This document shows positions 1 through 60,938 of a stretch of 60,938 bases of DNA, one piece after another; position 1 is the first letter of the stretch, and the number at the start of each line of letters is the position of its first letter. A program made the position numbers and the translations under genes. Under the pieces are notes generated by a model. The model was not told the origin of the DNA and ran no database searches. It was given only the letters and a program-made list of their open reading frames with translations. Origin of the DNA: Erysipelotrichaceae bacterium NK3D112 (GTDB lineage: Bacteria > Bacillota_I > Bacilli_A > Erysipelotrichales > Erysipelotrichaceae); NCBI GenBank assembly GCA_000701725.1, contig KL370820.1, forward strand, positions 1 to 60,938. The letters run 5' to 3'.

Positions 1-226
1 ACTCACCTCATAAGACGGTTAAACTGCTGCGTATCACCATGAGGGGTGCAACTTTAGTGTTAGAGCTTATAACTGTATCAGTAGGGTGCTGACTTTTAAA
101 GCAGTCATCCAAAGATGCCGCAAGAGATAAAAGCACTTATCTACGTATCCTGTTCAACAGCATTATACGCAAAGGACTCAACACCCTGGCAGACGGGTGT
201 AAAACAGTCTGCCTAGAAAGAGAAGA
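1..226. other. No gene recognised; structured left edge
   Basis: No open frame with a convincing start and ribosome binding site lies here. A short open stretch on the plus strand around 106-240 follows a stop codon and matches no family I recognise. The most notable content is the pseudoknot at 181-213. The stretch may be the 3' part of an RNA gene or of a feature lying mostly outside the window. Confidence 0.3.
181..213 (+). promoter_or_regulatory. Possible H-type RNA pseudoknot
   Basis: Two interlocked perfect helices can form. ACACCC (181-186) pairs with GGGTGT (195-200). GGCAGAC (188-194) pairs with GTCTGCC (207-213). The first loop is one base (187), the second is zero, and the third is AAAACA (201-206). 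This order is the classic H-type pseudoknot. It lies about 145 bases before the cupin start, so it may be part of a leader or the end of another RNA. Function unknown. Confidence 0.45.
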
Positions 227-261
227 TCAGGCAGGAACCCCGTCCGGTGGGCGGGAAAAGC

Positions 262-302
262 CGATTTTCATTCCATCCCCTGCAGGGGATGGAATGAAAT
301 CG
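262..302 (+). promoter_or_regulatory. Long near-perfect inverted repeat before cupin gene
   Basis: Arms at 262-280 and 285-302 are complementary over 18 pairs with a single extra T in the left arm, around the self-complementary centre TGCA. No T-run follows on the plus strand, so it is not a typical intrinsic terminator. It ends 56 bases before the cupin start codon and could be an operator for a dimeric regulator or an mRNA-stabilising hairpin. Confidence 0.5.
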
Positions 303-358
303 TCTTCTATATTCCAAATATCCTGATCTACAAGTAATATACGAGGAGAGATAATATC

Positions 359-709
359 ATGATCAGAAAAGCAGACGAAGTCACGGTGGAATACCGTGAA
401 CATATGAGAGGCGGACCCGGCACCGCCCAGGTGACAAAGTTCATCGCAGGGGATGAAAAATTGCAGAATAAAGGCAGACTCTTTGCCAAAATCACCCTCG
501 TTCCCGGCGCAGGTGTCGGTCATCATGAACATGAAAAGGATTCCGAACTGTTCTACATCCTTTCCGGAACACCTGATTATGAGGACAACGGCAAAATGGT
601 GAAGCTGCAGCCGGGCGATGTGACAATCTGTCCGCCGGGAGAAACCCATGCGATCACCAACAACACCGATGAGCTGGTTGAAGTCATCGCCGTGATCGTC
701 TACGCATAA
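359..709 (+). CDS. Small single-domain cupin protein
   Basis: A 116-residue protein with both cupin motifs. Motif 1 holds His56, His58 and Glu63 followed by Gly70. Motif 2 runs from Gly86 through PPG (92-94) to His97 and Asn101. These three His and one Glu normally bind a divalent metal inside a beta barrel. The length is that of a lone barrel with no added domain. A GAGGAGA-type ribosome binding site precedes the ATG. The stop lies 13 bases before the iron alcohol dehydrogenase gene, so the two are probably cotranscribed. Single cupins include isomerases, dioxygenases and sugar-binding regulators, and the sequence does not settle which. A role with the dehydrogenase in sugar or aldehyde metabolism is inference. 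Confidence 0.85.
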   Translation: MIRKADEVTVEYREHMRGGPGTAQVTKFIAGDEKLQNKGRLFAKITLVPGAGVGHHEHEKDSELFYILSGTPDYEDNGKMVKLQPGDVTICPPGETHAITNNTDELVEVIAVIVYA

Positions 710-722
710 GAGGATTTCATCC

Positions 723-1802
723 ATGAAATATTACATGCCGGTCAGAGTGTATGATGAGGCGCAGTGTGTATCAAAGCACAAAGAGGAAATCGCCTCATAC
801 GGCAATAAGGCACTCATCGTCACCGGAAGAAGCTCCGCTGAAAAATGCGGCGCGCTCGGTGATATTCTTTCCGCTCTGAAAGAATACGGAAAGGAATATG
901 CGGTTTATAACAGAATTGAAGAAAACCCGTCCGTGGAAACCATCATGGATGCCTCGGCTTACGGCATCGCTGAAAAAGCCGATTTTGTGATCGGCATCGG
1001 CGGAGGCTCACCGCTGGATGCGGCCAAGGCCATCGCCTTCATGATTCACAGAAACTCCGACAATCCTGATGATCTTTATGATGCGTCGCTGCCCGCAGAC
1101 GCACTGGATGTGATCGCGGTACCCACCACATGCGGAACCGGTTCGGAAGTCACCGGTGTATCGGTACTGACGGTTCATGCGAAGAACACGAAGATCTCCA
1201 TTCCCCATAAGATCTTTCCGAAGCTTGCCTTAATCGACGGGAAATATCTGATGAGCGCTCCGCATTCCATGATTGTCAACACTGCCGTTGATGCCTTTGC
1301 CCATATGAGTGAAAGCTACTTAAGCAAAAAGGCGGACGTGTACAGTCAGAGCGCCGCATTGACAGGAATGAAACTGTGGGCGGAAGTGAAAGACGTGCTG
1401 GCAGAAGAAAGAGAAGCGGATGCAGAGGATTACGCAAAGCTCATGCGTGCTTCCACATTCGGCGGCATCGCGATTGCCCAGACCGGCACATCCATTCCCC
1501 ATGCCTTAAGCTACATCCTGACCTATGATCAGAAGATTCCCCATGGCAAGGCGGCCGGATACTTCCTCGGAAGATTCATAGCCTTTGCCAACGAGGAGGA
1601 TCAGAAAGCAATTCTCAAAGCGGCGGGCTTTGCGTCCGCAGATGAGCTGAATGCCTTCCTGAATAAACTGTTCGGGGAATACACAGTTCCGCAGGAAACA
1701 CTGCAGAGGGCATATGATACCGTATCCGCCAATGAGGTGCGCATGCATGGCAGCCGGGTGGATATGGACAAAGAGAAATTAAGAGCCGTCGTTAATCTTT
1801 AA
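723..1802 (+). CDS. Iron-containing alcohol dehydrogenase
   Basis: A 359-residue group III (iron-dependent) alcohol dehydrogenase. The nucleotide-binding GIGGGSPLDAAKA stretch is at about 91-103. The expected metal ligands are visible: Asp190 and His194 in VDAFAHMSES, His260 in PHALSY and His274 in IPHGKA. Family members interconvert alcohols and aldehydes or ketones with NAD(P)H, and the substrate cannot be read from sequence. It is slightly shorter than the usual 380 residues but appears complete. It follows the cupin gene by 13 bases, so both likely act on the same metabolite. The gene ends just before a hairpin that may terminate the operon. Confidence 0.9.
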   Translation: MKYYMPVRVYDEAQCVSKHKEEIASYGNKALIVTGRSSAEKCGALGDILSALKEYGKEYAVYNRIEENPSVETIMDASAYGIAEKADFVIGIGGGSPLDAAKAIAFMIHRNSDNPDDLYDASLPADALDVIAVPTTCGTGSEVTGVSVLTVHAKNTKISIPHKIFPKLALIDGKYLMSAPHSMIVNTAVDAFAHMSESYLSKKADVYSQSAALTGMKLWAEVKDVLAEEREADAEDYAKLMRASTFGGIAIAQTGTSIPHALSYILTYDQKIPHGKAAGYFLGRFIAFANEEDQKAILKAAGFASADELNAFLNKLFGEYTVPQETLQRAYDTVSANEVRMHGSRVDMDKEKLRAVVNL

Positions 1803-1817
1803 TCACATAAAAAAACC

Positions 1818-1850
1818 GCAGGCATTCATCAATCACAGATGGGTGCCTGC
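1818..1850 (+). terminator. Weak hairpin after alcohol dehydrogenase
   Basis: GCAGGCA (1818-1824) pairs with TGCCTGC (1844-1850) across a 19-base loop, followed by a short T-rich stretch. It sits between two plus-strand genes. The A-run at 1808-1815 would give U's on the other strand. Weak as a terminator. Confidence 0.4.
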
Positions 1851-1907
1851 AGTCTTTGGCGTGAAGTGTATTGTTTGAAAAGGAAGGAGATGGTTATAAT
1901 TAAAGGT

Positions 1908-4900
1908 ATGACAAAAACAGGCGAGTGGAAAAATTATTTCAGAAGCAACGCATTGCGCGAAGGATACAACCTTTATATCAACAACAGAGTGACCAATTTC
2001 CGTGAACACGGCAGTGACCGTTTCGTTGCTGAAGTCAATGACCGGGGCATCCGCAGACGGGTGGTCATAACAAAAATCGGTGAGCGTTTACTTGGAGAAT
2101 GCGCCTGCTATGAAGGCGGCAGAGGCTATTTCTGCAAGCATATGGCGGCAGCCCTTTATTACAATGAGCGCTATGGATCTGAAGACATCGTCCTCTTTGA
2201 TCCCGAAACCCACGAAGATTATTATTTCAATCTTGCCAAGATGTGCGAAAACATCCGCATTGGCGCCGCTAATATCCGGCGTGCGAAAAAGCTTGTGGAG
2301 GAACAGAAGTTCATTCTCGACAGGGTTTCCGTCAGCTACCGCAGCTATTACCGCGGCGATCAGCTGCAGGGCTATGCCAGGGGACATGTGATTTCCGGCG
2401 ACGGTCACAATTATCAGGTGGATGTGCAGTTTACAAGAGACGGCATTGAGGTTTCCAACTGCGGTGCCTGCCACAACTTTTACTATGGCTCCTATTATTC
2501 CGGCAGAGAACTGTGTGAGCATCAGATCGCATTGCTGATCAAGCTGGATGAATATATTCAGAAATACAATCCGGGCGATGAGACATCCCTGTCCGGCGCA
2601 ACTCTCTTGTCAGCCTTTGCGGGCATGCAGGCAATCAGAAAGATTGATGAGAATTCCAACCGTGCGAAGATCATCCATCTCGATCCGAGACTGGAAGTCA
2701 AAGGCCCATCCCTGAATCTTTCATTCCGCATCGGTGTATCAAAGATGTATGTCGTGAAGAATATGAATGAGCTTCAGGAGGCGAAGGAAAGCTTCGGTGT
2801 GATGAAGCTTGGCAAAGGCAATGAGCTTCAGTTCGCAAATGAGGATTTCAATGAGGAAAGTGAGAAGTACTACCGCTTCATCACTGCCCAGCTGAAAGAA
2901 AACAGGCTCTTCCAGGAACGTGTATACCGCCAGTATGGCGATGTGACACCGAAGAATCTGCTTTCATCCATTGAACTCAGAGGCCAGGCGCTCGACGATT
3001 TTTATGACATGGCATATGGAAAGACAATCGCCTTTGCCAACAAGAATGAGGAGAACAGCCCCTCCAGTGTGGAAATCGGCACGGTTCCGTATCATTTCAC
3101 AATTGCGGTGAAACGCATCATGCAGGGAGAAAAATTCACCGGTGTTGAAATCACCGGCCATCTTCCCGATCTGTTCAGCGGCAACCGCTCGATCTACTTC
3201 ATCCGCAATCAGATTCTTTCCAGAATGAGCGATGAGGACAGGGTATTCGTGGAACCGTTCCTGCAGTCCAGCGACATGGGCGATATCAAAATGACCATCG
3301 GCACCTCCCATATCTCCGAATTCTATTACCGTGTGCTTCCGGCACTGAGAGAAAATCCGGTCATCACGGTGGAAGAAGATGAGAGTGTCGTTGAATATCT
3401 GCCACCCGAAGCACGTTTTGATCTGTATCTGGATATCGAGGACAGTCTGGTCACCTGTACCGGAAAGATCACTTATGATGAACATAACGTCCGGCTCAAA
3501 CAGCTGACTACAGATGATCTTCCGCTGGAAAGATGGAGAGATCTTTCGCAGGAGGTCAAGGCGGCTGAGAAAGTCACGGAATTCTTCCCGGAATATGATC
3601 CGGTTCATGAGTATTTCTGTGATGAGATGGATGATGACAAGATCTATGAACTGCTTGATTCCGGTATCAGAGGTCTCATGGAAATCGGCGATGTCCATGG
3701 CTCCGATTCCTTCAACCGTCTGAAAATCAGACGCACACCGGTGATCAATGTCGGTGTATCTCTTTCCAATAACCTTCTGGATCTTTCGGTCACCACCCAG
3801 CAGATGTCCGAAGAGGAGCTGCTTGAAGTATTGGAAAGCTACCGGAGAAAGAAGAAGTTCCATCGTCTGAGAAACGGCGAATTCATTTCCTTTGAGCAGA
3901 ATGAATCCCTTGAAATGATCACTGCCTTAATGGATTCGATGAATGTGAGCCTTGATGAATTTGTCAAAGGCAAGCTTCATCTGCCCATGTACAGAGCGCT
4001 TTATGTCAATAAGATGCTTGAGGAACATGACTCCGTGGCAGCCGAACGCGACCGTCATTTCCGCAACCTCATCCGCAATTTCAACGCGGTCAAAGACTCT
4101 GAATATGATGTGCCAGAAGGCATGAAGCCGGTATTGAGAAATTATCAGGAATACGGCTACAAGAGGTTAAGAACACTGGCCGATCTAGGCTTTGGAGGAA
4201 TCCTGGCCGATGATATGGGCCTTGGCAAAACCATCCAGATGATCGCCTATCTCAAAGGCGCCAAAGAGGCAGGTGAAACAAAGCCTTCCTTGATCGTATG
4301 TCCGGCATCAGTCGTCTATAACTGGGCGGAGGAATTCCGCCGCTTCGCGCCTGATCTCAAAGTCATTCCCCTTGCCGGGGCAGCTGCATCCAGGGGAATG
4401 TTGCTGAATGAGGAATGCGATGTGTTCATCACCAGCTATGATCTGCTCAAGCGGGATATCGGCAAATACAAAAACCATTCCTTTGCCTGCGAAGTGCTGG
4501 ATGAAGGCCAGTTTATCAAAAACCCCAAGGCAGCAGTTTCAAAGAGCGTCAAGATCGTGAATGCGGATCACCGCTTCGTGCTGACCGGCACACCGATTGA
4601 AAACAGACTGAGTGAGCTCTGGTCCATCTTTGACTTCCTGATGCCCGGTTTCCTTTATACCTATGACCGTTTCAGACAGGATTTCGAAACACCGATTTCC
4701 AAAAACAAGGATGAGCTGGTGACTTCCAGACTGAGAAAAATGGTATCTCCGTTCATTCTCAGAAGAATCAAGAAGGATGTGCTGAAGGATCTTCCCGATA
4801 AGATGGAGGAGGTCCGCTATGCCCGCTTTGATGACGACCAGCAGAAGGTATACGACGGTCAGGTGGTGCGCATGAAACAGCTGATCGCCACAGCCGGCAA

Positions 4901-5507
4901 TGACGGCCAGGCAAAGATCAGAATTCTCGCTGAACTGACCAGAATCAGACAGATCTGCTGTGATCCCAATCTGATCCTTGAGAATTATGAAGGCGGATCG
5001 GCGAAGAAAGACGCATGTATGACACTGATTGAAAGTGCCATAGACGGCGGCCATAAAATGCTTGTCTTCTCCCAGTTCACATCAATGCTTGAAATCCTGA
5101 AAAAAGAACTGGATGAGAGAAAGATTCAATACTATGTCATCACCGGCGCAACCTCCAAAGAGGAGAGAATGCGTCTGGTTCATAAATTCAATGACAATGA
5201 TGTGCCGGTGTTTTTGATCTCGCTCAAGGCGGGCGGAACCGGACTCAATCTGACCGGCGCGGACATGGTCATCCATTATGATCCATGGTGGAATCTGGCC
5301 GCCCAGAACCAGGCGACCGACCGTGCCCACCGCATCGGCCAGAAGAGCACCGTGACTGTTTACCGCATCATTGCCAAGGATACAATCGAGGAGAAGATTC
5401 TCGAACTTCAGGAGGCGAAGAAGGACCTTTCCGATGCGATCCTTTCCGGAGAGTCCACTTCACTTGCCCAGCTTTCGGGCGAAGAGCTCATGGAGCTGCT
5501 GTCCTGA
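1908..5507 (+). CDS. SWIM zinc finger / SNF2 family DEAD-like helicase
   Basis: A protein of about 1199 residues with an N-terminal SWIM zinc finger (CAC, then CKH, at about 64-82) and a second Cys/His cluster near 190-210. A long bacterial SNF2-associated middle region follows, then a complete SNF2 ATPase. Motif I is ADDMGLGKT near 768. Motif II reads DEGQ rather than the usual DEAQ. The C-terminal RecA lobe ends in the characteristic stretch from AGGTGLNL to DRAHRIGQ. Such proteins translocate on double-stranded DNA and remodel protein-DNA complexes; the bacterial role is poorly defined. An ATG at 1839 lies inside the upstream hairpin. ATGs at 1890 and 1908 are closer to the purine-rich site at 1881-1889, and I prefer 1908, though the spacing is not ideal. 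No partner gene overlaps it. Confidence 0.88.
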   Translation: MTKTGEWKNYFRSNALREGYNLYINNRVTNFREHGSDRFVAEVNDRGIRRRVVITKIGERLLGECACYEGGRGYFCKHMAAALYYNERYGSEDIVLFDPETHEDYYFNLAKMCENIRIGAANIRRAKKLVEEQKFILDRVSVSYRSYYRGDQLQGYARGHVISGDGHNYQVDVQFTRDGIEVSNCGACHNFYYGSYYSGRELCEHQIALLIKLDEYIQKYNPGDETSLSGATLLSAFAGMQAIRKIDENSNRAKIIHLDPRLEVKGPSLNLSFRIGVSKMYVVKNMNELQEAKESFGVMKLGKGNELQFANEDFNEESEKYYRFITAQLKENRLFQERVYRQYGDVTPKNLLSSIELRGQALDDFYDMAYGKTIAFANKNEENSPSSVEIGTVPYHFTIAVKRIMQGEKFTGVEITGHLPDLFSGNRSIYFIRNQILSRMSDEDRVFVEPFLQSSDMGDIKMTIGTSHISEFYYRVLPALRENPVITVEEDESVVEYLPPEARFDLYLDIEDSLVTCTGKITYDEHNVRLKQLTTDDLPLERWRDLSQEVKAAEKVTEFFPEYDPVHEYFCDEMDDDKIYELLDSGIRGLMEIGDVHGSDSFNRLKIRRTPVINVGVSLSNNLLDLSVTTQQMSEEELLEVLESYRRKKKFHRLRNGEFISFEQNESLEMITALMDSMNVSLDEFVKGKLHLPMYRALYVNKMLEEHDSVAAERDRHFRNLIRNFNAVKDSEYDVPEGMKPVLRNYQEYGYKRLRTLADLGFGGILADDMGLGKTIQMIAYLKGAKEAGETKPSLIVCPASVVYNWAEEFRRFAPDLKVIPLAGAAASRGMLLNEECDVFITSYDLLKRDIGKYKNHSFACEVLDEGQFIKNPKAAVSKSVKIVNADHRFVLTGTPIENRLSELWSIFDFLMPGFLYTYDRFRQDFETPISKNKDELVTSRLRKMVSPFILRRIKKDVLKDLPDKMEEVRYARFDDDQQKVYDGQVVRMKQLIATAGNDGQAKIRILAELTRIRQICCDPNLILENYEGGSAKKDACMTLIESAIDGGHKMLVFSQFTSMLEILKKELDERKIQYYVITGATSKEERMRLVHKFNDNDVPVFLISLKAGGTGLNLTGADMVIHYDPWWNLAAQNQATDRAHRIGQKSTVTVYRIIAKDTIEEKILELQEAKKDLSDAILSGESTSLAQLSGEELMELLS

Positions 5508-5618
5508 TTTATAAAAAAGATTTCACTGTTCGTCGATATTTGCAGAACTTTTCACAGGTTTTGGTGGGACACAAATGTGAACGCTGAACTGATTCTTCAC
5601 TCGCGTAATCAAAATAAC

Positions 5619-5657
5619 AAAGGATATCATTCAAAATGATGAATGATATCCTTTTTA
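5619..5657. terminator. Bidirectional intrinsic terminator
   Basis: A perfect 14-base-pair stem (5619-5632 with 5641-5654) around an 8-base loop is followed by a T-run on the plus strand and has an A-rich left flank, so it can also end minus-strand transcripts. It separates the SNF2 gene from the minus-strand remnant locus. Confidence 0.85.
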
Positions 5658-5692
5658 CTTAGAAAACAATAGGCATTGGCAAAAACTGAAAG

Positions 5693-6034
5693 TTACCTGT
5701 TATCAGCATGCTCCGCAGGGAATGAATGCTCATTATATTTGCAATCAATATGATACTGTGCTCCATAACGTTGATGCAGCATTTCGACGGAAGAGAAAAG
5801 CATGGTAAGAAATAACTGGCGGTCGGCTTCAGTTTTAAAACCATGTGAGGAAAATTCTTTTGGGGTATCCGTAAAAAGATCGTCAAATTTTTCCTGAATT
5901 GCGAGAAGAAGTGAATCAAGTTCAGTGTCGTTCCGCAATTCATCCGGAAGATCATTATCAATCAATTCACCTGTTTCATCATAATTCCAGATAGGATAAC
6001 AATGATATTCGAGGGAGTATTTCAAAGTATTCAT
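5693..6034 (-). CDS. Putative immunity protein
   Basis: A 113-residue acidic protein that I cannot assign to a named family. The call rests on context. Its ATG overlaps the stop codon of an upstream nuclease-toxin-like C-terminal segment by the four bases ATGA, the usual translational coupling of polymorphic toxin and immunity genes, and its size and acidity fit. A GGAGG site lies just upstream. There is no signal peptide or membrane segment, which fits a cytoplasmic inhibitor. The gene is intact although the toxin has lost its front end, so it may persist as an orphan immunity gene. An unrelated small protein is possible. Confidence 0.55.
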   Translation of the reverse strand: MNTLKYSLEYHCYPIWNYDETGELIDNDLPDELRNDTELDSLLLAIQEKFDDLFTDTPKEFSSHGFKTEADRQLFLTMLFSSVEMLHQRYGAQYHIDCKYNEHSFPAEHADNR

Positions 6035-6387
6035 GGTTTAACCTCCTTAGGTACAGATTTTGGGCTTGCGCCGACAACATATCCATTGCTGCCGATTGTG
6101 ATTGCAATTCGACGGATTATGCCTTCATATTTGAATTCGTAAATCGGTCGGCCTTGACCTCTTCCCTGATAACCAACAATAGTTCCATATTTGACAGCGG
6201 TCATTATGTACTGCGGAATCTCTTCAGTGGTGATATTGTGTCTGGCAAAATCTGCGCCATGCGCATCAATAATATGAGCGAGACCTGACGTATGATCGCC
6301 CAGATGTTCGCTTTCCAGCCATATTATATTGCCAGAAGAGTCCTGAGTAATAGCTAGTAAAAGTGAATAAACGCATTTACATGATAG
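6031..6387 (-). pseudogene. Orphan C-terminal toxin domain, no start
   Basis: An open frame of about 119 codons with no start codon at its front (the first Met is about 70 codons in). It holds GLAHIIDAHGADFA, then a gap, then a beta-rich end with GRPIYEFKYEG and GYVVGASPKS. The H-x-x-x-x-H-G core followed by short strands resembles the barnase/EndoU/colicin E5/RelE-like nuclease domains that end phage and polymorphic toxins; I infer that by pattern only. It should be the tail of a larger secreted or phage protein, but upstream its frame is closed by a stop and replaced by a DUF4417 fragment. The ATGA overlap with the next gene supports a former toxin-immunity pair. Confidence 0.6.
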
Positions 6388-6539
6388 TCAGTATTACCTT
6401 TACGGATTTCTCTTCGGTGGACAGTTTTGGTATCATCATAGCTGATGAGTCTGGCAGGCAAACTTTTGGCAGTTGTCGGACATAAAGGGATGTCATTCGG
6501 TGAAAACTTTGCTCCTTTTAACATAAAAGCATTCCACAT
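6354..6539 (-). pseudogene. DUF4417 protein, N-terminal fragment
   Basis: A 61-codon frame beginning MWNAFMLKGAKFSPNDIPLC and containing LCPTTAKSLP and NAFIHFY, which matches my memory of the start of DUF4417 proteins (normally about 200-260 residues). It stops at TAG exactly after FIHFY, where the family continues with an Asp-rich segment. The downstream DNA switches to an unrelated toxin tail in another frame. Upstream a run of nine A's may hide a further frame change, because the bases before the ATG also encode family-like residues. A second, fuller DUF4417 gene lies at 56999-57622. This copy looks truncated by a deletion or recombination. Confidence 0.65.
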
Positions 6540-6593
6540 ATCTGCAGGATTGATGGGATTTGCTTCAATTTTTTTTTGGAGTTTTTAAGGTAT

Positions 6594-6621
6594 TTGACAT
6601 ATTCAGCCCCTTGTATAGAAT
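6594..6621 (+). promoter_or_regulatory. Promoter for UvrA-like gene
   Basis: TTGACA (6594-6599) is followed after 16 bases by TAGAAT (6616-6621). Transcription would begin near 6628 and leave a leader of about 220 bases before the UvrA-like gene. That leader (6628-6846) contains short complementary segments such as GTTGC/GCAAC, but I recognise no known riboswitch. No gene is seen on the plus strand between 6540 and 6846. Confidence 0.55.
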
Positions 6622-6846
6622 TCCAAGGGGAGTGCATTGTCGGTTGCTGGCAACGCTGGCTTTCTCCTTGCAACTCTGATTCTAGTGAGCAAGGGCTGAT
6701 ATATCGTTCCAGCACGGTTACGGAAAAGTTCCGAAGAGTTATGATAAAAAGATAAGTAATGCTGTAATGGGCGATTGATTCTGTTTTGTGTAAGTACAAC
6801 AATAGGGAAAGCTGATTGACACATTCCAAAATCAAGGAGTTGACCA

Positions 6847-9327
6847 ATGAAAGAAAAACCGAAATATATCAAAGTCAGAGGCGCGCGTGTCCACAATCTG
6901 AAAAACATCGATGTGGATGTGCCACTCAATGAAATCGTCGGCGTGGCCGGCGTCTCCGGTTCCGGCAAATCATCGCTGGCGTTGGGAGTTCTTTATGCGG
7001 AAGGTTCGAGAAGATACCTTGAGTCTCTTTCCACTTACACCAGAAGAAGAATGACCCAGGCAGCCAGAGCCGATGTGGATGAGGTGCTTTATGTGCCTGC
7101 TTCCCTGGCGCTTCATCAAAGACCGGGTGTCCCGGGAATCCGCTCCACATTCGGAACCGGTACGGAACTGCTCAACAGTCTGAGATTGATGTTCTCGCGT
7201 CTTTCCGAACACCGCTGTCCCAACGGACATTACGTGAAGCCTTCCATCGCGGTGGCAGCCATGCAGGAAATCATATGCCCTGAGTGCGGGGAACATTTTT
7301 ACGGACCCGGTGCCGAGGAGCTGGCATTCAATTCCCAGGGCGCCTGTCCGTGCTGTCAGGGCACAGGCACCATCCGTACGGTTGACCGCAGCACTCTCGT
7401 CCCCGATGAAAACCTGACCCTGGATGAAGGTGCGGTGGCTCCATGGAATTCATTGATGTGGTCGTTAATGACAGACGTGGCCAGAGAGATGGGTGTGCGC
7501 ACGGATGTGCCGTTCAAAGATCTCAGTGACAGAGAAAAGGAAATCGTCTATGACGGACCGATGGAGAAGAGACATATCTTCTACCGTCCCAAAAACAAGG
7601 ACAGTGTCACTGCCGCGGAAATGGATTTCACCTATTACAGCGCCACTGTCACCGTTCTTAATGCCCTGAACAAGGTCAAGGATGAAAAGGGTATGAAGCG
7701 TGTGGAGAAGTTCCTTACCGAACAGGAATGCCCCGAGTGCCATGGCACAAGACTGTCCGATGCCGCAAGGGCTCCGCGGATCATGGGAATTTCCCTGGCT
7801 CAGGCATGTCAGATGACTTTGAAGGAATCCGTTGAATGGGTGAAAAAAGTACCTGAATGGGTTCCCGAAGAAATGAAAGCCATGGCGCAGAATATCTGCG
7901 AGGCATATCTGGAAACCGCTGCGCGCTTGATGGAGCTCGGACTTGGCTATCTCACCCTCGACAGAGCTTCCTCAACGCTTTCCACCGGTGAAAGACAGAG
8001 AATGCAGCTGGCAAGGGCGGTGCGCAACCGGACAACGGGTGTGCTCTATGTGCTGGATGAGCCATCAATCGGTCTGCATCCCGCCAATATCACCGGCCTG
8101 AACGGTGTCATGCATGATCTGATCCGGGATGGCAATTCGGTATTGCTGGTGGATCATGACACACAGATTTTAAAGGAAAGCGGCTGGCTCATTGAAATGG
8201 GCAAAGGAGCCGGCGCGGATGGCGGCAATGTGATCGCATCAGGCACCGTCGAAGAGATTGCGGACAATCCGCACTCACTGATCGGCCCGTATCTTTCCGA
8301 AGAGCATTCCGTTTCCAAAGAAAAGAAAGAAAATAACAATACAGAATGGATCCGTATGGAAACAGACGCAATCCATACGGTGAAACCGCTGAGCGTGAAG
8401 ATTCCGAAAAACAGACTGAGTGTGATCACCGGTGTGTCCGGCAGCGGCAAGACAACCCTGATTCTGGAAAGCCTTGTGCCGGCACTGGACAGTCTTTGCA
8501 ACGGCAGTCCGATGCCTGCGCATGTCAAAGCGATTGAGGCAGAGGGAATCCGCCATGTCAAACTGATCGATGCCACGCCGATCGGCATCAATGTGAGAAG
8601 CACGGTCGCCACTTACGCGAATGTCCATGATGAGCTGCGCAAGATCTACGGACGCACCAAAGATGCGAAACAGCTCGGATATAAAGCGGGGGACTTCTCA
8701 TACAATACCGGTTCGCTCAGATGTGAAGTGTGCGATGGCACCGGGCAGATTTCCCTGGATGTGCAGTTTCTGCCCGATGTGGATATTCCCTGTCCGCAAT
8801 GTCATGGCAGCCGCTATGGCATGCAGGCAAAGAAAATCCGCATCACAAACAAAGCAGGTGAAAGAAAATCCCTCCCGCAGCTGATGGATATGGACGTTAA
8901 CCATGTCCTTGCATTCTGTGCGGATATGAAGACGGTTTCGCCAAGACTGCAGATTCTCAAAGATCTTGGTCTTGGTTATCTGACCCTGGGTGAGGAAACA
9001 CCCGGTCTTTCAGGCGGCGAAGCGCAGAGACTCAAACTGGCCAGTGAGATGGGCAGAGCGCAGGATGATTCCGTCTTCGTGTTTGATGAACCGACCATCG
9101 GTCTTCATCCCAAAGATGTCGAAACACTGCTCGCCGTGTTTGGCACATTGATTGATCATGGCGCCACGGTGATTGTCATCGAACATGATCTGGATGTGAT
9201 CCGCAATGCGGACTATATCATTGACATGGGACCGGGCGGAGGCGAAGAGGGCGGCAGAATTGTCGCTGCCGGAACACCTGAGCAAATCCGCAGCACACCT
9301 TCCAGCATCACCGGAAAATTCATGTAA
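6847..9327 (+). CDS. UvrA class II-like ABC ATPase
   Basis: An 826-residue UvrA paralogue. It has two ABC ATPase halves: Walker [10 protein letters not shown] near residue 36 and GVSGSGKTT near 528, with signatures LSTGE near 377 and LSGGE near 720. CxxC zinc pairs are present, for example [16 protein letters not shown] and CPQCHGSR. It is over 100 residues shorter than housekeeping UvrA (about 940), which fits the class II group that lacks the UvrB-binding region. Class II proteins are linked to drug tolerance or accessory DNA repair. The first signature has Thr in place of Gly. The start is set by AAGGAG 7 bases upstream. It stands alone between its own promoter and a terminator. A direct role in excision repair is unlikely without UvrB binding. 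Confidence 0.85.
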
Positions 9328-9334
9328 ATTGAAG

Positions 9335-9367
9335 GGTGTTCCGTCTTCGTCAACGGAATGCCTTTTC
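9335..9367 (+). terminator. Terminator after UvrA-like gene
   Basis: A 10-base-pair stem with one G-T pair (9335-9344 with 9353-9362), an 8-base loop, then TTTTC. Confidence 0.75.
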
Positions 9368-9392
9368 ATAATGCATGACATGACAACTTGCA

Positions 9393-9420
9393 TGTATAAT
9401 TGGCTTGTCAGAAACGGAGA
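9393..9420 (+). promoter_or_regulatory. -10 box and ribosome binding site of MFS gene
   Basis: TATAAT at 9395-9400 is preceded directly by TG. Transcription would start near 9407, before the GGAGA at 9416-9420. This excludes the ATG at 9405 and fixes the MFS start at 9426. No good -35 box is visible. Confidence 0.55.
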
Positions 9421-9425
9421 TTTTT

Positions 9426-10673
9426 ATGAAAAAAAGCGGGATGATGTATGTGTTTGTCATGCTCGGCATGTGCGGTTTCGTCGGCGCATCGGTCGGCGTA
9501 TGCATGGGCACATCCGGTCTGTTTTACAGTCACATCGCAAAGGACCTGGGAATTTCCAGCGGGTCGGTATCACTCATGTATACAATCACAGCACTCTCTT
9601 CGGCCTTCTCGGGTTTGCTGATTCCGATTGTGCTGAAAAACGAGAAGATGCTCAAACCGATGGTGATCACCGCCTCGGCTATGTGCTGCGCGGGAACCTT
9701 CCTGCTGTCACTGGCAAACAATATCCTGCTCATGTATCTGATCAGCGTGATCCGCGGTGTCGGTTCGGGCCTGCTCAGCTTTGTGCTTGCGACAACCGTA
9801 ATCAACAACTGGTTCTATGCAAGAAACGGTCTGATGGTATCCATTGCCATGGCATTCTCGGGCCTGCCCGGTGTGCTTCTTGCCAATCTCATCACCAGTG
9901 TGATCGTCGCCAACGGATGGCGCTTCGGTTTTGTGTTTGTGACACTGATCATCGCCGTCTTCTGTCTGCCGGGAGTCTTATTGCCGATCAGCTTAAGACC
10001 GCAATCCATCGGAATGGAGCCTTACGGCTATGCGGATTATGTGAAATACCGTGAGGAAAACAAGGACAAGGTGGTCTTTGAGGCCAGCTCCCATGGCGTG
10101 AATTTCCTGTCTGTGGAAATGATCTGCATCATGACATTCACATTGCTGGTATATATCGTGGCAGCCATGTTCCAGCATATTCCAAGCTTCGGTCTGTCCA
10201 TCGGCTTCACCGCTTCGGTCAGCGCACTGATGAGCTCCTTTGCCAGCGCATCGAATATTGTGTCCAAGCTTCTTTACGGTTCACTCTGCGATAAGCTCGG
10301 CGCCCATCAGACCAGCATGTGCTGGGCCGCCATCAACATTATTTCGGTCATTATGATGCTCACCATCCGCACCCCGCTGACAATGGTCATCGGCGCCTTC
10401 ATGTTCGGCTTCTCCTTTGCCAACAGCTCAAGCGCATTGTCCATTCTGGTCAGGGAAACATTCGGCATGGAGAACTATACAAAGGTATATCCGTTCGCCT
10501 CATTTGTCGGCGCTTCATCCAACGCGCTTGGCGTTACCCTGCTCGGTATGCTTTATGACTCCACCGGCGCTTATACAGCGGATCTGATTCTGTGCATGTC
10601 ATGTCAGGTTATCGTTATCCTGATGCTGTTCACGCTGCTAAGAAAAAAGCAGGCAGCAAAGCTGTCCGCTTAA
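9426..10673 (+). CDS. MFS transporter, OFA-like
   Basis: A 415-residue major facilitator superfamily permease with about 12 hydrophobic segments. The repeated small-residue helices (GMCGFVGASVGVCMGTSG and others) and the charged central loop after helix 6 fit the family. The general look, including the small first loop with YSHIAKDLGIS and the RGVGSG stretch, resembles the oxalate/formate antiporter-like group, but the substrate is unknown. The start is placed by the promoter and GGAGA site. It is a single-gene transcript with a terminator right behind it. Confidence 0.82.
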   Translation: MKKSGMMYVFVMLGMCGFVGASVGVCMGTSGLFYSHIAKDLGISSGSVSLMYTITALSSAFSGLLIPIVLKNEKMLKPMVITASAMCCAGTFLLSLANNILLMYLISVIRGVGSGLLSFVLATTVINNWFYARNGLMVSIAMAFSGLPGVLLANLITSVIVANGWRFGFVFVTLIIAVFCLPGVLLPISLRPQSIGMEPYGYADYVKYREENKDKVVFEASSHGVNFLSVEMICIMTFTLLVYIVAAMFQHIPSFGLSIGFTASVSALMSSFASASNIVSKLLYGSLCDKLGAHQTSMCWAAINIISVIMMLTIRTPLTMVIGAFMFGFSFANSSSALSILVRETFGMENYTKVYPFASFVGASSNALGVTLLGMLYDSTGAYTADLILCMSCQVIVILMLFTLLRKKQAAKLSA

Positions 10674-10687
10674 TCAGAAGAATTCAG

Positions 10688-10714
10688 GCGTATCCTCAAC
10701 GGATGCGCTTTTTA
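10688..10714 (+). terminator. Terminator after MFS gene
   Basis: GCGTATCC (10688-10695) pairs with GGATGCGC (10701-10708) with one G-T pair; the loop is TCAAC and a T5 run follows. It lies at the convergent junction with the minus-strand lipoprotein gene, whose stop codon it touches. Confidence 0.75.
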
Positions 10715-11506
10715 GTTTTCCACAGTGACGCAGGCATTGAGATCAAACAGTTCCGAAGATGAGAGTTCGCTCTTGCCGGAAGCGTCCTGGTAAACAGTCA
10801 CCACATAGAGGTTTGTTGCGGGATTGTTTTCAGAAGCTGTGCCATAGCACAGGAACTTATAGTTCATGCCTGATACAACCTGGGTGCCGAGCAATACAAT
10901 CGGCATATAGGTGACACCGCTGACACCTGCGAGCGCATCACTGAGCGCCTGTTCGGATTCCGCAGTCAGTGCACCGGGTTTGCCGCTGCCGGTAACTTCC
11001 CAGCCGCCAAGCAGATCCTCATCCTTGCTTTCGGCGATGACAGGCAGATCAGTGAGATCGAGCGCCTTGATATTGAGGATTTCGACTGCACCTTCCGTGT
11101 TCTCATATACAGTCAGGATGGCATGGTTGGCATTGGGAACACCGGTGACCATTGTCTCCAGGCACAGGAATGCATAGTTGGTTCCCGATACGGTCTGTTT
11201 CGCAATGACCTGGATCGGTGTGTAAGCTGCTCCGGTCAATCCTTCCAGAGCCTTGTCAAAGACGGCTCTGTCTGTTTCCGCGAGCAGTTCAGAATAGCTG
11301 GTATTCACCTGCCAGCCGCCAAGCAGAGACTGGTTTTCTTCTGCGGAAGTGTTTTCCTGTGTTTCACTCTGGCCTTCTGTTTCTGTTACGGCTGTTTCCG
11401 CTTCATTCTCATTTGTCAAAGATGCGCTGTCTTCAGGTTTGGAGCAGCCTGTGCTCAATACAAGGGCAAGGGCTGCGGCAGATGCGCAGATTCTGTTCAG
11501 TTTCAT
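10712..11506 (-). CDS. Lipoprotein with two cystatin-like repeats
   Basis: A 264-residue lipoprotein. A signal peptide ends in the lipobox LSTGC (Cys21). A Glu/Thr-rich linker to about residue 60 is followed by two repeats of about 100 residues starting LLGGW at 61 and 165. Each repeat shows an N-terminal Gly-Gly, a helix rich in Ala, a Y-x-P-I strand, then Q-x-V-S-G-x-N-Y (QTVSG 104-108, QVVSG 209-213) followed by a strand and a TVY strand. That order matches eukaryotic cystatins, whose Gly and QxVxG elements insert into papain-like protease clefts. Protease inhibition at the cell surface is inference. A neutral cystatin-fold binding role is the alternative. Confidence 0.75.
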   Translation of the reverse strand: MKLNRICASAAALALVLSTGCSKPEDSASLTNENEAETAVTETEGQSETQENTSAEENQSLLGGWQVNTSYSELLAETDRAVFDKALEGLTGAAYTPIQVIAKQTVSGTNYAFLCLETMVTGVPNANHAILTVYENTEGAVEILNIKALDLTDLPVIAESKDEDLLGGWEVTGSGKPGALTAESEQALSDALAGVSGVTYMPIVLLGTQVVSGMNYKFLCYGTASENNPATNLYVVTVYQDASGKSELSSSELFDLNACVTVEN

Positions 11507-11602
11507 AGATTATTCCTTCTTTCCATGTCCCATTGTACAACTTAACTCCTCAGGTTCACTGCATGAATGTCAATCTTAATGAACCGGATGTGAAATCTTT
11601 GA

Positions 11603-11631
11603 TTGGAAACTTTTGGATTGACCGTCATAAT
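11603..11631 (+). promoter_or_regulatory. Promoter of HAD-barnase-barstar operon
   Basis: TTGGAA (11603-11608), a 17-base spacer and CATAAT (11626-11631). Transcription from about 11638 starts beyond the TTG at 11603, which supports the ATG at 11657 for the HAD protein. Confidence 0.6.
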
Positions 11632-11656
11632 TAAGGGTGAAGGAAATGAACAGCGT

Positions 11657-12328
11657 ATGATCAAAGGCATTTTATTTGATTTTGACGGAACCCTGAGCAA
11701 CCGCAAGCAGGCTGCTTACAATATGTACAGACAATGCATCGCGCAGATGAGAAGCGACCTGGATCCGCACGGCATTGACTTTGAAAACCTGGTGCAGTTC
11801 TGCATGGTGGCTGACCAGTATGGTGTCGTGCAGAAGGATTATGTATGGAAACGGCTGAAAGACAAACATATTCCGGACCTCGATGTGCAGAAGTGGACGG
11901 ATTACTGGTATGCCAATTTCAATGCCATCCAGATTTCTTCCGATGGTGCGGAAGAGACACTGATCAAACTGAGAAAGGAATACAGGCTTGGCATATTGTC
12001 CAACGGGGCTTATGAATCCCAGCTGGCCAAGGTGAAGAAGCTTGGTTTTGAGAAGCTCGTGGATGAGGTGATCATCTGCGGACAATACGGTATTAACAAG
12101 CCCGATGAGCGCATCTTTGCCATCGCGGCGGAAAAACTCGGACTTGCCTGTTCGGAGATTGCCATGGTCGGGGACATGTTCTTCACCGATATCTTCGGTG
12201 CGCAGAAGGCAGGCATGATGCCGGTATGGTATACCGGAAATGAAAATGTGATATCCGATTATCCCGTAACACGTGTGCGTACGTTCGGGGAGATATATGA
12301 TCTGTTTCATGGGGAGGACAGTGAATGA
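11657..12328 (+). CDS. HAD family hydrolase
   Basis: A 223-residue haloacid dehalogenase-type phosphatase. The nucleophile motif is FDFDGTLS near the N terminus, motif II is LSNG, motif III includes NKPDERIF and motif IV is VGDMFFTDIFGAQKAG. The cap is a small helical C1 insert between motifs I and II. Substrate unknown; relatives hydrolyse small phosphate esters such as phosphoglycolate. The start at 11657 has AAGGA about 13 bases upstream, which is long. Its stop overlaps the next start in ATGA, so it is translationally coupled to the barnase lipoprotein. A functional tie with the ribonuclease, such as processing released nucleotides, is conjecture. Confidence 0.85.
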   Translation: MIKGILFDFDGTLSNRKQAAYNMYRQCIAQMRSDLDPHGIDFENLVQFCMVADQYGVVQKDYVWKRLKDKHIPDLDVQKWTDYWYANFNAIQISSDGAEETLIKLRKEYRLGILSNGAYESQLAKVKKLGFEKLVDEVIICGQYGINKPDERIFAIAAEKLGLACSEIAMVGDMFFTDIFGAQKAGMMPVWYTGNENVISDYPVTRVRTFGEIYDLFHGEDSE

Positions 12329-12900
12329 ACAATAAACTGAAAAAACTGATGCTGGCACTGCTCAGTGCCGCTGTACTGACCGGATGCTCCGGCTGTAAAA
12401 AGGACGACCCGGTACCTGAGCCGACACCGGTGGTGGAACCAAGTGCGGAGCCGACCGCGGAACCGACACCTGAACCCACTTTGGAACCAACGCCTGAACC
12501 GGCTGCGGAGCCGACACCTGAGCCGGCCGTTGAGCCCTCACCGGAAATCACCATTTCCGAAGACGATGTCTATGACACAAAGGATGAGGTGGCCCTTTAC
12601 ATCTATACGTTCCATCATCTGCCTTCCTGCTATATGACAAAAAAAGAGGCACGCAAGCGCGGATGGGAATCAGGCGCACTGAACCGTGTGGTCAAAGGCA
12701 TGTGCATCGGCGGCGATTACTTCGGCAATTATGAAGGACTGCTGCCGGATACCGGTGAGGATTATTATGAATGCGATATTGATACCATGAAGGCGAAATC
12801 CCGCGGAGCCAAACGGATCATCTTCACCAAGGACGGGGATGTATGGTATACGGAAGATCATTATGAAAGCTTTGAACAGCTTTATGACGGAGACAATTGA
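12325..12900 (+). CDS. Lipid-anchored barnase-type ribonuclease
   Basis: A 191-residue secreted lipoprotein (lipobox LTGC, Cys21) with a Pro-Glu-Pro-Thr repeat linker at about 29-75, then a full barnase-like domain (about 82-190). Catalytic and substrate residues of barnase align by eye: Lys27 with Lys106 (TKKEA), Glu73 with Glu149, Arg83 with Arg160, Arg87 with Arg164 and His102 with His179 (EDHYESF). IGGDYFGN matches the barnase IGGDIFSN. It should cleave RNA outside the cell while held on the membrane by the flexible linker. It is the second gene of a three-gene operon and its inhibitor follows directly. Classical barnase is freely secreted; the anchor is unusual. Confidence 0.88.
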   Translation: MNNKLKKLMLALLSAAVLTGCSGCKKDDPVPEPTPVVEPSAEPTAEPTPEPTLEPTPEPAAEPTPEPAVEPSPEITISEDDVYDTKDEVALYIYTFHHLPSCYMTKKEARKRGWESGALNRVVKGMCIGGDYFGNYEGLLPDTGEDYYECDIDTMKAKSRGAKRIIFTKDGDVWYTEDHYESFEQLYDGDN

Positions 12901-12902
12901 GT

Positions 12903-13175
12903 ATGGCAAAAAGAATCAGAATTGACGCGGCCCGTCTGACCAACCGTGAGGACATGGGCGTTTATATGAAACAGGCGTTCAGCCTTCCCGAGTATTTCGG
13001 TAAAAATCTGGATGCTTTGAAGGACTGTCTGGAAGAGGTTGATGAGGAAACTGATGTGGTCCTGGACAGGGAGTGCATCGAAATCATGTGCGCAAATCCC
13101 TATGCCTACAAAGTATTGCTTGTGCTGGGCAGGGCTGCGGAAAACAATCCCAATCTCCATATTCTCTTCAGATGA
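12903..13175 (+). CDS. Barstar-like ribonuclease inhibitor
   Basis: A 90-residue cytoplasmic protein with the barstar core LPEYFGKNLDALKDCL. The barnase-contacting residues correspond: Tyr29 to Tyr31, Asn33 to Asn35, Asp35 to Asp37 and Asp39 to Asp41. Barstar Trp38 is Lys40 here. No signal peptide, as expected for protection of the producing cytoplasm. It begins 2 bases after the ribonuclease stop, with GGAG inside the end of that gene; a TTG at 12897 is possible but badly spaced. A strong terminator follows. Confidence 0.88.
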   Translation: MAKRIRIDAARLTNREDMGVYMKQAFSLPEYFGKNLDALKDCLEEVDEETDVVLDRECIEIMCANPYAYKVLLVLGRAAENNPNLHILFR

Positions 13176-13187
13176 ACATCTGCGGAC

Positions 13188-13217
13188 CATATCCTGAGTC
13201 ACGGATATGTTTTTTTT
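13188..13217 (+). terminator. Terminator after barstar
   Basis: CATATCC (13188-13194) pairs with GGATATG (13203-13209), followed by eight T's. Confidence 0.9.
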
Positions 13218-13661
13218 GTGAACTTAAAACCCGCAGACAGGCTTGCACGGAAACGCTGAAATCATCAGAAACAGCGGATTTTCGCGGATCCACCGGTTTT
13301 GGATGATCGGAAAGATCTCACCATATCTTTCCCGCCTGAAGAGGGCTTTAATTAGATTGCACAGAAAAAGGCGCACGTGTGCATGAATAACTGCGGTTCA
13401 TGCCCATGAACCTCCGGCGGGCTTTTGTCATTTTCACCGCTTTGTGTCTGCTTCTGTGTAAAAGGTCAGCTTTGCATTTCTTCTTCTTGGGGTACCCGAA
13501 AGGGTACCTGATTTTTTTGCACGCATGTTAATAAAAACGGAAAATGTATGAAATTTCAAAAAACGCAATAACTGTCCGGAAACAAAGGATTTTCCGTAAT
13601 CATCAGGATTCGACGGATCCGCAAATCTCTCGATATGATCGGAAATTGATCTCTGCTATTA
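13218..13661 (+). promoter_or_regulatory. Upstream region of the pilus operon
   Basis: This stretch of 444 bases has no gene. It holds a palindrome GGTTCATG-CC-CATGAACC at 13395-13412, suited to a dimeric regulator, and a terminator-like hairpin at 13491-13518. Both precede the pilus genes, so regulated expression of the island is likely. I could not match it to a cyclic-di-GMP or other known riboswitch. Confidence 0.4.
13491..13518 (+). terminator. Attenuator-like hairpin before pilus operon
   Basis: GGTACCC (13491-13497) and GGGTACC (13502-13508) form a stem capped by a GAAA tetraloop, followed by TGA and seven T's. It lies 144 bases before the first pilus gene and after the barstar terminator, so it may end a leader RNA started in between. 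Confidence 0.65.
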
Positions 13662-14252
13662 ATGGAAATGTACCTTCTGAATATGACAGACAGAAACGCT
13701 GAAACGACGCTTAAAGATGAATGTGAACCGGGTGTACCATATTGTTTCTTCTCCTCCAGGACAAAGAGACATGCGGTAAGTCTCTTTGTCAGAATTGCTT
13801 TGCTGGCTGTCATGTTCAGGGTACTCAATGCATATGTATTCGGAATTTATCTTGTAAAAGGCAATTCCATGTATCCTTCCCTGCGCGATGGTGACCTGTG
13901 TATTACCTACAAACTGGAGCCATATACTCATTCAGAAGTCATCGCATATCAGGCCGGCACCGCGGTCCGCTTCGCACGGATTGCGGCAGCGGGGAACGAT
14001 ACAGTTGAGATCACACAGGACGGAATACTTCTGATCAACGGATATCAGCCGGCGGAAGAAATCTTCTACCGCACGGATCCCGGCGAAGAATGCGGAGGAA
14101 AGGCACATGTTCAGCTCACAGTGAATAGTGGGGAATGGTACCTGCTGAACGATTACCGGGAAGATCTTTCCGACTCAAGAACATATGGCTCCGTCAGCGA
14201 TGAACTCCTTCTGGGGAAGGTGATCTTCATCTTCCGCAGAAGGGGATTCTGA
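13662..14252 (+). CDS. SipA-like signal peptidase homologue of pilus locus
   Basis: A 196-residue type I signal peptidase homologue with one membrane segment at about 42-62. The catalytic-serine region is intact (KGNSMYPSL, Ser69). The general-base lysine that normally lies in the KR of the next conserved box is Ala105 (RFARIAAAG). Streptococcal pilus islands carry such homologues (SipA/LepA) that lack catalytic residues and act as assembly factors. It opens the pilus operon and ends 26 bases before the backbone pilin. The start has no clear ribosome binding site; ATGs at 13668 and 13683 are alternatives. Residual activity cannot be excluded. Confidence 0.75.
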   Translation: MEMYLLNMTDRNAETTLKDECEPGVPYCFFSSRTKRHAVSLFVRIALLAVMFRVLNAYVFGIYLVKGNSMYPSLRDGDLCITYKLEPYTHSEVIAYQAGTAVRFARIAAAGNDTVEITQDGILLINGYQPAEEIFYRTDPGEECGGKAHVQLTVNSGEWYLLNDYREDLSDSRTYGSVSDELLLGKVIFIFRRRGF

Positions 14253-14278
14253 TCACAGAAAGGAGATTCAAAATCAAC

Positions 14279-15460
14279 ATGTTCATCAACGTCAGAAAAC
14301 AGGCGCTGTTAGGACTCTGCCTCATGGCTGCCTCTTCCTTGACTCTGACCGCACGTGCTGCCAACTACACACCTGTCAGCGGCACAGCCACATCCTTTGA
14401 CAAGTATCTGATCATTGACAAAGACGCCAATGTGCCTGCCGCCTCATTCGATTTCTCGATCGCACCGGGTGAGGCAATGGCCGCAACGGAAAACTCCATG
14501 GAGGTGCTGGCAGGCGCCGGCACACCGGTTCTGTCCGGACCGGCCGTATTCACAGCGGGTGAGGAAGCTTATTCCTCTGTTCAATCCGGAGACAGCCTGG
14601 ATCTTACCGCTGATGAGAAATATGCATTCAAGATAATCAATGTTGATTTCAGCAGCGTTTCATTTGATGAGCCCGGTATCTACCGTTATGTGATCACGGA
14701 AACTCCGCTTCAGGAAGCCGGCGCTTTCGTGCAGGACACAGAGCCGAAATACCTCGATGTCTATGTCACTGACAACAACGGAATTCTGGAAGTTTCCTCT
14801 TATGTGCTGCATTCATCCGCGGATGCGCCGATCAGAAACGCGACGGGCGGATCGGAAGATGTGGCTGAGGCACTGGCTGCAGTCAGCGACAAGACAACCG
14901 GTTTTATCAACCGTTATCAGACAAAGGATCTGACCATCACAAAACAGGTCGCGGGCAACCAGGCTTCCAAAGACAAATACTTCAAATACACACTGAAGAT
15001 TGCCAACGCCGGAGCAGGCACAAAGCTCATTGCCGATGTCACATCACATGCCGAAGCGGCTCCGCTTGACAATGCGGCCACTGTCTATGCAAGCGAGACA
15101 ATGGCTGAAGCGAACAATGTCACCATGCTGACATGCGATGAAAACGGAAGCGTTGAACATGTGTTCTATCTCAAGCACAATCAGTCCGTCACGATCAAAC
15201 AGCTGCCGCTTGGAGCAACCTATGAAGTAAGTGAGATCAAAGAGGATTATGTGTCCGAAGATCTTGCTCAGGTTGATGCAGAGCAGTATGCGGCCAATAC
15301 CGGAACCATCGGCAGCGCCGCCCTCACAGCCGGCTTCCGGAATACCAGAAACGGCGTGATTCCTACCGGTATCATCACATCCGTCGCGCCTTACTTCATG
15401 ATCGTTTTCATTGCCGCAGCAGGAATGCTCATCAGCGGCAGAAAACGCATGATCCATTGA
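14279..15460 (+). CDS. Sortase-anchored backbone pilin
   Basis: A 393-residue surface protein with an N-terminal signal peptide (cleavage near ARA-AN, residue 28). Two FctA/Spy0128-type isopeptide pilin domains follow: one ending in EPGIYRYVITE, and another starting TITKQVAGN with FKYTLKI. The C terminus has the sorting motif VIPTG (360-364), a hydrophobic segment and a Lys/Arg tail. The same VIPTG occurs in the giant adhesin of this island, so one sortase probably handles both. The ribosome binding site AAAGGAG lies 13 bases upstream. Major pilin is inferred from size and place between signal peptidase and sortase. Confidence 0.82.
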   Translation: MFINVRKQALLGLCLMAASSLTLTARAANYTPVSGTATSFDKYLIIDKDANVPAASFDFSIAPGEAMAATENSMEVLAGAGTPVLSGPAVFTAGEEAYSSVQSGDSLDLTADEKYAFKIINVDFSSVSFDEPGIYRYVITETPLQEAGAFVQDTEPKYLDVYVTDNNGILEVSSYVLHSSADAPIRNATGGSEDVAEALAAVSDKTTGFINRYQTKDLTITKQVAGNQASKDKYFKYTLKIANAGAGTKLIADVTSHAEAAPLDNAATVYASETMAEANNVTMLTCDENGSVEHVFYLKHNQSVTIKQLPLGATYEVSEIKEDYVSEDLAQVDAEQYAANTGTIGSAALTAGFRNTRNGVIPTGIITSVAPYFMIVFIAAAGMLISGRKRMIH

Positions 15461-15470
15461 TCAAAACCAC

Positions 15471-16187
15471 GTGAATCCGGAAGACAGAATCGCGGAAAAA
15501 CTCCTTAATGCCGCTGAACGCGTTGTTCGTATGTCCTGCTTTCTGTTCTGTCTTCTGCTGATGATGGGAGGTGTCTGGGCTCTTTATGATACAGCGCTGC
15601 TGTATTATGAGGCCTCGGATCAGTCTGTTCTCCGCTTCCGTCCGCAATCATCCGGAGAAACCGGAAATCTCTACGAAAGCCTGAGAGGTTCGGTTTCCTG
15701 GCTGGTTCTGGACGGGGCGGGGGTGGACGATCCCGTCATGCAGGGGAAGGACAATATGGAATACCTGAACAGAAATCCGCTGGGGGAATTCTCATTGGCG
15801 GGTTCACTGTTTCTGGACTGCCGCAGCAGTGCCGATTTCTCTGATCCTTATTCCATGATCTATGGACATCATATGGATCACCATATGATGTTCGGGGCAC
15901 TGGATCAGTATATGGAGAAGGAGTTTTTTGACACACATGACAGCGGACGGCTCTATGTCAATGATGAAATTCTTGAACTGAAGATCATCGCCGCAGCCGA
16001 ATGTTCCGCTTATGATCAGCGCGTGTTTGAACCGGGTGAGGCGGATCAGGTAAAGGAATTCATCAAGAACCATGCATTGTATCTGCGTGAATTCAATCCT
16101 GAAGAAGACCGCAGAATCGTTGCCTTCAGCACATGCCGCTATCCGGATACGGAATCACGGACCGTGATATTCGCTTTGATCTTATGA
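15471..16187 (+). CDS. Class B-type sortase
   Basis: A 238-residue transpeptidase with an N-terminal membrane anchor at about 21-45. The active-site residues are His133 (YGHHM), Cys222 (FSTCRY) and Arg230 (TESRT). The WLVLDGAGVDDPVMQ and FLDCRSSADFSDPYS stretches are those of class B sortases used in Firmicute pilus loci. It should join pilins at their VIPTG motifs and attach them to the wall. The start is GTG 10 bases after the pilin stop with no clear ribosome binding site, so coupling to pilin translation is likely. A later ATG at 15531 would cut into the membrane anchor. Confidence 0.87.
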   Translation: MNPEDRIAEKLLNAAERVVRMSCFLFCLLLMMGGVWALYDTALLYYEASDQSVLRFRPQSSGETGNLYESLRGSVSWLVLDGAGVDDPVMQGKDNMEYLNRNPLGEFSLAGSLFLDCRSSADFSDPYSMIYGHHMDHHMMFGALDQYMEKEFFDTHDSGRLYVNDEILELKIIAAAECSAYDQRVFEPGEADQVKEFIKNHALYLREFNPEEDRRIVAFSTCRYPDTESRTVIFALIL

Positions 16188-16205
16188 TCACTCAGGGAGA
16201 CAATC

Positions 16206-16721
16206 ATGACCAATATCCTGAAAATCCTTTTTATTTGCGCTTTTTTGACAAAACAGCCCATCTTTCATACGGATTCCGTCTGTATCCCTGTCGAAATCAG
16301 GGGCGGCGGAACAATCCGGATTGAACCGCTGAATCCGCGTGACGCCGGTGAATATGAACGGGAAATCAAGGTGACTGACAATGAGAGAGCAGACGCACGG
16401 TTCACCTTTGAAAAGGAGGGAACCTTCACATATTCCATGTATGAAAAAGAAGCCTCAGACCCGAAGGCACAGAAAGACCCAGCGGTATACATTCTGAAGA
16501 TTGTATGTGCGTCAGGAGGCAGGGTTGAAGAGGTTCTTCTTTATGAAAACGGAAACAATGAGAAAAGCGGGAGGGCATTATGGGTCAACCGGCCGGAAAT
16601 GTTTTCCCCGGATACAGGAGACAGTTCCATGGCAGCAGCTTACGCAATATCATCATTCATATCACTGATCATCGCGGCAGTGCTGTTCAGATGCACAAAA
16701 GGAGAGGACGATGAAGTGTAG
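16206..16721 (+). CDS. Small anchored pilus protein
   Basis: A 171-residue protein with an N-terminal hydrophobic segment, one beta-rich domain with FTFEKEGTFTYSMYE (as in small FctA/FctB-type pilin modules) and a C-terminal SPDTG followed by a membrane helix and a charged tail. The sorting-like motif differs from the VIPTG of its neighbours, so it may be the wall or membrane base of the pilus, handled by another sortase. A GGGAGA site precedes the start. Its last 11 bases overlap the giant adhesin gene. Family unassigned; the base-pilin role is inference. Confidence 0.65.
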   Translation: MTNILKILFICAFLTKQPIFHTDSVCIPVEIRGGGTIRIEPLNPRDAGEYEREIKVTDNERADARFTFEKEGTFTYSMYEKEASDPKAQKDPAVYILKIVCASGGRVEEVLLYENGNNEKSGRALWVNRPEMFSPDTGDSSMAAAYAISSFISLIIAAVLFRCTKGEDDEV

Positions 16722-19700
16722 ACAGAAAATCATATCCTTCCTGATTGCCGCGATGGCTGTCATGTATCTGCCCAGCGCCAGTGCGGATGAGGCAGGCACC
16801 ATGATATTGGTTCAGACGGACCGGATCCCCGAAGAATATGAATCCAGAATCATCAGCTCTTATGATCCGGATGACGATGAACCGGTCTGGATGCTGGAAG
16901 CGGAAAATGAAAGTGACACGGAGATGATCCTCAACGCTTTCAGTACAGAAACGGCAGAGCTCAACGCAATCATTCACCGGACAGAGACTTCCGGTGAAAG
17001 CATACCGCAGACTACGGATCCTCTGAGCAGGCTGAACAGTCTGGTCCAGGAAGAAACACTCACGGCTGATATCGCATATATCGGCAGCGGTACACAGCTG
17101 AATCATACGGCTCAGGTTTCGTTCACCGACACAGACACGGCGGATGATCCGCAGCTGAATGCACTGATCAGCGAGAATGAGAATGTACTTGGCATCGCCG
17201 CATTTGATGAGAACGGAAACAGCGATGTGTCAATTCTATACGCCTCACTCATGTATGCCGTCAAAGCCGGTGTGAAGGGGATCATCCTGCCGGTTGATCA
17301 GGAAGTGATCCGTTCACATCCGCTTCTTGATCATGCGGTTCAATATGCAGAGAATCATTCCATAACGGTTTATGAAAGTGCGCAGGAGTATCGTTCGCAA
17401 AATCCGGAAAGGACTTCGGAAATCTCCGTGTTTGAGGCACGCCTGCAAAGTGGAGCGGTTTATGATTCCCAGACAGATGAGTACATCTGGTTTCCGGAAA
17501 CATCTGTTCAGGGGCAGCGCTTCACATACAGGATCAGCTATTCACTCAACGGAATCTATGAGCGTTCAGCCGGCACAGTTCATATCCGGCTGCCCAAACA
17601 CATTCTCCATACACGTGATGATGAAACAGGCGATGACTGTGAACTGTCTGTATTGAGTGAGGAGAATGCGGGAGAAAATGATCAGTTCGCATACAGAGTG
17701 ACAGATGATTTTATCGAGATCTTCAATATCAATGAGATCTCAGCCGCCTCGGAAGGTTTCTTTGAAATCAGTTATGTGACAAACGAAGAAACATTCGCTT
17801 ACCGTGACGGCGATGAGTCGGATGTCTTTGCGGCGCAGCTGATCGTTGATAACGGCAGTGAAACGGAAACGGCCCGCTGTGAAGCGGAATCCTTCCGCGT
17901 TGACACATCCTCGAAAATTCTTTCCGTCAGTAAACGACCTCCTGAAAAATCATCCGTATGGAATGATCTCTGGATGGATGGCGTGGAAGGACACGAAGAT
18001 GAGGAATACCTGATCTGGGAAATCCACAGCTACATCCGTGACAATGCGACCCAGCCTTACACGCTCTCGTTCGATGATGTGATTTCTTCGGATAAAACAC
18101 AAACACGTGTGGTCGGATACAGATATTGCGACACGATGAAATTCGTCCCCGAATCATCGGTATCTGATCAGACGATCGATCAGGCCAGAACGGATTATGT
18201 GCTGACCGCACATAAAAAATGCGATGCGGATGAATTTGATATCACCAATCAGATCACGGTGACACTGACACCGCAGGACGGTCTGGATGAAAGCTCTTCA
18301 GCAGCTTCACAGGCGGTGTATACCGAACAGAAAAAATCATTCATTGAACCGACCGGATCCATCGGTTCGGAGAAATTTGCATCAGACACATCATGGGGAC
18401 TGGACCTGCTGCAGGAAAACAAAACAGACGCATTATCAGGTCTGGAATATCACATCATCATGGAAGGCTATCCCTATCAATGGACCAGGGAAGAAGGAGA
18501 TGATCCGCTTGATCCATCGTCCTATGGAAGGAAAAATATCCTCTACAGGCTGATTGATGATGATTTAAGGATAAACAATGAGGAAAACAGACTGAATCCG
18601 GAAGACTACACAATTGACTCGGTTCAGTACGTATTCGATTTCTCGGATGCGTTATTTGATGAGGATGCACAGGCATTCGTACCATGTGAAGTCAGTTATG
18701 AACCGCATGACACAATCACACTTTACGGACTGTTTGCGGATGGCTGGAAACAGGTTGCGGTGAAGTCCCTGTTCACGGATTCGATGAATCTGAATGAGGA
18801 ACTTGCGGAATATGATAATGACCGGTTTGTATTCCGGCAGCCGTGCCACGGCATCCGGATCGAAGCGGAAAACTCGCATTATCATACCCGCGCGATGGCG
18901 GATCTTTCAGTCTCACTGAATAACACACCGCATGTGCAGAGTCTGATCCGGGACCTTGACAGGATCGCTTTGAACAATACCGAAGTCTTCAGTGTGAACA
19001 ATGATGCGGGAGAGATTGCCTCACTTACACGTCAGGCATCACAGATGATCCGGCGTGAATACCGGGACAGCGACCTGAAGAAAAGAGTCATTGCCTCATA
19101 CAATGACATCGCTTCAAAACAATACACAATCACATGGAAAGTCAGACTGAATGAATGGATCAGCGGAAGGGAAGGACTGCACAGACCATACACTCAGAAC
19201 GGAGGAACCTTCTATGATCTTCTGCCTGCCGGAAGCGATATTGATCCTTCATCTGTTTCCGTATGGAATGAAACGGGTGAGCTGTCAGAGGGTCAGTACG
19301 AAATCAGCCTGAGCGACAATTTCCGCGGCAGCGGAAGAACACTTTTAACCGCACGGATCAATGAACCGGGGGAGGAATACTCCCTTGTTTACGACACGCA
19401 TCATTCCTGGGAGAGCATCCGTGATTTCGGACGGGGATTGCTGAATCCTGTTGCCTATGAAACAGGCAATGCGGATATCGCAGATGGATTTATGGATGAC
19501 GGTACGGGACTGAGTGATATCAACAAGAGCTGTCTTTCTTCGCTGGATCACTCATGTCATTCAGACAGATTCATCTATACCGAACAGCCTCATGAAATCA
19601 CTGCCATCACATCCGCGGTTGCCGGACTGAAAAAGAAAGTCAAAGGAAACAGTTCTTTTTATTCCTATGAAGACAGCACCTCACCCGATGGACGTTATTC

Positions 19701-22700
19701 ATACCGGCTGCGCTATGAAACATCCGACGATTCACGGGCGGATCATATGATCTTCTTTGATTCCCTTGAAAACTGTCATACCAATAACATGCAGAGTGCA
19801 TGGCACGGTACGCTTGAATCCATCGATGTCAGCCAGCTGGTTTCCAAAGGAATTAATCCGGAAATCTATGTCAGCACAATACCTGATCTTGATATCGAAG
19901 CGCATCATGATCTCTCAGACACATCTGTATGGAGTGATGATCTGAGTGATCTGTCCGAAGTGAAGGCAATAGCGATTGATATGAGTCTGGATGAAAACGG
20001 CAATGATTATGTTCTCGGGTCATCCGAATCAGTCAGTGCAGTGCTCTGGTTCAGGGCTCCGCACACGGTCAGCCTGGATCTCTCTGATAACAAAGCCTTC
20101 AACAATGTCTGGCTCTCATGCGATCTTCACGGCAGTTTCAATGAAGAAGAAAACTATCTCATCCGTCAGGATTACACTGCCATTGCGTATGTGGTCAAAG
20201 CAGACATTCCTGTATGCAAGAAGGACCGTGACAATCCTGAAACAACAATTCCGGGCATCGCCTTTGAACTGAGCGGCACATCGGCATATGGACAGTCCAT
20301 AACAGAAACAAAAACAACCGGAATCAATGGCACACTGACATTCAGAAACATACCGGCCGGAACATATCAGTTAAAGGAAACAGGATGGAATCCGGACTGG
20401 CTTACTGATCAGACAGTTCATGAAGTGCTGATTGCCATGGACGGAACACTTACAATCGATGGAAATGAATGTACCGGAGATGCCCTGATCATCACAGATG
20501 CCAGACGCATCCATAAGGATTTCAGCTTTGAAAAAAGAGATCTGATTCATCAAGAGAAGCCGGTGTCCAACGCACAATACCGCCTGTCAGGAACATCTCT
20601 GTACGGCAATGAAACCGTGCTCTATGCCTCATCTGACATGCAGGGAACAGTGCTGTTCAAAGATCTTGAACCGGGCACCTATACCATTCATGAAACAGAT
20701 GCGCCACAGGGATATCTCAAAGACAATACAGAATACACGCTGATTCTGGATGAAAGCGGAGACTTTCATATGCAGGAAACTGAACCGGATGATAGCGGGA
20801 AATACATTCTTTTCAATGAACCTCTGCATGAGCTGAAACTGATCAAGAAGAATGCCTATGACAATTCTCTGATTCCGGGTGCGAAGTTCTATCTCAAAGG
20901 AATCGCGGATGACGGTACAGAGACCGCAATGACTGCAGCCTCCAATCAAAGAGGAATTGTTCAGTTCACTTCGCTGCACGCAGGCACTTATTCACTTCAG
21001 GAGACAGAAGCACCGGAAGGCTTTATCAAAGATCCTGCGATCCATGCCGTGCGCATCAATCATGACGGCAGTGTTGAGTGTGACGAACTCGAACAGAATG
21101 AGCTGGGAATCCCGGTCATATACAACCAGCCTGAAATGAATCAGACCATCCGCATCATCAAGAGATGGATGGATGACGGCAGTGAGGAAAGACCGATACC
21201 TGTTATCCATCTCACCAATACAAAACCGCAGCCGGTTCAGAAAATCACCACGATTGATATCGACCGATGGCTCGACGAGGATACTGGTCTCGCCTACATT
21301 TCTGATGGCGCCTGGTTTGAAGAAAACACAGACCTGACAAAAGAGGAAGTCCTTGCAAGAGAAGATATCATCCGTGTGGATGATGAACAGACAGATTATT
21401 CCATGTACATATGGCCCAATGAAGACGGTTATGAATGGTGGTCCGATGCGGATGTGATTGAACTGCCTGAAGATTGTTCCGGCATGTTCGCGGAATGTTC
21501 AGATCTTGAAACTCTCGATCTGTCCAGGTTCTCTTCGGATCATGTCACGGATATGTACAGCATGTTTAGTAACTGTTTCGCGTTAAGTGAACTGGATATC
21601 AGCCATTTCAACACTGTCAATGTGACCGATATGAGCTACATGTTTCATTACTGTAAAGGTCTGACAAGCTTAAATCTAAGTGGAATAGATACATCCAATA
21701 TCGAGAATATGAGCTCCATGTTCAGCTATTGTCTGATGTTATCAAGCTTGGATTTGAGTTGTTTTGACACGCATAGAGTTGAAAGAATGGATGCAACATT
21801 TGCTTATGATTCACTATTAACAGCTATCTATGTCTCAGATTTGTGGTCGACGGAATCGGTTTACAGCGGAAGGGACATGTTCAAAAACTGTAAAAAGCTG
21901 CCGGGATACAACAAATCAAAAGTTGATTCAACGTATGCCCATTACGGAGAGGGAGGCTATCTGACTTACCGCGCATATGAAACAGCCGGTACAAATCAAT
22001 CTGATTCTCTGAGCGGTCTGATCACAACTGTTCATGCCGGTGAACAGCAGGAATATGTGTCTGATTCATCCAGCTTTATCACTTCATCCATGAGTGATGA
22101 AGAAAAGAGGATGATCATGAACAGTCCGCAGGGCTATTGGCAGATCATGGATGGTAACAAATGGGTGTATACCTTCCCGGTGGTCAATGATCAGGATGAG
22201 TTCTGGTTCTATGAGGACGAAATGGAAGGATGGACCACCAATGCGGATATCTATTATCCGGGTTCGGTACATAAACAATCCGGCACAATCATCAATTTCA
22301 AAGGAATCAATCCGGAGACGGGAGAAATGATAATCACAAAAGAAGTAGTCAATGACAATTCGGACAATACAAAGTTCAATTTCAATATCACATTGAGAAA
22401 TGAAAAAGGAGAACCTCTTCACGGACGCAATGTCTTCGGAGATACCGCATTTGAAAACGGTAGAGCCACAGTGAGCATCGCTTCCGGAGGCACTTACCGG
22501 ATTACCGGCATTCCGATCGGCTGGTTGTATCTTGTGGAAGAAGAGGCAAACGAAAACTACAGTGTCACCTCCGTCGGTGCCAGCGGTGTGATCATGGGCG
22601 AGCAGACAACCGTTCATTTCATCAATACAAAAAAAGAAACATACGATCAGACGGTCAATCTCAGACTCACCAAGAGACTGAGCGGAAGATATGAAGATAT

Positions 22701-23934
22701 GGAAGAGGAGGAATTCATATTCCATTTCTTCCTGGGCGGTCTGAAACCATCCACGCAATATGAGCTTTCCACCGGACAGATCTATTTTTCCGATGAAGCG
22801 GGAGGAGCGGACTTCTCCTGCCATCTGAAAGAGGATGAGGATATCACCCTGCTGAATCTTCCCAAAGGTGCCACTTATCAGGTGTGCGAAGAAGGAGGCG
22901 ATTATCTGTCCTCCTATGAAATCAGCACAGAAGGGGATGAGGAACTGATCTCAAAACAGAAGACCAGCGAAACCCGTGATCATTTCCTTTCCACCGCACT
23001 TGAAACAGCCGGTGAATCCGATGTGCAGATCACTTTTACCAATCAGTTTGAATATGTGCAGAACATCACCGTTCAGAAAATGTGCACATATGAAAGTGAC
23101 AGCGAGTTTGAATTCACCGCACATTTCAGCGGTCTTGAGGAAAGAGATGTGATCGATACCGGCTTCGGCAGCCTGAAACCGGATGCGGACGGCAATATCA
23201 TCAAGACTTTCTTTCTGAAGAACGGTGAATCCGTGGATTTCCGCAATATCCCGGTGGGAGTGAATTATGTGTTCACTGAAGAACCGTGTCCATGGAGTGC
23301 GGAATACCGGATCGAGGACCGCTATGGAAGAGGAAAGGTTGTCAAACAGTTCGGCACCAATACAGTTTCAAACATGGCATTAAGCACCAAAGAGGAAACT
23401 GTGAACCAGTTTGAAGATGTGCTGATCACCTTCACCAACACACCTGAACCGGTATCGCTCAGTGTCACCAAGAAAGTCAAAGGAAACATGGGTTCAAAAA
23501 ACGAAAGCTTTGTCTTTATGATCACACTCAGTGACAATGGCAGCTTTATCAATGAAGCGGAATATCAGATCACCGAAAACGGCACATTGAAAAAAGCGGA
23601 CACACTGCAAATGAATGCGGAAGGAAAAGCGGTTTTCGAACTGAAAGACATGGAAACCATCGTTTTCAGCAATCTGAACCCCGGAACCAGATACACCATT
23701 GAGGAACAGGTGGATGCTTCGGAAGGATACCGCTGTGAAGTGGTCCATGGCAATGAACACAGAGAGGGTTATTTCATAGCCGGCAGCCTGTCCGGAAATG
23801 ATGCGGAAAACAGTTTCACATTCATCAATGAACGCAATGCAGTGATTCCCACAGGAAGGAAAAATCTGTTCCGCAGCACAGCTTTTTTCCTGATGGCAGT
23901 GCTTGTGATGATCATCCGCCGACTGTCTGCCTGA
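16711..23934 (+). CDS. Giant VIPTG-anchored adhesin
   Basis: A 2407-residue surface protein, probably the pilus tip or an ancillary adhesin. In order: signal peptide (1-25); a region at about 125-230 resembling a subtilase fold (DVSILYASLMYAVKAGVKG) without visible catalytic residues; a long stalk; three SpaA/Cna-B domains near 1160, 1263 and 1368, each with GTYxLxETxAP-like ends; a DUF285/BspA-type repeat block at about 1590-1690 (CSDLETLDLS, FNTVNVTDMSYMF); four FctA-like domains starting near 1872, 1980, 2117 and 2248; then VIPTG (about 2378-2382), a hydrophobic helix and RRLSA. The BspA block uses more A/T-rich codons than its surroundings, suggesting a transferred module. It overlaps the previous gene by 11 bases. 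Confidence 0.82.
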   Translation: MKCRQKIISFLIAAMAVMYLPSASADEAGTMILVQTDRIPEEYESRIISSYDPDDDEPVWMLEAENESDTEMILNAFSTETAELNAIIHRTETSGESIPQTTDPLSRLNSLVQEETLTADIAYIGSGTQLNHTAQVSFTDTDTADDPQLNALISENENVLGIAAFDENGNSDVSILYASLMYAVKAGVKGIILPVDQEVIRSHPLLDHAVQYAENHSITVYESAQEYRSQNPERTSEISVFEARLQSGAVYDSQTDEYIWFPETSVQGQRFTYRISYSLNGIYERSAGTVHIRLPKHILHTRDDETGDDCELSVLSEENAGENDQFAYRVTDDFIEIFNINEISAASEGFFEISYVTNEETFAYRDGDESDVFAAQLIVDNGSETETARCEAESFRVDTSSKILSVSKRPPEKSSVWNDLWMDGVEGHEDEEYLIWEIHSYIRDNATQPYTLSFDDVISSDKTQTRVVGYRYCDTMKFVPESSVSDQTIDQARTDYVLTAHKKCDADEFDITNQITVTLTPQDGLDESSSAASQAVYTEQKKSFIEPTGSIGSEKFASDTSWGLDLLQENKTDALSGLEYHIIMEGYPYQWTREEGDDPLDPSSYGRKNILYRLIDDDLRINNEENRLNPEDYTIDSVQYVFDFSDALFDEDAQAFVPCEVSYEPHDTITLYGLFADGWKQVAVKSLFTDSMNLNEELAEYDNDRFVFRQPCHGIRIEAENSHYHTRAMADLSVSLNNTPHVQSLIRDLDRIALNNTEVFSVNNDAGEIASLTRQASQMIRREYRDSDLKKRVIASYNDIASKQYTITWKVRLNEWISGREGLHRPYTQNGGTFYDLLPAGSDIDPSSVSVWNETGELSEGQYEISLSDNFRGSGRTLLTARINEPGEEYSLVYDTHHSWESIRDFGRGLLNPVAYETGNADIADGFMDDGTGLSDINKSCLSSLDHSCHSDRFIYTEQPHEITAITSAVAGLKKKVKGNSSFYSYEDSTSPDGRYSYRLRYETSDDSRADHMIFFDSLENCHTNNMQSAWHGTLESIDVSQLVSKGINPEIYVSTIPDLDIEAHHDLSDTSVWSDDLSDLSEVKAIAIDMSLDENGNDYVLGSSESVSAVLWFRAPHTVSLDLSDNKAFNNVWLSCDLHGSFNEEENYLIRQDYTAIAYVVKADIPVCKKDRDNPETTIPGIAFELSGTSAYGQSITETKTTGINGTLTFRNIPAGTYQLKETGWNPDWLTDQTVHEVLIAMDGTLTIDGNECTGDALIITDARRIHKDFSFEKRDLIHQEKPVSNAQYRLSGTSLYGNETVLYASSDMQGTVLFKDLEPGTYTIHETDAPQGYLKDNTEYTLILDESGDFHMQETEPDDSGKYILFNEPLHELKLIKKNAYDNSLIPGAKFYLKGIADDGTETAMTAASNQRGIVQFTSLHAGTYSLQETEAPEGFIKDPAIHAVRINHDGSVECDELEQNELGIPVIYNQPEMNQTIRIIKRWMDDGSEERPIPVIHLTNTKPQPVQKITTIDIDRWLDEDTGLAYISDGAWFEENTDLTKEEVLAREDIIRVDDEQTDYSMYIWPNEDGYEWWSDADVIELPEDCSGMFAECSDLETLDLSRFSSDHVTDMYSMFSNCFALSELDISHFNTVNVTDMSYMFHYCKGLTSLNLSGIDTSNIENMSSMFSYCLMLSSLDLSCFDTHRVERMDATFAYDSLLTAIYVSDLWSTESVYSGRDMFKNCKKLPGYNKSKVDSTYAHYGEGGYLTYRAYETAGTNQSDSLSGLITTVHAGEQQEYVSDSSSFITSSMSDEEKRMIMNSPQGYWQIMDGNKWVYTFPVVNDQDEFWFYEDEMEGWTTNADIYYPGSVHKQSGTIINFKGINPETGEMIITKEVVNDNSDNTKFNFNITLRNEKGEPLHGRNVFGDTAFENGRATVSIASGGTYRITGIPIGWLYLVEEEANENYSVTSVGASGVIMGEQTTVHFINTKKETYDQTVNLRLTKRLSGRYEDMEEEEFIFHFFLGGLKPSTQYELSTGQIYFSDEAGGADFSCHLKEDEDITLLNLPKGATYQVCEEGGDYLSSYEISTEGDEELISKQKTSETRDHFLSTALETAGESDVQITFTNQFEYVQNITVQKMCTYESDSEFEFTAHFSGLEERDVIDTGFGSLKPDADGNIIKTFFLKNGESVDFRNIPVGVNYVFTEEPCPWSAEYRIEDRYGRGKVVKQFGTNTVSNMALSTKEETVNQFEDVLITFTNTPEPVSLSVTKKVKGNMGSKNESFVFMITLSDNGSFINEAEYQITENGTLKKADTLQMNAEGKAVFELKDMETIVFSNLNPGTRYTIEEQVDASEGYRCEVVHGNEHREGYFIAGSLSGNDAENSFTFINERNAVIPTGRKNLFRSTAFFLMAVLVMIIRRLSA
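21500..21960 (+). other. A/T-rich module within giant adhesin
   Basis: The DUF285/BspA-type repeats in the adhesin use TTA, TTG, AGT and ATA codons more than the flanking regions, which favour CTG, GGC and ATC. The contrast is visible by eye over about 460 bases. It suggests a recently acquired module within an older protein, or a module under relaxed codon selection. Confidence 0.5.
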
Positions 23935-24126
23935 TTGCATGCATGAGTACTAATAAAGCTGATTAATGTACAAAATCATCATAAAAGATGGACATATCAT
24001 TTAACAGATCAAGCTAAGTGTTAAACATTTCACAGATACAGAAAAATGACAAATACACTTTCATATATCTAGTTGATATGTATGAATTAACCTGTTAACA
24101 GCAGGGACAGCCAGGAGAAACGCAAA

Positions 24127-24690
24127 ATGACAATTACTCGCAAAGATGCAAGGCAGCTTTTAACTGAGTCCGTCAAAGAGCTTGCCTCCAGAAATCCAAT
24201 CAACAAGATCTCCGTGACAGAGATCGCCCGCAACTGCTCACTGAGCACATCAGCCTTCTATTATTATTTCAGCGACAAGTATGAACTGGTCTCCTATGTG
24301 ATCAACAGTGAAATCGATGAACAGGTCAAAAACGGGTGTATGCCCATACAGGAATTTCTTGCCCATCTGCTGGAAATGATGGAAAGCGAGCAGCAGTTTT
24401 ATTCCAACATTCTTGAAAACACGCTTGTGGATTATCCGAATCATTCGTTCTTTCATGAAATGCTGGACACGCATATCAAGAATATGATCGTCACCAACTG
24501 CATGAGTATCGTTCCCGAAGATGGAATGGACCTGACCCTTCAGGTTTATCTGTCCGGGATCACCGGTCTCATGTGCTCCCATGTGCTGAATCACCGGATG
24601 AGCCGGAGAGAACTGCTGAATGCATTTGTGGCGGCGATACCAGATTCGCTCAAGCCTTACATCAACACCAAAAAAAGACTCTTATCATGA
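24127..24690 (+). CDS. TetR family regulator
   Basis: A 187-residue one-component repressor. The N-terminal helix-turn-helix reads ISVTEIARNCSLSTSAFYYYFSDKYEL, the TetR hallmark, followed by a helical ligand and dimer domain of the DhaS-like type. AGGAG lies about 9 bases upstream. Its last codons and stop lie inside the terminator shared with the convergent cyclase gene. The target is unknown; the cyclase gene is convergent, so it is not an obvious divergent partner, and the AT-rich upstream region (23935-24126) may hold its own operator. I found no clear terminator for the adhesin gene in that gap. Confidence 0.85.
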   Translation: MTITRKDARQLLTESVKELASRNPINKISVTEIARNCSLSTSAFYYYFSDKYELVSYVINSEIDEQVKNGCMPIQEFLAHLLEMMESEQQFYSNILENTLVDYPNHSFFHEMLDTHIKNMIVTNCMSIVPEDGMDLTLQVYLSGITGLMCSHVLNHRMSRRELLNAFVAAIPDSLKPYINTKKRLLS

Positions 24691-24699
24691 GTCTTTTTT
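24671..24699. terminator. Bidirectional terminator at convergent junction
   Basis: An 11-base-pair stem (24671-24681 with 24689-24699), A6 on one side and T6 on the other, serves both the TetR gene and the minus-strand cyclase. The TetR stop codon (24688-24690) is inside it. Confidence 0.88.
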
Positions 24700-24709
24700 C
24701 AGTACTGAT

Positions 24710-25480
24710 TTACTGTTTCGGAGTGATGGCAACAGCTCTGACAGGCATGCCGGTGGCACCTGCGATCCTCGGCCAGGCGACAAACAGGATTGCGCCTGCG
24801 GGAGCCACTTTGTCCAGGTTCTGCAATACTTCAACCTGAAGCTTGCCGGAATCAAGCACATATCTTTCACAGGCAAGATCACCGGCCTTGGCAGCTTCGG
24901 CGGAGGCGTCTGTATCAAGGGTTTCGTGACCGTTGGCTGCCGCGTTTCTTTCCTCATAGATGAACTTCAGCGCTTCCATGCTCCAGCCGGGGAAATTCTC
25001 GCTCTCATCTTCCGCAATGCCGGAAAGGGCGTTCATATCCGGCCAGTTCTTATACCAGTCGGTGCGAAGTGCGACAAATGCGCCGTCCGGAATTCTTCCG
25101 TATTTTTCCTCATAAGCCAGGATATCTTCCTTCTTTACCGCATAATGAACATCCTCTTTGACTTTGTCTGTGATGTCCACAACGCATAACGGATAGAACA
25201 TGGATTCAACGGAATAGGATTCAGAGAGTTTTCCTTCCTTGATAAAGTGTCCGGGGAAGTCGATGTGGGTGCCGAACTGTCCCGGGAACTTGAATGTCTG
25301 GATCAGGCATTCGAGCATCGGATTGCCCCAGTCAAACACGGTGTTTGCAAGTTCCACCGAACCTTCGGGGATGCCTGCCCAGTAGGGGCTGTCATTGGAA
25401 AGCTCATGAGAGAGCTCCACACAGTCGTAGTTTTCTTTCAGGTTGTTCAGAAAATCCCAAAGCGGATAAGTCATAATCAT
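24710..25480 (-). CDS. Cyclase family metal hydrolase
   Basis: A 256-residue protein of the cyclase/kynurenine formamidase-like family. The metal-binding motif GTHIDFPGHF (the family's HxGTHxDxPxH with Gln-Phe-Gly ahead of it) is near the middle, and VELSHEL near the start is typical. Relatives hydrolyse amides or esters such as N-formylkynurenine, or close polyketide rings; the substrate here is unknown. The start is chosen at 25480 because GGAGG lies four bases ahead; the second ATG at 25474 has wider spacing and is equally possible, while the ATG at 25531 lies upstream of the site. Monocistronic, ending at a shared terminator. Confidence 0.82.
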   Translation of the reverse strand: MIMTYPLWDFLNNLKENYDCVELSHELSNDSPYWAGIPEGSVELANTVFDWGNPMLECLIQTFKFPGQFGTHIDFPGHFIKEGKLSESYSVESMFYPLCVVDITDKVKEDVHYAVKKEDILAYEEKYGRIPDGAFVALRTDWYKNWPDMNALSGIAEDESENFPGWSMEALKFIYEERNAAANGHETLDTDASAEAAKAGDLACERYVLDSGKLQVEVLQNLDKVAPAGAILFVAWPRIAGATGMPVRAVAITPKQ

Positions 25481-25544
25481 TATTCCTCCAGATTCATGTA
25501 TCTGATTCAATTTTACACGGATGAAACGCATACGGGCATAGATT

Positions 25545-25739
25545 TTGCCGATAATCGGCTATACACCCTGGGGATGCATCGATCTTGTTTCAGCCGGCAC
25601 CGGCAAAATGAGAAAGAGATACGGCTTCATCTATGTCGACAGACATGATGATGACACCGGAGACTTCTCCAGAAGCAGAAAAGATTCCTTCTTCTGGTAC
25701 AAAAAAGTCATCGCTTCCAACGGAAAAGACCTCGATTAA
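25545..25739 (+). pseudogene. C-terminal remnant of a GH1 glycosidase
   Basis: About 64 codons that match the end of 6-phospho-beta-glucosidases: [16 protein letters not shown], then [10 protein letters not shown] and [12 protein letters not shown]. The family is about 470 residues, so more than 85 percent is missing. The frame is closed upstream by a stop, and no start with a ribosome binding site exists (only a TTG). The rest was probably lost by deletion, leaving the gene's own terminator behind it. Confidence 0.85.
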
Positions 25740-25751
25740 GAGTTTTTCAGG

Positions 25752-25786
25752 GATGTGTGCGGAAGATCCGCGCACATCTTTTTTTT
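25752..25786 (+). terminator. Terminator after GH1 remnant
   Basis: An 11-base-pair stem with one G-T pair (25752-25762 with 25768-25778), then eight T's. It shields the ribosomal operon from upstream transcription. Confidence 0.9.
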
Positions 25787-25907
25787 CATGTGTCTCAATA
25801 CAGCCGTAAAACCTCTGAAAAGGCCCTTTATACAGCTATATATAATAAGGTTGGAAACGCTCCTTTTCCTCCGTTTCAGACATCGTAAAAATCATGAAAA
25901 ATAATGC

Positions 25908-25936
25908 TTGTAATGTACTTGCAGGGAGGGTATAAT
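25908..25936 (+). promoter_or_regulatory. Main promoter of the ribosomal superoperon
   Basis: TTGTAA (25908-25913), 17 bases, TATAAT (25931-25936). Transcription would begin near 25943. A weaker TATAAT at 25841-25846 has no good -35 box. Confidence 0.75.
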
Positions 25937-25942
25937 AATCGA

Positions 25943-26062
25943 GCACTCGCGTAGACGTGGGAGATTGCCGGCACACCGACATCCGTTGTCACGAAGTGTG
26001 ATAACCGGGGAACTCACACCGAGCGATCCCGTAGAGGGAGTGAATACAAGGAGGAAAAATTC
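25943..26062 (+). promoter_or_regulatory. Structured leader of the S10 operon
   Basis: About 120 bases of leader. A hairpin can form between CCGTTGTCAC and GTGATAACCGG (about 25981-26007). Two related segments, GCGTAGACGTGGGAG and CCCGTAGAGGGAG, flank it. In many bacteria the S10 leader binds L4 for autogenous control; whether this one does is unknown. AAGGAGG (26048-26054) precedes rpsJ. Confidence 0.5.
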
Positions 26063-26374
26063 ATGGCAAAGAACTCTGTAAGAATTCGTCTGAAGGCTTA
26101 CGAGAACAGGAGCCTGGACGCTGCAAGCGAGAAGATCGTCAAGACAGCAGAAAACCATGGCGCGAAGAAAATCGTTGGACCTGTTCCGCTGCCTACTGAG
26201 CGTGAGGTCATCACTGTCCTGCGCGCCGTCCACAAGTACAAGGACTCTCGTGAACAGTTCGAGATCCGCACACACAAGAGACTGATTGAAATCATCGGTC
26301 CGAGTGCTGAAACAATCGATGCACTGAGCAGACTCGATCTGCCGTCCGGCGTCGACATTGAGATCAAGCTTTAA
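26063..26374 (+). CDS. rpsJ: 30S ribosomal protein S10
   Basis: 103 residues, full length. The start [14 protein letters not shown]-like region and the conserved [14 protein letters not shown] and [10 protein letters not shown] segments identify S10, a head protein of the small subunit that also serves in Nus antitermination. First gene of the superoperon, after the structured leader; rplC follows in 22 bases. Confidence 0.98.
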
Positions 26375-26396
26375 GAAAGGAACCGGGTGAATACAG

Positions 26397-27134
26397 ATGA
26401 AAGGTATTTTAGGACGTAAGCTCGGTATGACTCAGGTATTCACAATTGACGGTGAGCTCATCCCCGTAACAGTTGTTGAAGTAAAGCCTAATGTTGTGCT
26501 GCAGAAGAAAACAAACGAAACTGACGGCTACGAAGCTGTTCAGCTCGGCTATGAGGACGTTAAGGAACAGCGTGCCACAAAGCCGGCAATCGGACATGCC
26601 AAGAAAGCCGGAACAGCTCCGAAGCACTACATCAGAGAATTCCGTGCTGATGAAATGTTCGGACTGGAAGTTGGCGCTGAAGTCAAGGCTGATCTGTTCA
26701 AGGCCGGCGACGTTGTCGATGTCCAGGGCACTTCCAAGGGTCATGGCTACACAGGCACAATCAAGCGTTACAACGCACACCGCGGACCGGAAAGCCATGG
26801 TGGATCCAAGAACGTAAGACACATTGGTTCACTTGCTACAACCGGCCGTAACAACGGACGTATCGAAAAGAACACACCGATGCCGGGTCATCACGGTGTC
26901 TACACAACAACCAATCAGAATCTCACAGTCATCAAGGTTGATGCTGAAGAAGGTTACATCCTGATCAAGGGCAACGTCCCGGGACCTAAGAAGGGTCTGG
27001 TTGCAATCAAGACAACTGTCAAGCCGGTCAAGGAAGTCAAGGTTCCTGAACTGATCTCCTACAAGAACGCTTCAGTTGAGGAAGAGCTCGAAAAGGTTGA
27101 AGAGACAATCAACGCAGAGCTCGCAGGAAAGTGA
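26397..27134 (+). CDS. rplC: 50S ribosomal protein L3
   Basis: 245 residues. The [15 protein letters not shown] start and the [15 protein letters not shown] core with PMPGHHG are those of L3, which binds near the peptidyl transferase centre and starts large-subunit assembly. It is about 35 residues longer than typical L3 because of a charged Glu/Lys C-terminal tail. rplD follows 15 bases on. Confidence 0.98.
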
Positions 27135-27149
27135 AAGTGAGGTAAAACA

Positions 27150-27779
27150 ATGCCGCAGATTGATGTATATAACCAGGAAGCCAATGTTGTGAAGACAATT
27201 GAGCTGTCCGATGCTGTCTTCGGAATCGAACCGAACCAGCAGGCGATCTACGATGCAGTTCTGGTTTACCAGGCTGGTCTGAGACAGGGCACTCACTCCA
27301 CAAAGACAAGAGCATTCGTTTCCGGTACAGGTAAGAAGCCGTTCCGCCAGAAGGGAACAGGCCGTGCCCGTCAGGGTTCAACAAGAGCCACACAGTGGAG
27401 AGGCGGCGCGATCGCATTCGGCCCGCTGCCCCGCAAGTACAACCTGAAGATGAACCGCAAGGTCAGAAGACTGGCTCTGCGTTCCGCTTTAAGTGAAAAG
27501 GTCGCTGAAAACAACCTGACAGTTCTCGAGAACCTGTCATTCGGCGAAATCAAGACAAAGAAGGCAGTCGCACTTCTGAACGCATTCGGCTTCGACAGAA
27601 AGACACTGTTCGTCGCTGATGCTTCCGAAGACTTCGACAACGCGTATGTTTCCATGAGAAACATTCCGAATGCCATGCTGGTTACAGTATCTTCTCTGAA
27701 TGTTTACGATATCGTCAACGCTGACAAGATCGTCTTCACAGAGACAGCAGCTTCCAGAGCAGGGGAGGTATTAGCATAA
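27150..27779 (+). CDS. rplD: 50S ribosomal protein L4
   Basis: 209 residues. The long exit-tunnel loop is seen in GTGKKPFRQKGTGRARQGS and the family core in FGPLPRKYNLKMNRK. L4 binds 23S rRNA and in some bacteria represses its own operon, which makes the S10 leader of interest. Its TAA shares one base with the rplW start, so the two are coupled. Confidence 0.98.
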   Translation: MPQIDVYNQEANVVKTIELSDAVFGIEPNQQAIYDAVLVYQAGLRQGTHSTKTRAFVSGTGKKPFRQKGTGRARQGSTRATQWRGGAIAFGPLPRKYNLKMNRKVRRLALRSALSEKVAENNLTVLENLSFGEIKTKKAVALLNAFGFDRKTLFVADASEDFDNAYVSMRNIPNAMLVTVSSLNVYDIVNADKIVFTETAASRAGEVLA

Positions 27780-28063
27780 TGAGCGCACGCGATATTATCA
27801 TCCGCCCGATCGTTACCGAAAAGACCATGAAGCTCTCCAGCGAGGAGAACAAAGTCACATTCATGGTTGCCAAGAACGCCAACAAGGTTTCGGTAGCTCA
27901 GGCAATCAAGGAAATCTATAACATCAAGGCAGAGAAAGTGAACATCGTCAATGTTCACCCCAAGACAAGAAGAGTCGGCCGTTACGAAGGCAAGACCAAC
28001 GCTTACAAGAAGGCAATCGTTCAGCTGCCTGAAGGCCAGTCCATCGATATCTTCGAAAACTGA
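27779..28063 (+). CDS. rplW: 50S ribosomal protein L23
   Basis: 94 residues. DIIIRPIVTEKTM and NVHPKTRRVGRYEGKTNAYKKAIV are diagnostic. L23 lies at the tunnel exit and docks SRP and trigger factor. It overlaps rplD by one base, and a 76-base gap with a hairpin follows before rplB. Confidence 0.98.
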   Translation: MSARDIIIRPIVTEKTMKLSSEENKVTFMVAKNANKVSVAQAIKEIYNIKAEKVNIVNVHPKTRRVGRYEGKTNAYKKAIVQLPEGQSIDIFEN

Positions 28064-28086
28064 GGACTGAGCAATTAAGAATCACC

Positions 28087-28114
28087 TATCGGAGGAAGAC
28101 GCTATCTCCGGATA
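28087..28114 (+). promoter_or_regulatory. Hairpin between rplW and rplB
   Basis: TATCGGAG (28087-28094) can pair with CTCCGGATA (28106-28114) with one bulged base. It lies in the longest gap of the S10 block and buries a GGAGG-like site, so it may tune rplB translation or be an RNA processing site. Confidence 0.4.
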
Positions 28115-28139
28115 ACATGCGAAAGGAAATATAGACAAA

Positions 28140-28973
28140 ATGGCAATTGTAAAGTACAAGCCGACCAGCAACGGACGCAGAAATATGTCGACTTTGTCCA
28201 ATGACAAGATCACCAAGACAAAGCCTGAAAAGAGCCTGCTCGCACCGTTGAACAAAAAGGGCGGCAGAAACAACACTGGCAGAATCACAACACGCCACCA
28301 GGGCGGCGGCGCCAAGCAGAAGTACAGAATCATCGACTTCAAGAGAAACAAGGATGATGTCCCGGGAAAGGTTGCAGCGATCGAATACGATCCGAACCGT
28401 AACGCAAACATCGCTCTGATCAACTACAGAGACGGTGAAAAGAGATACATCATCTGCCCTGAAGGCCTGAACGTCGGCGACACAGTCATCTCAAGCGTAT
28501 CCGCAGACATCAAGACTGGCAACGCGATGGAACTTCGCAACATGCCGGATGGTACAATCGTTCACAACGTTGAGCTCACAGCAGGCAAGGGCGGCCAGAT
28601 GGCAAGAGCTGCAGGCTGCTCCGCTCAGATCCTCGGTTCCGAAGGCAACTTCGTCACACTGAGACTCAGCTCCGGTGAAGTCAGACGTGTACACGGCAAC
28701 TGCCGCGCTACAGTCGGCGTCGTCGGCAACGGCGAATACTCCCTGATCAGCTGGGGTAAAGCAGGCCGCACACGTCACAGAGGCATCCGCCCGACAGTCA
28801 GAGGTTCAGCGATGAACCCTGTCGACCACGCACACGGTGGTGGTGAAGGCCGTGCTCCGATCGGACGTAAAGCACCGATGACACCTTGGGGCAAGAAGGC
28901 AATGGGTGTCAAGACACGCAATGCCAAGGCTAAGAGCAACAAGTACATTGTAAGAAGACGCAGTGGAAAATAA
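28140..28973 (+). CDS. rplB: 50S ribosomal protein L2
   Basis: 277 residues. The [16 protein letters not shown] start and the GVAMNPVDHPHGGGEG-type segment (here [17 protein letters not shown]) mark L2, needed for subunit joining and peptidyl transfer; its central histidine is present. An AAGGAAA site precedes the ATG and rpsS follows after 23 bases. Confidence 0.98.
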
Positions 28974-28996
28974 GAGTTGAAAGGAGAGAATGAATA

Positions 28997-29266
28997 ATGT
29001 CAAGAAGCATTAAAAAAGGCCCGTTCTGTGATGATTATCTTCTCAAGAAGGTAGAAAAGCTGAACGCGGAGAATAAAAAAGAAGTTATTAAGACATGGTC
29101 ACGCCGTTCAACGATTTTCCCCAGCTTCGTTGAGCACACATTCGCTGTTTACAACGGCAAGGAACATGTTCCGGTTTATGTAACAGAAGATATGGTCGGC
29201 CACAAGCTCGGTGAGTTTGTTCCGACAAGAAAGTTCGGCGGACATGCCGGCGACAAGAAGGCCTAA
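28997..29266 (+). CDS. rpsS: 30S ribosomal protein S19
   Basis: 89 residues. [18 protein letters not shown] and the [16 protein letters not shown] end are typical. S19 pairs with S13 in the small-subunit head. AAGGAGA precedes the start. Confidence 0.98.
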
Positions 29267-29280
29267 GGAGGAGAAATAAC

Positions 29281-29616
29281 ATGGACGTAAAAGCAACAGC
29301 AAAGACGGTTCGTTATACTCCGCGTAAGGTCCGCCTGGTTCTCGACCTCGTCAGAGGCAAGAAGGTGGATGAAGCCCTTGCGATCCTGCAGTTCACACCG
29401 AACCACGCTGCCAAGGCAGTATACAAGGTTGTAAAGAGTGCCGCAGCCAATGCGACAAACAACAACCAGCTCGAATATGACAACCTTTACGTCAAGGCCT
29501 GCTACGCAGACGAGGGTATCACTCTCAAGCGTTACATGCCTCGCGCAAAGGGCAGCGCTTCACAGATTCTGAAGAGAACAAGCCACATCACAGTTGTGGT
29601 TTCAGATGAGAAATAA
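29281..29616 (+). CDS. rplV: 50S ribosomal protein L22
   Basis: 111 residues. [20 protein letters not shown] and the tunnel loop [16 protein letters not shown] are diagnostic. The loop lines the exit tunnel where macrolides bind, and no unusual insertion is seen there. rpsC follows 18 bases on. Confidence 0.98.
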
Positions 29617-29634
29617 GGGAGGAAGATCAGACAT

Positions 29635-30438
29635 ATGGGACAGAAAGTAAGCCCGATCGGCATGCGTGTCGGCGTCATCCGCGACTGGGAGTCCAGATGG
29701 TACGCAGACAAAGCAGAATTCGGTGATCTTCTGAACGAAGACATCAAGATCCGTGAATTCATGGAAAAGAAGCTCAAGGATGCTTACATTTCCAGAATTG
29801 AAATTGAGCGCGCCGGCAAGAAGAACGTAAAGATCATTGTCAGATGCGCAAGACCGGGCGCAATGCTCGGCAAAGACGGCGACAAGGACAAGATGGAAGT
29901 TCTCAACTCCGAGATCTCCAAGCTGACCGGCGGCAAGAAGGTCAGAATCGATGTCATCGCAGTTGCGAACCCTGACCTCGATGCACGTCTTGTTGCACGT
30001 AAGATCTGCGAACAGCTGGAAGCACGTCAGTCCTTCCGTATCGCGCAGAAGAAGACAATTCAGCAGACCATGCGTTCCGGCGCAAAGGGCATCAAGACTC
30101 TTGCGAAGGGCCGTCTGGGCGGAGCTGAAATTGCCCGTTCCGAAGGTTATTCAAGAGGTGTCGTTCCTCTGCATACACTGAGATCCGATATCGACTATGC
30201 ATGCGAAGAGGCACACACAACATACGGCAAACTGGGTGTCAAAGTCTGGATCTGCCGCGGTGAGGTTCTCCCCGGACAGATGGTCAAGGAACCGGAAGCT
30301 CCCGCACGTGCACCGCGCGGTGACCGCAGAAACAACAGACGCGGCGGCAGAAACGACCGCAGACCGGCACGCCGCAACGCGGAAGCTGCAGCACCCGCTG
30401 CACCTGCAGCAGCACCTGCTGAAGGAGGTAACGAGTAA
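29635..30438 (+). CDS. rpsC: 30S ribosomal protein S3
   Basis: 267 residues with KH domain ([15 protein letters not shown]) and C-terminal domain. S3 lines the mRNA entry. It is about 45 residues longer than usual because of an Arg/Asn-rich then Ala/Pro-rich tail (from about residue 222), a low-complexity extension seen in some Firmicutes. The ribosome binding site of rplP is inside its last codons. Confidence 0.97.
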
Positions 30439-30440
30439 TT

Positions 30441-30860
30441 ATGTTAATGCCTAACAGAGTCAAGTACAGAAGACCTCATCGTCTCAGCTACGAAGGCCGC
30501 GCAAAAGCCGGACGTGCAGTCACATTCGGTGAATTCGGTCTCGTTGCCGACGAGGGTGCTTATGTCAGCAGCAACCAGCTGGAGGCTGCCCGTGTCGCTA
30601 TGACACGTTATATGAACCGTCAGGGTAAAGTCTGGATCAAGGTCTTCCCGCAGCTGGCGAAGACAAAGAAGCCGCTTGAAGTACGTATGGGTTCCGGTAA
30701 AGGTGCTCCTGATCACTGGGTAGCGGTTGTCCAGAAGGGAAGAGTTCTCTTCGAGATCGCCGGTGTTTCCGAGGAAGTCGCCAGAGAAGCTCTCAGACTC
30801 GGAGCCAACAAGCTCTGCGTCAAGACCCGCTTTATCAAGAGAGGCGAGGAGGCTAAGTAA
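30441..30860 (+). CDS. rplP: 50S ribosomal protein L16
   Basis: 139 residues. [14 protein letters not shown] and [14 protein letters not shown] identify L16, which helps place the A-site tRNA. GAAGGAGG lies within the end of rpsC; the start codon follows the rpsC stop by two bases, so coupling is likely. Confidence 0.98.
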
Positions 30861-30862
30861 TC

Positions 30863-31063
30863 ATGAATGTGAAGGAAATCAGAGATCTGAGCAATGAAGA
30901 GCTCGAGAATGAAGTAGTTTCCCTCAAGGAAGAACTCTATGGACTGCGTTTCGCGCAGGCTACAGGAAACCTTGAGAATCCTGCTCGCATCAAAGACATC
31001 AAGAAGACAATCGCACGTATCAAGACAGTCATCACAGAGCGTGCGAATGCAAAGGCTGAGTAA
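30863..31063 (+). CDS. rpmC: 50S ribosomal protein L29
   Basis: 66 residues. [18 protein letters not shown] and [15 protein letters not shown] are diagnostic of this small two-helix protein near the tunnel exit. It follows rplP by two bases. Confidence 0.97.
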
Positions 31064-31080
31064 GAAGGAGGGCATATAAA

Positions 31081-31341
31081 ATGGAAAGAAACGCACGTAA
31101 GGTCCTTCGCGGTACAGTCGTATCCGACAAGATGGATAAGACAATCGTCGTTGAGATCAATACAAAGAAGAGCCATCCTCTTTACGGAAGGCAGGTCAAA
31201 TTCACTATGAAATTCAAGGCCCATGACGAGAACAATGAAGCCAAGGTCGGCGACATCGTTGAAGTCATGGAGACAAGACCCCTCAGCAAGGACAAGCATT
31301 ACCGTCTGGTAAAGATTGTTGAGAAGGCAGTAATTCTTTAA
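31081..31341 (+). CDS. rpsQ: 30S ribosomal protein S17
   Basis: 86 residues. [16 protein letters not shown] and the OB-fold end [16 protein letters not shown] mark S17, an early 16S rRNA binder. GAAGGAGG precedes the ATG. Confidence 0.98.
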
Positions 31342-31359
31342 GCACAGGAGGAAAAAGCA

Positions 31360-31728
31360 ATGATTCAGAATGAAACAAGGTTGAACGTGGCTGACAACAC
31401 CGGTGCCAAGGAAGTACTTGTCATCAGATGCCTGGGCGGTTCCAGACGCAGAAGCGCATCCATCGGTGACATCGTTGTCTGCACAGTCAAGAAGGCCAAC
31501 CCGAACGGATCCGTCAAGGAAGGCCAGGTCGTCAAGTGTGTCGTTGCCCGTACAGTTTACGGCGTCAGACGCGCAAACGGCTCATACATCAAGTTTGATG
31601 ATAACGCAGCAGTCATCATTAAGGATGACCTGACACCGGTCGGAACACGTATCTTCGGTCCGGTCGCAAGAGAACTCCGTGAGAAGGGATTCATGAAGAT
31701 TGTCTCCCTGGCTCCGGAAGTCTTATAA
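31360..31728 (+). CDS. rplN: 50S ribosomal protein L14
   Basis: 122 residues. [19 protein letters not shown] and [15 protein letters not shown] are diagnostic. L14 forms part of an intersubunit bridge. CAGGAGG precedes the start. Confidence 0.98.
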
Positions 31729-31742
31729 GGAGGACGACTGAT

Positions 31743-32066
31743 ATGAAAATCAAGACAGGTGATACAGTAAAGGTTATCAGCGGACACTATAAGGGAACAG
31801 TCAGCGAAGTCAAGGCTGTCAACCCCAAGACAAACAAGGTCATCGTTGAAGGTGTCAACATGATCAAGAAGACACTCAAGCCTTCCCAGAACAATCCGGA
31901 AGGCGGCATCGTTGAGCAGGAAGCTCCGATCGATGCGTCCAACGTCATGCTTTATGACAAGAAAGCCAAGGCAGCCAGCCGCGTCGGTGTCAAGACCAAC
32001 GCCAAGGGTGAAAAGGTAAGATATTTCAAGAAGTCCGGTGAGGAGATCAAGGAGGCTAAGAAATAA
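31743..32066 (+). CDS. rplX: 50S ribosomal protein L24
   Basis: 107 residues. The KOW motif [16 protein letters not shown] at the N terminus and the C-terminal [21 protein letters not shown] identify L24, an assembly-initiating 23S binder. The stop TAA shares one base with the rplE ATG. Confidence 0.98.
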
Positions 32067-32605
32067 TGACACGTCTCGAAGAGAAATACATTAATACAGT
32101 TAAGCCTTCCCTGATGAAGGAGTTCGCTTACACAAGCTCCATGGAAGCTCCGAAACTGGTCAAGGTAGTCATCAACATGGGCGTCGGCGATGCAATCGCA
32201 AACCCGAAGGCTCTTGAGGAAGCAGTTGAGGAACTGACACAGATCGCCGGTCAGAAGCCGGTTATCACAAAAGCTAAGAAGTCCATCGCGAACTTCAAGC
32301 TCCGTGAAGGCATGAACATCGGCTGCAAGGTCACTCTCCGCGGCGACCGCATGTATGAATTCCTCGACAAGCTGATGAACATCTCCCTGCCCCGCGTCCG
32401 TGACTTCAGAGGTGTCAGCGCGACTGCCTTCGACGGCAGAGGCAACTACACACTGGGTGTCAAGGAACAGCTGATCTTCCCGGAAATCAACTTCGACAAG
32501 GTCAACAAGACACGCGGTATGGACATCGTCATCGTTACAACAGCCAAGACGAATAAAGAGGCATTCGCTCTGCTGAAGCAGCTCGGCATGCCGTTTGCTA
32601 AGTAA
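32066..32605 (+). CDS. rplE: 50S ribosomal protein L5
   Basis: 179 residues. [34 protein letters not shown] and [20 protein letters not shown] are typical. L5 binds 5S rRNA. It overlaps rplX by one base. Confidence 0.98.
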
Positions 32606-32620
32606 GGAGGAGTACTGAAC

Positions 32621-32806
32621 ATGGCAAAAACAAGTTTGAAAGTTAAGCAGTCTCGTCCTGCGAAGTTCAGCACACGTGAATACACACGCTGTGAGAGATG
32701 CGGACGTCCGCATTCCGTCTTAAGAAAGTACAAAGTCTGCCGTATCTGCTTCAGAGAACTGGCTTACAAGGGCCAGATCCCTGGTGTCAAGAAGGCCAGC
32801 TGGTAA
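32621..32806 (+). CDS. rpsN: 30S ribosomal protein S14, zinc-ribbon type
   Basis: 61 residues, the short zinc-binding form. Four cysteines appear as CERCGRPH and CRIC, so it depends on zinc, unlike the longer Cys-free paralogue used under zinc limitation. [10 protein letters not shown]-type end present. GGAGG precedes the start. Confidence 0.98.
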
Positions 32807-32820
32807 GGAGGTAGCGAACG

Positions 32821-33219
32821 ATGAATATGACAGATCCTATTGCTGATATGCTTACCAGAATCAGAAACGGCTATCAGGCAAAGATGACAACAGTTGATGT
32901 TGCTCCGTATTCCAAGGTCAAGGCTGAAATCGCCAAGATCCTCAAGAAGGAAGGCTACATCGAGAATTACGCAACTGAGGGCGACGGCATCGAGAAGAAG
33001 CTCGTTGTCACACTCAAGTATGTCAACGGCGAAAAGGTTTGCCGCGGCATCAAGAGAATCTCCAAGCCCGGTCTGCGTATTTATGCAAAGGGTGAAAACC
33101 TGCCCAGAGTTCTCAACGGTCTGGGAATTGCCATCATCTCCACATCTGAGGGCATGATGACAGACAAAGAAGCTAGAAAGAAGCACGTCGGCGGTGAAGT
33201 CATCGCTTACGTCTGGTAA
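32821..33219 (+). CDS. rpsH: 30S ribosomal protein S8
   Basis: 132 residues. [16 protein letters not shown] and the end [19 protein letters not shown] are diagnostic. S8 binds central-domain 16S rRNA and is the spc operon repressor in E. coli; no matching site was looked for at base level here. Confidence 0.98.
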
Positions 33220-33234
33220 GAAAGGAAAATAACA

Positions 33235-33783
33235 ATGTCACGTATCGGTAATAAAGCGATTACCATTCCGGCCGGCGTTGAAGTCACAATCGCTGAAGGG
33301 AATGAGGTGACTGTAAAGGGTCCTAAGGGAACACTCACAAAGAAATTCTCCCCGCTCATGGACATTGCAGTCGAAGACGGTGTTCTCACTGTCAAACGCC
33401 CGAACGAGGAGAAGCAGACAAAGCAGCTCCACGGCACAACCCGTGCTCTGCTCAATGCAATGATCGAGGGTGTTGACAAAACATTTACAAAGCAGCTCAA
33501 GATTGTCGGTATCGGTTACCGTGCAGCCCTGGCTGGCAACAAGCTCACACTGAACGTCGGATTCTCCCACCCGGTTGAATTCACAGTTCCGAGCGATGTC
33601 AAAGTTGAAGTTCCGGATGCGACAACCATCAACGTTTCCGGTATCGACAAGCAGATCGTCGGTCAGTTCGCAGCTGTTGTAAGAGCAACCAAGAAGCCTG
33701 AACCTTATGGAGGAAAGGGAATCATGTACAAGGATGAACATGTCCGCCGTAAGGAAGGTAAGACCGCAGCGTCCAAGAAGTAA
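33235..33783 (+). CDS. rplF: 50S ribosomal protein L6
   Basis: 182 residues. MSRIGNKAITIPAGVEV, LNVGFSHPVEF and the C-terminal EPYGGKGIMYKDEHVRRKEG identify L6 with its two related domains. AAAGGA precedes the start. Confidence 0.98.
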   Translation: MSRIGNKAITIPAGVEVTIAEGNEVTVKGPKGTLTKKFSPLMDIAVEDGVLTVKRPNEEKQTKQLHGTTRALLNAMIEGVDKTFTKQLKIVGIGYRAALAGNKLTLNVGFSHPVEFTVPSDVKVEVPDATTINVSGIDKQIVGQFAAVVRATKKPEPYGGKGIMYKDEHVRRKEGKTAASKK

Positions 33784-33801
33784 TGGGAAGGAGAGAGTGA
33801 A

Positions 33802-34158
33802 ATGATTAAGAATACTAAAAAGAATGAAGAACGTATTCGCCGTCACAAGCGCGTACGCAAAATCGTAAACGGCACTCCCGACTGCCCGAGACTGAATGTG
33901 TTCCGTTCCAACGCGAACATCTATGCTCAGGTCATCGATGACACAACAGGAACAACACTGTGTGCCGCAAGCTCCCTTGAGCTCAAGCTCGAAAACGGCG
34001 GAAACATCGAAGCTGCAAAGCAGGTCGGTGAGGCTGTTGCTAAGAAGTGTCTTGAAAAGAACATCACATCCGTTCGCTTCGACCGCGGCGGTTATGTATA
34101 TCACGGAAGAGTCCAGGCGCTTGCTGATGCAGCAAGAGAAGCAGGACTGAAGTTCTGA
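33802..34158 (+). CDS. rplR: 50S ribosomal protein L18
   Basis: 118 residues. [18 protein letters not shown], the [14 protein letters not shown] strand and the [20 protein letters not shown] end mark L18, a 5S rRNA partner. Confidence 0.98.
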
Positions 34159-34174
34159 GGAAGGGAGATCACAC

Positions 34175-34693
34175 ATGGCAAATGAACGTAGACCTATGAG
34201 AAGGCGCGAACCGAAAGAGTTCGAAGATGTAGTAGTCTCCATCAACCGTGTTTCCAAGACCGTCAAGGGCGGCCGCAGAATGCGTTTCGCCGCACTTGTT
34301 GTTGTCGGTGACAAGAAGGGCCGTGTCGGCTTCGGCATGGGCAAGGCTTCCGAAGTTCCCGATGCAATCAAAAAGGCAACTGAGGCTGCCACAAAGAGTG
34401 TATTCAAAGTCAAGCTGGTTGATGACAACCGCACTGTTCCGCATTCCGCAATCGGCAAGCACGGCGCAAGCTCAGTATTCCTGGCTCCCGCTGCTCCCGG
34501 TACCGGAGTCAAGGCAGGCGGTGCTGTCCGTTCCATCCTGGAACTGGCAGGTGTTGCTGATGTCCTGACAAAGATCATCGGCAGCCGCACACCGGTTAAC
34601 GTAGTATATGCAACACTCGATGCGCTCAAGCAGATGAGCACAGTTGAGGAAGTTGCCAAGATCCGCGATATGAAAGTCGCTGAAGTAAGATAA
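34175..34693 (+). CDS. rpsE: 30S ribosomal protein S5
   Basis: 172 residues. [19 protein letters not shown] and [15 protein letters not shown] are diagnostic; [14 protein letters not shown] closes the fold. S5 acts in decoding fidelity. Only ten bases separate its stop from rplO, so rpmD (L30), which normally lies here, is absent. Confidence 0.98.
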
Positions 34694-34703
34694 GGAGGCT
34701 CAC

Positions 34704-35144
34704 ATGAAACTTAATGAAATGAAGCCGACTGAAGGCGCACGTTTCGTGTCAAAGAGAATCGGACGCGGACAGGGTTCAGGAAACGGCAAGACAGCCGGTA
34801 AGGGCCAGAAGGGTCAGAACTCCAGAAGCGGCGGAGGCGTTGCAATCGGATTCGAAGGCGGCCAGACACCGTTCTTCAAGAGAATGCCGAAGCGTGGATT
34901 TACAAACTTCACCCGTAAAGAATACGCTATCGTCAATGTTGAGGATCTTAACAGATTCGAAGACGGAGCAGAAATCGATTTCGCAGTACTCAAAGATGCA
35001 GGCCTCGTCAAGAAACAGCTCGATGGACTTAAGGTTCTCGGCTCCGGCAAGCTCGAAAAGAAGCTTACTGTGAAGGCTGAGAAGTTCTCACAGACAGCTC
35101 TGAAAGCAATTGAAGAGGCAGGCGGAAAAGCAGAGGTGCTCTGA
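34704..35144 (+). CDS. rplO: 50S ribosomal protein L15
   Basis: 146 residues. [20 protein letters not shown], the Gly-rich stretch through [18 protein letters not shown] and the [10 protein letters not shown] end are typical. It directly follows rpsE with no rpmD. The secY start comes one base after its stop. Confidence 0.98.
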
Positions 35145-35145
35145 A

Positions 35146-36429
35146 ATGCTGCGCACGTTCGCAAGCCTGTTCAGGAATAAGGAGACCCGCAACCGGATCT
35201 TCTTCACCCTGGCCATGCTGCTGATCTATCGCGTAGGCTCCGCTATTCCCGTGCCGGGCGTTGATGCTGCCGCACTGGGATCACAGATTCAGGACAACAC
35301 CATCTTCAGTATTATGAATATGCTGGGCGGCGGCGCTCTGGAAAGAATGTCCGTATTCGCAATGGGTGTTCATCCTTATATCACTGCAAGCATCATCATT
35401 CAGCTGTTAAGCATGGATGTCATTCCGGCACTGACCGAAATGGCTAAATCCGGCCAGACAGGCAGAATGAAAATGGACCGTATTACAAGATATCTGGGAG
35501 TAGTTCTTGCCTTCGTGCAGGCCTACTTCCTGGTATACGGCTTCGACAAGCGTTACGGAATCCTTGAGAATCCGACGATTGCCGGCTACCTGTATACTGC
35601 AACTGTCATGACAGCCGGAACAATGTTCCTGATCTGGCTTGGCGACCGCATTTCAATGAAAGGCATCGGTAACGGACTTTCCATCCTGATCTTCTCAGGT
35701 ATCGTTGCCAACATGCCTGCTTCATTCGTACAGGTATTCAACATCCTGGCGGGCGGCACATCGCAGTCTGAACTCTTTAATGGAATTCTTCAATTTGTTC
35801 TGTACTGTGCCCTCTATCTTGCAATCATTATCTTTGTTATCATTATGGAAACAGCGGTACGCAAGATCCCGATTCAGTATACAAACAGCTCCAACCTGCG
35901 CGGCGGCAGCGACATCACATTCCTGCCGTTCAAAATCAACAGTGCATCGGTTATCCCTGTCATCTTCGCTCAGTCGATCATGACAGCACCTCAGATCGTT
36001 ATCAGTTTCTTCAATACAGACCTGTATAACAAACTGTCGAGCTTCCTCTCTCTTACAAGTCCGACCGGTCTGATAATCTATGCAGTGCTGACCGTCCTGT
36101 TCACATTCTTCTATACGGATCTGCAGGTTGATCCGGATAAGATTGCTGAGAATCTGGGCAAATCCGGAGCATATATTCCGGGTATCCGTCCGGGTTCCGA
36201 AACCAGGACTTATTTGCGGAAAGTACTCAATCGTATCACCGTACTCGGCGCAGCGGCGCTGACACTGGTGGCGATCATTCCGTACCTGCTGCCTATGTTC
36301 ACTTCACTGCCGCAGTCAACTGCCATCGGCGGAACCGGTATCATCATCGTTGTCGGTGTCGCAATGGAAACTTATGCTCAGCTTAAGGGCCAGCTGACTG
36401 CAAAACAGTACAAGGGTTTCATTAACTGA
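35146..36429 (+). CDS. secY: Preprotein translocase subunit SecY
   Basis: 427 residues with ten membrane helices; the plug region is near IPVPGVDA and MLGGGALERMSVFAMGVHPY is conserved. SecY is the pore of the Sec translocon, which exports the pilins and lipoproteins of this window. The start is set at 35146 by the ribosome binding site in the end of rplO and by family alignment to LRTFASLFRNKETRNRI; the earlier in-frame ATG at 35110 lies inside rplO. Confidence 0.97.
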   Translation: MLRTFASLFRNKETRNRIFFTLAMLLIYRVGSAIPVPGVDAAALGSQIQDNTIFSIMNMLGGGALERMSVFAMGVHPYITASIIIQLLSMDVIPALTEMAKSGQTGRMKMDRITRYLGVVLAFVQAYFLVYGFDKRYGILENPTIAGYLYTATVMTAGTMFLIWLGDRISMKGIGNGLSILIFSGIVANMPASFVQVFNILAGGTSQSELFNGILQFVLYCALYLAIIIFVIIMETAVRKIPIQYTNSSNLRGGSDITFLPFKINSASVIPVIFAQSIMTAPQIVISFFNTDLYNKLSSFLSLTSPTGLIIYAVLTVLFTFFYTDLQVDPDKIAENLGKSGAYIPGIRPGSETRTYLRKVLNRITVLGAAALTLVAIIPYLLPMFTSLPQSTAIGGTGIIIVVGVAMETYAQLKGQLTAKQYKGFIN

Positions 36430-36440
36430 CGGAGGTAAAA

Positions 36441-37085
36441 ATGAACATCCTGATTATGGGTCCCGCAGGAGCAGGCAAAGGCACAATGAGTGACCTCATC
36501 CTCAAGGAGTACGACATCCCTCACATTTCCACAGGCGACATGCTTCGCGAGAATGTCAGGAACAACACTGAACTCGGCAAGATGGCTAAAACATACATGG
36601 AAGCAGGCAAACTGGTTCCGGATGATGTCATCAATGCCATGGTTGAAGACAGACTTCAGCAGCCGGACTGCCAGAAAGGCTATCTGCTTGACGGCTTCCC
36701 CCGCACACTCGTGCAGGCGGAGGAATTCAAGAAGATCGCTGAAAAGATCGGCAAACCGGTTGAAAGCGTGATCGCGCTTGAAGTTGACTTCGATCAGCTG
36801 GTCGACCGCATTACCGGCAGACGCATCTGCCCCAAGTGCGGAGCGATCTATCACATCAGAAACCATGCACCGAAAGTCGAAGGCATCTGCGATGAATGCG
36901 GTGCTGAGCTGACACAGCGCAAGGACGACACAGTCGAGCAGCTCAAGGTCAGAATGGAAGAGTATGACAAGAGCACAAAGCCTGTCATCGACTTCTTCGA
37001 ACCCCTTGGAGTTGTTTCCCACATCAACGCCGGCCAGGCAAAAGATCTGGTCTTCGCTGAAGTGAAGAAAGCGCTGGAAAAGTAA
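36441..37085 (+). CDS. adk: Adenylate kinase, zinc-lid type
   Basis: 214 residues. The P-loop is GPAGAGKG (Ala in place of the more usual second Gly position), followed by HISTGDMLRENV and DGFPRTLVQAEEF. The lid carries four cysteines (CPKCG and CDECG), so it binds structural zinc as in Gram-positive enzymes. It makes ADP from ATP and AMP. Between secY and infA; the methionine aminopeptidase gene map that usually follows is missing. Confidence 0.97.
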   Translation: MNILIMGPAGAGKGTMSDLILKEYDIPHISTGDMLRENVRNNTELGKMAKTYMEAGKLVPDDVINAMVEDRLQQPDCQKGYLLDGFPRTLVQAEEFKKIAEKIGKPVESVIALEVDFDQLVDRITGRRICPKCGAIYHIRNHAPKVEGICDECGAELTQRKDDTVEQLKVRMEEYDKSTKPVIDFFEPLGVVSHINAGQAKDLVFAEVKKALEK

Positions 37086-37103
37086 AAATTTATGTGAATT
37101 TCT

Positions 37104-45616: not shown

Positions 45617-46465
45617 TCAGAAGTGTCCGCTGGTATGAGAGCCGAAGCTTGAGGATGAGGAGTGGAAGCCGGATCCTCCGCCTCCCCGGTCATCATCATG
45701 ATGTCTGATGGTTCTGGTCTGCGTCCGGTAGAGGAAACGGTCAGAGCGGATCATCAGGCGCACACCGTCATCCGGAATGTAATCCGAAGCTTCTTTTTTG
45801 ATGCCGGTGGTTTTGTTGCGGGATTTCATGACAAAGCATGAAAGCAATGCGATAATCGGCGGAACACCTGCGGTCACACCTGTTTTCGCGGCTTTCTCAG
45901 CAGCTTCACGCTGCTTTTGTTCTTTTTCAATCTCCGCTTCCCGCTCGGGGTCGAAGCTCTGTGAAATCGGGGTTCCCGCCTCCGCGTAGGAATAATACTG
46001 ATCCGCGACGGAGATGTATTCGGTGAAACCTTCTGCGTATTCGTTGTATCTCAGATATCCGTTGACGACTTTGTCAGCGAGTCTCTCTCTTGCGTATGTG
46101 CCGAAGGCTTCCGCGGATTTGCCGCCGTGGGGCACAAAGATATCAAAGCTTCTGGTATCCATATCCAGGATCAGAAGAATGCCGTCATTGGAATCCCCGT
46201 AGCCCATCTCTTCGGCTTTGTATACTGCTTCGGCATATTCCTCAATGGAGAAGTAATTTTCCATATCGGGCATGACGCGCACATAGACGCCTGCGTTGTG
46301 GGCATCGGACACCTTCGCAGCCAGTTCATTGAGCTCATTGACTTCCGAAGCGCTAAGCTGTCCGTAATCATCCCGGACATATTCGGTACTGGCAGCCAAT
46401 GCGGTTGTTTTCATGCACAACATGAAGACAAGCACGGCGGCGATGATTCTCAGCAGTCTTTTCAT
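45617..46465 (-). CDS. TPM domain membrane protein, YdjH-like
   Basis: A 282-residue protein with a signal peptide at 1-25, a TPM domain (YVRDDYGQLS near 28, then GDSNDGILLILDMDTRSFDI and the YLRYNEYAEGF region), a charged helix near 175-200 and one membrane helix at about 203-218. The C terminus is Gly/Ser/His-rich with GGGGSGFHSSS, the usual ending of this group. The start at 46465 has GGAGG nine bases ahead, in the end of the previous gene. It matches the TPM member of the Bacillus ydjGHI operon. Its TPM fold is probably structural, not catalytic. Confidence 0.83.
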   Translation of the reverse strand: MKRLLRIIAAVLVFMLCMKTTALAASTEYVRDDYGQLSASEVNELNELAAKVSDAHNAGVYVRVMPDMENYFSIEEYAEAVYKAEEMGYGDSNDGILLILDMDTRSFDIFVPHGGKSAEAFGTYARERLADKVVNGYLRYNEYAEGFTEYISVADQYYSYAEAGTPISQSFDPEREAEIEKEQKQREAAEKAAKTGVTAGVPPIIALLSCFVMKSRNKTTGIKKEASDYIPDDGVRLMIRSDRFLYRTQTRTIRHHDDDRGGGGSGFHSSSSSFGSHTSGHF

Positions 46466-46478
46466 ATTCACATACCTC

Positions 46479-47570
46479 CTATCCCATGACCACAAACAGC
46501 ATGATGTAGAGGATTGCCGCAAGGAATGCGGTAATGATAAAGAACCAGAGCCAGAATCTGCCGTAATCAACCGGCAGGTCGCCGATAAATTTTCCGGTCT
46601 GTCCGTTCATGGCGAAGATATGAATTTCATCTTTCCACTTTGTTGACAGCATCCATACCGGCAGGAATGCATAATGCACACGTTCCGGCACAATATGCAC
46701 ATGCTCCGTTTCGGGCATCACGGATGTGTATCCGGAAACGGTTGCACTGATTTCCGCAATGGCGCTGTTTTTCATGCGGGTATCGGCACGCTTGGCATCT
46801 TCTTCGGAGCTGACATCATATTTATCTGCCAGATAGCCGGGCAGATAGCTCATGTCAAAGGGAACGAGGTCATGGTAATCAAACGGTTCAATCGCGTCCA
46901 TCAGTTCATCGGGCATCTTGCTCGACGCATCGGCCGGAACCATTTTGAAGCGAACCGTGCCTTTGCGCTCAATCTGGAAATGTTCTGTGGTTGTGATGAT
47001 CTCATCCCGGGTGGTATGGGTATGGACTCTTGTACCGTGGTATGACAGATCGGTTGCGGCTGCTCCGTCATAGAGCCAGAAGGGAACGTATACTCCCTTG
47101 ATCTCCTCAATGTGGTTGTTTTCACTGAAGGCACGCGGAAGCAGCGGCTTTCCTTTATAGAAAGACTTGAGCTTATTCACGGCTTCCTCTTTTTTGAGCT
47201 TGAAGGGAATGATGTAATCCGGTCTGAGTGCACCGTCAAACTGGGCAGGCACTACCGTCGGATTGCCGCAATAAGGACAGCTTGTGGCAGCGGTATTATC
47301 ATCGCAGATCAGCTGCGCTCCGCAGGAGGGACAGCTGTATGCGCGCATATGAGCCGCTTCCTCCTTTGACCATTGCATGACATCATTGGATTCACTCAGC
47401 TGTGTGCCGGCAGCCGCAGCCGCAGCGTTGGCTTCACTGTATTGCTCGGAGATCTCTGCCGGTTCAAAAACCGATCCGCAGAAGTCGCATTTCAGCTTCT
47501 GTGATTCCGGATCAAAATGAAGCGGGCCACCGCACGCGGGACATTTGTAATTCGTAACCTGATCAGGCAT
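46479..47570 (-). CDS. Zinc-ribbon membrane protein, YdjG-like
   Basis: A 363-residue protein. Two zinc ribbons occupy the first 95 residues: CPACGG with CDFCG, and CPSCGA with CPYCGN. A long soluble part follows with YVPFWLYDG and WMLSTKW. Two membrane helices lie at the C terminus (FWLWFFIITAFLAAILYIMLF as one hydrophobic block). This is the layout of YdjG, which with YdjH recruits PspA to the membrane in Bacillus subtilis. The start has GGGAGG upstream. Its stop shares the ribosome binding site of the TPM gene. No pspA is in the window. Confidence 0.82.
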   Translation of the reverse strand: MPDQVTNYKCPACGGPLHFDPESQKLKCDFCGSVFEPAEISEQYSEANAAAAAAGTQLSESNDVMQWSKEEAAHMRAYSCPSCGAQLICDDNTAATSCPYCGNPTVVPAQFDGALRPDYIIPFKLKKEEAVNKLKSFYKGKPLLPRAFSENNHIEEIKGVYVPFWLYDGAAATDLSYHGTRVHTHTTRDEIITTTEHFQIERKGTVRFKMVPADASSKMPDELMDAIEPFDYHDLVPFDMSYLPGYLADKYDVSSEEDAKRADTRMKNSAIAEISATVSGYTSVMPETEHVHIVPERVHYAFLPVWMLSTKWKDEIHIFAMNGQTGKFIGDLPVDYGRFWLWFFIITAFLAAILYIMLFVVMG

Positions 47571-47602
47571 GCGTTTTTCACCTCCCTAATCGAAAGATAA
47601 GA

Positions 47603-47633
47603 GAAGGATCCGGAAACGGGTTCCGAATCCTTC
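47603..47633 (-). other. Hairpin inside the Ydj-like operon
   Basis: GAAGGATCCGGAA (47603-47615) pairs with TTCCGAATCCTTC (47621-47633) with one mismatch. It lies between the SPFH and zinc-ribbon genes. With only a poor U-run on the minus strand it may cause partial termination, so that the SPFH protein is made in excess. Confidence 0.5.
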
Positions 47634-47657
47634 ATAAGCGGATTGATTCAGTGTGAA

Positions 47658-48857
47658 TTATTCCGGTTTTGCGGTTCCGCAGTTGGCGCAGAAGTTCGCG
47701 TCATTCTCACGTCCGCACTTCGGGCAGATCCACTTTGCGTCTGCTGGTTTTGCAGTACCGCAGTTGGGGCAGAAGTTGCCTGTGCTCTGCTTGCCGCACT
47801 TCGGGCATGTCCATGCGTCTGCAGCGGGTGCTGCCGGCTGAGCGGGCTGCTGCGCGGCTGCCTGTGCATAGAGCGCATTCGGGTTGAAGCCGGAAGCGTT
47901 GGCTGCCGCGTTGTAGTTCATGAAGCCAAGGGCGGCACCGCCGTCATTCTTGGCCGCATTCTGCATCGCTTCGATACCAGCGTATGTCTGGCCGGCAGCG
48001 GCGTGAATGGTGCTTGTGTATGTGGCTGCGACCTGGAGGTCCTGGATTCTCTTCTCATCGGCTTCGTTTGCCTTGAGGGAGTTCATGCCGAAGGATACGA
48101 TTTCGATACCGCGCAGATCTTTCCATTTCTTGGAGAGGATCTCATTGAGTGTTTCGGTCAGTTCATATGTGTGAGCCGGAACTTCCGCATATCCGATTCC
48201 CTTTGCGGAGATCGCTGAGAAGGCAGGCTGCAGAGCGGTGAGCAGTTCGCTTCTCATCATCTCTTCAATCTGACCGACTTTGTATGCGTCTTTGATATTT
48301 CCGGAAACATTTGTGTAGAACAGAATCGGGTCAGCGACCTTGATGCTGTACTCACCGAAGCACTTCACACCGATGGTGATGTCGATGTTGGCGCGTGCGT
48401 CCACTACACGGAAGGGAACCGGTGCGGCTGTGCCGTATTTGAGTCCCGGAATCTCCTTTGTATTGAAATAGTAGATGCGCTGGTCTTCCGCCGGCTGACC
48501 GCCGAACTGGAATCTCTTGCCGATCTGTGCGAAAACATTCTTGACCGCATCGCCGAGTTTTCCCGTGAAAATGGAAGGGGCTGTCTTTGAGTCATATTTG
48601 TATTCGCCCGGTTCAGCGCAGATGTCAACGACCTGGCCGTTTTCAACGATGATCATGCACTGGCCATCGGCGACAGTGATGATCGAACCGTCGGTAATGA
48701 TATTGTCATTGCCATGGTTGGAAGAAAAACCGGAGGTTTTCTTAATACCCTTCACACAGATGGTATCTGCACTGAGCGCGTCACAGTAGAAATACTCTTT
48801 CCACTGATCGCTGAGGGTTGATGAAGTTGCACTTAAAGCTGCTAATACGAGTCCCAT
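47658..48857 (-). CDS. SPFH/Band 7 protein with zinc ribbons, YdjI-like
   Basis: A 399-residue protein with an SPFH core (about 40-290: VADGQCMIIVENGQVVDICAEPG, then the DIGVK-like IDITIGVKCFGEYSIKV strand and the helix with LLTALQPAFSAIS), an Ala/Gln/Pro linker, and two C-terminal zinc ribbons CPKCGKQ/CPNCGTA and CPKCGRE/CANCGTA. It is like YdjI of Bacillus and similar 'virion core' proteins. It probably scaffolds membrane microdomains. First gene of the minus-strand operon, with AAAGGAG ahead. A strong feature of the trio is that all three carry zinc ribbons or membrane parts. Confidence 0.87.
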   Translation of the reverse strand: MGLVLAALSATSSTLSDQWKEYFYCDALSADTICVKGIKKTSGFSSNHGNDNIITDGSIITVADGQCMIIVENGQVVDICAEPGEYKYDSKTAPSIFTGKLGDAVKNVFAQIGKRFQFGGQPAEDQRIYYFNTKEIPGLKYGTAAPVPFRVVDARANIDITIGVKCFGEYSIKVADPILFYTNVSGNIKDAYKVGQIEEMMRSELLTALQPAFSAISAKGIGYAEVPAHTYELTETLNEILSKKWKDLRGIEIVSFGMNSLKANEADEKRIQDLQVAATYTSTIHAAAGQTYAGIEAMQNAAKNDGGAALGFMNYNAAANASGFNPNALYAQAAAQQPAQPAAPAADAWTCPKCGKQSTGNFCPNCGTAKPADAKWICPKCGRENDANFCANCGTAKPE

Positions 48858-48994
48858 TAGAATTCTCCTTTCATGTATGAATACATTTAATCAATAACAT
48901 CATAACATTTTCCTTATGTCATATGGATAATTTCCTTTCCGTCCATATTATTCAACCGGAAAACTTAATAACCGCGGAATTCTTTTTTGCGTCA

Positions 48995-49003
48995 TGTTAT
49001 GAT
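48995..49003 (+). promoter_or_regulatory. Extended -10 promoter
   Basis: TGTTATGAT is TGnTATGAT. The start point would be near 49010, consistent with GAGGA (49016-49020) and ATG at 49025 for the next gene; in-frame codons from 48923 lie upstream of it. Confidence 0.5.
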
Positions 49004-49024
49004 TTTTATGAAGTTGAGGACCTT

Positions 49025-50422
49025 ATGAAAAAAATCCCTCTGATAAAACAGATCATCCTGTTTCTGTCTGTTATGGCTGTTTTCATTGTGCCTGTGTATG
49101 CCAACTCGGCGCAGACTTTCTGGAATGGCACTACCTCGAGCGGTGCCCATACGCAGGATGGAGAATGTCCAATCACGGTCATCCATGAAACGCTGACATA
49201 TGATCTGGGCGTTCAGCCGGTCCCGGGAAAGATTGATCCGGAGCACTATGAAAATTCATTCAGGGCGGAATACACATTTCATAATCCTTCAGATCTGGAA
49301 GTGAATGTATTGCTTTCGTTTCCGCTGGGAACTTCTCCTGATTATATGAATATGGCTGAAACCGGTGGTGAATCACAGTATGAGATTCTGGTCAGCGGTA
49401 AAGCTGCTCCGGCAGTCATCCGTTACACATGGAAGCCGCGCGGAAATGCGTTTTCACTGGAAAACGACCTTGCACGGCTGAAAAATGAATACAGAAGTGA
49501 TTCCTTTTTCAGACCGGACCTGACGGTGACGGAGTATCAATACCGGTTTCATTCATTCAGCAAACAATTTGATGAAAATGCAAATCTGACCGCAAACGCC
49601 GTCTTTCCCGACAATCCGTCTGAAACAAAAATCTTCCCGCTGAATGCCTCCGGATGGAGCACGGGGGACGGTGAAAGCGCACAGGTCTCTGAAAGGATCA
49701 GTGAAGAAAGCGTCATGACATTGTATTGCATCGGGAAAAAGCAGGAACCGGAATTCCGTTTTTATGAACAGACCAAAGACAGACAGGAAGACTTTGAAGC
49801 GGAAACAGAGCTGCTTGCAGTCAATGAAATGACATATGAGGAGTTTATTCAGAAGCTGGAAGAAAAACCGGCAGGAATGAGCGATCTTGATTTCTACAAT
49901 GCGATGACGGATATGTTTCGGTATTATTCAGCCGATTCATCGATTCTTGAAATGTACGGATTATCCGGAAATGTCATGAAATGGCTGCAGTATGAGCTGG
50001 TATTTGAACCGGGTGAAACATTGGTCAATTCCGTTAAAGCGCCTGCCTATCCGTCGGTGGATATGAAGTTTGATCCGCCCATGTTCGGATATGATTATCT
50101 GCTTTCTCCGGCTTCCTCATGGAAGGAGTTCGGCACTCTGGATATCATCATCAACACGGATCTGTTTCTGAACAAGGATTCATTCGGAAACTTTGAAAAA
50201 ACAGATACCGGCTATCAGGCGCACTTTGAATCCCTTCCTGACAAAGAACTCAGTTTCAGCCTCAATGCGTCGGAAAATCCGAAGCGGGACATCAATAATT
50301 CCTATTTCATTATTACGGCATTGCTGATCATCATTCCGCTGGCCGGTATCATTCTGTTAATACTGATTGTCCTTGGAATTGTAAAACTGTTCAGAAGAAA
50401 GAAGAAAAAAGATGAAATATGA
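49025..50422 (+). CDS. Surface membrane protein of unknown family
   Basis: A 465-residue protein with a signal peptide (MKKIPLIKQIILFLSVMAVF), a large outside domain beginning with conserved-looking TVIHETLTYDLGVQPVPG, repeated beta strands with FRAEYTFHNPSDLEVNVLLSFPL, and a C-terminal membrane helix (about 432-455) followed by a Lys/Arg tail. The fold near the start recalls proteins with a DUF4424-like or hydrocarbon-ester-like beta domain, but I cannot name it. The start is set by GAGGA and the promoter. Its end overlaps the YunG-like gene by 11 bases, so the two are coupled. Confidence 0.6.
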   Translation: MKKIPLIKQIILFLSVMAVFIVPVYANSAQTFWNGTTSSGAHTQDGECPITVIHETLTYDLGVQPVPGKIDPEHYENSFRAEYTFHNPSDLEVNVLLSFPLGTSPDYMNMAETGGESQYEILVSGKAAPAVIRYTWKPRGNAFSLENDLARLKNEYRSDSFFRPDLTVTEYQYRFHSFSKQFDENANLTANAVFPDNPSETKIFPLNASGWSTGDGESAQVSERISEESVMTLYCIGKKQEPEFRFYEQTKDRQEDFEAETELLAVNEMTYEEFIQKLEEKPAGMSDLDFYNAMTDMFRYYSADSSILEMYGLSGNVMKWLQYELVFEPGETLVNSVKAPAYPSVDMKFDPPMFGYDYLLSPASSWKEFGTLDIIINTDLFLNKDSFGNFEKTDTGYQAHFESLPDKELSFSLNASENPKRDINNSYFIITALLIIIPLAGIILLILIVLGIVKLFRRKKKKDEI

Positions 50423-50846
50423 TTATCACGGAAGTGAGGATACCGGACTGAGAATTGACAATCCGCTGTATCCGAAGATACATTCCCCGCAGGAAATGTA
50501 TGAGACCCTGTCTGAAATCTGGTGTGAATACACCTGTGCCCCGCGTATGCGCAAGGACTGGTCAAAGGAAAACAGAACACTCGGACAGTGTTCTGTAACG
50601 GCCTTCCTGGTTCAGGATGTCTTCGGCGGCGAGGTATATGGCATCCCTTTGAAAGAGGGCGGATATCATTGTTTCAATGTCGCGGACGGTCATCTGTTCG
50701 ATCTGACCAGTGCACAGTTCAAAGAGAAACTGGATTACAATGACTGCGTTCTTCAGAAACGGGAAGTCCATTTCGCAAAGCAGGAAAAATACGAACGGTA
50801 TCTGTATCTGAAAAAAGAATTTGAGACAAAAATGGCGGATGAATGA
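50412..50846 (+). CDS. YunG-like protein
   Basis: A 144-residue soluble protein. The stretch TLGQCSVTAFLVQDVFGGEV and later YHCFNVADGHLFDLTSAQF match the small YunG family (a Cys-containing papain-like fold is likely; the Cys and His are seen). Function not established. It starts inside the end of the surface membrane protein gene and its last codons form the left half of a terminator. Confidence 0.75.
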   Translation: MKYDYHGSEDTGLRIDNPLYPKIHSPQEMYETLSEIWCEYTCAPRMRKDWSKENRTLGQCSVTAFLVQDVFGGEVYGIPLKEGGYHCFNVADGHLFDLTSAQFKEKLDYNDCVLQKREVHFAKQEKYERYLYLKKEFETKMADE

Positions 50847-50860
50847 TCATCCGCCGTTTT
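50834..50860. terminator. Bidirectional terminator
   Basis: GGCGGATGA (50834-50842) pairs with TCATCCGCC (50847-50855), loop ATGA, then GTTTTT. It includes the YunG-like stop codon and serves the convergent hydrolase gene, whose stop is at 50860. Confidence 0.85.
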
Positions 50861-51642
50861 TAAAGATCCATGATCCAGTTTTTCAATGTCTCACACGCAA
50901 TGACATCGTGATCGCTGCTAAAACCATGGGCACCGCCTTCAATCAGTTTCAGGGTACTCTTCGCATCATGCTTGCGGTAAATCTCATCCGCAACCAGGGC
51001 ATAGCCGTAATTGACAATGGCATCATCCGTGCCATGGACAATCAGCACGTTTCCGTGATACCCGCCGATTTCCTCGAACACATTCATATGGAGCACGCTT
51101 GAGGCATAGCTGCCGCAGACCGTCATCCGGCCTTCTCCGATGTGCGGGGGAATGTTGTCCGGGTCAAAGCGGATTGTCTGCATCTTTCCGGCTCTGGCAT
51201 CATCGGGAATGCATAAAGCGGGGAAGAAGAGTACCAGGCCGCTGATTTCATCCTTAAGATCCGCCGCGCATAAGGCCGACACAAAGCCGCCCTGCGAACA
51301 GCCCATCAATACCAGTGATTCCGGATCGATCCCTTCCTGTTCTTTCACATATGAGATGACAGTCTTGAGATCATCCTTTTCCGTAAGAGGGGTCATATAG
51401 TCGTGGAATGAACCGTCGCTGACGGTATTGAAACCTCCTCCGCAGAAGTCAAAGATGTATGCATGCCAGCCAAGCTGTGCCAGAAACAGCGCATAAGGCA
51501 ATGATCTGCCCATATCCGCCGTAAAGCCATGAGAGATGATGACCGGTTTGAGAATTCCTTTCTTCTCCTCATCATAGAATTCCTTTCCGCGGATGGTCAT
51601 GGATCCTTTCATGCAGGAGAATGCCTGTTCAATGATTGCCAT
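50860..51642 (-). CDS. Alpha/beta hydrolase
   Basis: A 260-residue serine hydrolase. The nucleophile elbow is MGCSQGGF, the oxyanion His-Gly is SHGFTADMG, and the acid and base are in VHGTDD and GGAHGF. Cap domain residues between strands 6 and 7 are few, as in feruloyl or acetyl esterases of gut Firmicutes. There is no signal peptide, so a cytosolic esterase is likely; the substrate is not readable. AAAGGA precedes the start. It is divergent from the ABC leader. Confidence 0.86.
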   Translation of the reverse strand: MAIIEQAFSCMKGSMTIRGKEFYDEEKKGILKPVIISHGFTADMGRSLPYALFLAQLGWHAYIFDFCGGGFNTVSDGSFHDYMTPLTEKDDLKTVISYVKEQEGIDPESLVLMGCSQGGFVSALCAADLKDEISGLVLFFPALCIPDDARAGKMQTIRFDPDNIPPHIGEGRMTVCGSYASSVLHMNVFEEIGGYHGNVLIVHGTDDAIVNYGYALVADEIYRKHDAKSTLKLIEGGAHGFSSDHDVIACETLKNWIMDL

Positions 51643-51728
51643 AATAATGTCCTTTCAGAATTAACATCATTATATATGAACGAAGAACTGACCGGCGTTC
51701 AAATACCACTGTACAAGCTAAATAAACA

Positions 51729-51737
51729 TGATATGAT
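51729..51737 (+). promoter_or_regulatory. Extended -10 promoter of exporter leader
   Basis: TGATATGAT (TGnTATGAT) would start RNA near 51744, giving a leader of about 180 bases before the ABC gene. Confidence 0.55.
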
Positions 51738-51743
51738 ATTCAC

Positions 51744-51912
51744 AAATGAGGGAGTAACTGATGGATGATTCCATTTGACAGATCACCATCCCGGCAAATA
51801 TGCCTGGTCTGTCAGTTCCCGGTGAGACTCATATAACAGCAGCTTACTGTGTATGAGACTTGCAAATCAGGCTTGATCCGGACACAGTGAGCGCTGTGCC
51901 CGTTTATTTTTT
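51744..51912 (+). promoter_or_regulatory. Riboswitch-like attenuator leader
   Basis: The leader folds as a branched domain. GGGA (51750-51753) pairs with TCCC near 51817, closed further by ACTGA/TCAGT, with inner hairpins TGGA-TGAT-TCCA and GGCA-AATA-TGCC. Then comes CTCATA...TATGAG (about 51829-51856). A terminator (51879-51887 with 51894-51902, one A-C mismatch) ends in TTTATTTTTT right before GGAGG. ACTGTGT (51846-51852) is fully complementary to ACACAGT (51882-51888) and would act as antiterminator by breaking both the last aptamer hairpin and the terminator. GGGAGTAAC and CCGGTGAGACTC recall the yybP-ykoY manganese riboswitch, but its canonical end is not matched. Confidence 0.6.
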
Positions 51913-51925
51913 GGAGGCTGAAATT

Positions 51926-52666
51926 ATGCTTAAAGTCAAAAACGTTACAAAGAAATACGGCAAAGTGACTGCCTGCGACAATCTGTCATTCGAACTCGAA
52001 GACGGCACTGTGACTGTCCTGCTTGGACCCAACGGTGCCGGCAAGAGCACAATCATGAAAGCGATTATGGGCTTTCTCAAATTCGAAGGTGAAATCACCA
52101 TCGGCGGATATCCTAACAAAAGCACACAGGCCAGAAGGATTCTCGGCTACATTCCTGAACTGCCCGCTCTGTATCCGAATCTGACCGTGGCGGAACATAT
52201 GGAATTTCTGGCCAGGGCATACCGGTTAAAGGATTATAAACAGAAAACCGAAGAGCTTTTCACCCGCTTTGAACTGCTCGATAAAAAGAAGAAATTCGGT
52301 GATGAGCTTTCCAAAGGCATGCAGCAGAAGCTGAACATCTGTCTCGGTCTTTTAACGGATCCGAAGATGATGTTACTGGATGAGCCGATGATCGGTCTGG
52401 ATCCCCATGCGATCAAAGAGCTCAAAAACTCCATCGAAGAGATGAAAGCGCAGGGCAAGACACTGCTTGTCTCCACCCATATCATCGACAGCGTCGATAT
52501 GTTATGGGACCGCACGATCATCATGCAGAACGGACAGATCAAAGCCAACATCACCAGAGCACAGCTGGAAGAAGACGGCAGAAGCCTGGAACAGCTGTTC
52601 TTTGATGTGACCGAAGGCGTCAGCCAGGAAGCAATGTCCTCAAAAGAGGGAGAGGATCAGGAGTAA
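51926..52666 (+). CDS. ABC transporter ATP-binding protein
   Basis: A 246-residue ATPase: Walker A GPNGAGKST, Q-loop in GYIPELPALYP, signature LSKGMQQKLN, Walker B MMLLDEPMIGLD and switch His in STHIID. It belongs to the ABC-2 exporter type. GGAGG (51913-51917) directly follows the T-run of the leader terminator, so reading through the terminator is needed to expose it in full mRNA. The permease gene follows after three bases. Confidence 0.95.
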   Translation: MLKVKNVTKKYGKVTACDNLSFELEDGTVTVLLGPNGAGKSTIMKAIMGFLKFEGEITIGGYPNKSTQARRILGYIPELPALYPNLTVAEHMEFLARAYRLKDYKQKTEELFTRFELLDKKKKFGDELSKGMQQKLNICLGLLTDPKMMLLDEPMIGLDPHAIKELKNSIEEMKAQGKTLLVSTHIIDSVDMLWDRTIIMQNGQIKANITRAQLEEDGRSLEQLFFDVTEGVSQEAMSSKEGEDQE

Positions 52667-52669
52667 CCC

Positions 52670-55321
52670 ATGAGACTGTTTGGCTATTATGCGCTGCATT
52701 CCGTCTGGAACCAGATCCGCAAAGTCTTCAAGACATGGGTGCTGGTATTCATTCTTGTATGCGGTCTGATCGGCGGCCTGATCGGCTTTGGCGCGGCTTC
52801 TCTGCAAGAGGCCGCTTCGGCAGATGATGAGCAGATTGAAGAAGTGATTGAGGAAAGTGAGGAAGTACCGCAGGCCAGCTTTGAAGAACTGACCGGAGTC
52901 AGCGGTATGGATGTCTTTGAACTGGCCGCTTCAGGATTGATTCTCGGCATCTTCGTGTTCCAGGTTTACAGCGCTGAGAAATCCGGATCGAAAATCTTTC
53001 TGCCCGCGGATGTCAATCTGCTGTTTTCCTCACCGATGAAACCGCAGTCCGTTCTGATGTTCCGTCTGGGAACACAGCTTGGCATGGCGGTGGTCGGCTC
53101 AGTGTATCTGCTGTTTCAGATTCCCAACCTCATGCTCAATCTCGGTGTGAGTTTCTCATCGGCGATCTCGGTCATCTTCGCATGGGTTCTGACATTGGTT
53201 TCCGGCAAGCTTCTGCAGTTATTGACGTATGTGCTCTCATACCGCTATGAATGGGTTAAGAAGAATCTGCACAAATTGATCTACGCGTTCGGTGCGCTTC
53301 TGGTTGCAGGCTTCTGGCTTTATACACGAGCCGGCGATGCACCGCTGCTTCAGGCATCTGTCCGTCTGTTCAATGCCCCGTGGACCAGATGGGTTCCTTT
53401 CTGGGGATGGATCAAGGGATTTGCCGTCTTTGCCATGGAAGGCAAAGGCATCATGGCTCTGGTCATGCTGGCATTGCTCGCAGCCGGCTTTGCGGCACTG
53501 ATTTATGTGATCTGGCATATCGAAGTGGACTTCTATGAGGATGCCATGGTCAGCTCGCAGGAAGTGGCTGAAATTCTGGAAGCAGCGCAATCCGAACGCG
53601 GCGGGATGTTTGTCAAAAGAAAGAAGGACCGCAGTGAAAAACTGGAACGGGATGGCTTCCACTATGGCGAAGGAGCGAATGTCTATTTCTTCAAAACACT
53701 GTACAACCGCTTCCGTTTCGGACATCTGAAATACTTCACAGCGACCGCGGAGACTTATCTTGCGGCAGGTTTGCTGGCAGCCGCATTCATGCGGTTCATT
53801 GCGGAATCGGACAATGTGATGCCGTTTGCACTGGTGTTCGGTGTTCTTGTATTCTTCCGCGCGATCGGCAATCCGCTCAACACTGATACGAAATATGAAT
53901 ACTTCCGGCTGATTCCGGAAAGAACATGGAAAAAGCTCTTCTGGTCACTGGCAGGAGGCAGCGTGAACTGTCTGCTGGATCTTCTGCCGGGAATGATCGC
54001 CGGCGCACTTGTAATGGGAGTGAATCCGCTGAAGGCGCTGGCATGGCTGCCGCTCATCATATCGGTTGATTTCTATGCGACCAATGTCGGCACATTCCTG
54101 GATCTTTCCATTCCGCACTCAATCGGCACAACCATCCGTCAGACCATTCAGATCATGTTCATTTATTTCGGTCTGCTTCCGGATATCGCTGTATTGGCTG
54201 TCGGTATTGCCTTTGACCATCCGGTTGCCGCATCGATACTGTGCACATTCGCAAATCTTTATCTCGGTCTTCTCTTCCTCGGTCTTTCCGGTGTGTTTGT
54301 GGAGCCGTATGGCGGACGTGCACTTGAAACAGACGGCAGTGAAACCGTCAATGCAAAACAGACCAAAGCGGTCTTCTCAAAGATCGGTCTGGCCGGCGTG
54401 ATCATTCTCGGATTGACAACAGTATTGCAGCTGGGAATGGTCAGATTCTTTGAAAGCAGCCTGGAACAGATCGCTCAGTCCGAATGGGGCATGTGGCTGA
54501 TCACCTTCGCACCAATGTATCTGATCGCGGTTCCGCTTGGTCTGCTTTATCTGAAACAGGTACCTGCTGTAAAGATTGAAAAGAAGGATCTTGCGCCGAA
54601 GTATTTCTTTGTGATTCCCGTCATCTGTGTCTTCCTGATGTATGCGGGCAATCTGATCGGTGTGCTGGTCACTTCCCTGTTATCCAGATTCATCACACCG
54701 GATCCGGTGGTCAATCCGCTGCTTGATCTGACTTCTTCGGGAACAATATTACAGAGACTGCTGTTCATGGTCATTCTGGCTCCTTTGATTGAGGAATCTA
54801 TTTTCCGCAAACAGCTGATTGACCGTATGCATGTTTACGGAGGAAGAACAGCCGTGCTTCTTTCCGGAATCATGTTCGGCCTGTTCCACGGCAACTTCTC
54901 ACAGCTCTTTTACGCAACGGCTCTTGGCATCGTCTTCGGTTATGTTTATCTCAAAACGGGGAAACTCCGGTATACGATTGCGCTGCACATGCTGATCAAT
55001 TTCATCGGCGGCATTCTCGGACCTTCCATTGTGGAAAATGCGTCAGGAGTGCTTTCCAACATTGAAAAGCTGCTGATTCTTTCACCGGCTAAAATTCTCT
55101 CCATGCCGGAGCTCATCACACTTGTGTTATATATCGTTGCACTGCTTGCTCTGGTGCTGGCCGGATTTGTGCTTCTGGTTCAGCAGATGCGTGATGTCTC
55201 TTTTGAAAAAGAGATCTCTCAGCTGCCAAAAGGAAGCGCAAAAACCATCGCGTGCATCAATCCGGGAATGATACTGTTCTTTGTATCATGCGCCGGCATG
55301 ATTATATATACATTGATTTAA
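52670..55321 (+). CDS. ABC exporter permease fused to CPBP protease
   Basis: An 883-residue polytopic protein. The N-terminal two thirds is a putative ABC exporter membrane subunit of the PF16962 (ABC_export) kind with about ten helices, an early acidic insert (near 50-70) and the WAVLTLVSGKLLQLLTYVLSYR region type. The C-terminal third is a CPBP (Abi) intramembrane protease: PLIEESIFRKQ near 706 (the EExxxR motif), then SGIMFGLFHG and ALHMLINF, whose His and Asn complete the site. CPBP proteins mature peptides or modify prenyl groups. Joined here to an exporter, it may process an exported peptide. The ATPase is the gene before it; both are under the riboswitch-like leader. Confidence 0.85.
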   Translation: MRLFGYYALHSVWNQIRKVFKTWVLVFILVCGLIGGLIGFGAASLQEAASADDEQIEEVIEESEEVPQASFEELTGVSGMDVFELAASGLILGIFVFQVYSAEKSGSKIFLPADVNLLFSSPMKPQSVLMFRLGTQLGMAVVGSVYLLFQIPNLMLNLGVSFSSAISVIFAWVLTLVSGKLLQLLTYVLSYRYEWVKKNLHKLIYAFGALLVAGFWLYTRAGDAPLLQASVRLFNAPWTRWVPFWGWIKGFAVFAMEGKGIMALVMLALLAAGFAALIYVIWHIEVDFYEDAMVSSQEVAEILEAAQSERGGMFVKRKKDRSEKLERDGFHYGEGANVYFFKTLYNRFRFGHLKYFTATAETYLAAGLLAAAFMRFIAESDNVMPFALVFGVLVFFRAIGNPLNTDTKYEYFRLIPERTWKKLFWSLAGGSVNCLLDLLPGMIAGALVMGVNPLKALAWLPLIISVDFYATNVGTFLDLSIPHSIGTTIRQTIQIMFIYFGLLPDIAVLAVGIAFDHPVAASILCTFANLYLGLLFLGLSGVFVEPYGGRALETDGSETVNAKQTKAVFSKIGLAGVIILGLTTVLQLGMVRFFESSLEQIAQSEWGMWLITFAPMYLIAVPLGLLYLKQVPAVKIEKKDLAPKYFFVIPVICVFLMYAGNLIGVLVTSLLSRFITPDPVVNPLLDLTSSGTILQRLLFMVILAPLIEESIFRKQLIDRMHVYGGRTAVLLSGIMFGLFHGNFSQLFYATALGIVFGYVYLKTGKLRYTIALHMLINFIGGILGPSIVENASGVLSNIEKLLILSPAKILSMPELITLVLYIVALLALVLAGFVLLVQQMRDVSFEKEISQLPKGSAKTIACINPGMILFFVSCAGMIIYTLI

Positions 55322-55407
55322 ACTTTGCCGCTGTCCATGAAACGGGCAGCGGTTTTGCTTATGAAAAATGAAAACATGCATTACTTTCCATAAATTATAA
55401 TTTCCGC

Positions 55408-55436
55408 TTGCACAAAGTATGGGGCTGTGCTATTAT
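55408..55436 (+). promoter_or_regulatory. Promoter of tRNA-Asn
   Basis: TTGCAC (55408-55413), 17 bases, TATTAT (55431-55436). The start point falls near 55443, three bases before the tRNA. Confidence 0.8.
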
Positions 55437-55445
55437 CTTGTTGCT

Positions 55446-55521
55446 GCCTTAATAGCTCAGTCGGCAGAGCGAGCGGCTGTTAACCGCTAGGTCACAGGTT
55501 CGAGCCCTGTTTAAGGCGCCA
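55446..55521 (+). tRNA. tRNA-Asn (anticodon GTT)
   Basis: A standard cloverleaf: acceptor GCCTTAA paired with TTAAGGC, D arm GCTC-AGTCGGCA-GAGC, anticodon loop CTGTTAA with GTT at 55479-55481, T arm with GGTTCGAGCC, discriminator G and encoded CCA. It is single, with its own promoter and terminator. An accessory island starts right after it, so it may be an integration site, though I saw no repeated copy of its 3' end. Confidence 0.97.
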
Positions 55522-55528
55522 TATATGA

Positions 55529-55565
55529 AAGAGGATCGGCATACAAGATGCTGATCCTCTTTTTT
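55529..55565 (+). terminator. Terminator of tRNA-Asn
   Basis: GAGGATCGGCAT (55531-55542) pairs with ATGCTGATCCTC (55548-55559) with one G-T pair, then six T's. Confidence 0.9.
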
Positions 55566-55584
55566 GACATTATTGCAAATGATG

Positions 55585-55932
55585 CTAATCCTGACCTACT
55601 AATTCTGTTTCCTCTGCAACAATGATTTCTCTGAATGGTGTCGCTTCAATACAGCAGCTATTCAGGGCATCGTCAATCGTTGCAAATTCTTCGAGAAGTA
55701 TGTAGGAACCTCTTTTATTCGTGTCGGTTTCTATGCGATATAATCCGAACAAAGCTTCTTTCCCCTCTGGCAGAATGGTATTTCTGCTACTGTACATCGA
55801 ACCGGTGTTGAAACGATATTCAATGCCATGGTAAATAAAGTCAAGACCAAGCCAGTGGTTATCTGAGGGTCCCCATATACCAATATACTGAGCTTTAAAC
55901 TGTTCTACAGATGTGAATTCATTCTTTCTCAT
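55585..55932 (-). CDS. Putative immunity protein
   Basis: A 115-residue protein of no family I know, with WGPSDNHWLGLDFIYHG near the start and an acidic end. Its ATG overlaps the stop of an upstream toxin-like tail in ATGA, as at 6031-6034, so I call it immunity by position and size. No signal peptide. It is intact although the toxin gene above it is frameshifted. The first gene of the island next to tRNA-Asn. Confidence in the immunity role is modest. Confidence 0.5.
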   Translation of the reverse strand: MRKNEFTSVEQFKAQYIGIWGPSDNHWLGLDFIYHGIEYRFNTGSMYSSRNTILPEGKEALFGLYRIETDTNKRGSYILLEEFATIDDALNSCCIEATPFREIIVAEETELVGQD

Positions 55933-56194
55933 TTTAAGCGAAACTCCTTTTTGATTTTGGCAATGAGCTTACTTTCTTCCGCCGTTGGCGGAACTCCTGG
56001 ATCGCTTCCGCTGTGGCTCATGTAAACATGTCTATGGGGCTGTACTCCACGATGGGCATGAGCCAGATCGATGCTGCAACCTGTTTGTGATTTTCGTCAT
56101 AACAGGTCAGGTGTTTCAACTCAACGTCTATTACAACTGCATAAATCCTTCCTGCTGTATGAGAAAATTCCGGAGATTTTACATTTGAAGAATC
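55929..56194 (-). pseudogene. Frameshifted toxin C-terminal domain
   Basis: Two adjacent frames make one protein tail. The upstream frame reads VKSPEFSHTAGRIYAVVIDV to HLTCYDENHKQVAA. The downstream frame continues SIDLAHAHRGVQPHRHVY and ends PPTAEESKLIAKIKKEF. The switch lies at about 56060-56090, since each frame stops soon after. No start codon heads it. The His-rich middle followed by a Lys-rich end looks like the nuclease tail of a polymorphic or phage toxin. It ends in an ATGA overlap with the immunity-like gene. Dead by frameshift and by loss of its N-terminal part. Confidence 0.6.
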
Positions 56195-56243
56195 CTAGAC
56201 AATAAGGTCATAGACAATAACTTTAACGTTAGGATTTTTATGA

Positions 56244-56346
56244 TTGAAATATGATGTAGGTACTTTATATAATGTAAATGCTTATTTGAAGGATATTCGT
56301 ATCCCAAGAATGAAATACAGGTGTTGGTAGCACCTGTATTTTTTTA
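56244..56346 (+). repeat. Structured element, copy A (with promoter and terminator)
   Basis: TTGAAA (56244-56249), 18 bases and TATAAT (56268-56273) would start a small RNA near 56280. It holds the shared segment 56279-56312 (hairpin GGATA-TTCG-TATCC), then a perfect 10-pair stem AATACAGGTG-TTGGTAG-CACCTGTATT (56314-56340) and a T-run to 56345. This looks like a complete 65-base RNA unit with terminator, lying just beyond the 3' end of the DUF4417 cassette. Copy B lies at the other end. Confidence 0.6.
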
Positions 56347-56631
56347 CCAATCTGTCCAGATGACTTCTTCCTGTATCTGAGTGAAATCTTTTCCGTGCCA
56401 CAATGGCGCTGATAAGAACAGATCGGCACATTTACTCATACGGTCTTGATGAGTTTCCCAAAGATAGCCATCAAAATCTTTTCCGTCAATTGCGGCCAGA
56501 ACCATCGTTGCCTGAGTATTGTCATCATTCCACCAGCCTTGAAGAAAGTACTTGTTCTCTCTAAAAACAAAGACAAGTTCTTCTCCGTAGGACAATAAGT
56601 CGATAAATTCTGTATATTTTCCGCCAATCAT
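56344..56631 (-). CDS. Putative immunity-type small protein
   Basis: A 95-residue acidic protein with KYTEFIDLLSYGEELVFVF and an aromatic end ...EEVIWTDW. I recall similar small proteins in Firmicute toxin loci but no name. It overlaps the 123-residue gene before it by the four bases ATGA, so translation is coupled. Third gene of the DUF4417 cassette. It could be the antitoxin or immunity factor of the middle gene. Confidence 0.5.
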   Translation of the reverse strand: MIGGKYTEFIDLLSYGEELVFVFRENKYFLQGWWNDDNTQATMVLAAIDGKDFDGYLWETHQDRMSKCADLFLSAPLWHGKDFTQIQEEVIWTDW

Positions 56632-56999
56632 ACTGTTACTCCCTTCAAGTATTTCTTGAAATGTTTCTTCATAGGCTTTGACATTTTCATTGCGGATGAG
56701 CGGTGAAAATTCCGGTCATAAACATGATAATGGAGAACGGGTTTTCTTGATTTATCAAGCGATGGCTCAGGGTGATATGCAATCTCAAATTTTAGATAAT
56801 GATCTTTATCATAAACGCGCATTTCATGAAATGTTCCGTCTTTTTTTAATTTGATGTATGCATGACTTGAATGTGCTTCTTCAGGAAGCCCATGCTTGCC
56901 ATTCAGACCGGAAAGAATTTTGATTCCTTCAATGAAACCAATCGTTTCATATGTATAGGCAACCATATTACCTATTGCGAACGTACCTCTTCCACCCAT
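56628..56999 (-). CDS. MGGRG protein of the DUF4417 cassette
   Basis: A 123-residue basic protein beginning MGGRGTFAIGNMVAYTYETI, with GLPEEAHSSHAYIKLKKDG and a His/Tyr-rich centre (LHYHVYDRNFHR). The MGGRG start is common in the tails of phage and conjugative-element proteins. No family name can be given. The basic charge next to an acidic downstream partner would suit a nuclease-like toxin with its inhibitor, but no catalytic motif is certain. Its ATG shares one base with the DUF4417 stop. Confidence 0.55.
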   Translation of the reverse strand: MGGRGTFAIGNMVAYTYETIGFIEGIKILSGLNGKHGLPEEAHSSHAYIKLKKDGTFHEMRVYDKDHYLKFEIAYHPEPSLDKSRKPVLHYHVYDRNFHRSSAMKMSKPMKKHFKKYLKGVTV

Positions 57000-57622
57000 C
57001 AGCTGCGTACCACCTTTCTGGAAGAAAGATAATCAACAGATATGATATTACCGCGCATCTCCGGAAAGGGCGTACCGAAGCAGATAACTGCAGCGGGATC
57101 AATCTTATCCAGCATTGCATTGTAACCTTTCATAAAAGCAATAAGTTCATGTTTGCATCCAATCATTCCAACAGCAACCACAGATGTTTTTTCAATTCCG
57201 TCAAAACAGTATCTGAAACTGCTTGGCTGTGCCCAGCTGACGGTAGGGATAACAATCAACCCACGGCTCTGCCAATATGCTCCAACCCACCTGGATTTAC
57301 CAATTGATTCAATCTGCCTCCATGGATCCATTTCTGAATACAAAGAGAAATCAGGTGTGAGTACAAAACGATACTGTCTGAGTTTCTCTAACGATCTGTC
57401 AGGATGATCATATGTCCCCATGAATCTATAATCATCTGTGAAAAAGTGAACGCCTTTATTTGTGTTGTTTCTGTCATTTGCTCTTGTGTCGGAGCGGGCA
57501 ATCAATTCGACAGAATTTAAACAGATTTCCTGCTTGCGAATAAGAGGAAAACCGTAAACACCGTCTGTCTGAAACCCGTTGCGAAGAAATAATGCTGAAT
57601 TGCGAAAAGTTTTTGAATCCAT
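56999..57622 (-). CDS. DUF4417 family protein
   Basis: A 207-residue protein with the DUF4417 core: HFFTDDYRFMG, FVLTPDFSLY, WAQPSSFRYCFDGIEKTSVV and the GFTP-like end. The family is found on phages, plasmids and conjugative elements and has no known activity. The residues before position 50 match the family less well, so the N terminus may be exchanged. GGAGG is eight bases ahead. First gene of a three-gene, overlapping operon between structured repeats A and B. A second, broken member lies at 6354-6539, also next to a toxin tail and immunity gene. Confidence 0.82.
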   Translation of the reverse strand: MDSKTFRNSALFLRNGFQTDGVYGFPLIRKQEICLNSVELIARSDTRANDRNNTNKGVHFFTDDYRFMGTYDHPDRSLEKLRQYRFVLTPDFSLYSEMDPWRQIESIGKSRWVGAYWQSRGLIVIPTVSWAQPSSFRYCFDGIEKTSVVAVGMIGCKHELIAFMKGYNAMLDKIDPAAVICFGTPFPEMRGNIISVDYLSSRKVVRS

Positions 57623-57677
57623 TTTTTACACCTCCATATCCGTCAAAAACTTCGATTGAGGGATACAGAATGCAAAT

Positions 57678-57738
57678 TGCTTATTTGAAGGACACTCGTA
57701 TCCCAGGATGTTATTCGTTACACTATTGGTAGTAGTGT
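57678..57738 (+). repeat. Structured element, copy B
   Basis: The segment 57678-57710 matches copy A (56279-56312) in about 29 of 33 positions, including GGACA-CTCG-TATCC. Then comes a hairpin with a different stem but the same loop: ACACTA-TTGGTAG-TAGTGT (57720-57738). The similarity extends upstream into AATGCAAA. It lies just before the DUF4417 start, so A and B flank the cassette as direct repeats. No T-run follows here. Confidence 0.6.
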
Positions 57739-57762
57739 CTGCGAACGCTGTTTTAATATATA

Positions 57763-57781
57763 TCAGTATTGGTAGCACTGA
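57763..57781 (+). repeat. Third TTGGTAG-loop hairpin
   Basis: TCAGT and ACTGA (57763-57767, 57777-57781) enclose A-TTGGTAG-C. Same loop as copies A and B with a third, unrelated stem. It follows copy B by 24 bases. Confidence 0.5.
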
Positions 57782-57864
57782 ATGCATTGGTCTATAATCC
57801 AATCATATAAATTATCCCTTTCTATCTACCTGAATAATACTAAACGCGACGATTTTCTTGTGAC

Positions 57865-58278
57865 TTAATCCAGTCTTGTGCGAAACCATGCCTGCGCCGG
57901 CGAAACACCATATTCTTTGGCGATTTCACTTGCGGATAACGATACTGTTTCTTCGAAAGGGATCATTACTTCACCGCATAATGCCTTTGCCTACCACTCA
58001 GAACTTCTATAATTTACAATTTCACCATTTTTGAAACTGCGCTGCATGATTGGCGTATATCCAAGTCTATACAGAAATGCATGACAAATCTCATGAATAA
58101 TGTGATCCCGATATGCTCCTATATTCTTGTAAGCACCGTCGTATGTTGTCTGGCGAATTTCTATTTCGAATTTCCCGTTTCCGATGATTATCATTGCAGA
58201 GTACCGTGTATCCGATATATTATAATTAAACGTTTTGGAAGCCTGTCGAAAATATATTAATCTTTTCCGTAATACCAT
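57865..58278 (-). pseudogene. ImmA/IrrE-type metallopeptidase with nonsense codon
   Basis: The frame from 58278 holds IIHEICHAFLYRLGY (HExxH zinc site) and stops at a TAG (57991-57993) after SSEW. Beyond it the same frame goes on with AKALCGEVMIPFEETVSLSA and EYGVSPAQAWFRTRLD to TAA at 57865. ImmA/IrrE proteins have a third zinc ligand Glu in ExxANxFAxxLLMP; here E-W-stop-A-K-A-L-C-G-E-V-M-I-P, so TAG probably replaced CAG. The frame is open upstream to beyond 58360 without a good start, so its front was cut where the next gene begins. Such peptidases relieve repression of mobile elements or serve as toxins. Confidence 0.72.
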
Positions 58279-58368
58279 ACGTATCCTGTTATTTTGAATG
58301 TATGGATAATCTGCATTTCGTTTATTATAAACATTGACGGTAGGTATTAGTTTAGGAGGTGTTGTTTT

Positions 58369-59331
58369 ATGATGGATTCTAAAGAAATCGGAGGATATTT
58401 TGGCCTGGAAGAGCTTGTTTCCAATGAATACTACCCGGATCTGGCAGCAGTCAATAATGCCAGATGTGCACTTCTGTATATAATAAAAGCCAGACAGTAT
58501 CAGAAAATATACCTTCCATATTTTCTGTGCGACTCGGTAAGGCTTGTTCTGGAACGCGAGAAGATTCCTTTTGAAGAGTATCGCATTGACCGGTCATTTC
58601 TTCCTTTGCTGGATATCAATACAAATCCGCATGAGGCAGTATATATTGTGAATTATTACGGATTAATACGTGCGGAGCAGCTGATCAGCTTGAAAAACAG
58701 GTATGGAAATGTGATCGTTGACAATGCCCAGGCATTTTTTACGAAGCCTTTGAAGGGGATAGACACAGTGTATTCATGCCGAAAGTTCTTCGGAGTTCCA
58801 GATGGGGGATATGCATATACAGATGCCGAATTTCAGGAAGACCTTCCTATGGATGTTTCCATGGACAGAATGAAACATATTCTGGGACGTTTTGAAGGAA
58901 ACAGTGCGTCAGAGTATTATGATTTCTTTAATAATAATGATGAGTCTTTTAAGAAAATAGAACTTCGCAAGATGTCAAAGCTGACTCATAATATTCTCGG
59001 TGCTATCGATTATCAGAAAGCCAGACAACGTCGTGAGGAAAACTTTCAGTTTCTGTCAAAAGCATTGGGAGAGAGGAATGGGTTGAAGGTGGAGTGCCCG
59101 CCCGGACCGTATGCTTATCCGTTTTATATTCCGGGTGGAATGGCAATCAAGAAGGAACTCGCAAAAAGAAAAATATATGTCGCATCACTATGGCCGAATG
59201 TACTTGTCTCCGGATTGGACATAGAAACAGATTTTACAGAGAATATACTGCCGCTTCCATGTGATCAGCGCTATTCGGCAGCAGATATGCAAAAAGTGGT
59301 AGATAATGTTAAGGGGATTATCAAAGAATAA
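58369..59331 (+). CDS. DegT/DnrJ-like aminotransferase
   Basis: A 320-residue fold-type I PLP enzyme of the sugar aminotransferase or wall-decoration sort. VIVDNAQAF near 121 gives the PLP-contacting Asp, and YSCRKFFGVPDGGYAYT holds the likely Schiff-base lysine, Lys139. The end PGPYAYPFYIPGG also fits. It is shorter than most (360-380), with a compact N-terminal part. GGAGG sits ten bases ahead. No sugar biosynthesis genes are adjacent, so the substrate is open. A terminator follows at 59416. Confidence 0.77.
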   Translation: MMDSKEIGGYFGLEELVSNEYYPDLAAVNNARCALLYIIKARQYQKIYLPYFLCDSVRLVLEREKIPFEEYRIDRSFLPLLDINTNPHEAVYIVNYYGLIRAEQLISLKNRYGNVIVDNAQAFFTKPLKGIDTVYSCRKFFGVPDGGYAYTDAEFQEDLPMDVSMDRMKHILGRFEGNSASEYYDFFNNNDESFKKIELRKMSKLTHNILGAIDYQKARQRREENFQFLSKALGERNGLKVECPPGPYAYPFYIPGGMAIKKELAKRKIYVASLWPNVLVSGLDIETDFTENILPLPCDQRYSAADMQKVVDNVKGIIKE

Positions 59332-59681
59332 TTAAATCCGCGGGCGTGTATTTGATGTGATTTAAGCGCAGATGACGGCATATTCCTGTTTCCCTTAATG
59401 AGATGATCATGCATGATATCCGTTTAACAGCGGATATTTTTTCTTTTTAGGCGCTTAACAGTAAAAGTATCAGAAAACCGGTTGATTTGTGCAACAGTAG
59501 GTGTTTAGTGTAAAATGTTAATCAGGTTAACAATGTGCAAAGCACCATCTTGAATTCAAGACATATAAACAGTGTTTTACGACATTACCTTAATAATTTC
59601 CAGGACATGCGTGTATACTAAGTACTGCTTTTGTTCTAAAATAAGTATGCATTATTGTAATGTTTATTGGGGAACTTAAGT
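59332..59681 (+). promoter_or_regulatory. Intergenic region before LytTR gene
   Basis: No gene in 335 bases. It contains a terminator for the aminotransferase (59416-59447: ATATCCG paired with CGGATAT then T-run) and a perfect 14-base palindrome TCTTGAATTCAAGA at 59548-59561. -10-like TATACT (59614-59619) has no clear -35 box. LytTR proteins bind near -35 boxes, so autoregulation here is possible. GGGGAA (59669-59674) is the ribosome binding site of the next gene. Confidence 0.5.
59416..59447 (+). terminator. Terminator of aminotransferase gene
   Basis: ATATCCG (59416-59422) pairs with CGGATAT (59431-59437), loop of 8 bases, then TTTTTCTTTTT. Confidence 0.82.
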
Positions 59682-60374
59682 ATGCGCATTGTTATCTGCC
59701 TTCCAGACTCAGAAGACCGTGAGCTCTGCAGAAGAAGAATTAACGAAATTGCGAAGATTGACAGAATAGCATCGACGGTTGAAGTAGTAAATACCGCCGA
59801 TGTCACAGAGCGTTATTTTAACCCGGTGGATTTTGCCGATATGGATATAATCTATCTCGGTATAAACAAGGAATTCAACGGGATCAGAATTGCGCAGTCT
59901 ATTCGCAAGGCTGGGATAAATGCTGAAATTGTATTTTACACGCGATTCACAGATGCGGTGTTTTCAGCTTTTGATGTGGATGCTCTTCATTATCTCGTAT
60001 CCGGAAAGATTTCAAGCGCGAAGTTTGATGAAGTATTCCGGAAAGCTGTGTCAAGAGCTGAATCCAGAACACAGGCATCGATTGTATTAAGCTGTGCGGG
60101 TGAGCAGAGGAGAATCATAATCAGTCAGATTTATTATTTTGAAGTAATCAACAGAATAGTTACAGTCCATTATCGGGGCGGAAGCTTTGAATTCTACTCA
60201 ACGCTGCAGAAGCTGGAAGAAAGCCTGGCAAAAAGAGGCTTTGTACGTGTGCACAGAGCTTTCCTGGTTGCAGAAAGATTCATCACGGCATTCAACCGGG
60301 ATGAAATCACATTGAGTAATGGCGTAAAGATTCCGGTAGGCGGCAAGTACATCAACAACATCCATCTGCGGTAA
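59682..60374 (+). CDS. LytTR response regulator, degenerate receiver
   Basis: A 230-residue regulator. Residues 1-120 form a CheY-like receiver in pattern, but the phosphorylated Asp of the DIIFLDI strand is Gly60 (DIIYLGI), and acidic residues are also few at the N terminus. Residues 135-230 are a LytTR DNA-binding domain (IYYFEVINRIVTVHY and KRGFVRVHRAFLV). It is thus likely phosphorylation-independent. No histidine kinase is adjacent. ATG 59682 is set by GGGGAA; the TTG at 59667 is too early. It precedes the PVD-repeat secreted protein by 34 bases, which it may control. Confidence 0.83.
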   Translation: MRIVICLPDSEDRELCRRRINEIAKIDRIASTVEVVNTADVTERYFNPVDFADMDIIYLGINKEFNGIRIAQSIRKAGINAEIVFYTRFTDAVFSAFDVDALHYLVSGKISSAKFDEVFRKAVSRAESRTQASIVLSCAGEQRRIIISQIYYFEVINRIVTVHYRGGSFEFYSTLQKLEESLAKRGFVRVHRAFLVAERFITAFNRDEITLSNGVKIPVGGKYINNIHLR

Positions 60375-60408
60375 TGCAGATGATACCAACTAAAAAAGGA
60401 TGAATTCA

Positions 60409-60938
60409 ATGCGGGCAATAGGGATTATTTATTCAGACAATAGATCGAAAAAAAAGAATGGCAGAACTGCTCTTATACTCAGAAAAATGAGACTGGCAGT
60501 GCTGGCTTTTATAGTACTGTTAATACTTGGACCATTACCTGTATTTGCGGCGTCCGCTGGGGCTGAGCATCACAAAGATACATATGACTACTGTATGCGG
60601 GTTCACGATGTTTCAATAGGTCTTCAGGAGCTGGAAGGATTAAGCGAATCTGAAAAAGCAGCAATCGTAGAAACAACATCTGATTATATTATGTATACAT
60701 GGCGTTGGTACCTTTATTCCTGGGGAGAGCGTGTATATGATTATGTGACAGATTTCAGCCAGGTGAACTGGTCAGCGGAAGGGGTATACACAGTGACAGT
60801 ATCACTTCCGATGAAAACGCAAGGTGTAGAGAGTTATATCTCGTATTATTTAACAATTATAGATGATTTAGATCCGCCGGTAGATCCAGTCGACCCGGTA
60901 GATCCAGTCGATCCAGTCGATCCAGTCGATCCAGTCGA
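60409..60938 (+). CDS. Secreted protein with PVD repeats (partial)
   Basis: An open frame running off the right edge (176 codons so far). The signal peptide spans about 27-48 (MRLAVLAFIVLLILG, cleavage near VFA-AS) after a basic start. One domain follows with YIMYTWRWYLYSWGERVYDY, then a linker of Pro-Val-Asp repeats encoded by a 9-base tandem repeat from about 60876 to the end. AAGGA lies 8 bases ahead of ATG 60409. The N-terminal extension before the hydrophobic core (26 residues) is long; MRLAVLAF is an alternative start. Likely a wall-linked surface protein, since such linkers precede sorting signals. Confidence 0.75.
   Translation, partial: MRAIGIIYSDNRSKKKNGRTALILRKMRLAVLAFIVLLILGPLPVFAASAGAEHHKDTYDYCMRVHDVSIGLQELEGLSESEKAAIVETTSDYIMYTWRWYLYSWGERVYDYVTDFSQVNWSAEGVYTVTVSLPMKTQGVESYISYYLTIIDDLDPPVDPVDPVDPVDPVDPVDPV
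60876..60938 (+). repeat. 9-base tandem repeat (PVD coding)
   Basis: Copies of GATCCAGTC or GATCCGGTA-like units in frame, coding Asp-Pro-Val; at least six run to the window edge. Copy number may vary by slipped replication. Confidence 0.9.

What the first reader, a model, noticed from the sequence alone, without database searches (positions are those of the whole stretch)
51744..51912. Riboswitch-like attenuator before an ABC/CPBP exporter
A branched leader ends in a terminator whose T-run touches the ribosome binding site, and ACTGTGT (51846-51852) is an exact antiterminator for ACACAGT (51882-51888). Resemblance to yybP-ykoY is partial (GGGAGTAAC, GGTGAGACTC), but the canonical closing is missing. 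It could be a divergent manganese sensor or a new class.
Basis: partly seen in the sequence, partly recalled or inferred. Interest (0 to 1): 0.62.

Follow-up and report, generated by a model that had tools for sequence, protein, structure and literature searches.

The report
Manganese riboswitch before an ABC exporter
The stretch is a manganese-sensing RNA switch of the known yybP-ykoY type that the standard RNA-family model fails to detect; in gut and rumen Erysipelotrichaceae it most likely turns on an ABC exporter/membrane-protease operon when manganese is high.

Summary
Window 51744-51912 folds unusually well (z -3.8), and ACTGTGT/ACACAGT is exact; it is the core of a 16-pair antiterminator. 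The leader is a yybP-ykoY Mn2+ riboswitch, not a new class. A covariance model built from 18 same-genus leaders finds it in 61 of 70 genomes of the genus. The motif precedes mntP and, in other families, P-type ATPases; the model's best hits in two E. coli loci are the mntP and alx leaders. The Mn-contacting adenosine (51788) and the L1/L3 core are invariant in 93 of 93 leaders, and 17 of 21 pairs covary. Rfam RF00080 misses this leader, but also misses E. coli mntP and alx at its cut-off. Proposed mechanism: Mn2+ stabilises P1.1, which blocks an anti-P1.1 hairpin (51828-51857), frees the antiterminator and allows read-through (Mn-ON). In 14 of 20 genomes with this exporter the leader heads its operon. 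Unusual: no P4 arm, the anti-P1.1 relay, and the targets (ABC/CPBP, SPFH, Na/Pi, DUF975). No binding was measured. An ordinary member with interesting targets.

The parts
51710..51737 (+). promoter-like site TGTACA-16-TATGAT with TG before the -10; would start transcription near 51744, at the aptamer
   Evidence: 9 of 12 matches; chance level alone, mean 1.0 site in shuffles; position just before the aptamer resembles other leaders
51746..51750 (+). P1.1 switch helix, 5' strand (AUGAG), pairs with 51828-51832
   Evidence: 91.8% of cells paired, 4 of 5 pairs change on both sides
51751..51756 (+). L1 loop GGAGUA (sarcin-ricin-like); A51753 corresponds to A10 of the solved structures
   Evidence: invariant in 93 of 93 leaders; mapping to PMC6754395 is mine
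51757..51760 (+). P1, 5' strand, pairs with 51820-51823
   Evidence: AU/GC/UA swaps, 98.1% of cells paired
51761..51774 (+). P2 hairpin (51761-51765 with 51770-51774)
51775..51785 (+). P3 5' strand, pairs with 51805-51815
51786..51792 (+). L3 metal loop CCAUCCC; A51788 corresponds to the Mn-contacting A41 (L. lactis) / A48 (X. oryzae)
   Evidence: A51788 and C51787 invariant in 93 of 93; structure data in PMC6754395
51793..51804 (+). distal P3 helix above L3 (51793-51796 with 51801-51804)
51805..51815 (+). P3 3' strand; followed by a short linker with no P4 hairpin
   Evidence: linker 3-8 nt in all 93 leaders
51820..51832 (+). P1 3' strand (51820-51823), GAGA (51824-51827; G51826 and A51827 correspond to G93 and A94), P1.1 3' strand (51828-51832)
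   Evidence: AGAC invariant in 93 of 93
51828..51857 (+). anti-P1.1 hairpin (51828-51835 with 51850-51857, 51837-51839 with 51847-51849): OFF state
   Evidence: wins in the prefix fold to 51858; -33.5 against -28.5 kcal/mol for the P1.1 state
51836..51897 (+). antiterminator helix: 51842-51852 with 51882-51892 (11 pairs), 51836-51840 with 51893-51897 (5 pairs): ON state
   Evidence: own-partner preference across leaders
51879..51912 (+). intrinsic terminator hairpin 51879-51902 and T-run 51903-51912
51926..52666 (+). controlled gene 1: ABC transporter ATPase (246 aa)
   Evidence: PF00005 E 1e-29
52670..55321 (+). controlled gene 2: ABC exporter permease fused to CPBP/Rce1-like protease (883 aa)
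   Evidence: PF16962 E 5.5e-88 and PF02517 E 2.3e-19

Best explanation
This is a Mn2+-sensing yybP-ykoY riboswitch acting as a transcriptional ON switch for the ABC ATPase and ABC-permease/CPBP operon. Sensing (inferred from the conserved core): Mn2+ bound between L1 and L3, with A51788 as the soft ligand, docks the aptamer and stabilises P1.1 (51746-51750 with 51828-51832). Switching (from sequence and folding): with P1.1 held, the strand 51842-51857 stays free and pairs with the terminator's 5' side (51882-51892), so polymerase reads through. Without Mn2+, 51828-51839 pairs with 51847-51857 (anti-P1.1), hiding both the P1.1 strand and the antiterminator strand, and the terminator 51879-51912 stops transcription just before the ribosome-binding site. 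The purpose, relief of manganese overload, is inferred from the other genes under the same RNA.
For: The model from 18 same-genus leaders hits 61 of 70 genomes of the genus at E <= 0.001 and 50 of 295 genomes drawn from the phylum. The motif precedes MntP, CaCA exchangers and others in the genus, and MntP, P-type ATPases and CaCA proteins in other families. The same model's best hits in two E. coli loci are the mntP (E 0.0021) and alx (E 0.21) leaders, both just upstream of the right gene. Core residues are invariant in 93 of 93, including the A41, A10, C44=G66, G93 and A94 equivalents (against PMC6754395). Covariation: 405 double-change cells against 117 +/- 13 shuffled and at most 76 when slid. 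Platform: 71 of 84 non-redundant leaders have a terminator; the antiterminator with the leader's own terminator averages -12.8 kcal/mol against -9.0 with others' (Wilcoxon p 1e-10). Prefix folding shows the P1.1, anti-P1.1, antiterminator succession. ON polarity and P1.1 as the switch helix are established for L. lactis (PMC11087558).
Against: RF00080 gives no hit at E <= 10. P4 is absent, while both solved structures are four-way junctions. Final-state energies favour the ON fold even without ligand (-51.1 against -45.4), so the OFF outcome must be kinetic. The p value is not corrected for relatedness. No ligand binding or expression was measured, and the ABC/CPBP substrate is unknown.
Confidence: 0.93

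Rival explanations
1. Same fold, but a variant that senses another ion or compound related to what the ABC/CPBP exporter handles.
For: Most of the genus' targets (ABC/CPBP, SPFH, Na/Pi, DUF975) have no proven Mn role; ABC leaders carry L3 types NNCA..CACGG rather than the ACATACT of the mntP leaders.
Against: The Mn-selective adenosine and the rest of the core are invariant in all target groups, and mntP and CaCA share the motif. E. coli alx, a reported Mn sensor (PMC9603457), has the GTCATTACG-type L3.
Confidence: 0.05
2. A genuinely new riboswitch class that only resembles yybP-ykoY.
For: No Rfam match at any useful score; P4 absent.
Against: One covariance model bridges the leader to mntP/alx of E. 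coli and to P-type ATPase leaders; RF00080's subthreshold hits in the genus are this same motif.
Confidence: 0.01
3. A plain attenuator or terminator read by a protein or by translation of a leader peptide, with no metal sensing.
For: A terminator abuts the ribosome-binding site; short ORFs cross the leader.
Against: The upstream 90 nt are more conserved than the platform and covary as an RNA aptamer; the same aptamer sits before many unrelated genes.
Confidence: 0.01

Closest known systems
yybP-ykoY Mn2+ riboswitch (RF00080), L. lactis yoaB type
   Same: P1.1, L1 GGAGUA, P1, P3, L3 with invariant CA, AGAC closing; P1.1 as the switch helix; transcription ON switch (PMC6754395, PMC11087558).
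   Different: No P4 (three-way instead of four-way junction). In L. lactis the P1.1 3' strand enters the terminator directly; here an anti-P1.1 hairpin and a separate antiterminator relay the signal.
E. coli mntP and alx Mn riboswitches
   Same: The genus model aligns to both leaders as its best hit in each locus; mntP itself is a target in this genus.
   Different: E. coli mntP is reported as a translational switch (PMC11647493, abstract); scores are low (16.9 and 10.2 bits).
Direct-type Mn riboswitches in the same genus (e.g. L144, L141, L170, L143)
   Same: Same aptamer.
   Different: The anti-P1.1 hairpin itself carries the T-run and seems to be the terminator; no relay.

Membership tests
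yybP-ykoY Mn2+ riboswitch | match to the Rfam model RF00080 at gathering score (a detection criterion, not a structural one) | tested here: not met
   No hit in the window. Uninformative as a criterion: the model also misses the E. coli mntP and alx loci at gathering, no genome of 60 reached the cut-off, and its 177-position structure leaves P1/P1.1 unpaired.
yybP-ykoY Mn2+ riboswitch | P1.1 switch helix and P1 closing the GGAGUA / GAGA module | tested here: met
   51746-51750 with 51828-51832 and 51757-51760 with 51820-51823; covarying
yybP-ykoY Mn2+ riboswitch | L1 with the A-minor adenosine (A10), and its C=G receptor in P3 | tested here: met
   A51753 and C51784=G51806 invariant in 93 of 93 (PMC6754395)
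yybP-ykoY Mn2+ riboswitch | L3 with the invariable Mn-contacting adenosine (A41/A48) | tested here: met
   A51788 invariant in 93 of 93
yybP-ykoY Mn2+ riboswitch | homology to experimentally proven members | tested here: met
   Model R1 finds the E. coli mntP (E 0.0021) and alx (E 0.21, weak) leaders as best hits with filters off, and mntP and P-type ATPase leaders in other families
yybP-ykoY Mn2+ riboswitch | four-way junction with P4, as in the two solved structures (a feature of those structures; not shown to define the class) | tested here: not met
   Linker from P3 to P1 is 3-8 nt in all 93. Several mntP leaders of other families also have only a short linker, so P4 does not seem to define the class.
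yybP-ykoY Mn2+ riboswitch | control of Mn/Ca transport genes | tested here: met
   mntP, CaCA, P-type ATPase among targets of the motif; for the window's own operon the substrate is unknown
yybP-ykoY Mn2+ riboswitch | selective Mn2+ binding and Mn2+-dependent gene expression | not testable with these tools
   needs in-line probing or transcription assays

The most novel reading that the evidence does not exclude
The ABC exporter fused to a CPBP intramembrane protease, with DUF975 in some genomes, is itself a new manganese-efflux or manganese-stress envelope module, recruited to the Mn regulon in one clade of gut and rumen Erysipelotrichaceae, alongside SPFH/flotillin-like proteins and Na/Pi transporters.
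Probability: 0.25. Interest if true: 0.55.

Novelty: new member of a known kind. Interest (0 to 1): 0.3.

Why it matters
It removes a candidate 'new class' from the list and shows why it arose: the RF00080 model used here is blind to a large, coherent set of Mn riboswitches. It also outlines a Mn regulon in a barely studied group (7 copies in this genome) that puts transporters and membrane proteins without a known Mn role under Mn control, which makes their function testable. The relay platform (anti-P1.1 plus antiterminator), next to direct-type relatives in the same genus, is a useful natural series on how an expression platform is rebuilt around one aptamer.

Tried and rejected
Rfam scan of the window and leader at gathering and at E <= 10: only tRNA, and chance hits to tracrRNA and SNORD101. 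New class: rejected because of the bridging to mntP/alx. Idea that the exporter replaces MntP: MntP is present in 68 of 70 genomes, including this one; by hand count, 2 of 14 exporter-leader genomes and 15 of the rest have mntP directly behind the motif, no clear difference, dropped. TerC as a further target: no match over the cut-off in the genus. Riboswitch before exporter homologues outside the genus: none found with R1, and no other Rfam riboswitch there, so they give no hint of the substrate. Constrained folding did not enforce the constraints; replaced by explicit energy evaluation. The original Mn riboswitch papers (Dambach 2015; Martin 2019) are not held and could not be read.

Full report
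What is there. The leader 51744-51912 lies between a promoter-like site and an ABC ATPase gene (ATG 51926), followed by a gene for an ABC exporter permease fused to a CPBP protease. It folds far better than shuffled sequence (z -3.78). The terminator (-11.5 kcal/mol) ends in a T-run, 51903-51912, that abuts the GGAGG at 51913.

First hint. Rfam finds nothing in the window but a tRNA, and nothing credible in the leader even at E <= 10. A DNA search of 60 relatives finds similar leaders in the same genus, several of them before quite different genes. Weak RF00080 hits in the same genus and order, before mntP among others, turned out to be the same motif.

Comparative proof. Eighteen same-genus leaders were aligned; the consensus structure has 21 pairs, 14 of them with compensatory changes. 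The covariance model R1 built from them hits 61 of 70 genomes of the genus, seven places in this genome, and 50 of 295 genomes drawn from the phylum. On 93 aligned leaders, 94.1% of cells pair; 405 cells have changes on both sides, against 117 +/- 13 in shuffles and at most 76 when the partner is slid; 17 of 21 pairs show such changes. That alignment was fitted to the structure, so the counts lean towards it, but the margin is large.

Identity. The features of the solved yybP-ykoY structures (PMC6754395) that I could check are all found except P4: L1 GGAGUA with the A-minor adenosine (A51753), its C=G receptor (C51784=G51806), the Mn-contacting adenosine (A51788), the GA partners of the sarcin-ricin-like loop (G51826, A51827) and P1.1. 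All these loop letters are the same in 93 of 93 leaders; the mapping of numbers is mine. R1 also has its best hits in two E. coli loci at the leaders of mntP (16.9 bits, E 0.0021) and alx (10.2 bits, E 0.21), both reported Mn riboswitches (PMC9603457). In other families R1 hits lie before MntP, P-type ATPases and CaCA exchangers (these gene names are mine from the protein sequences, only the same-genus representatives were scanned with Pfam). The RF00080 model used here leaves P1 and P1.1 unpaired and does not reach its cut-off on the E. coli loci, so its silence is a property of the model.

Mechanism. In prefix folds the aptamer with P1.1 is the best structure up to 51841; once 51858 is made, the anti-P1.1 hairpin 51828-51857 wins (-33.5 against -28.5 kcal/mol without ligand); when 51892 is made, P1.1 plus antiterminator is favoured again. 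So the decision is kinetic: Mn2+ must hold P1.1 against the anti-P1.1 hairpin until the antiterminator partner appears. This gives Mn-ON, the polarity known for L. lactis, where P1.1 is the switch helix (PMC11087558). Across 84 non-redundant leaders, 71 have a terminator; in the 69 used, the antiterminator strand pairs better with its own terminator than with those of other leaders (-12.8 against -9.0 kcal/mol, p 1e-10, not corrected for relatedness). A few leaders (L141, L143, L144, L146, L170) look like the direct type, with the T-run right behind the anti-P1.1 hairpin. Shown here: the anatomy, its conservation and the mutually exclusive helices. Inferred: Mn2+ as ligand, ON polarity, kinetic control.

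Targets. In the genus the motif precedes CaCA exchangers, MntP, Na/Pi transporters, an uncharacterised membrane protein, ABC/CPBP operons, two SPFH groups, DUF975, CitMHS-type transporters, DUF6054 and others. Of 20 genomes with the exporter, 12 have the motif directly before the ABC gene and two (G026, G073) have leader-DUF975-ABC in line (in G073 the operon is split over two contigs, so that one is inferred). In the other six (G015, G029, G033, G063, G081, G093) no motif was found; these copies have 43% identity or less to the window's protein, whereas copies at 44% and above have it. Homologues outside the genus have none. The link is thus lineage-specific. What the exporter moves is unknown. 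Records with named origin place the group among gut and rumen Erysipelotrichaceae / Solobacterium-like MAGs.

Verdict. Known class, divergent member, detection gap in the library. The only surprising parts are the targets and the relay platform.

Noticed in passing
RF00080, Rfam 15: The Rfam Mn riboswitch model has 177 positions with P1/P1.1 unpaired, and does not reach its gathering score at E. coli mntP/alx or in any of the 60 relatives searched, although R1 finds the motif in most genomes of the genus.
   Followed up: partly
own genome: G000 C1:164105, C5:50241, C12:26921, C6:7586, C12:56989, C9:60449 (L183-L188): Six further Mn riboswitch copies before a CaCA exchanger, an uncharacterised membrane protein, a Na/Pi transporter, an SPFH protein, a DUF6054 protein and a CitMHS-like transporter; no such leader was found at the genome's mntP (C12:43286).
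   Followed up: partly
L004, L007, L073, L106, L176; L208 in another family: SPFH/Band 7 (HflK- or flotillin-like) genes repeatedly follow Mn riboswitches; in B. subtilis FloA/FloT appear among proteins listed with the TerC proteins MeeF/MeeY (PMC10246235).
   Followed up: no
L104, L140, L174, L180, L160, L157: An uncharacterised membrane protein (about 490-580 aa, its first 185 aa without a Pfam match) follows Mn riboswitches in 13 loci of the genus.
   Followed up: no
L006 1049-1246: A T-box leader (82.4 bits, just under the cut-off of 93) next to a Mn riboswitch locus.
   Followed up: no
L021 2189-2259 (-): A tetrahydrofolate riboswitch candidate at 34.3 bits, just under its cut-off of 36.
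   Followed up: no
window 55446-55518 (+): A tRNA gene directly downstream of the ABC/CPBP operon; two Lachnospiraceae homologues (L244, L245) also have a tRNA near the end of the match.
   Followed up: no
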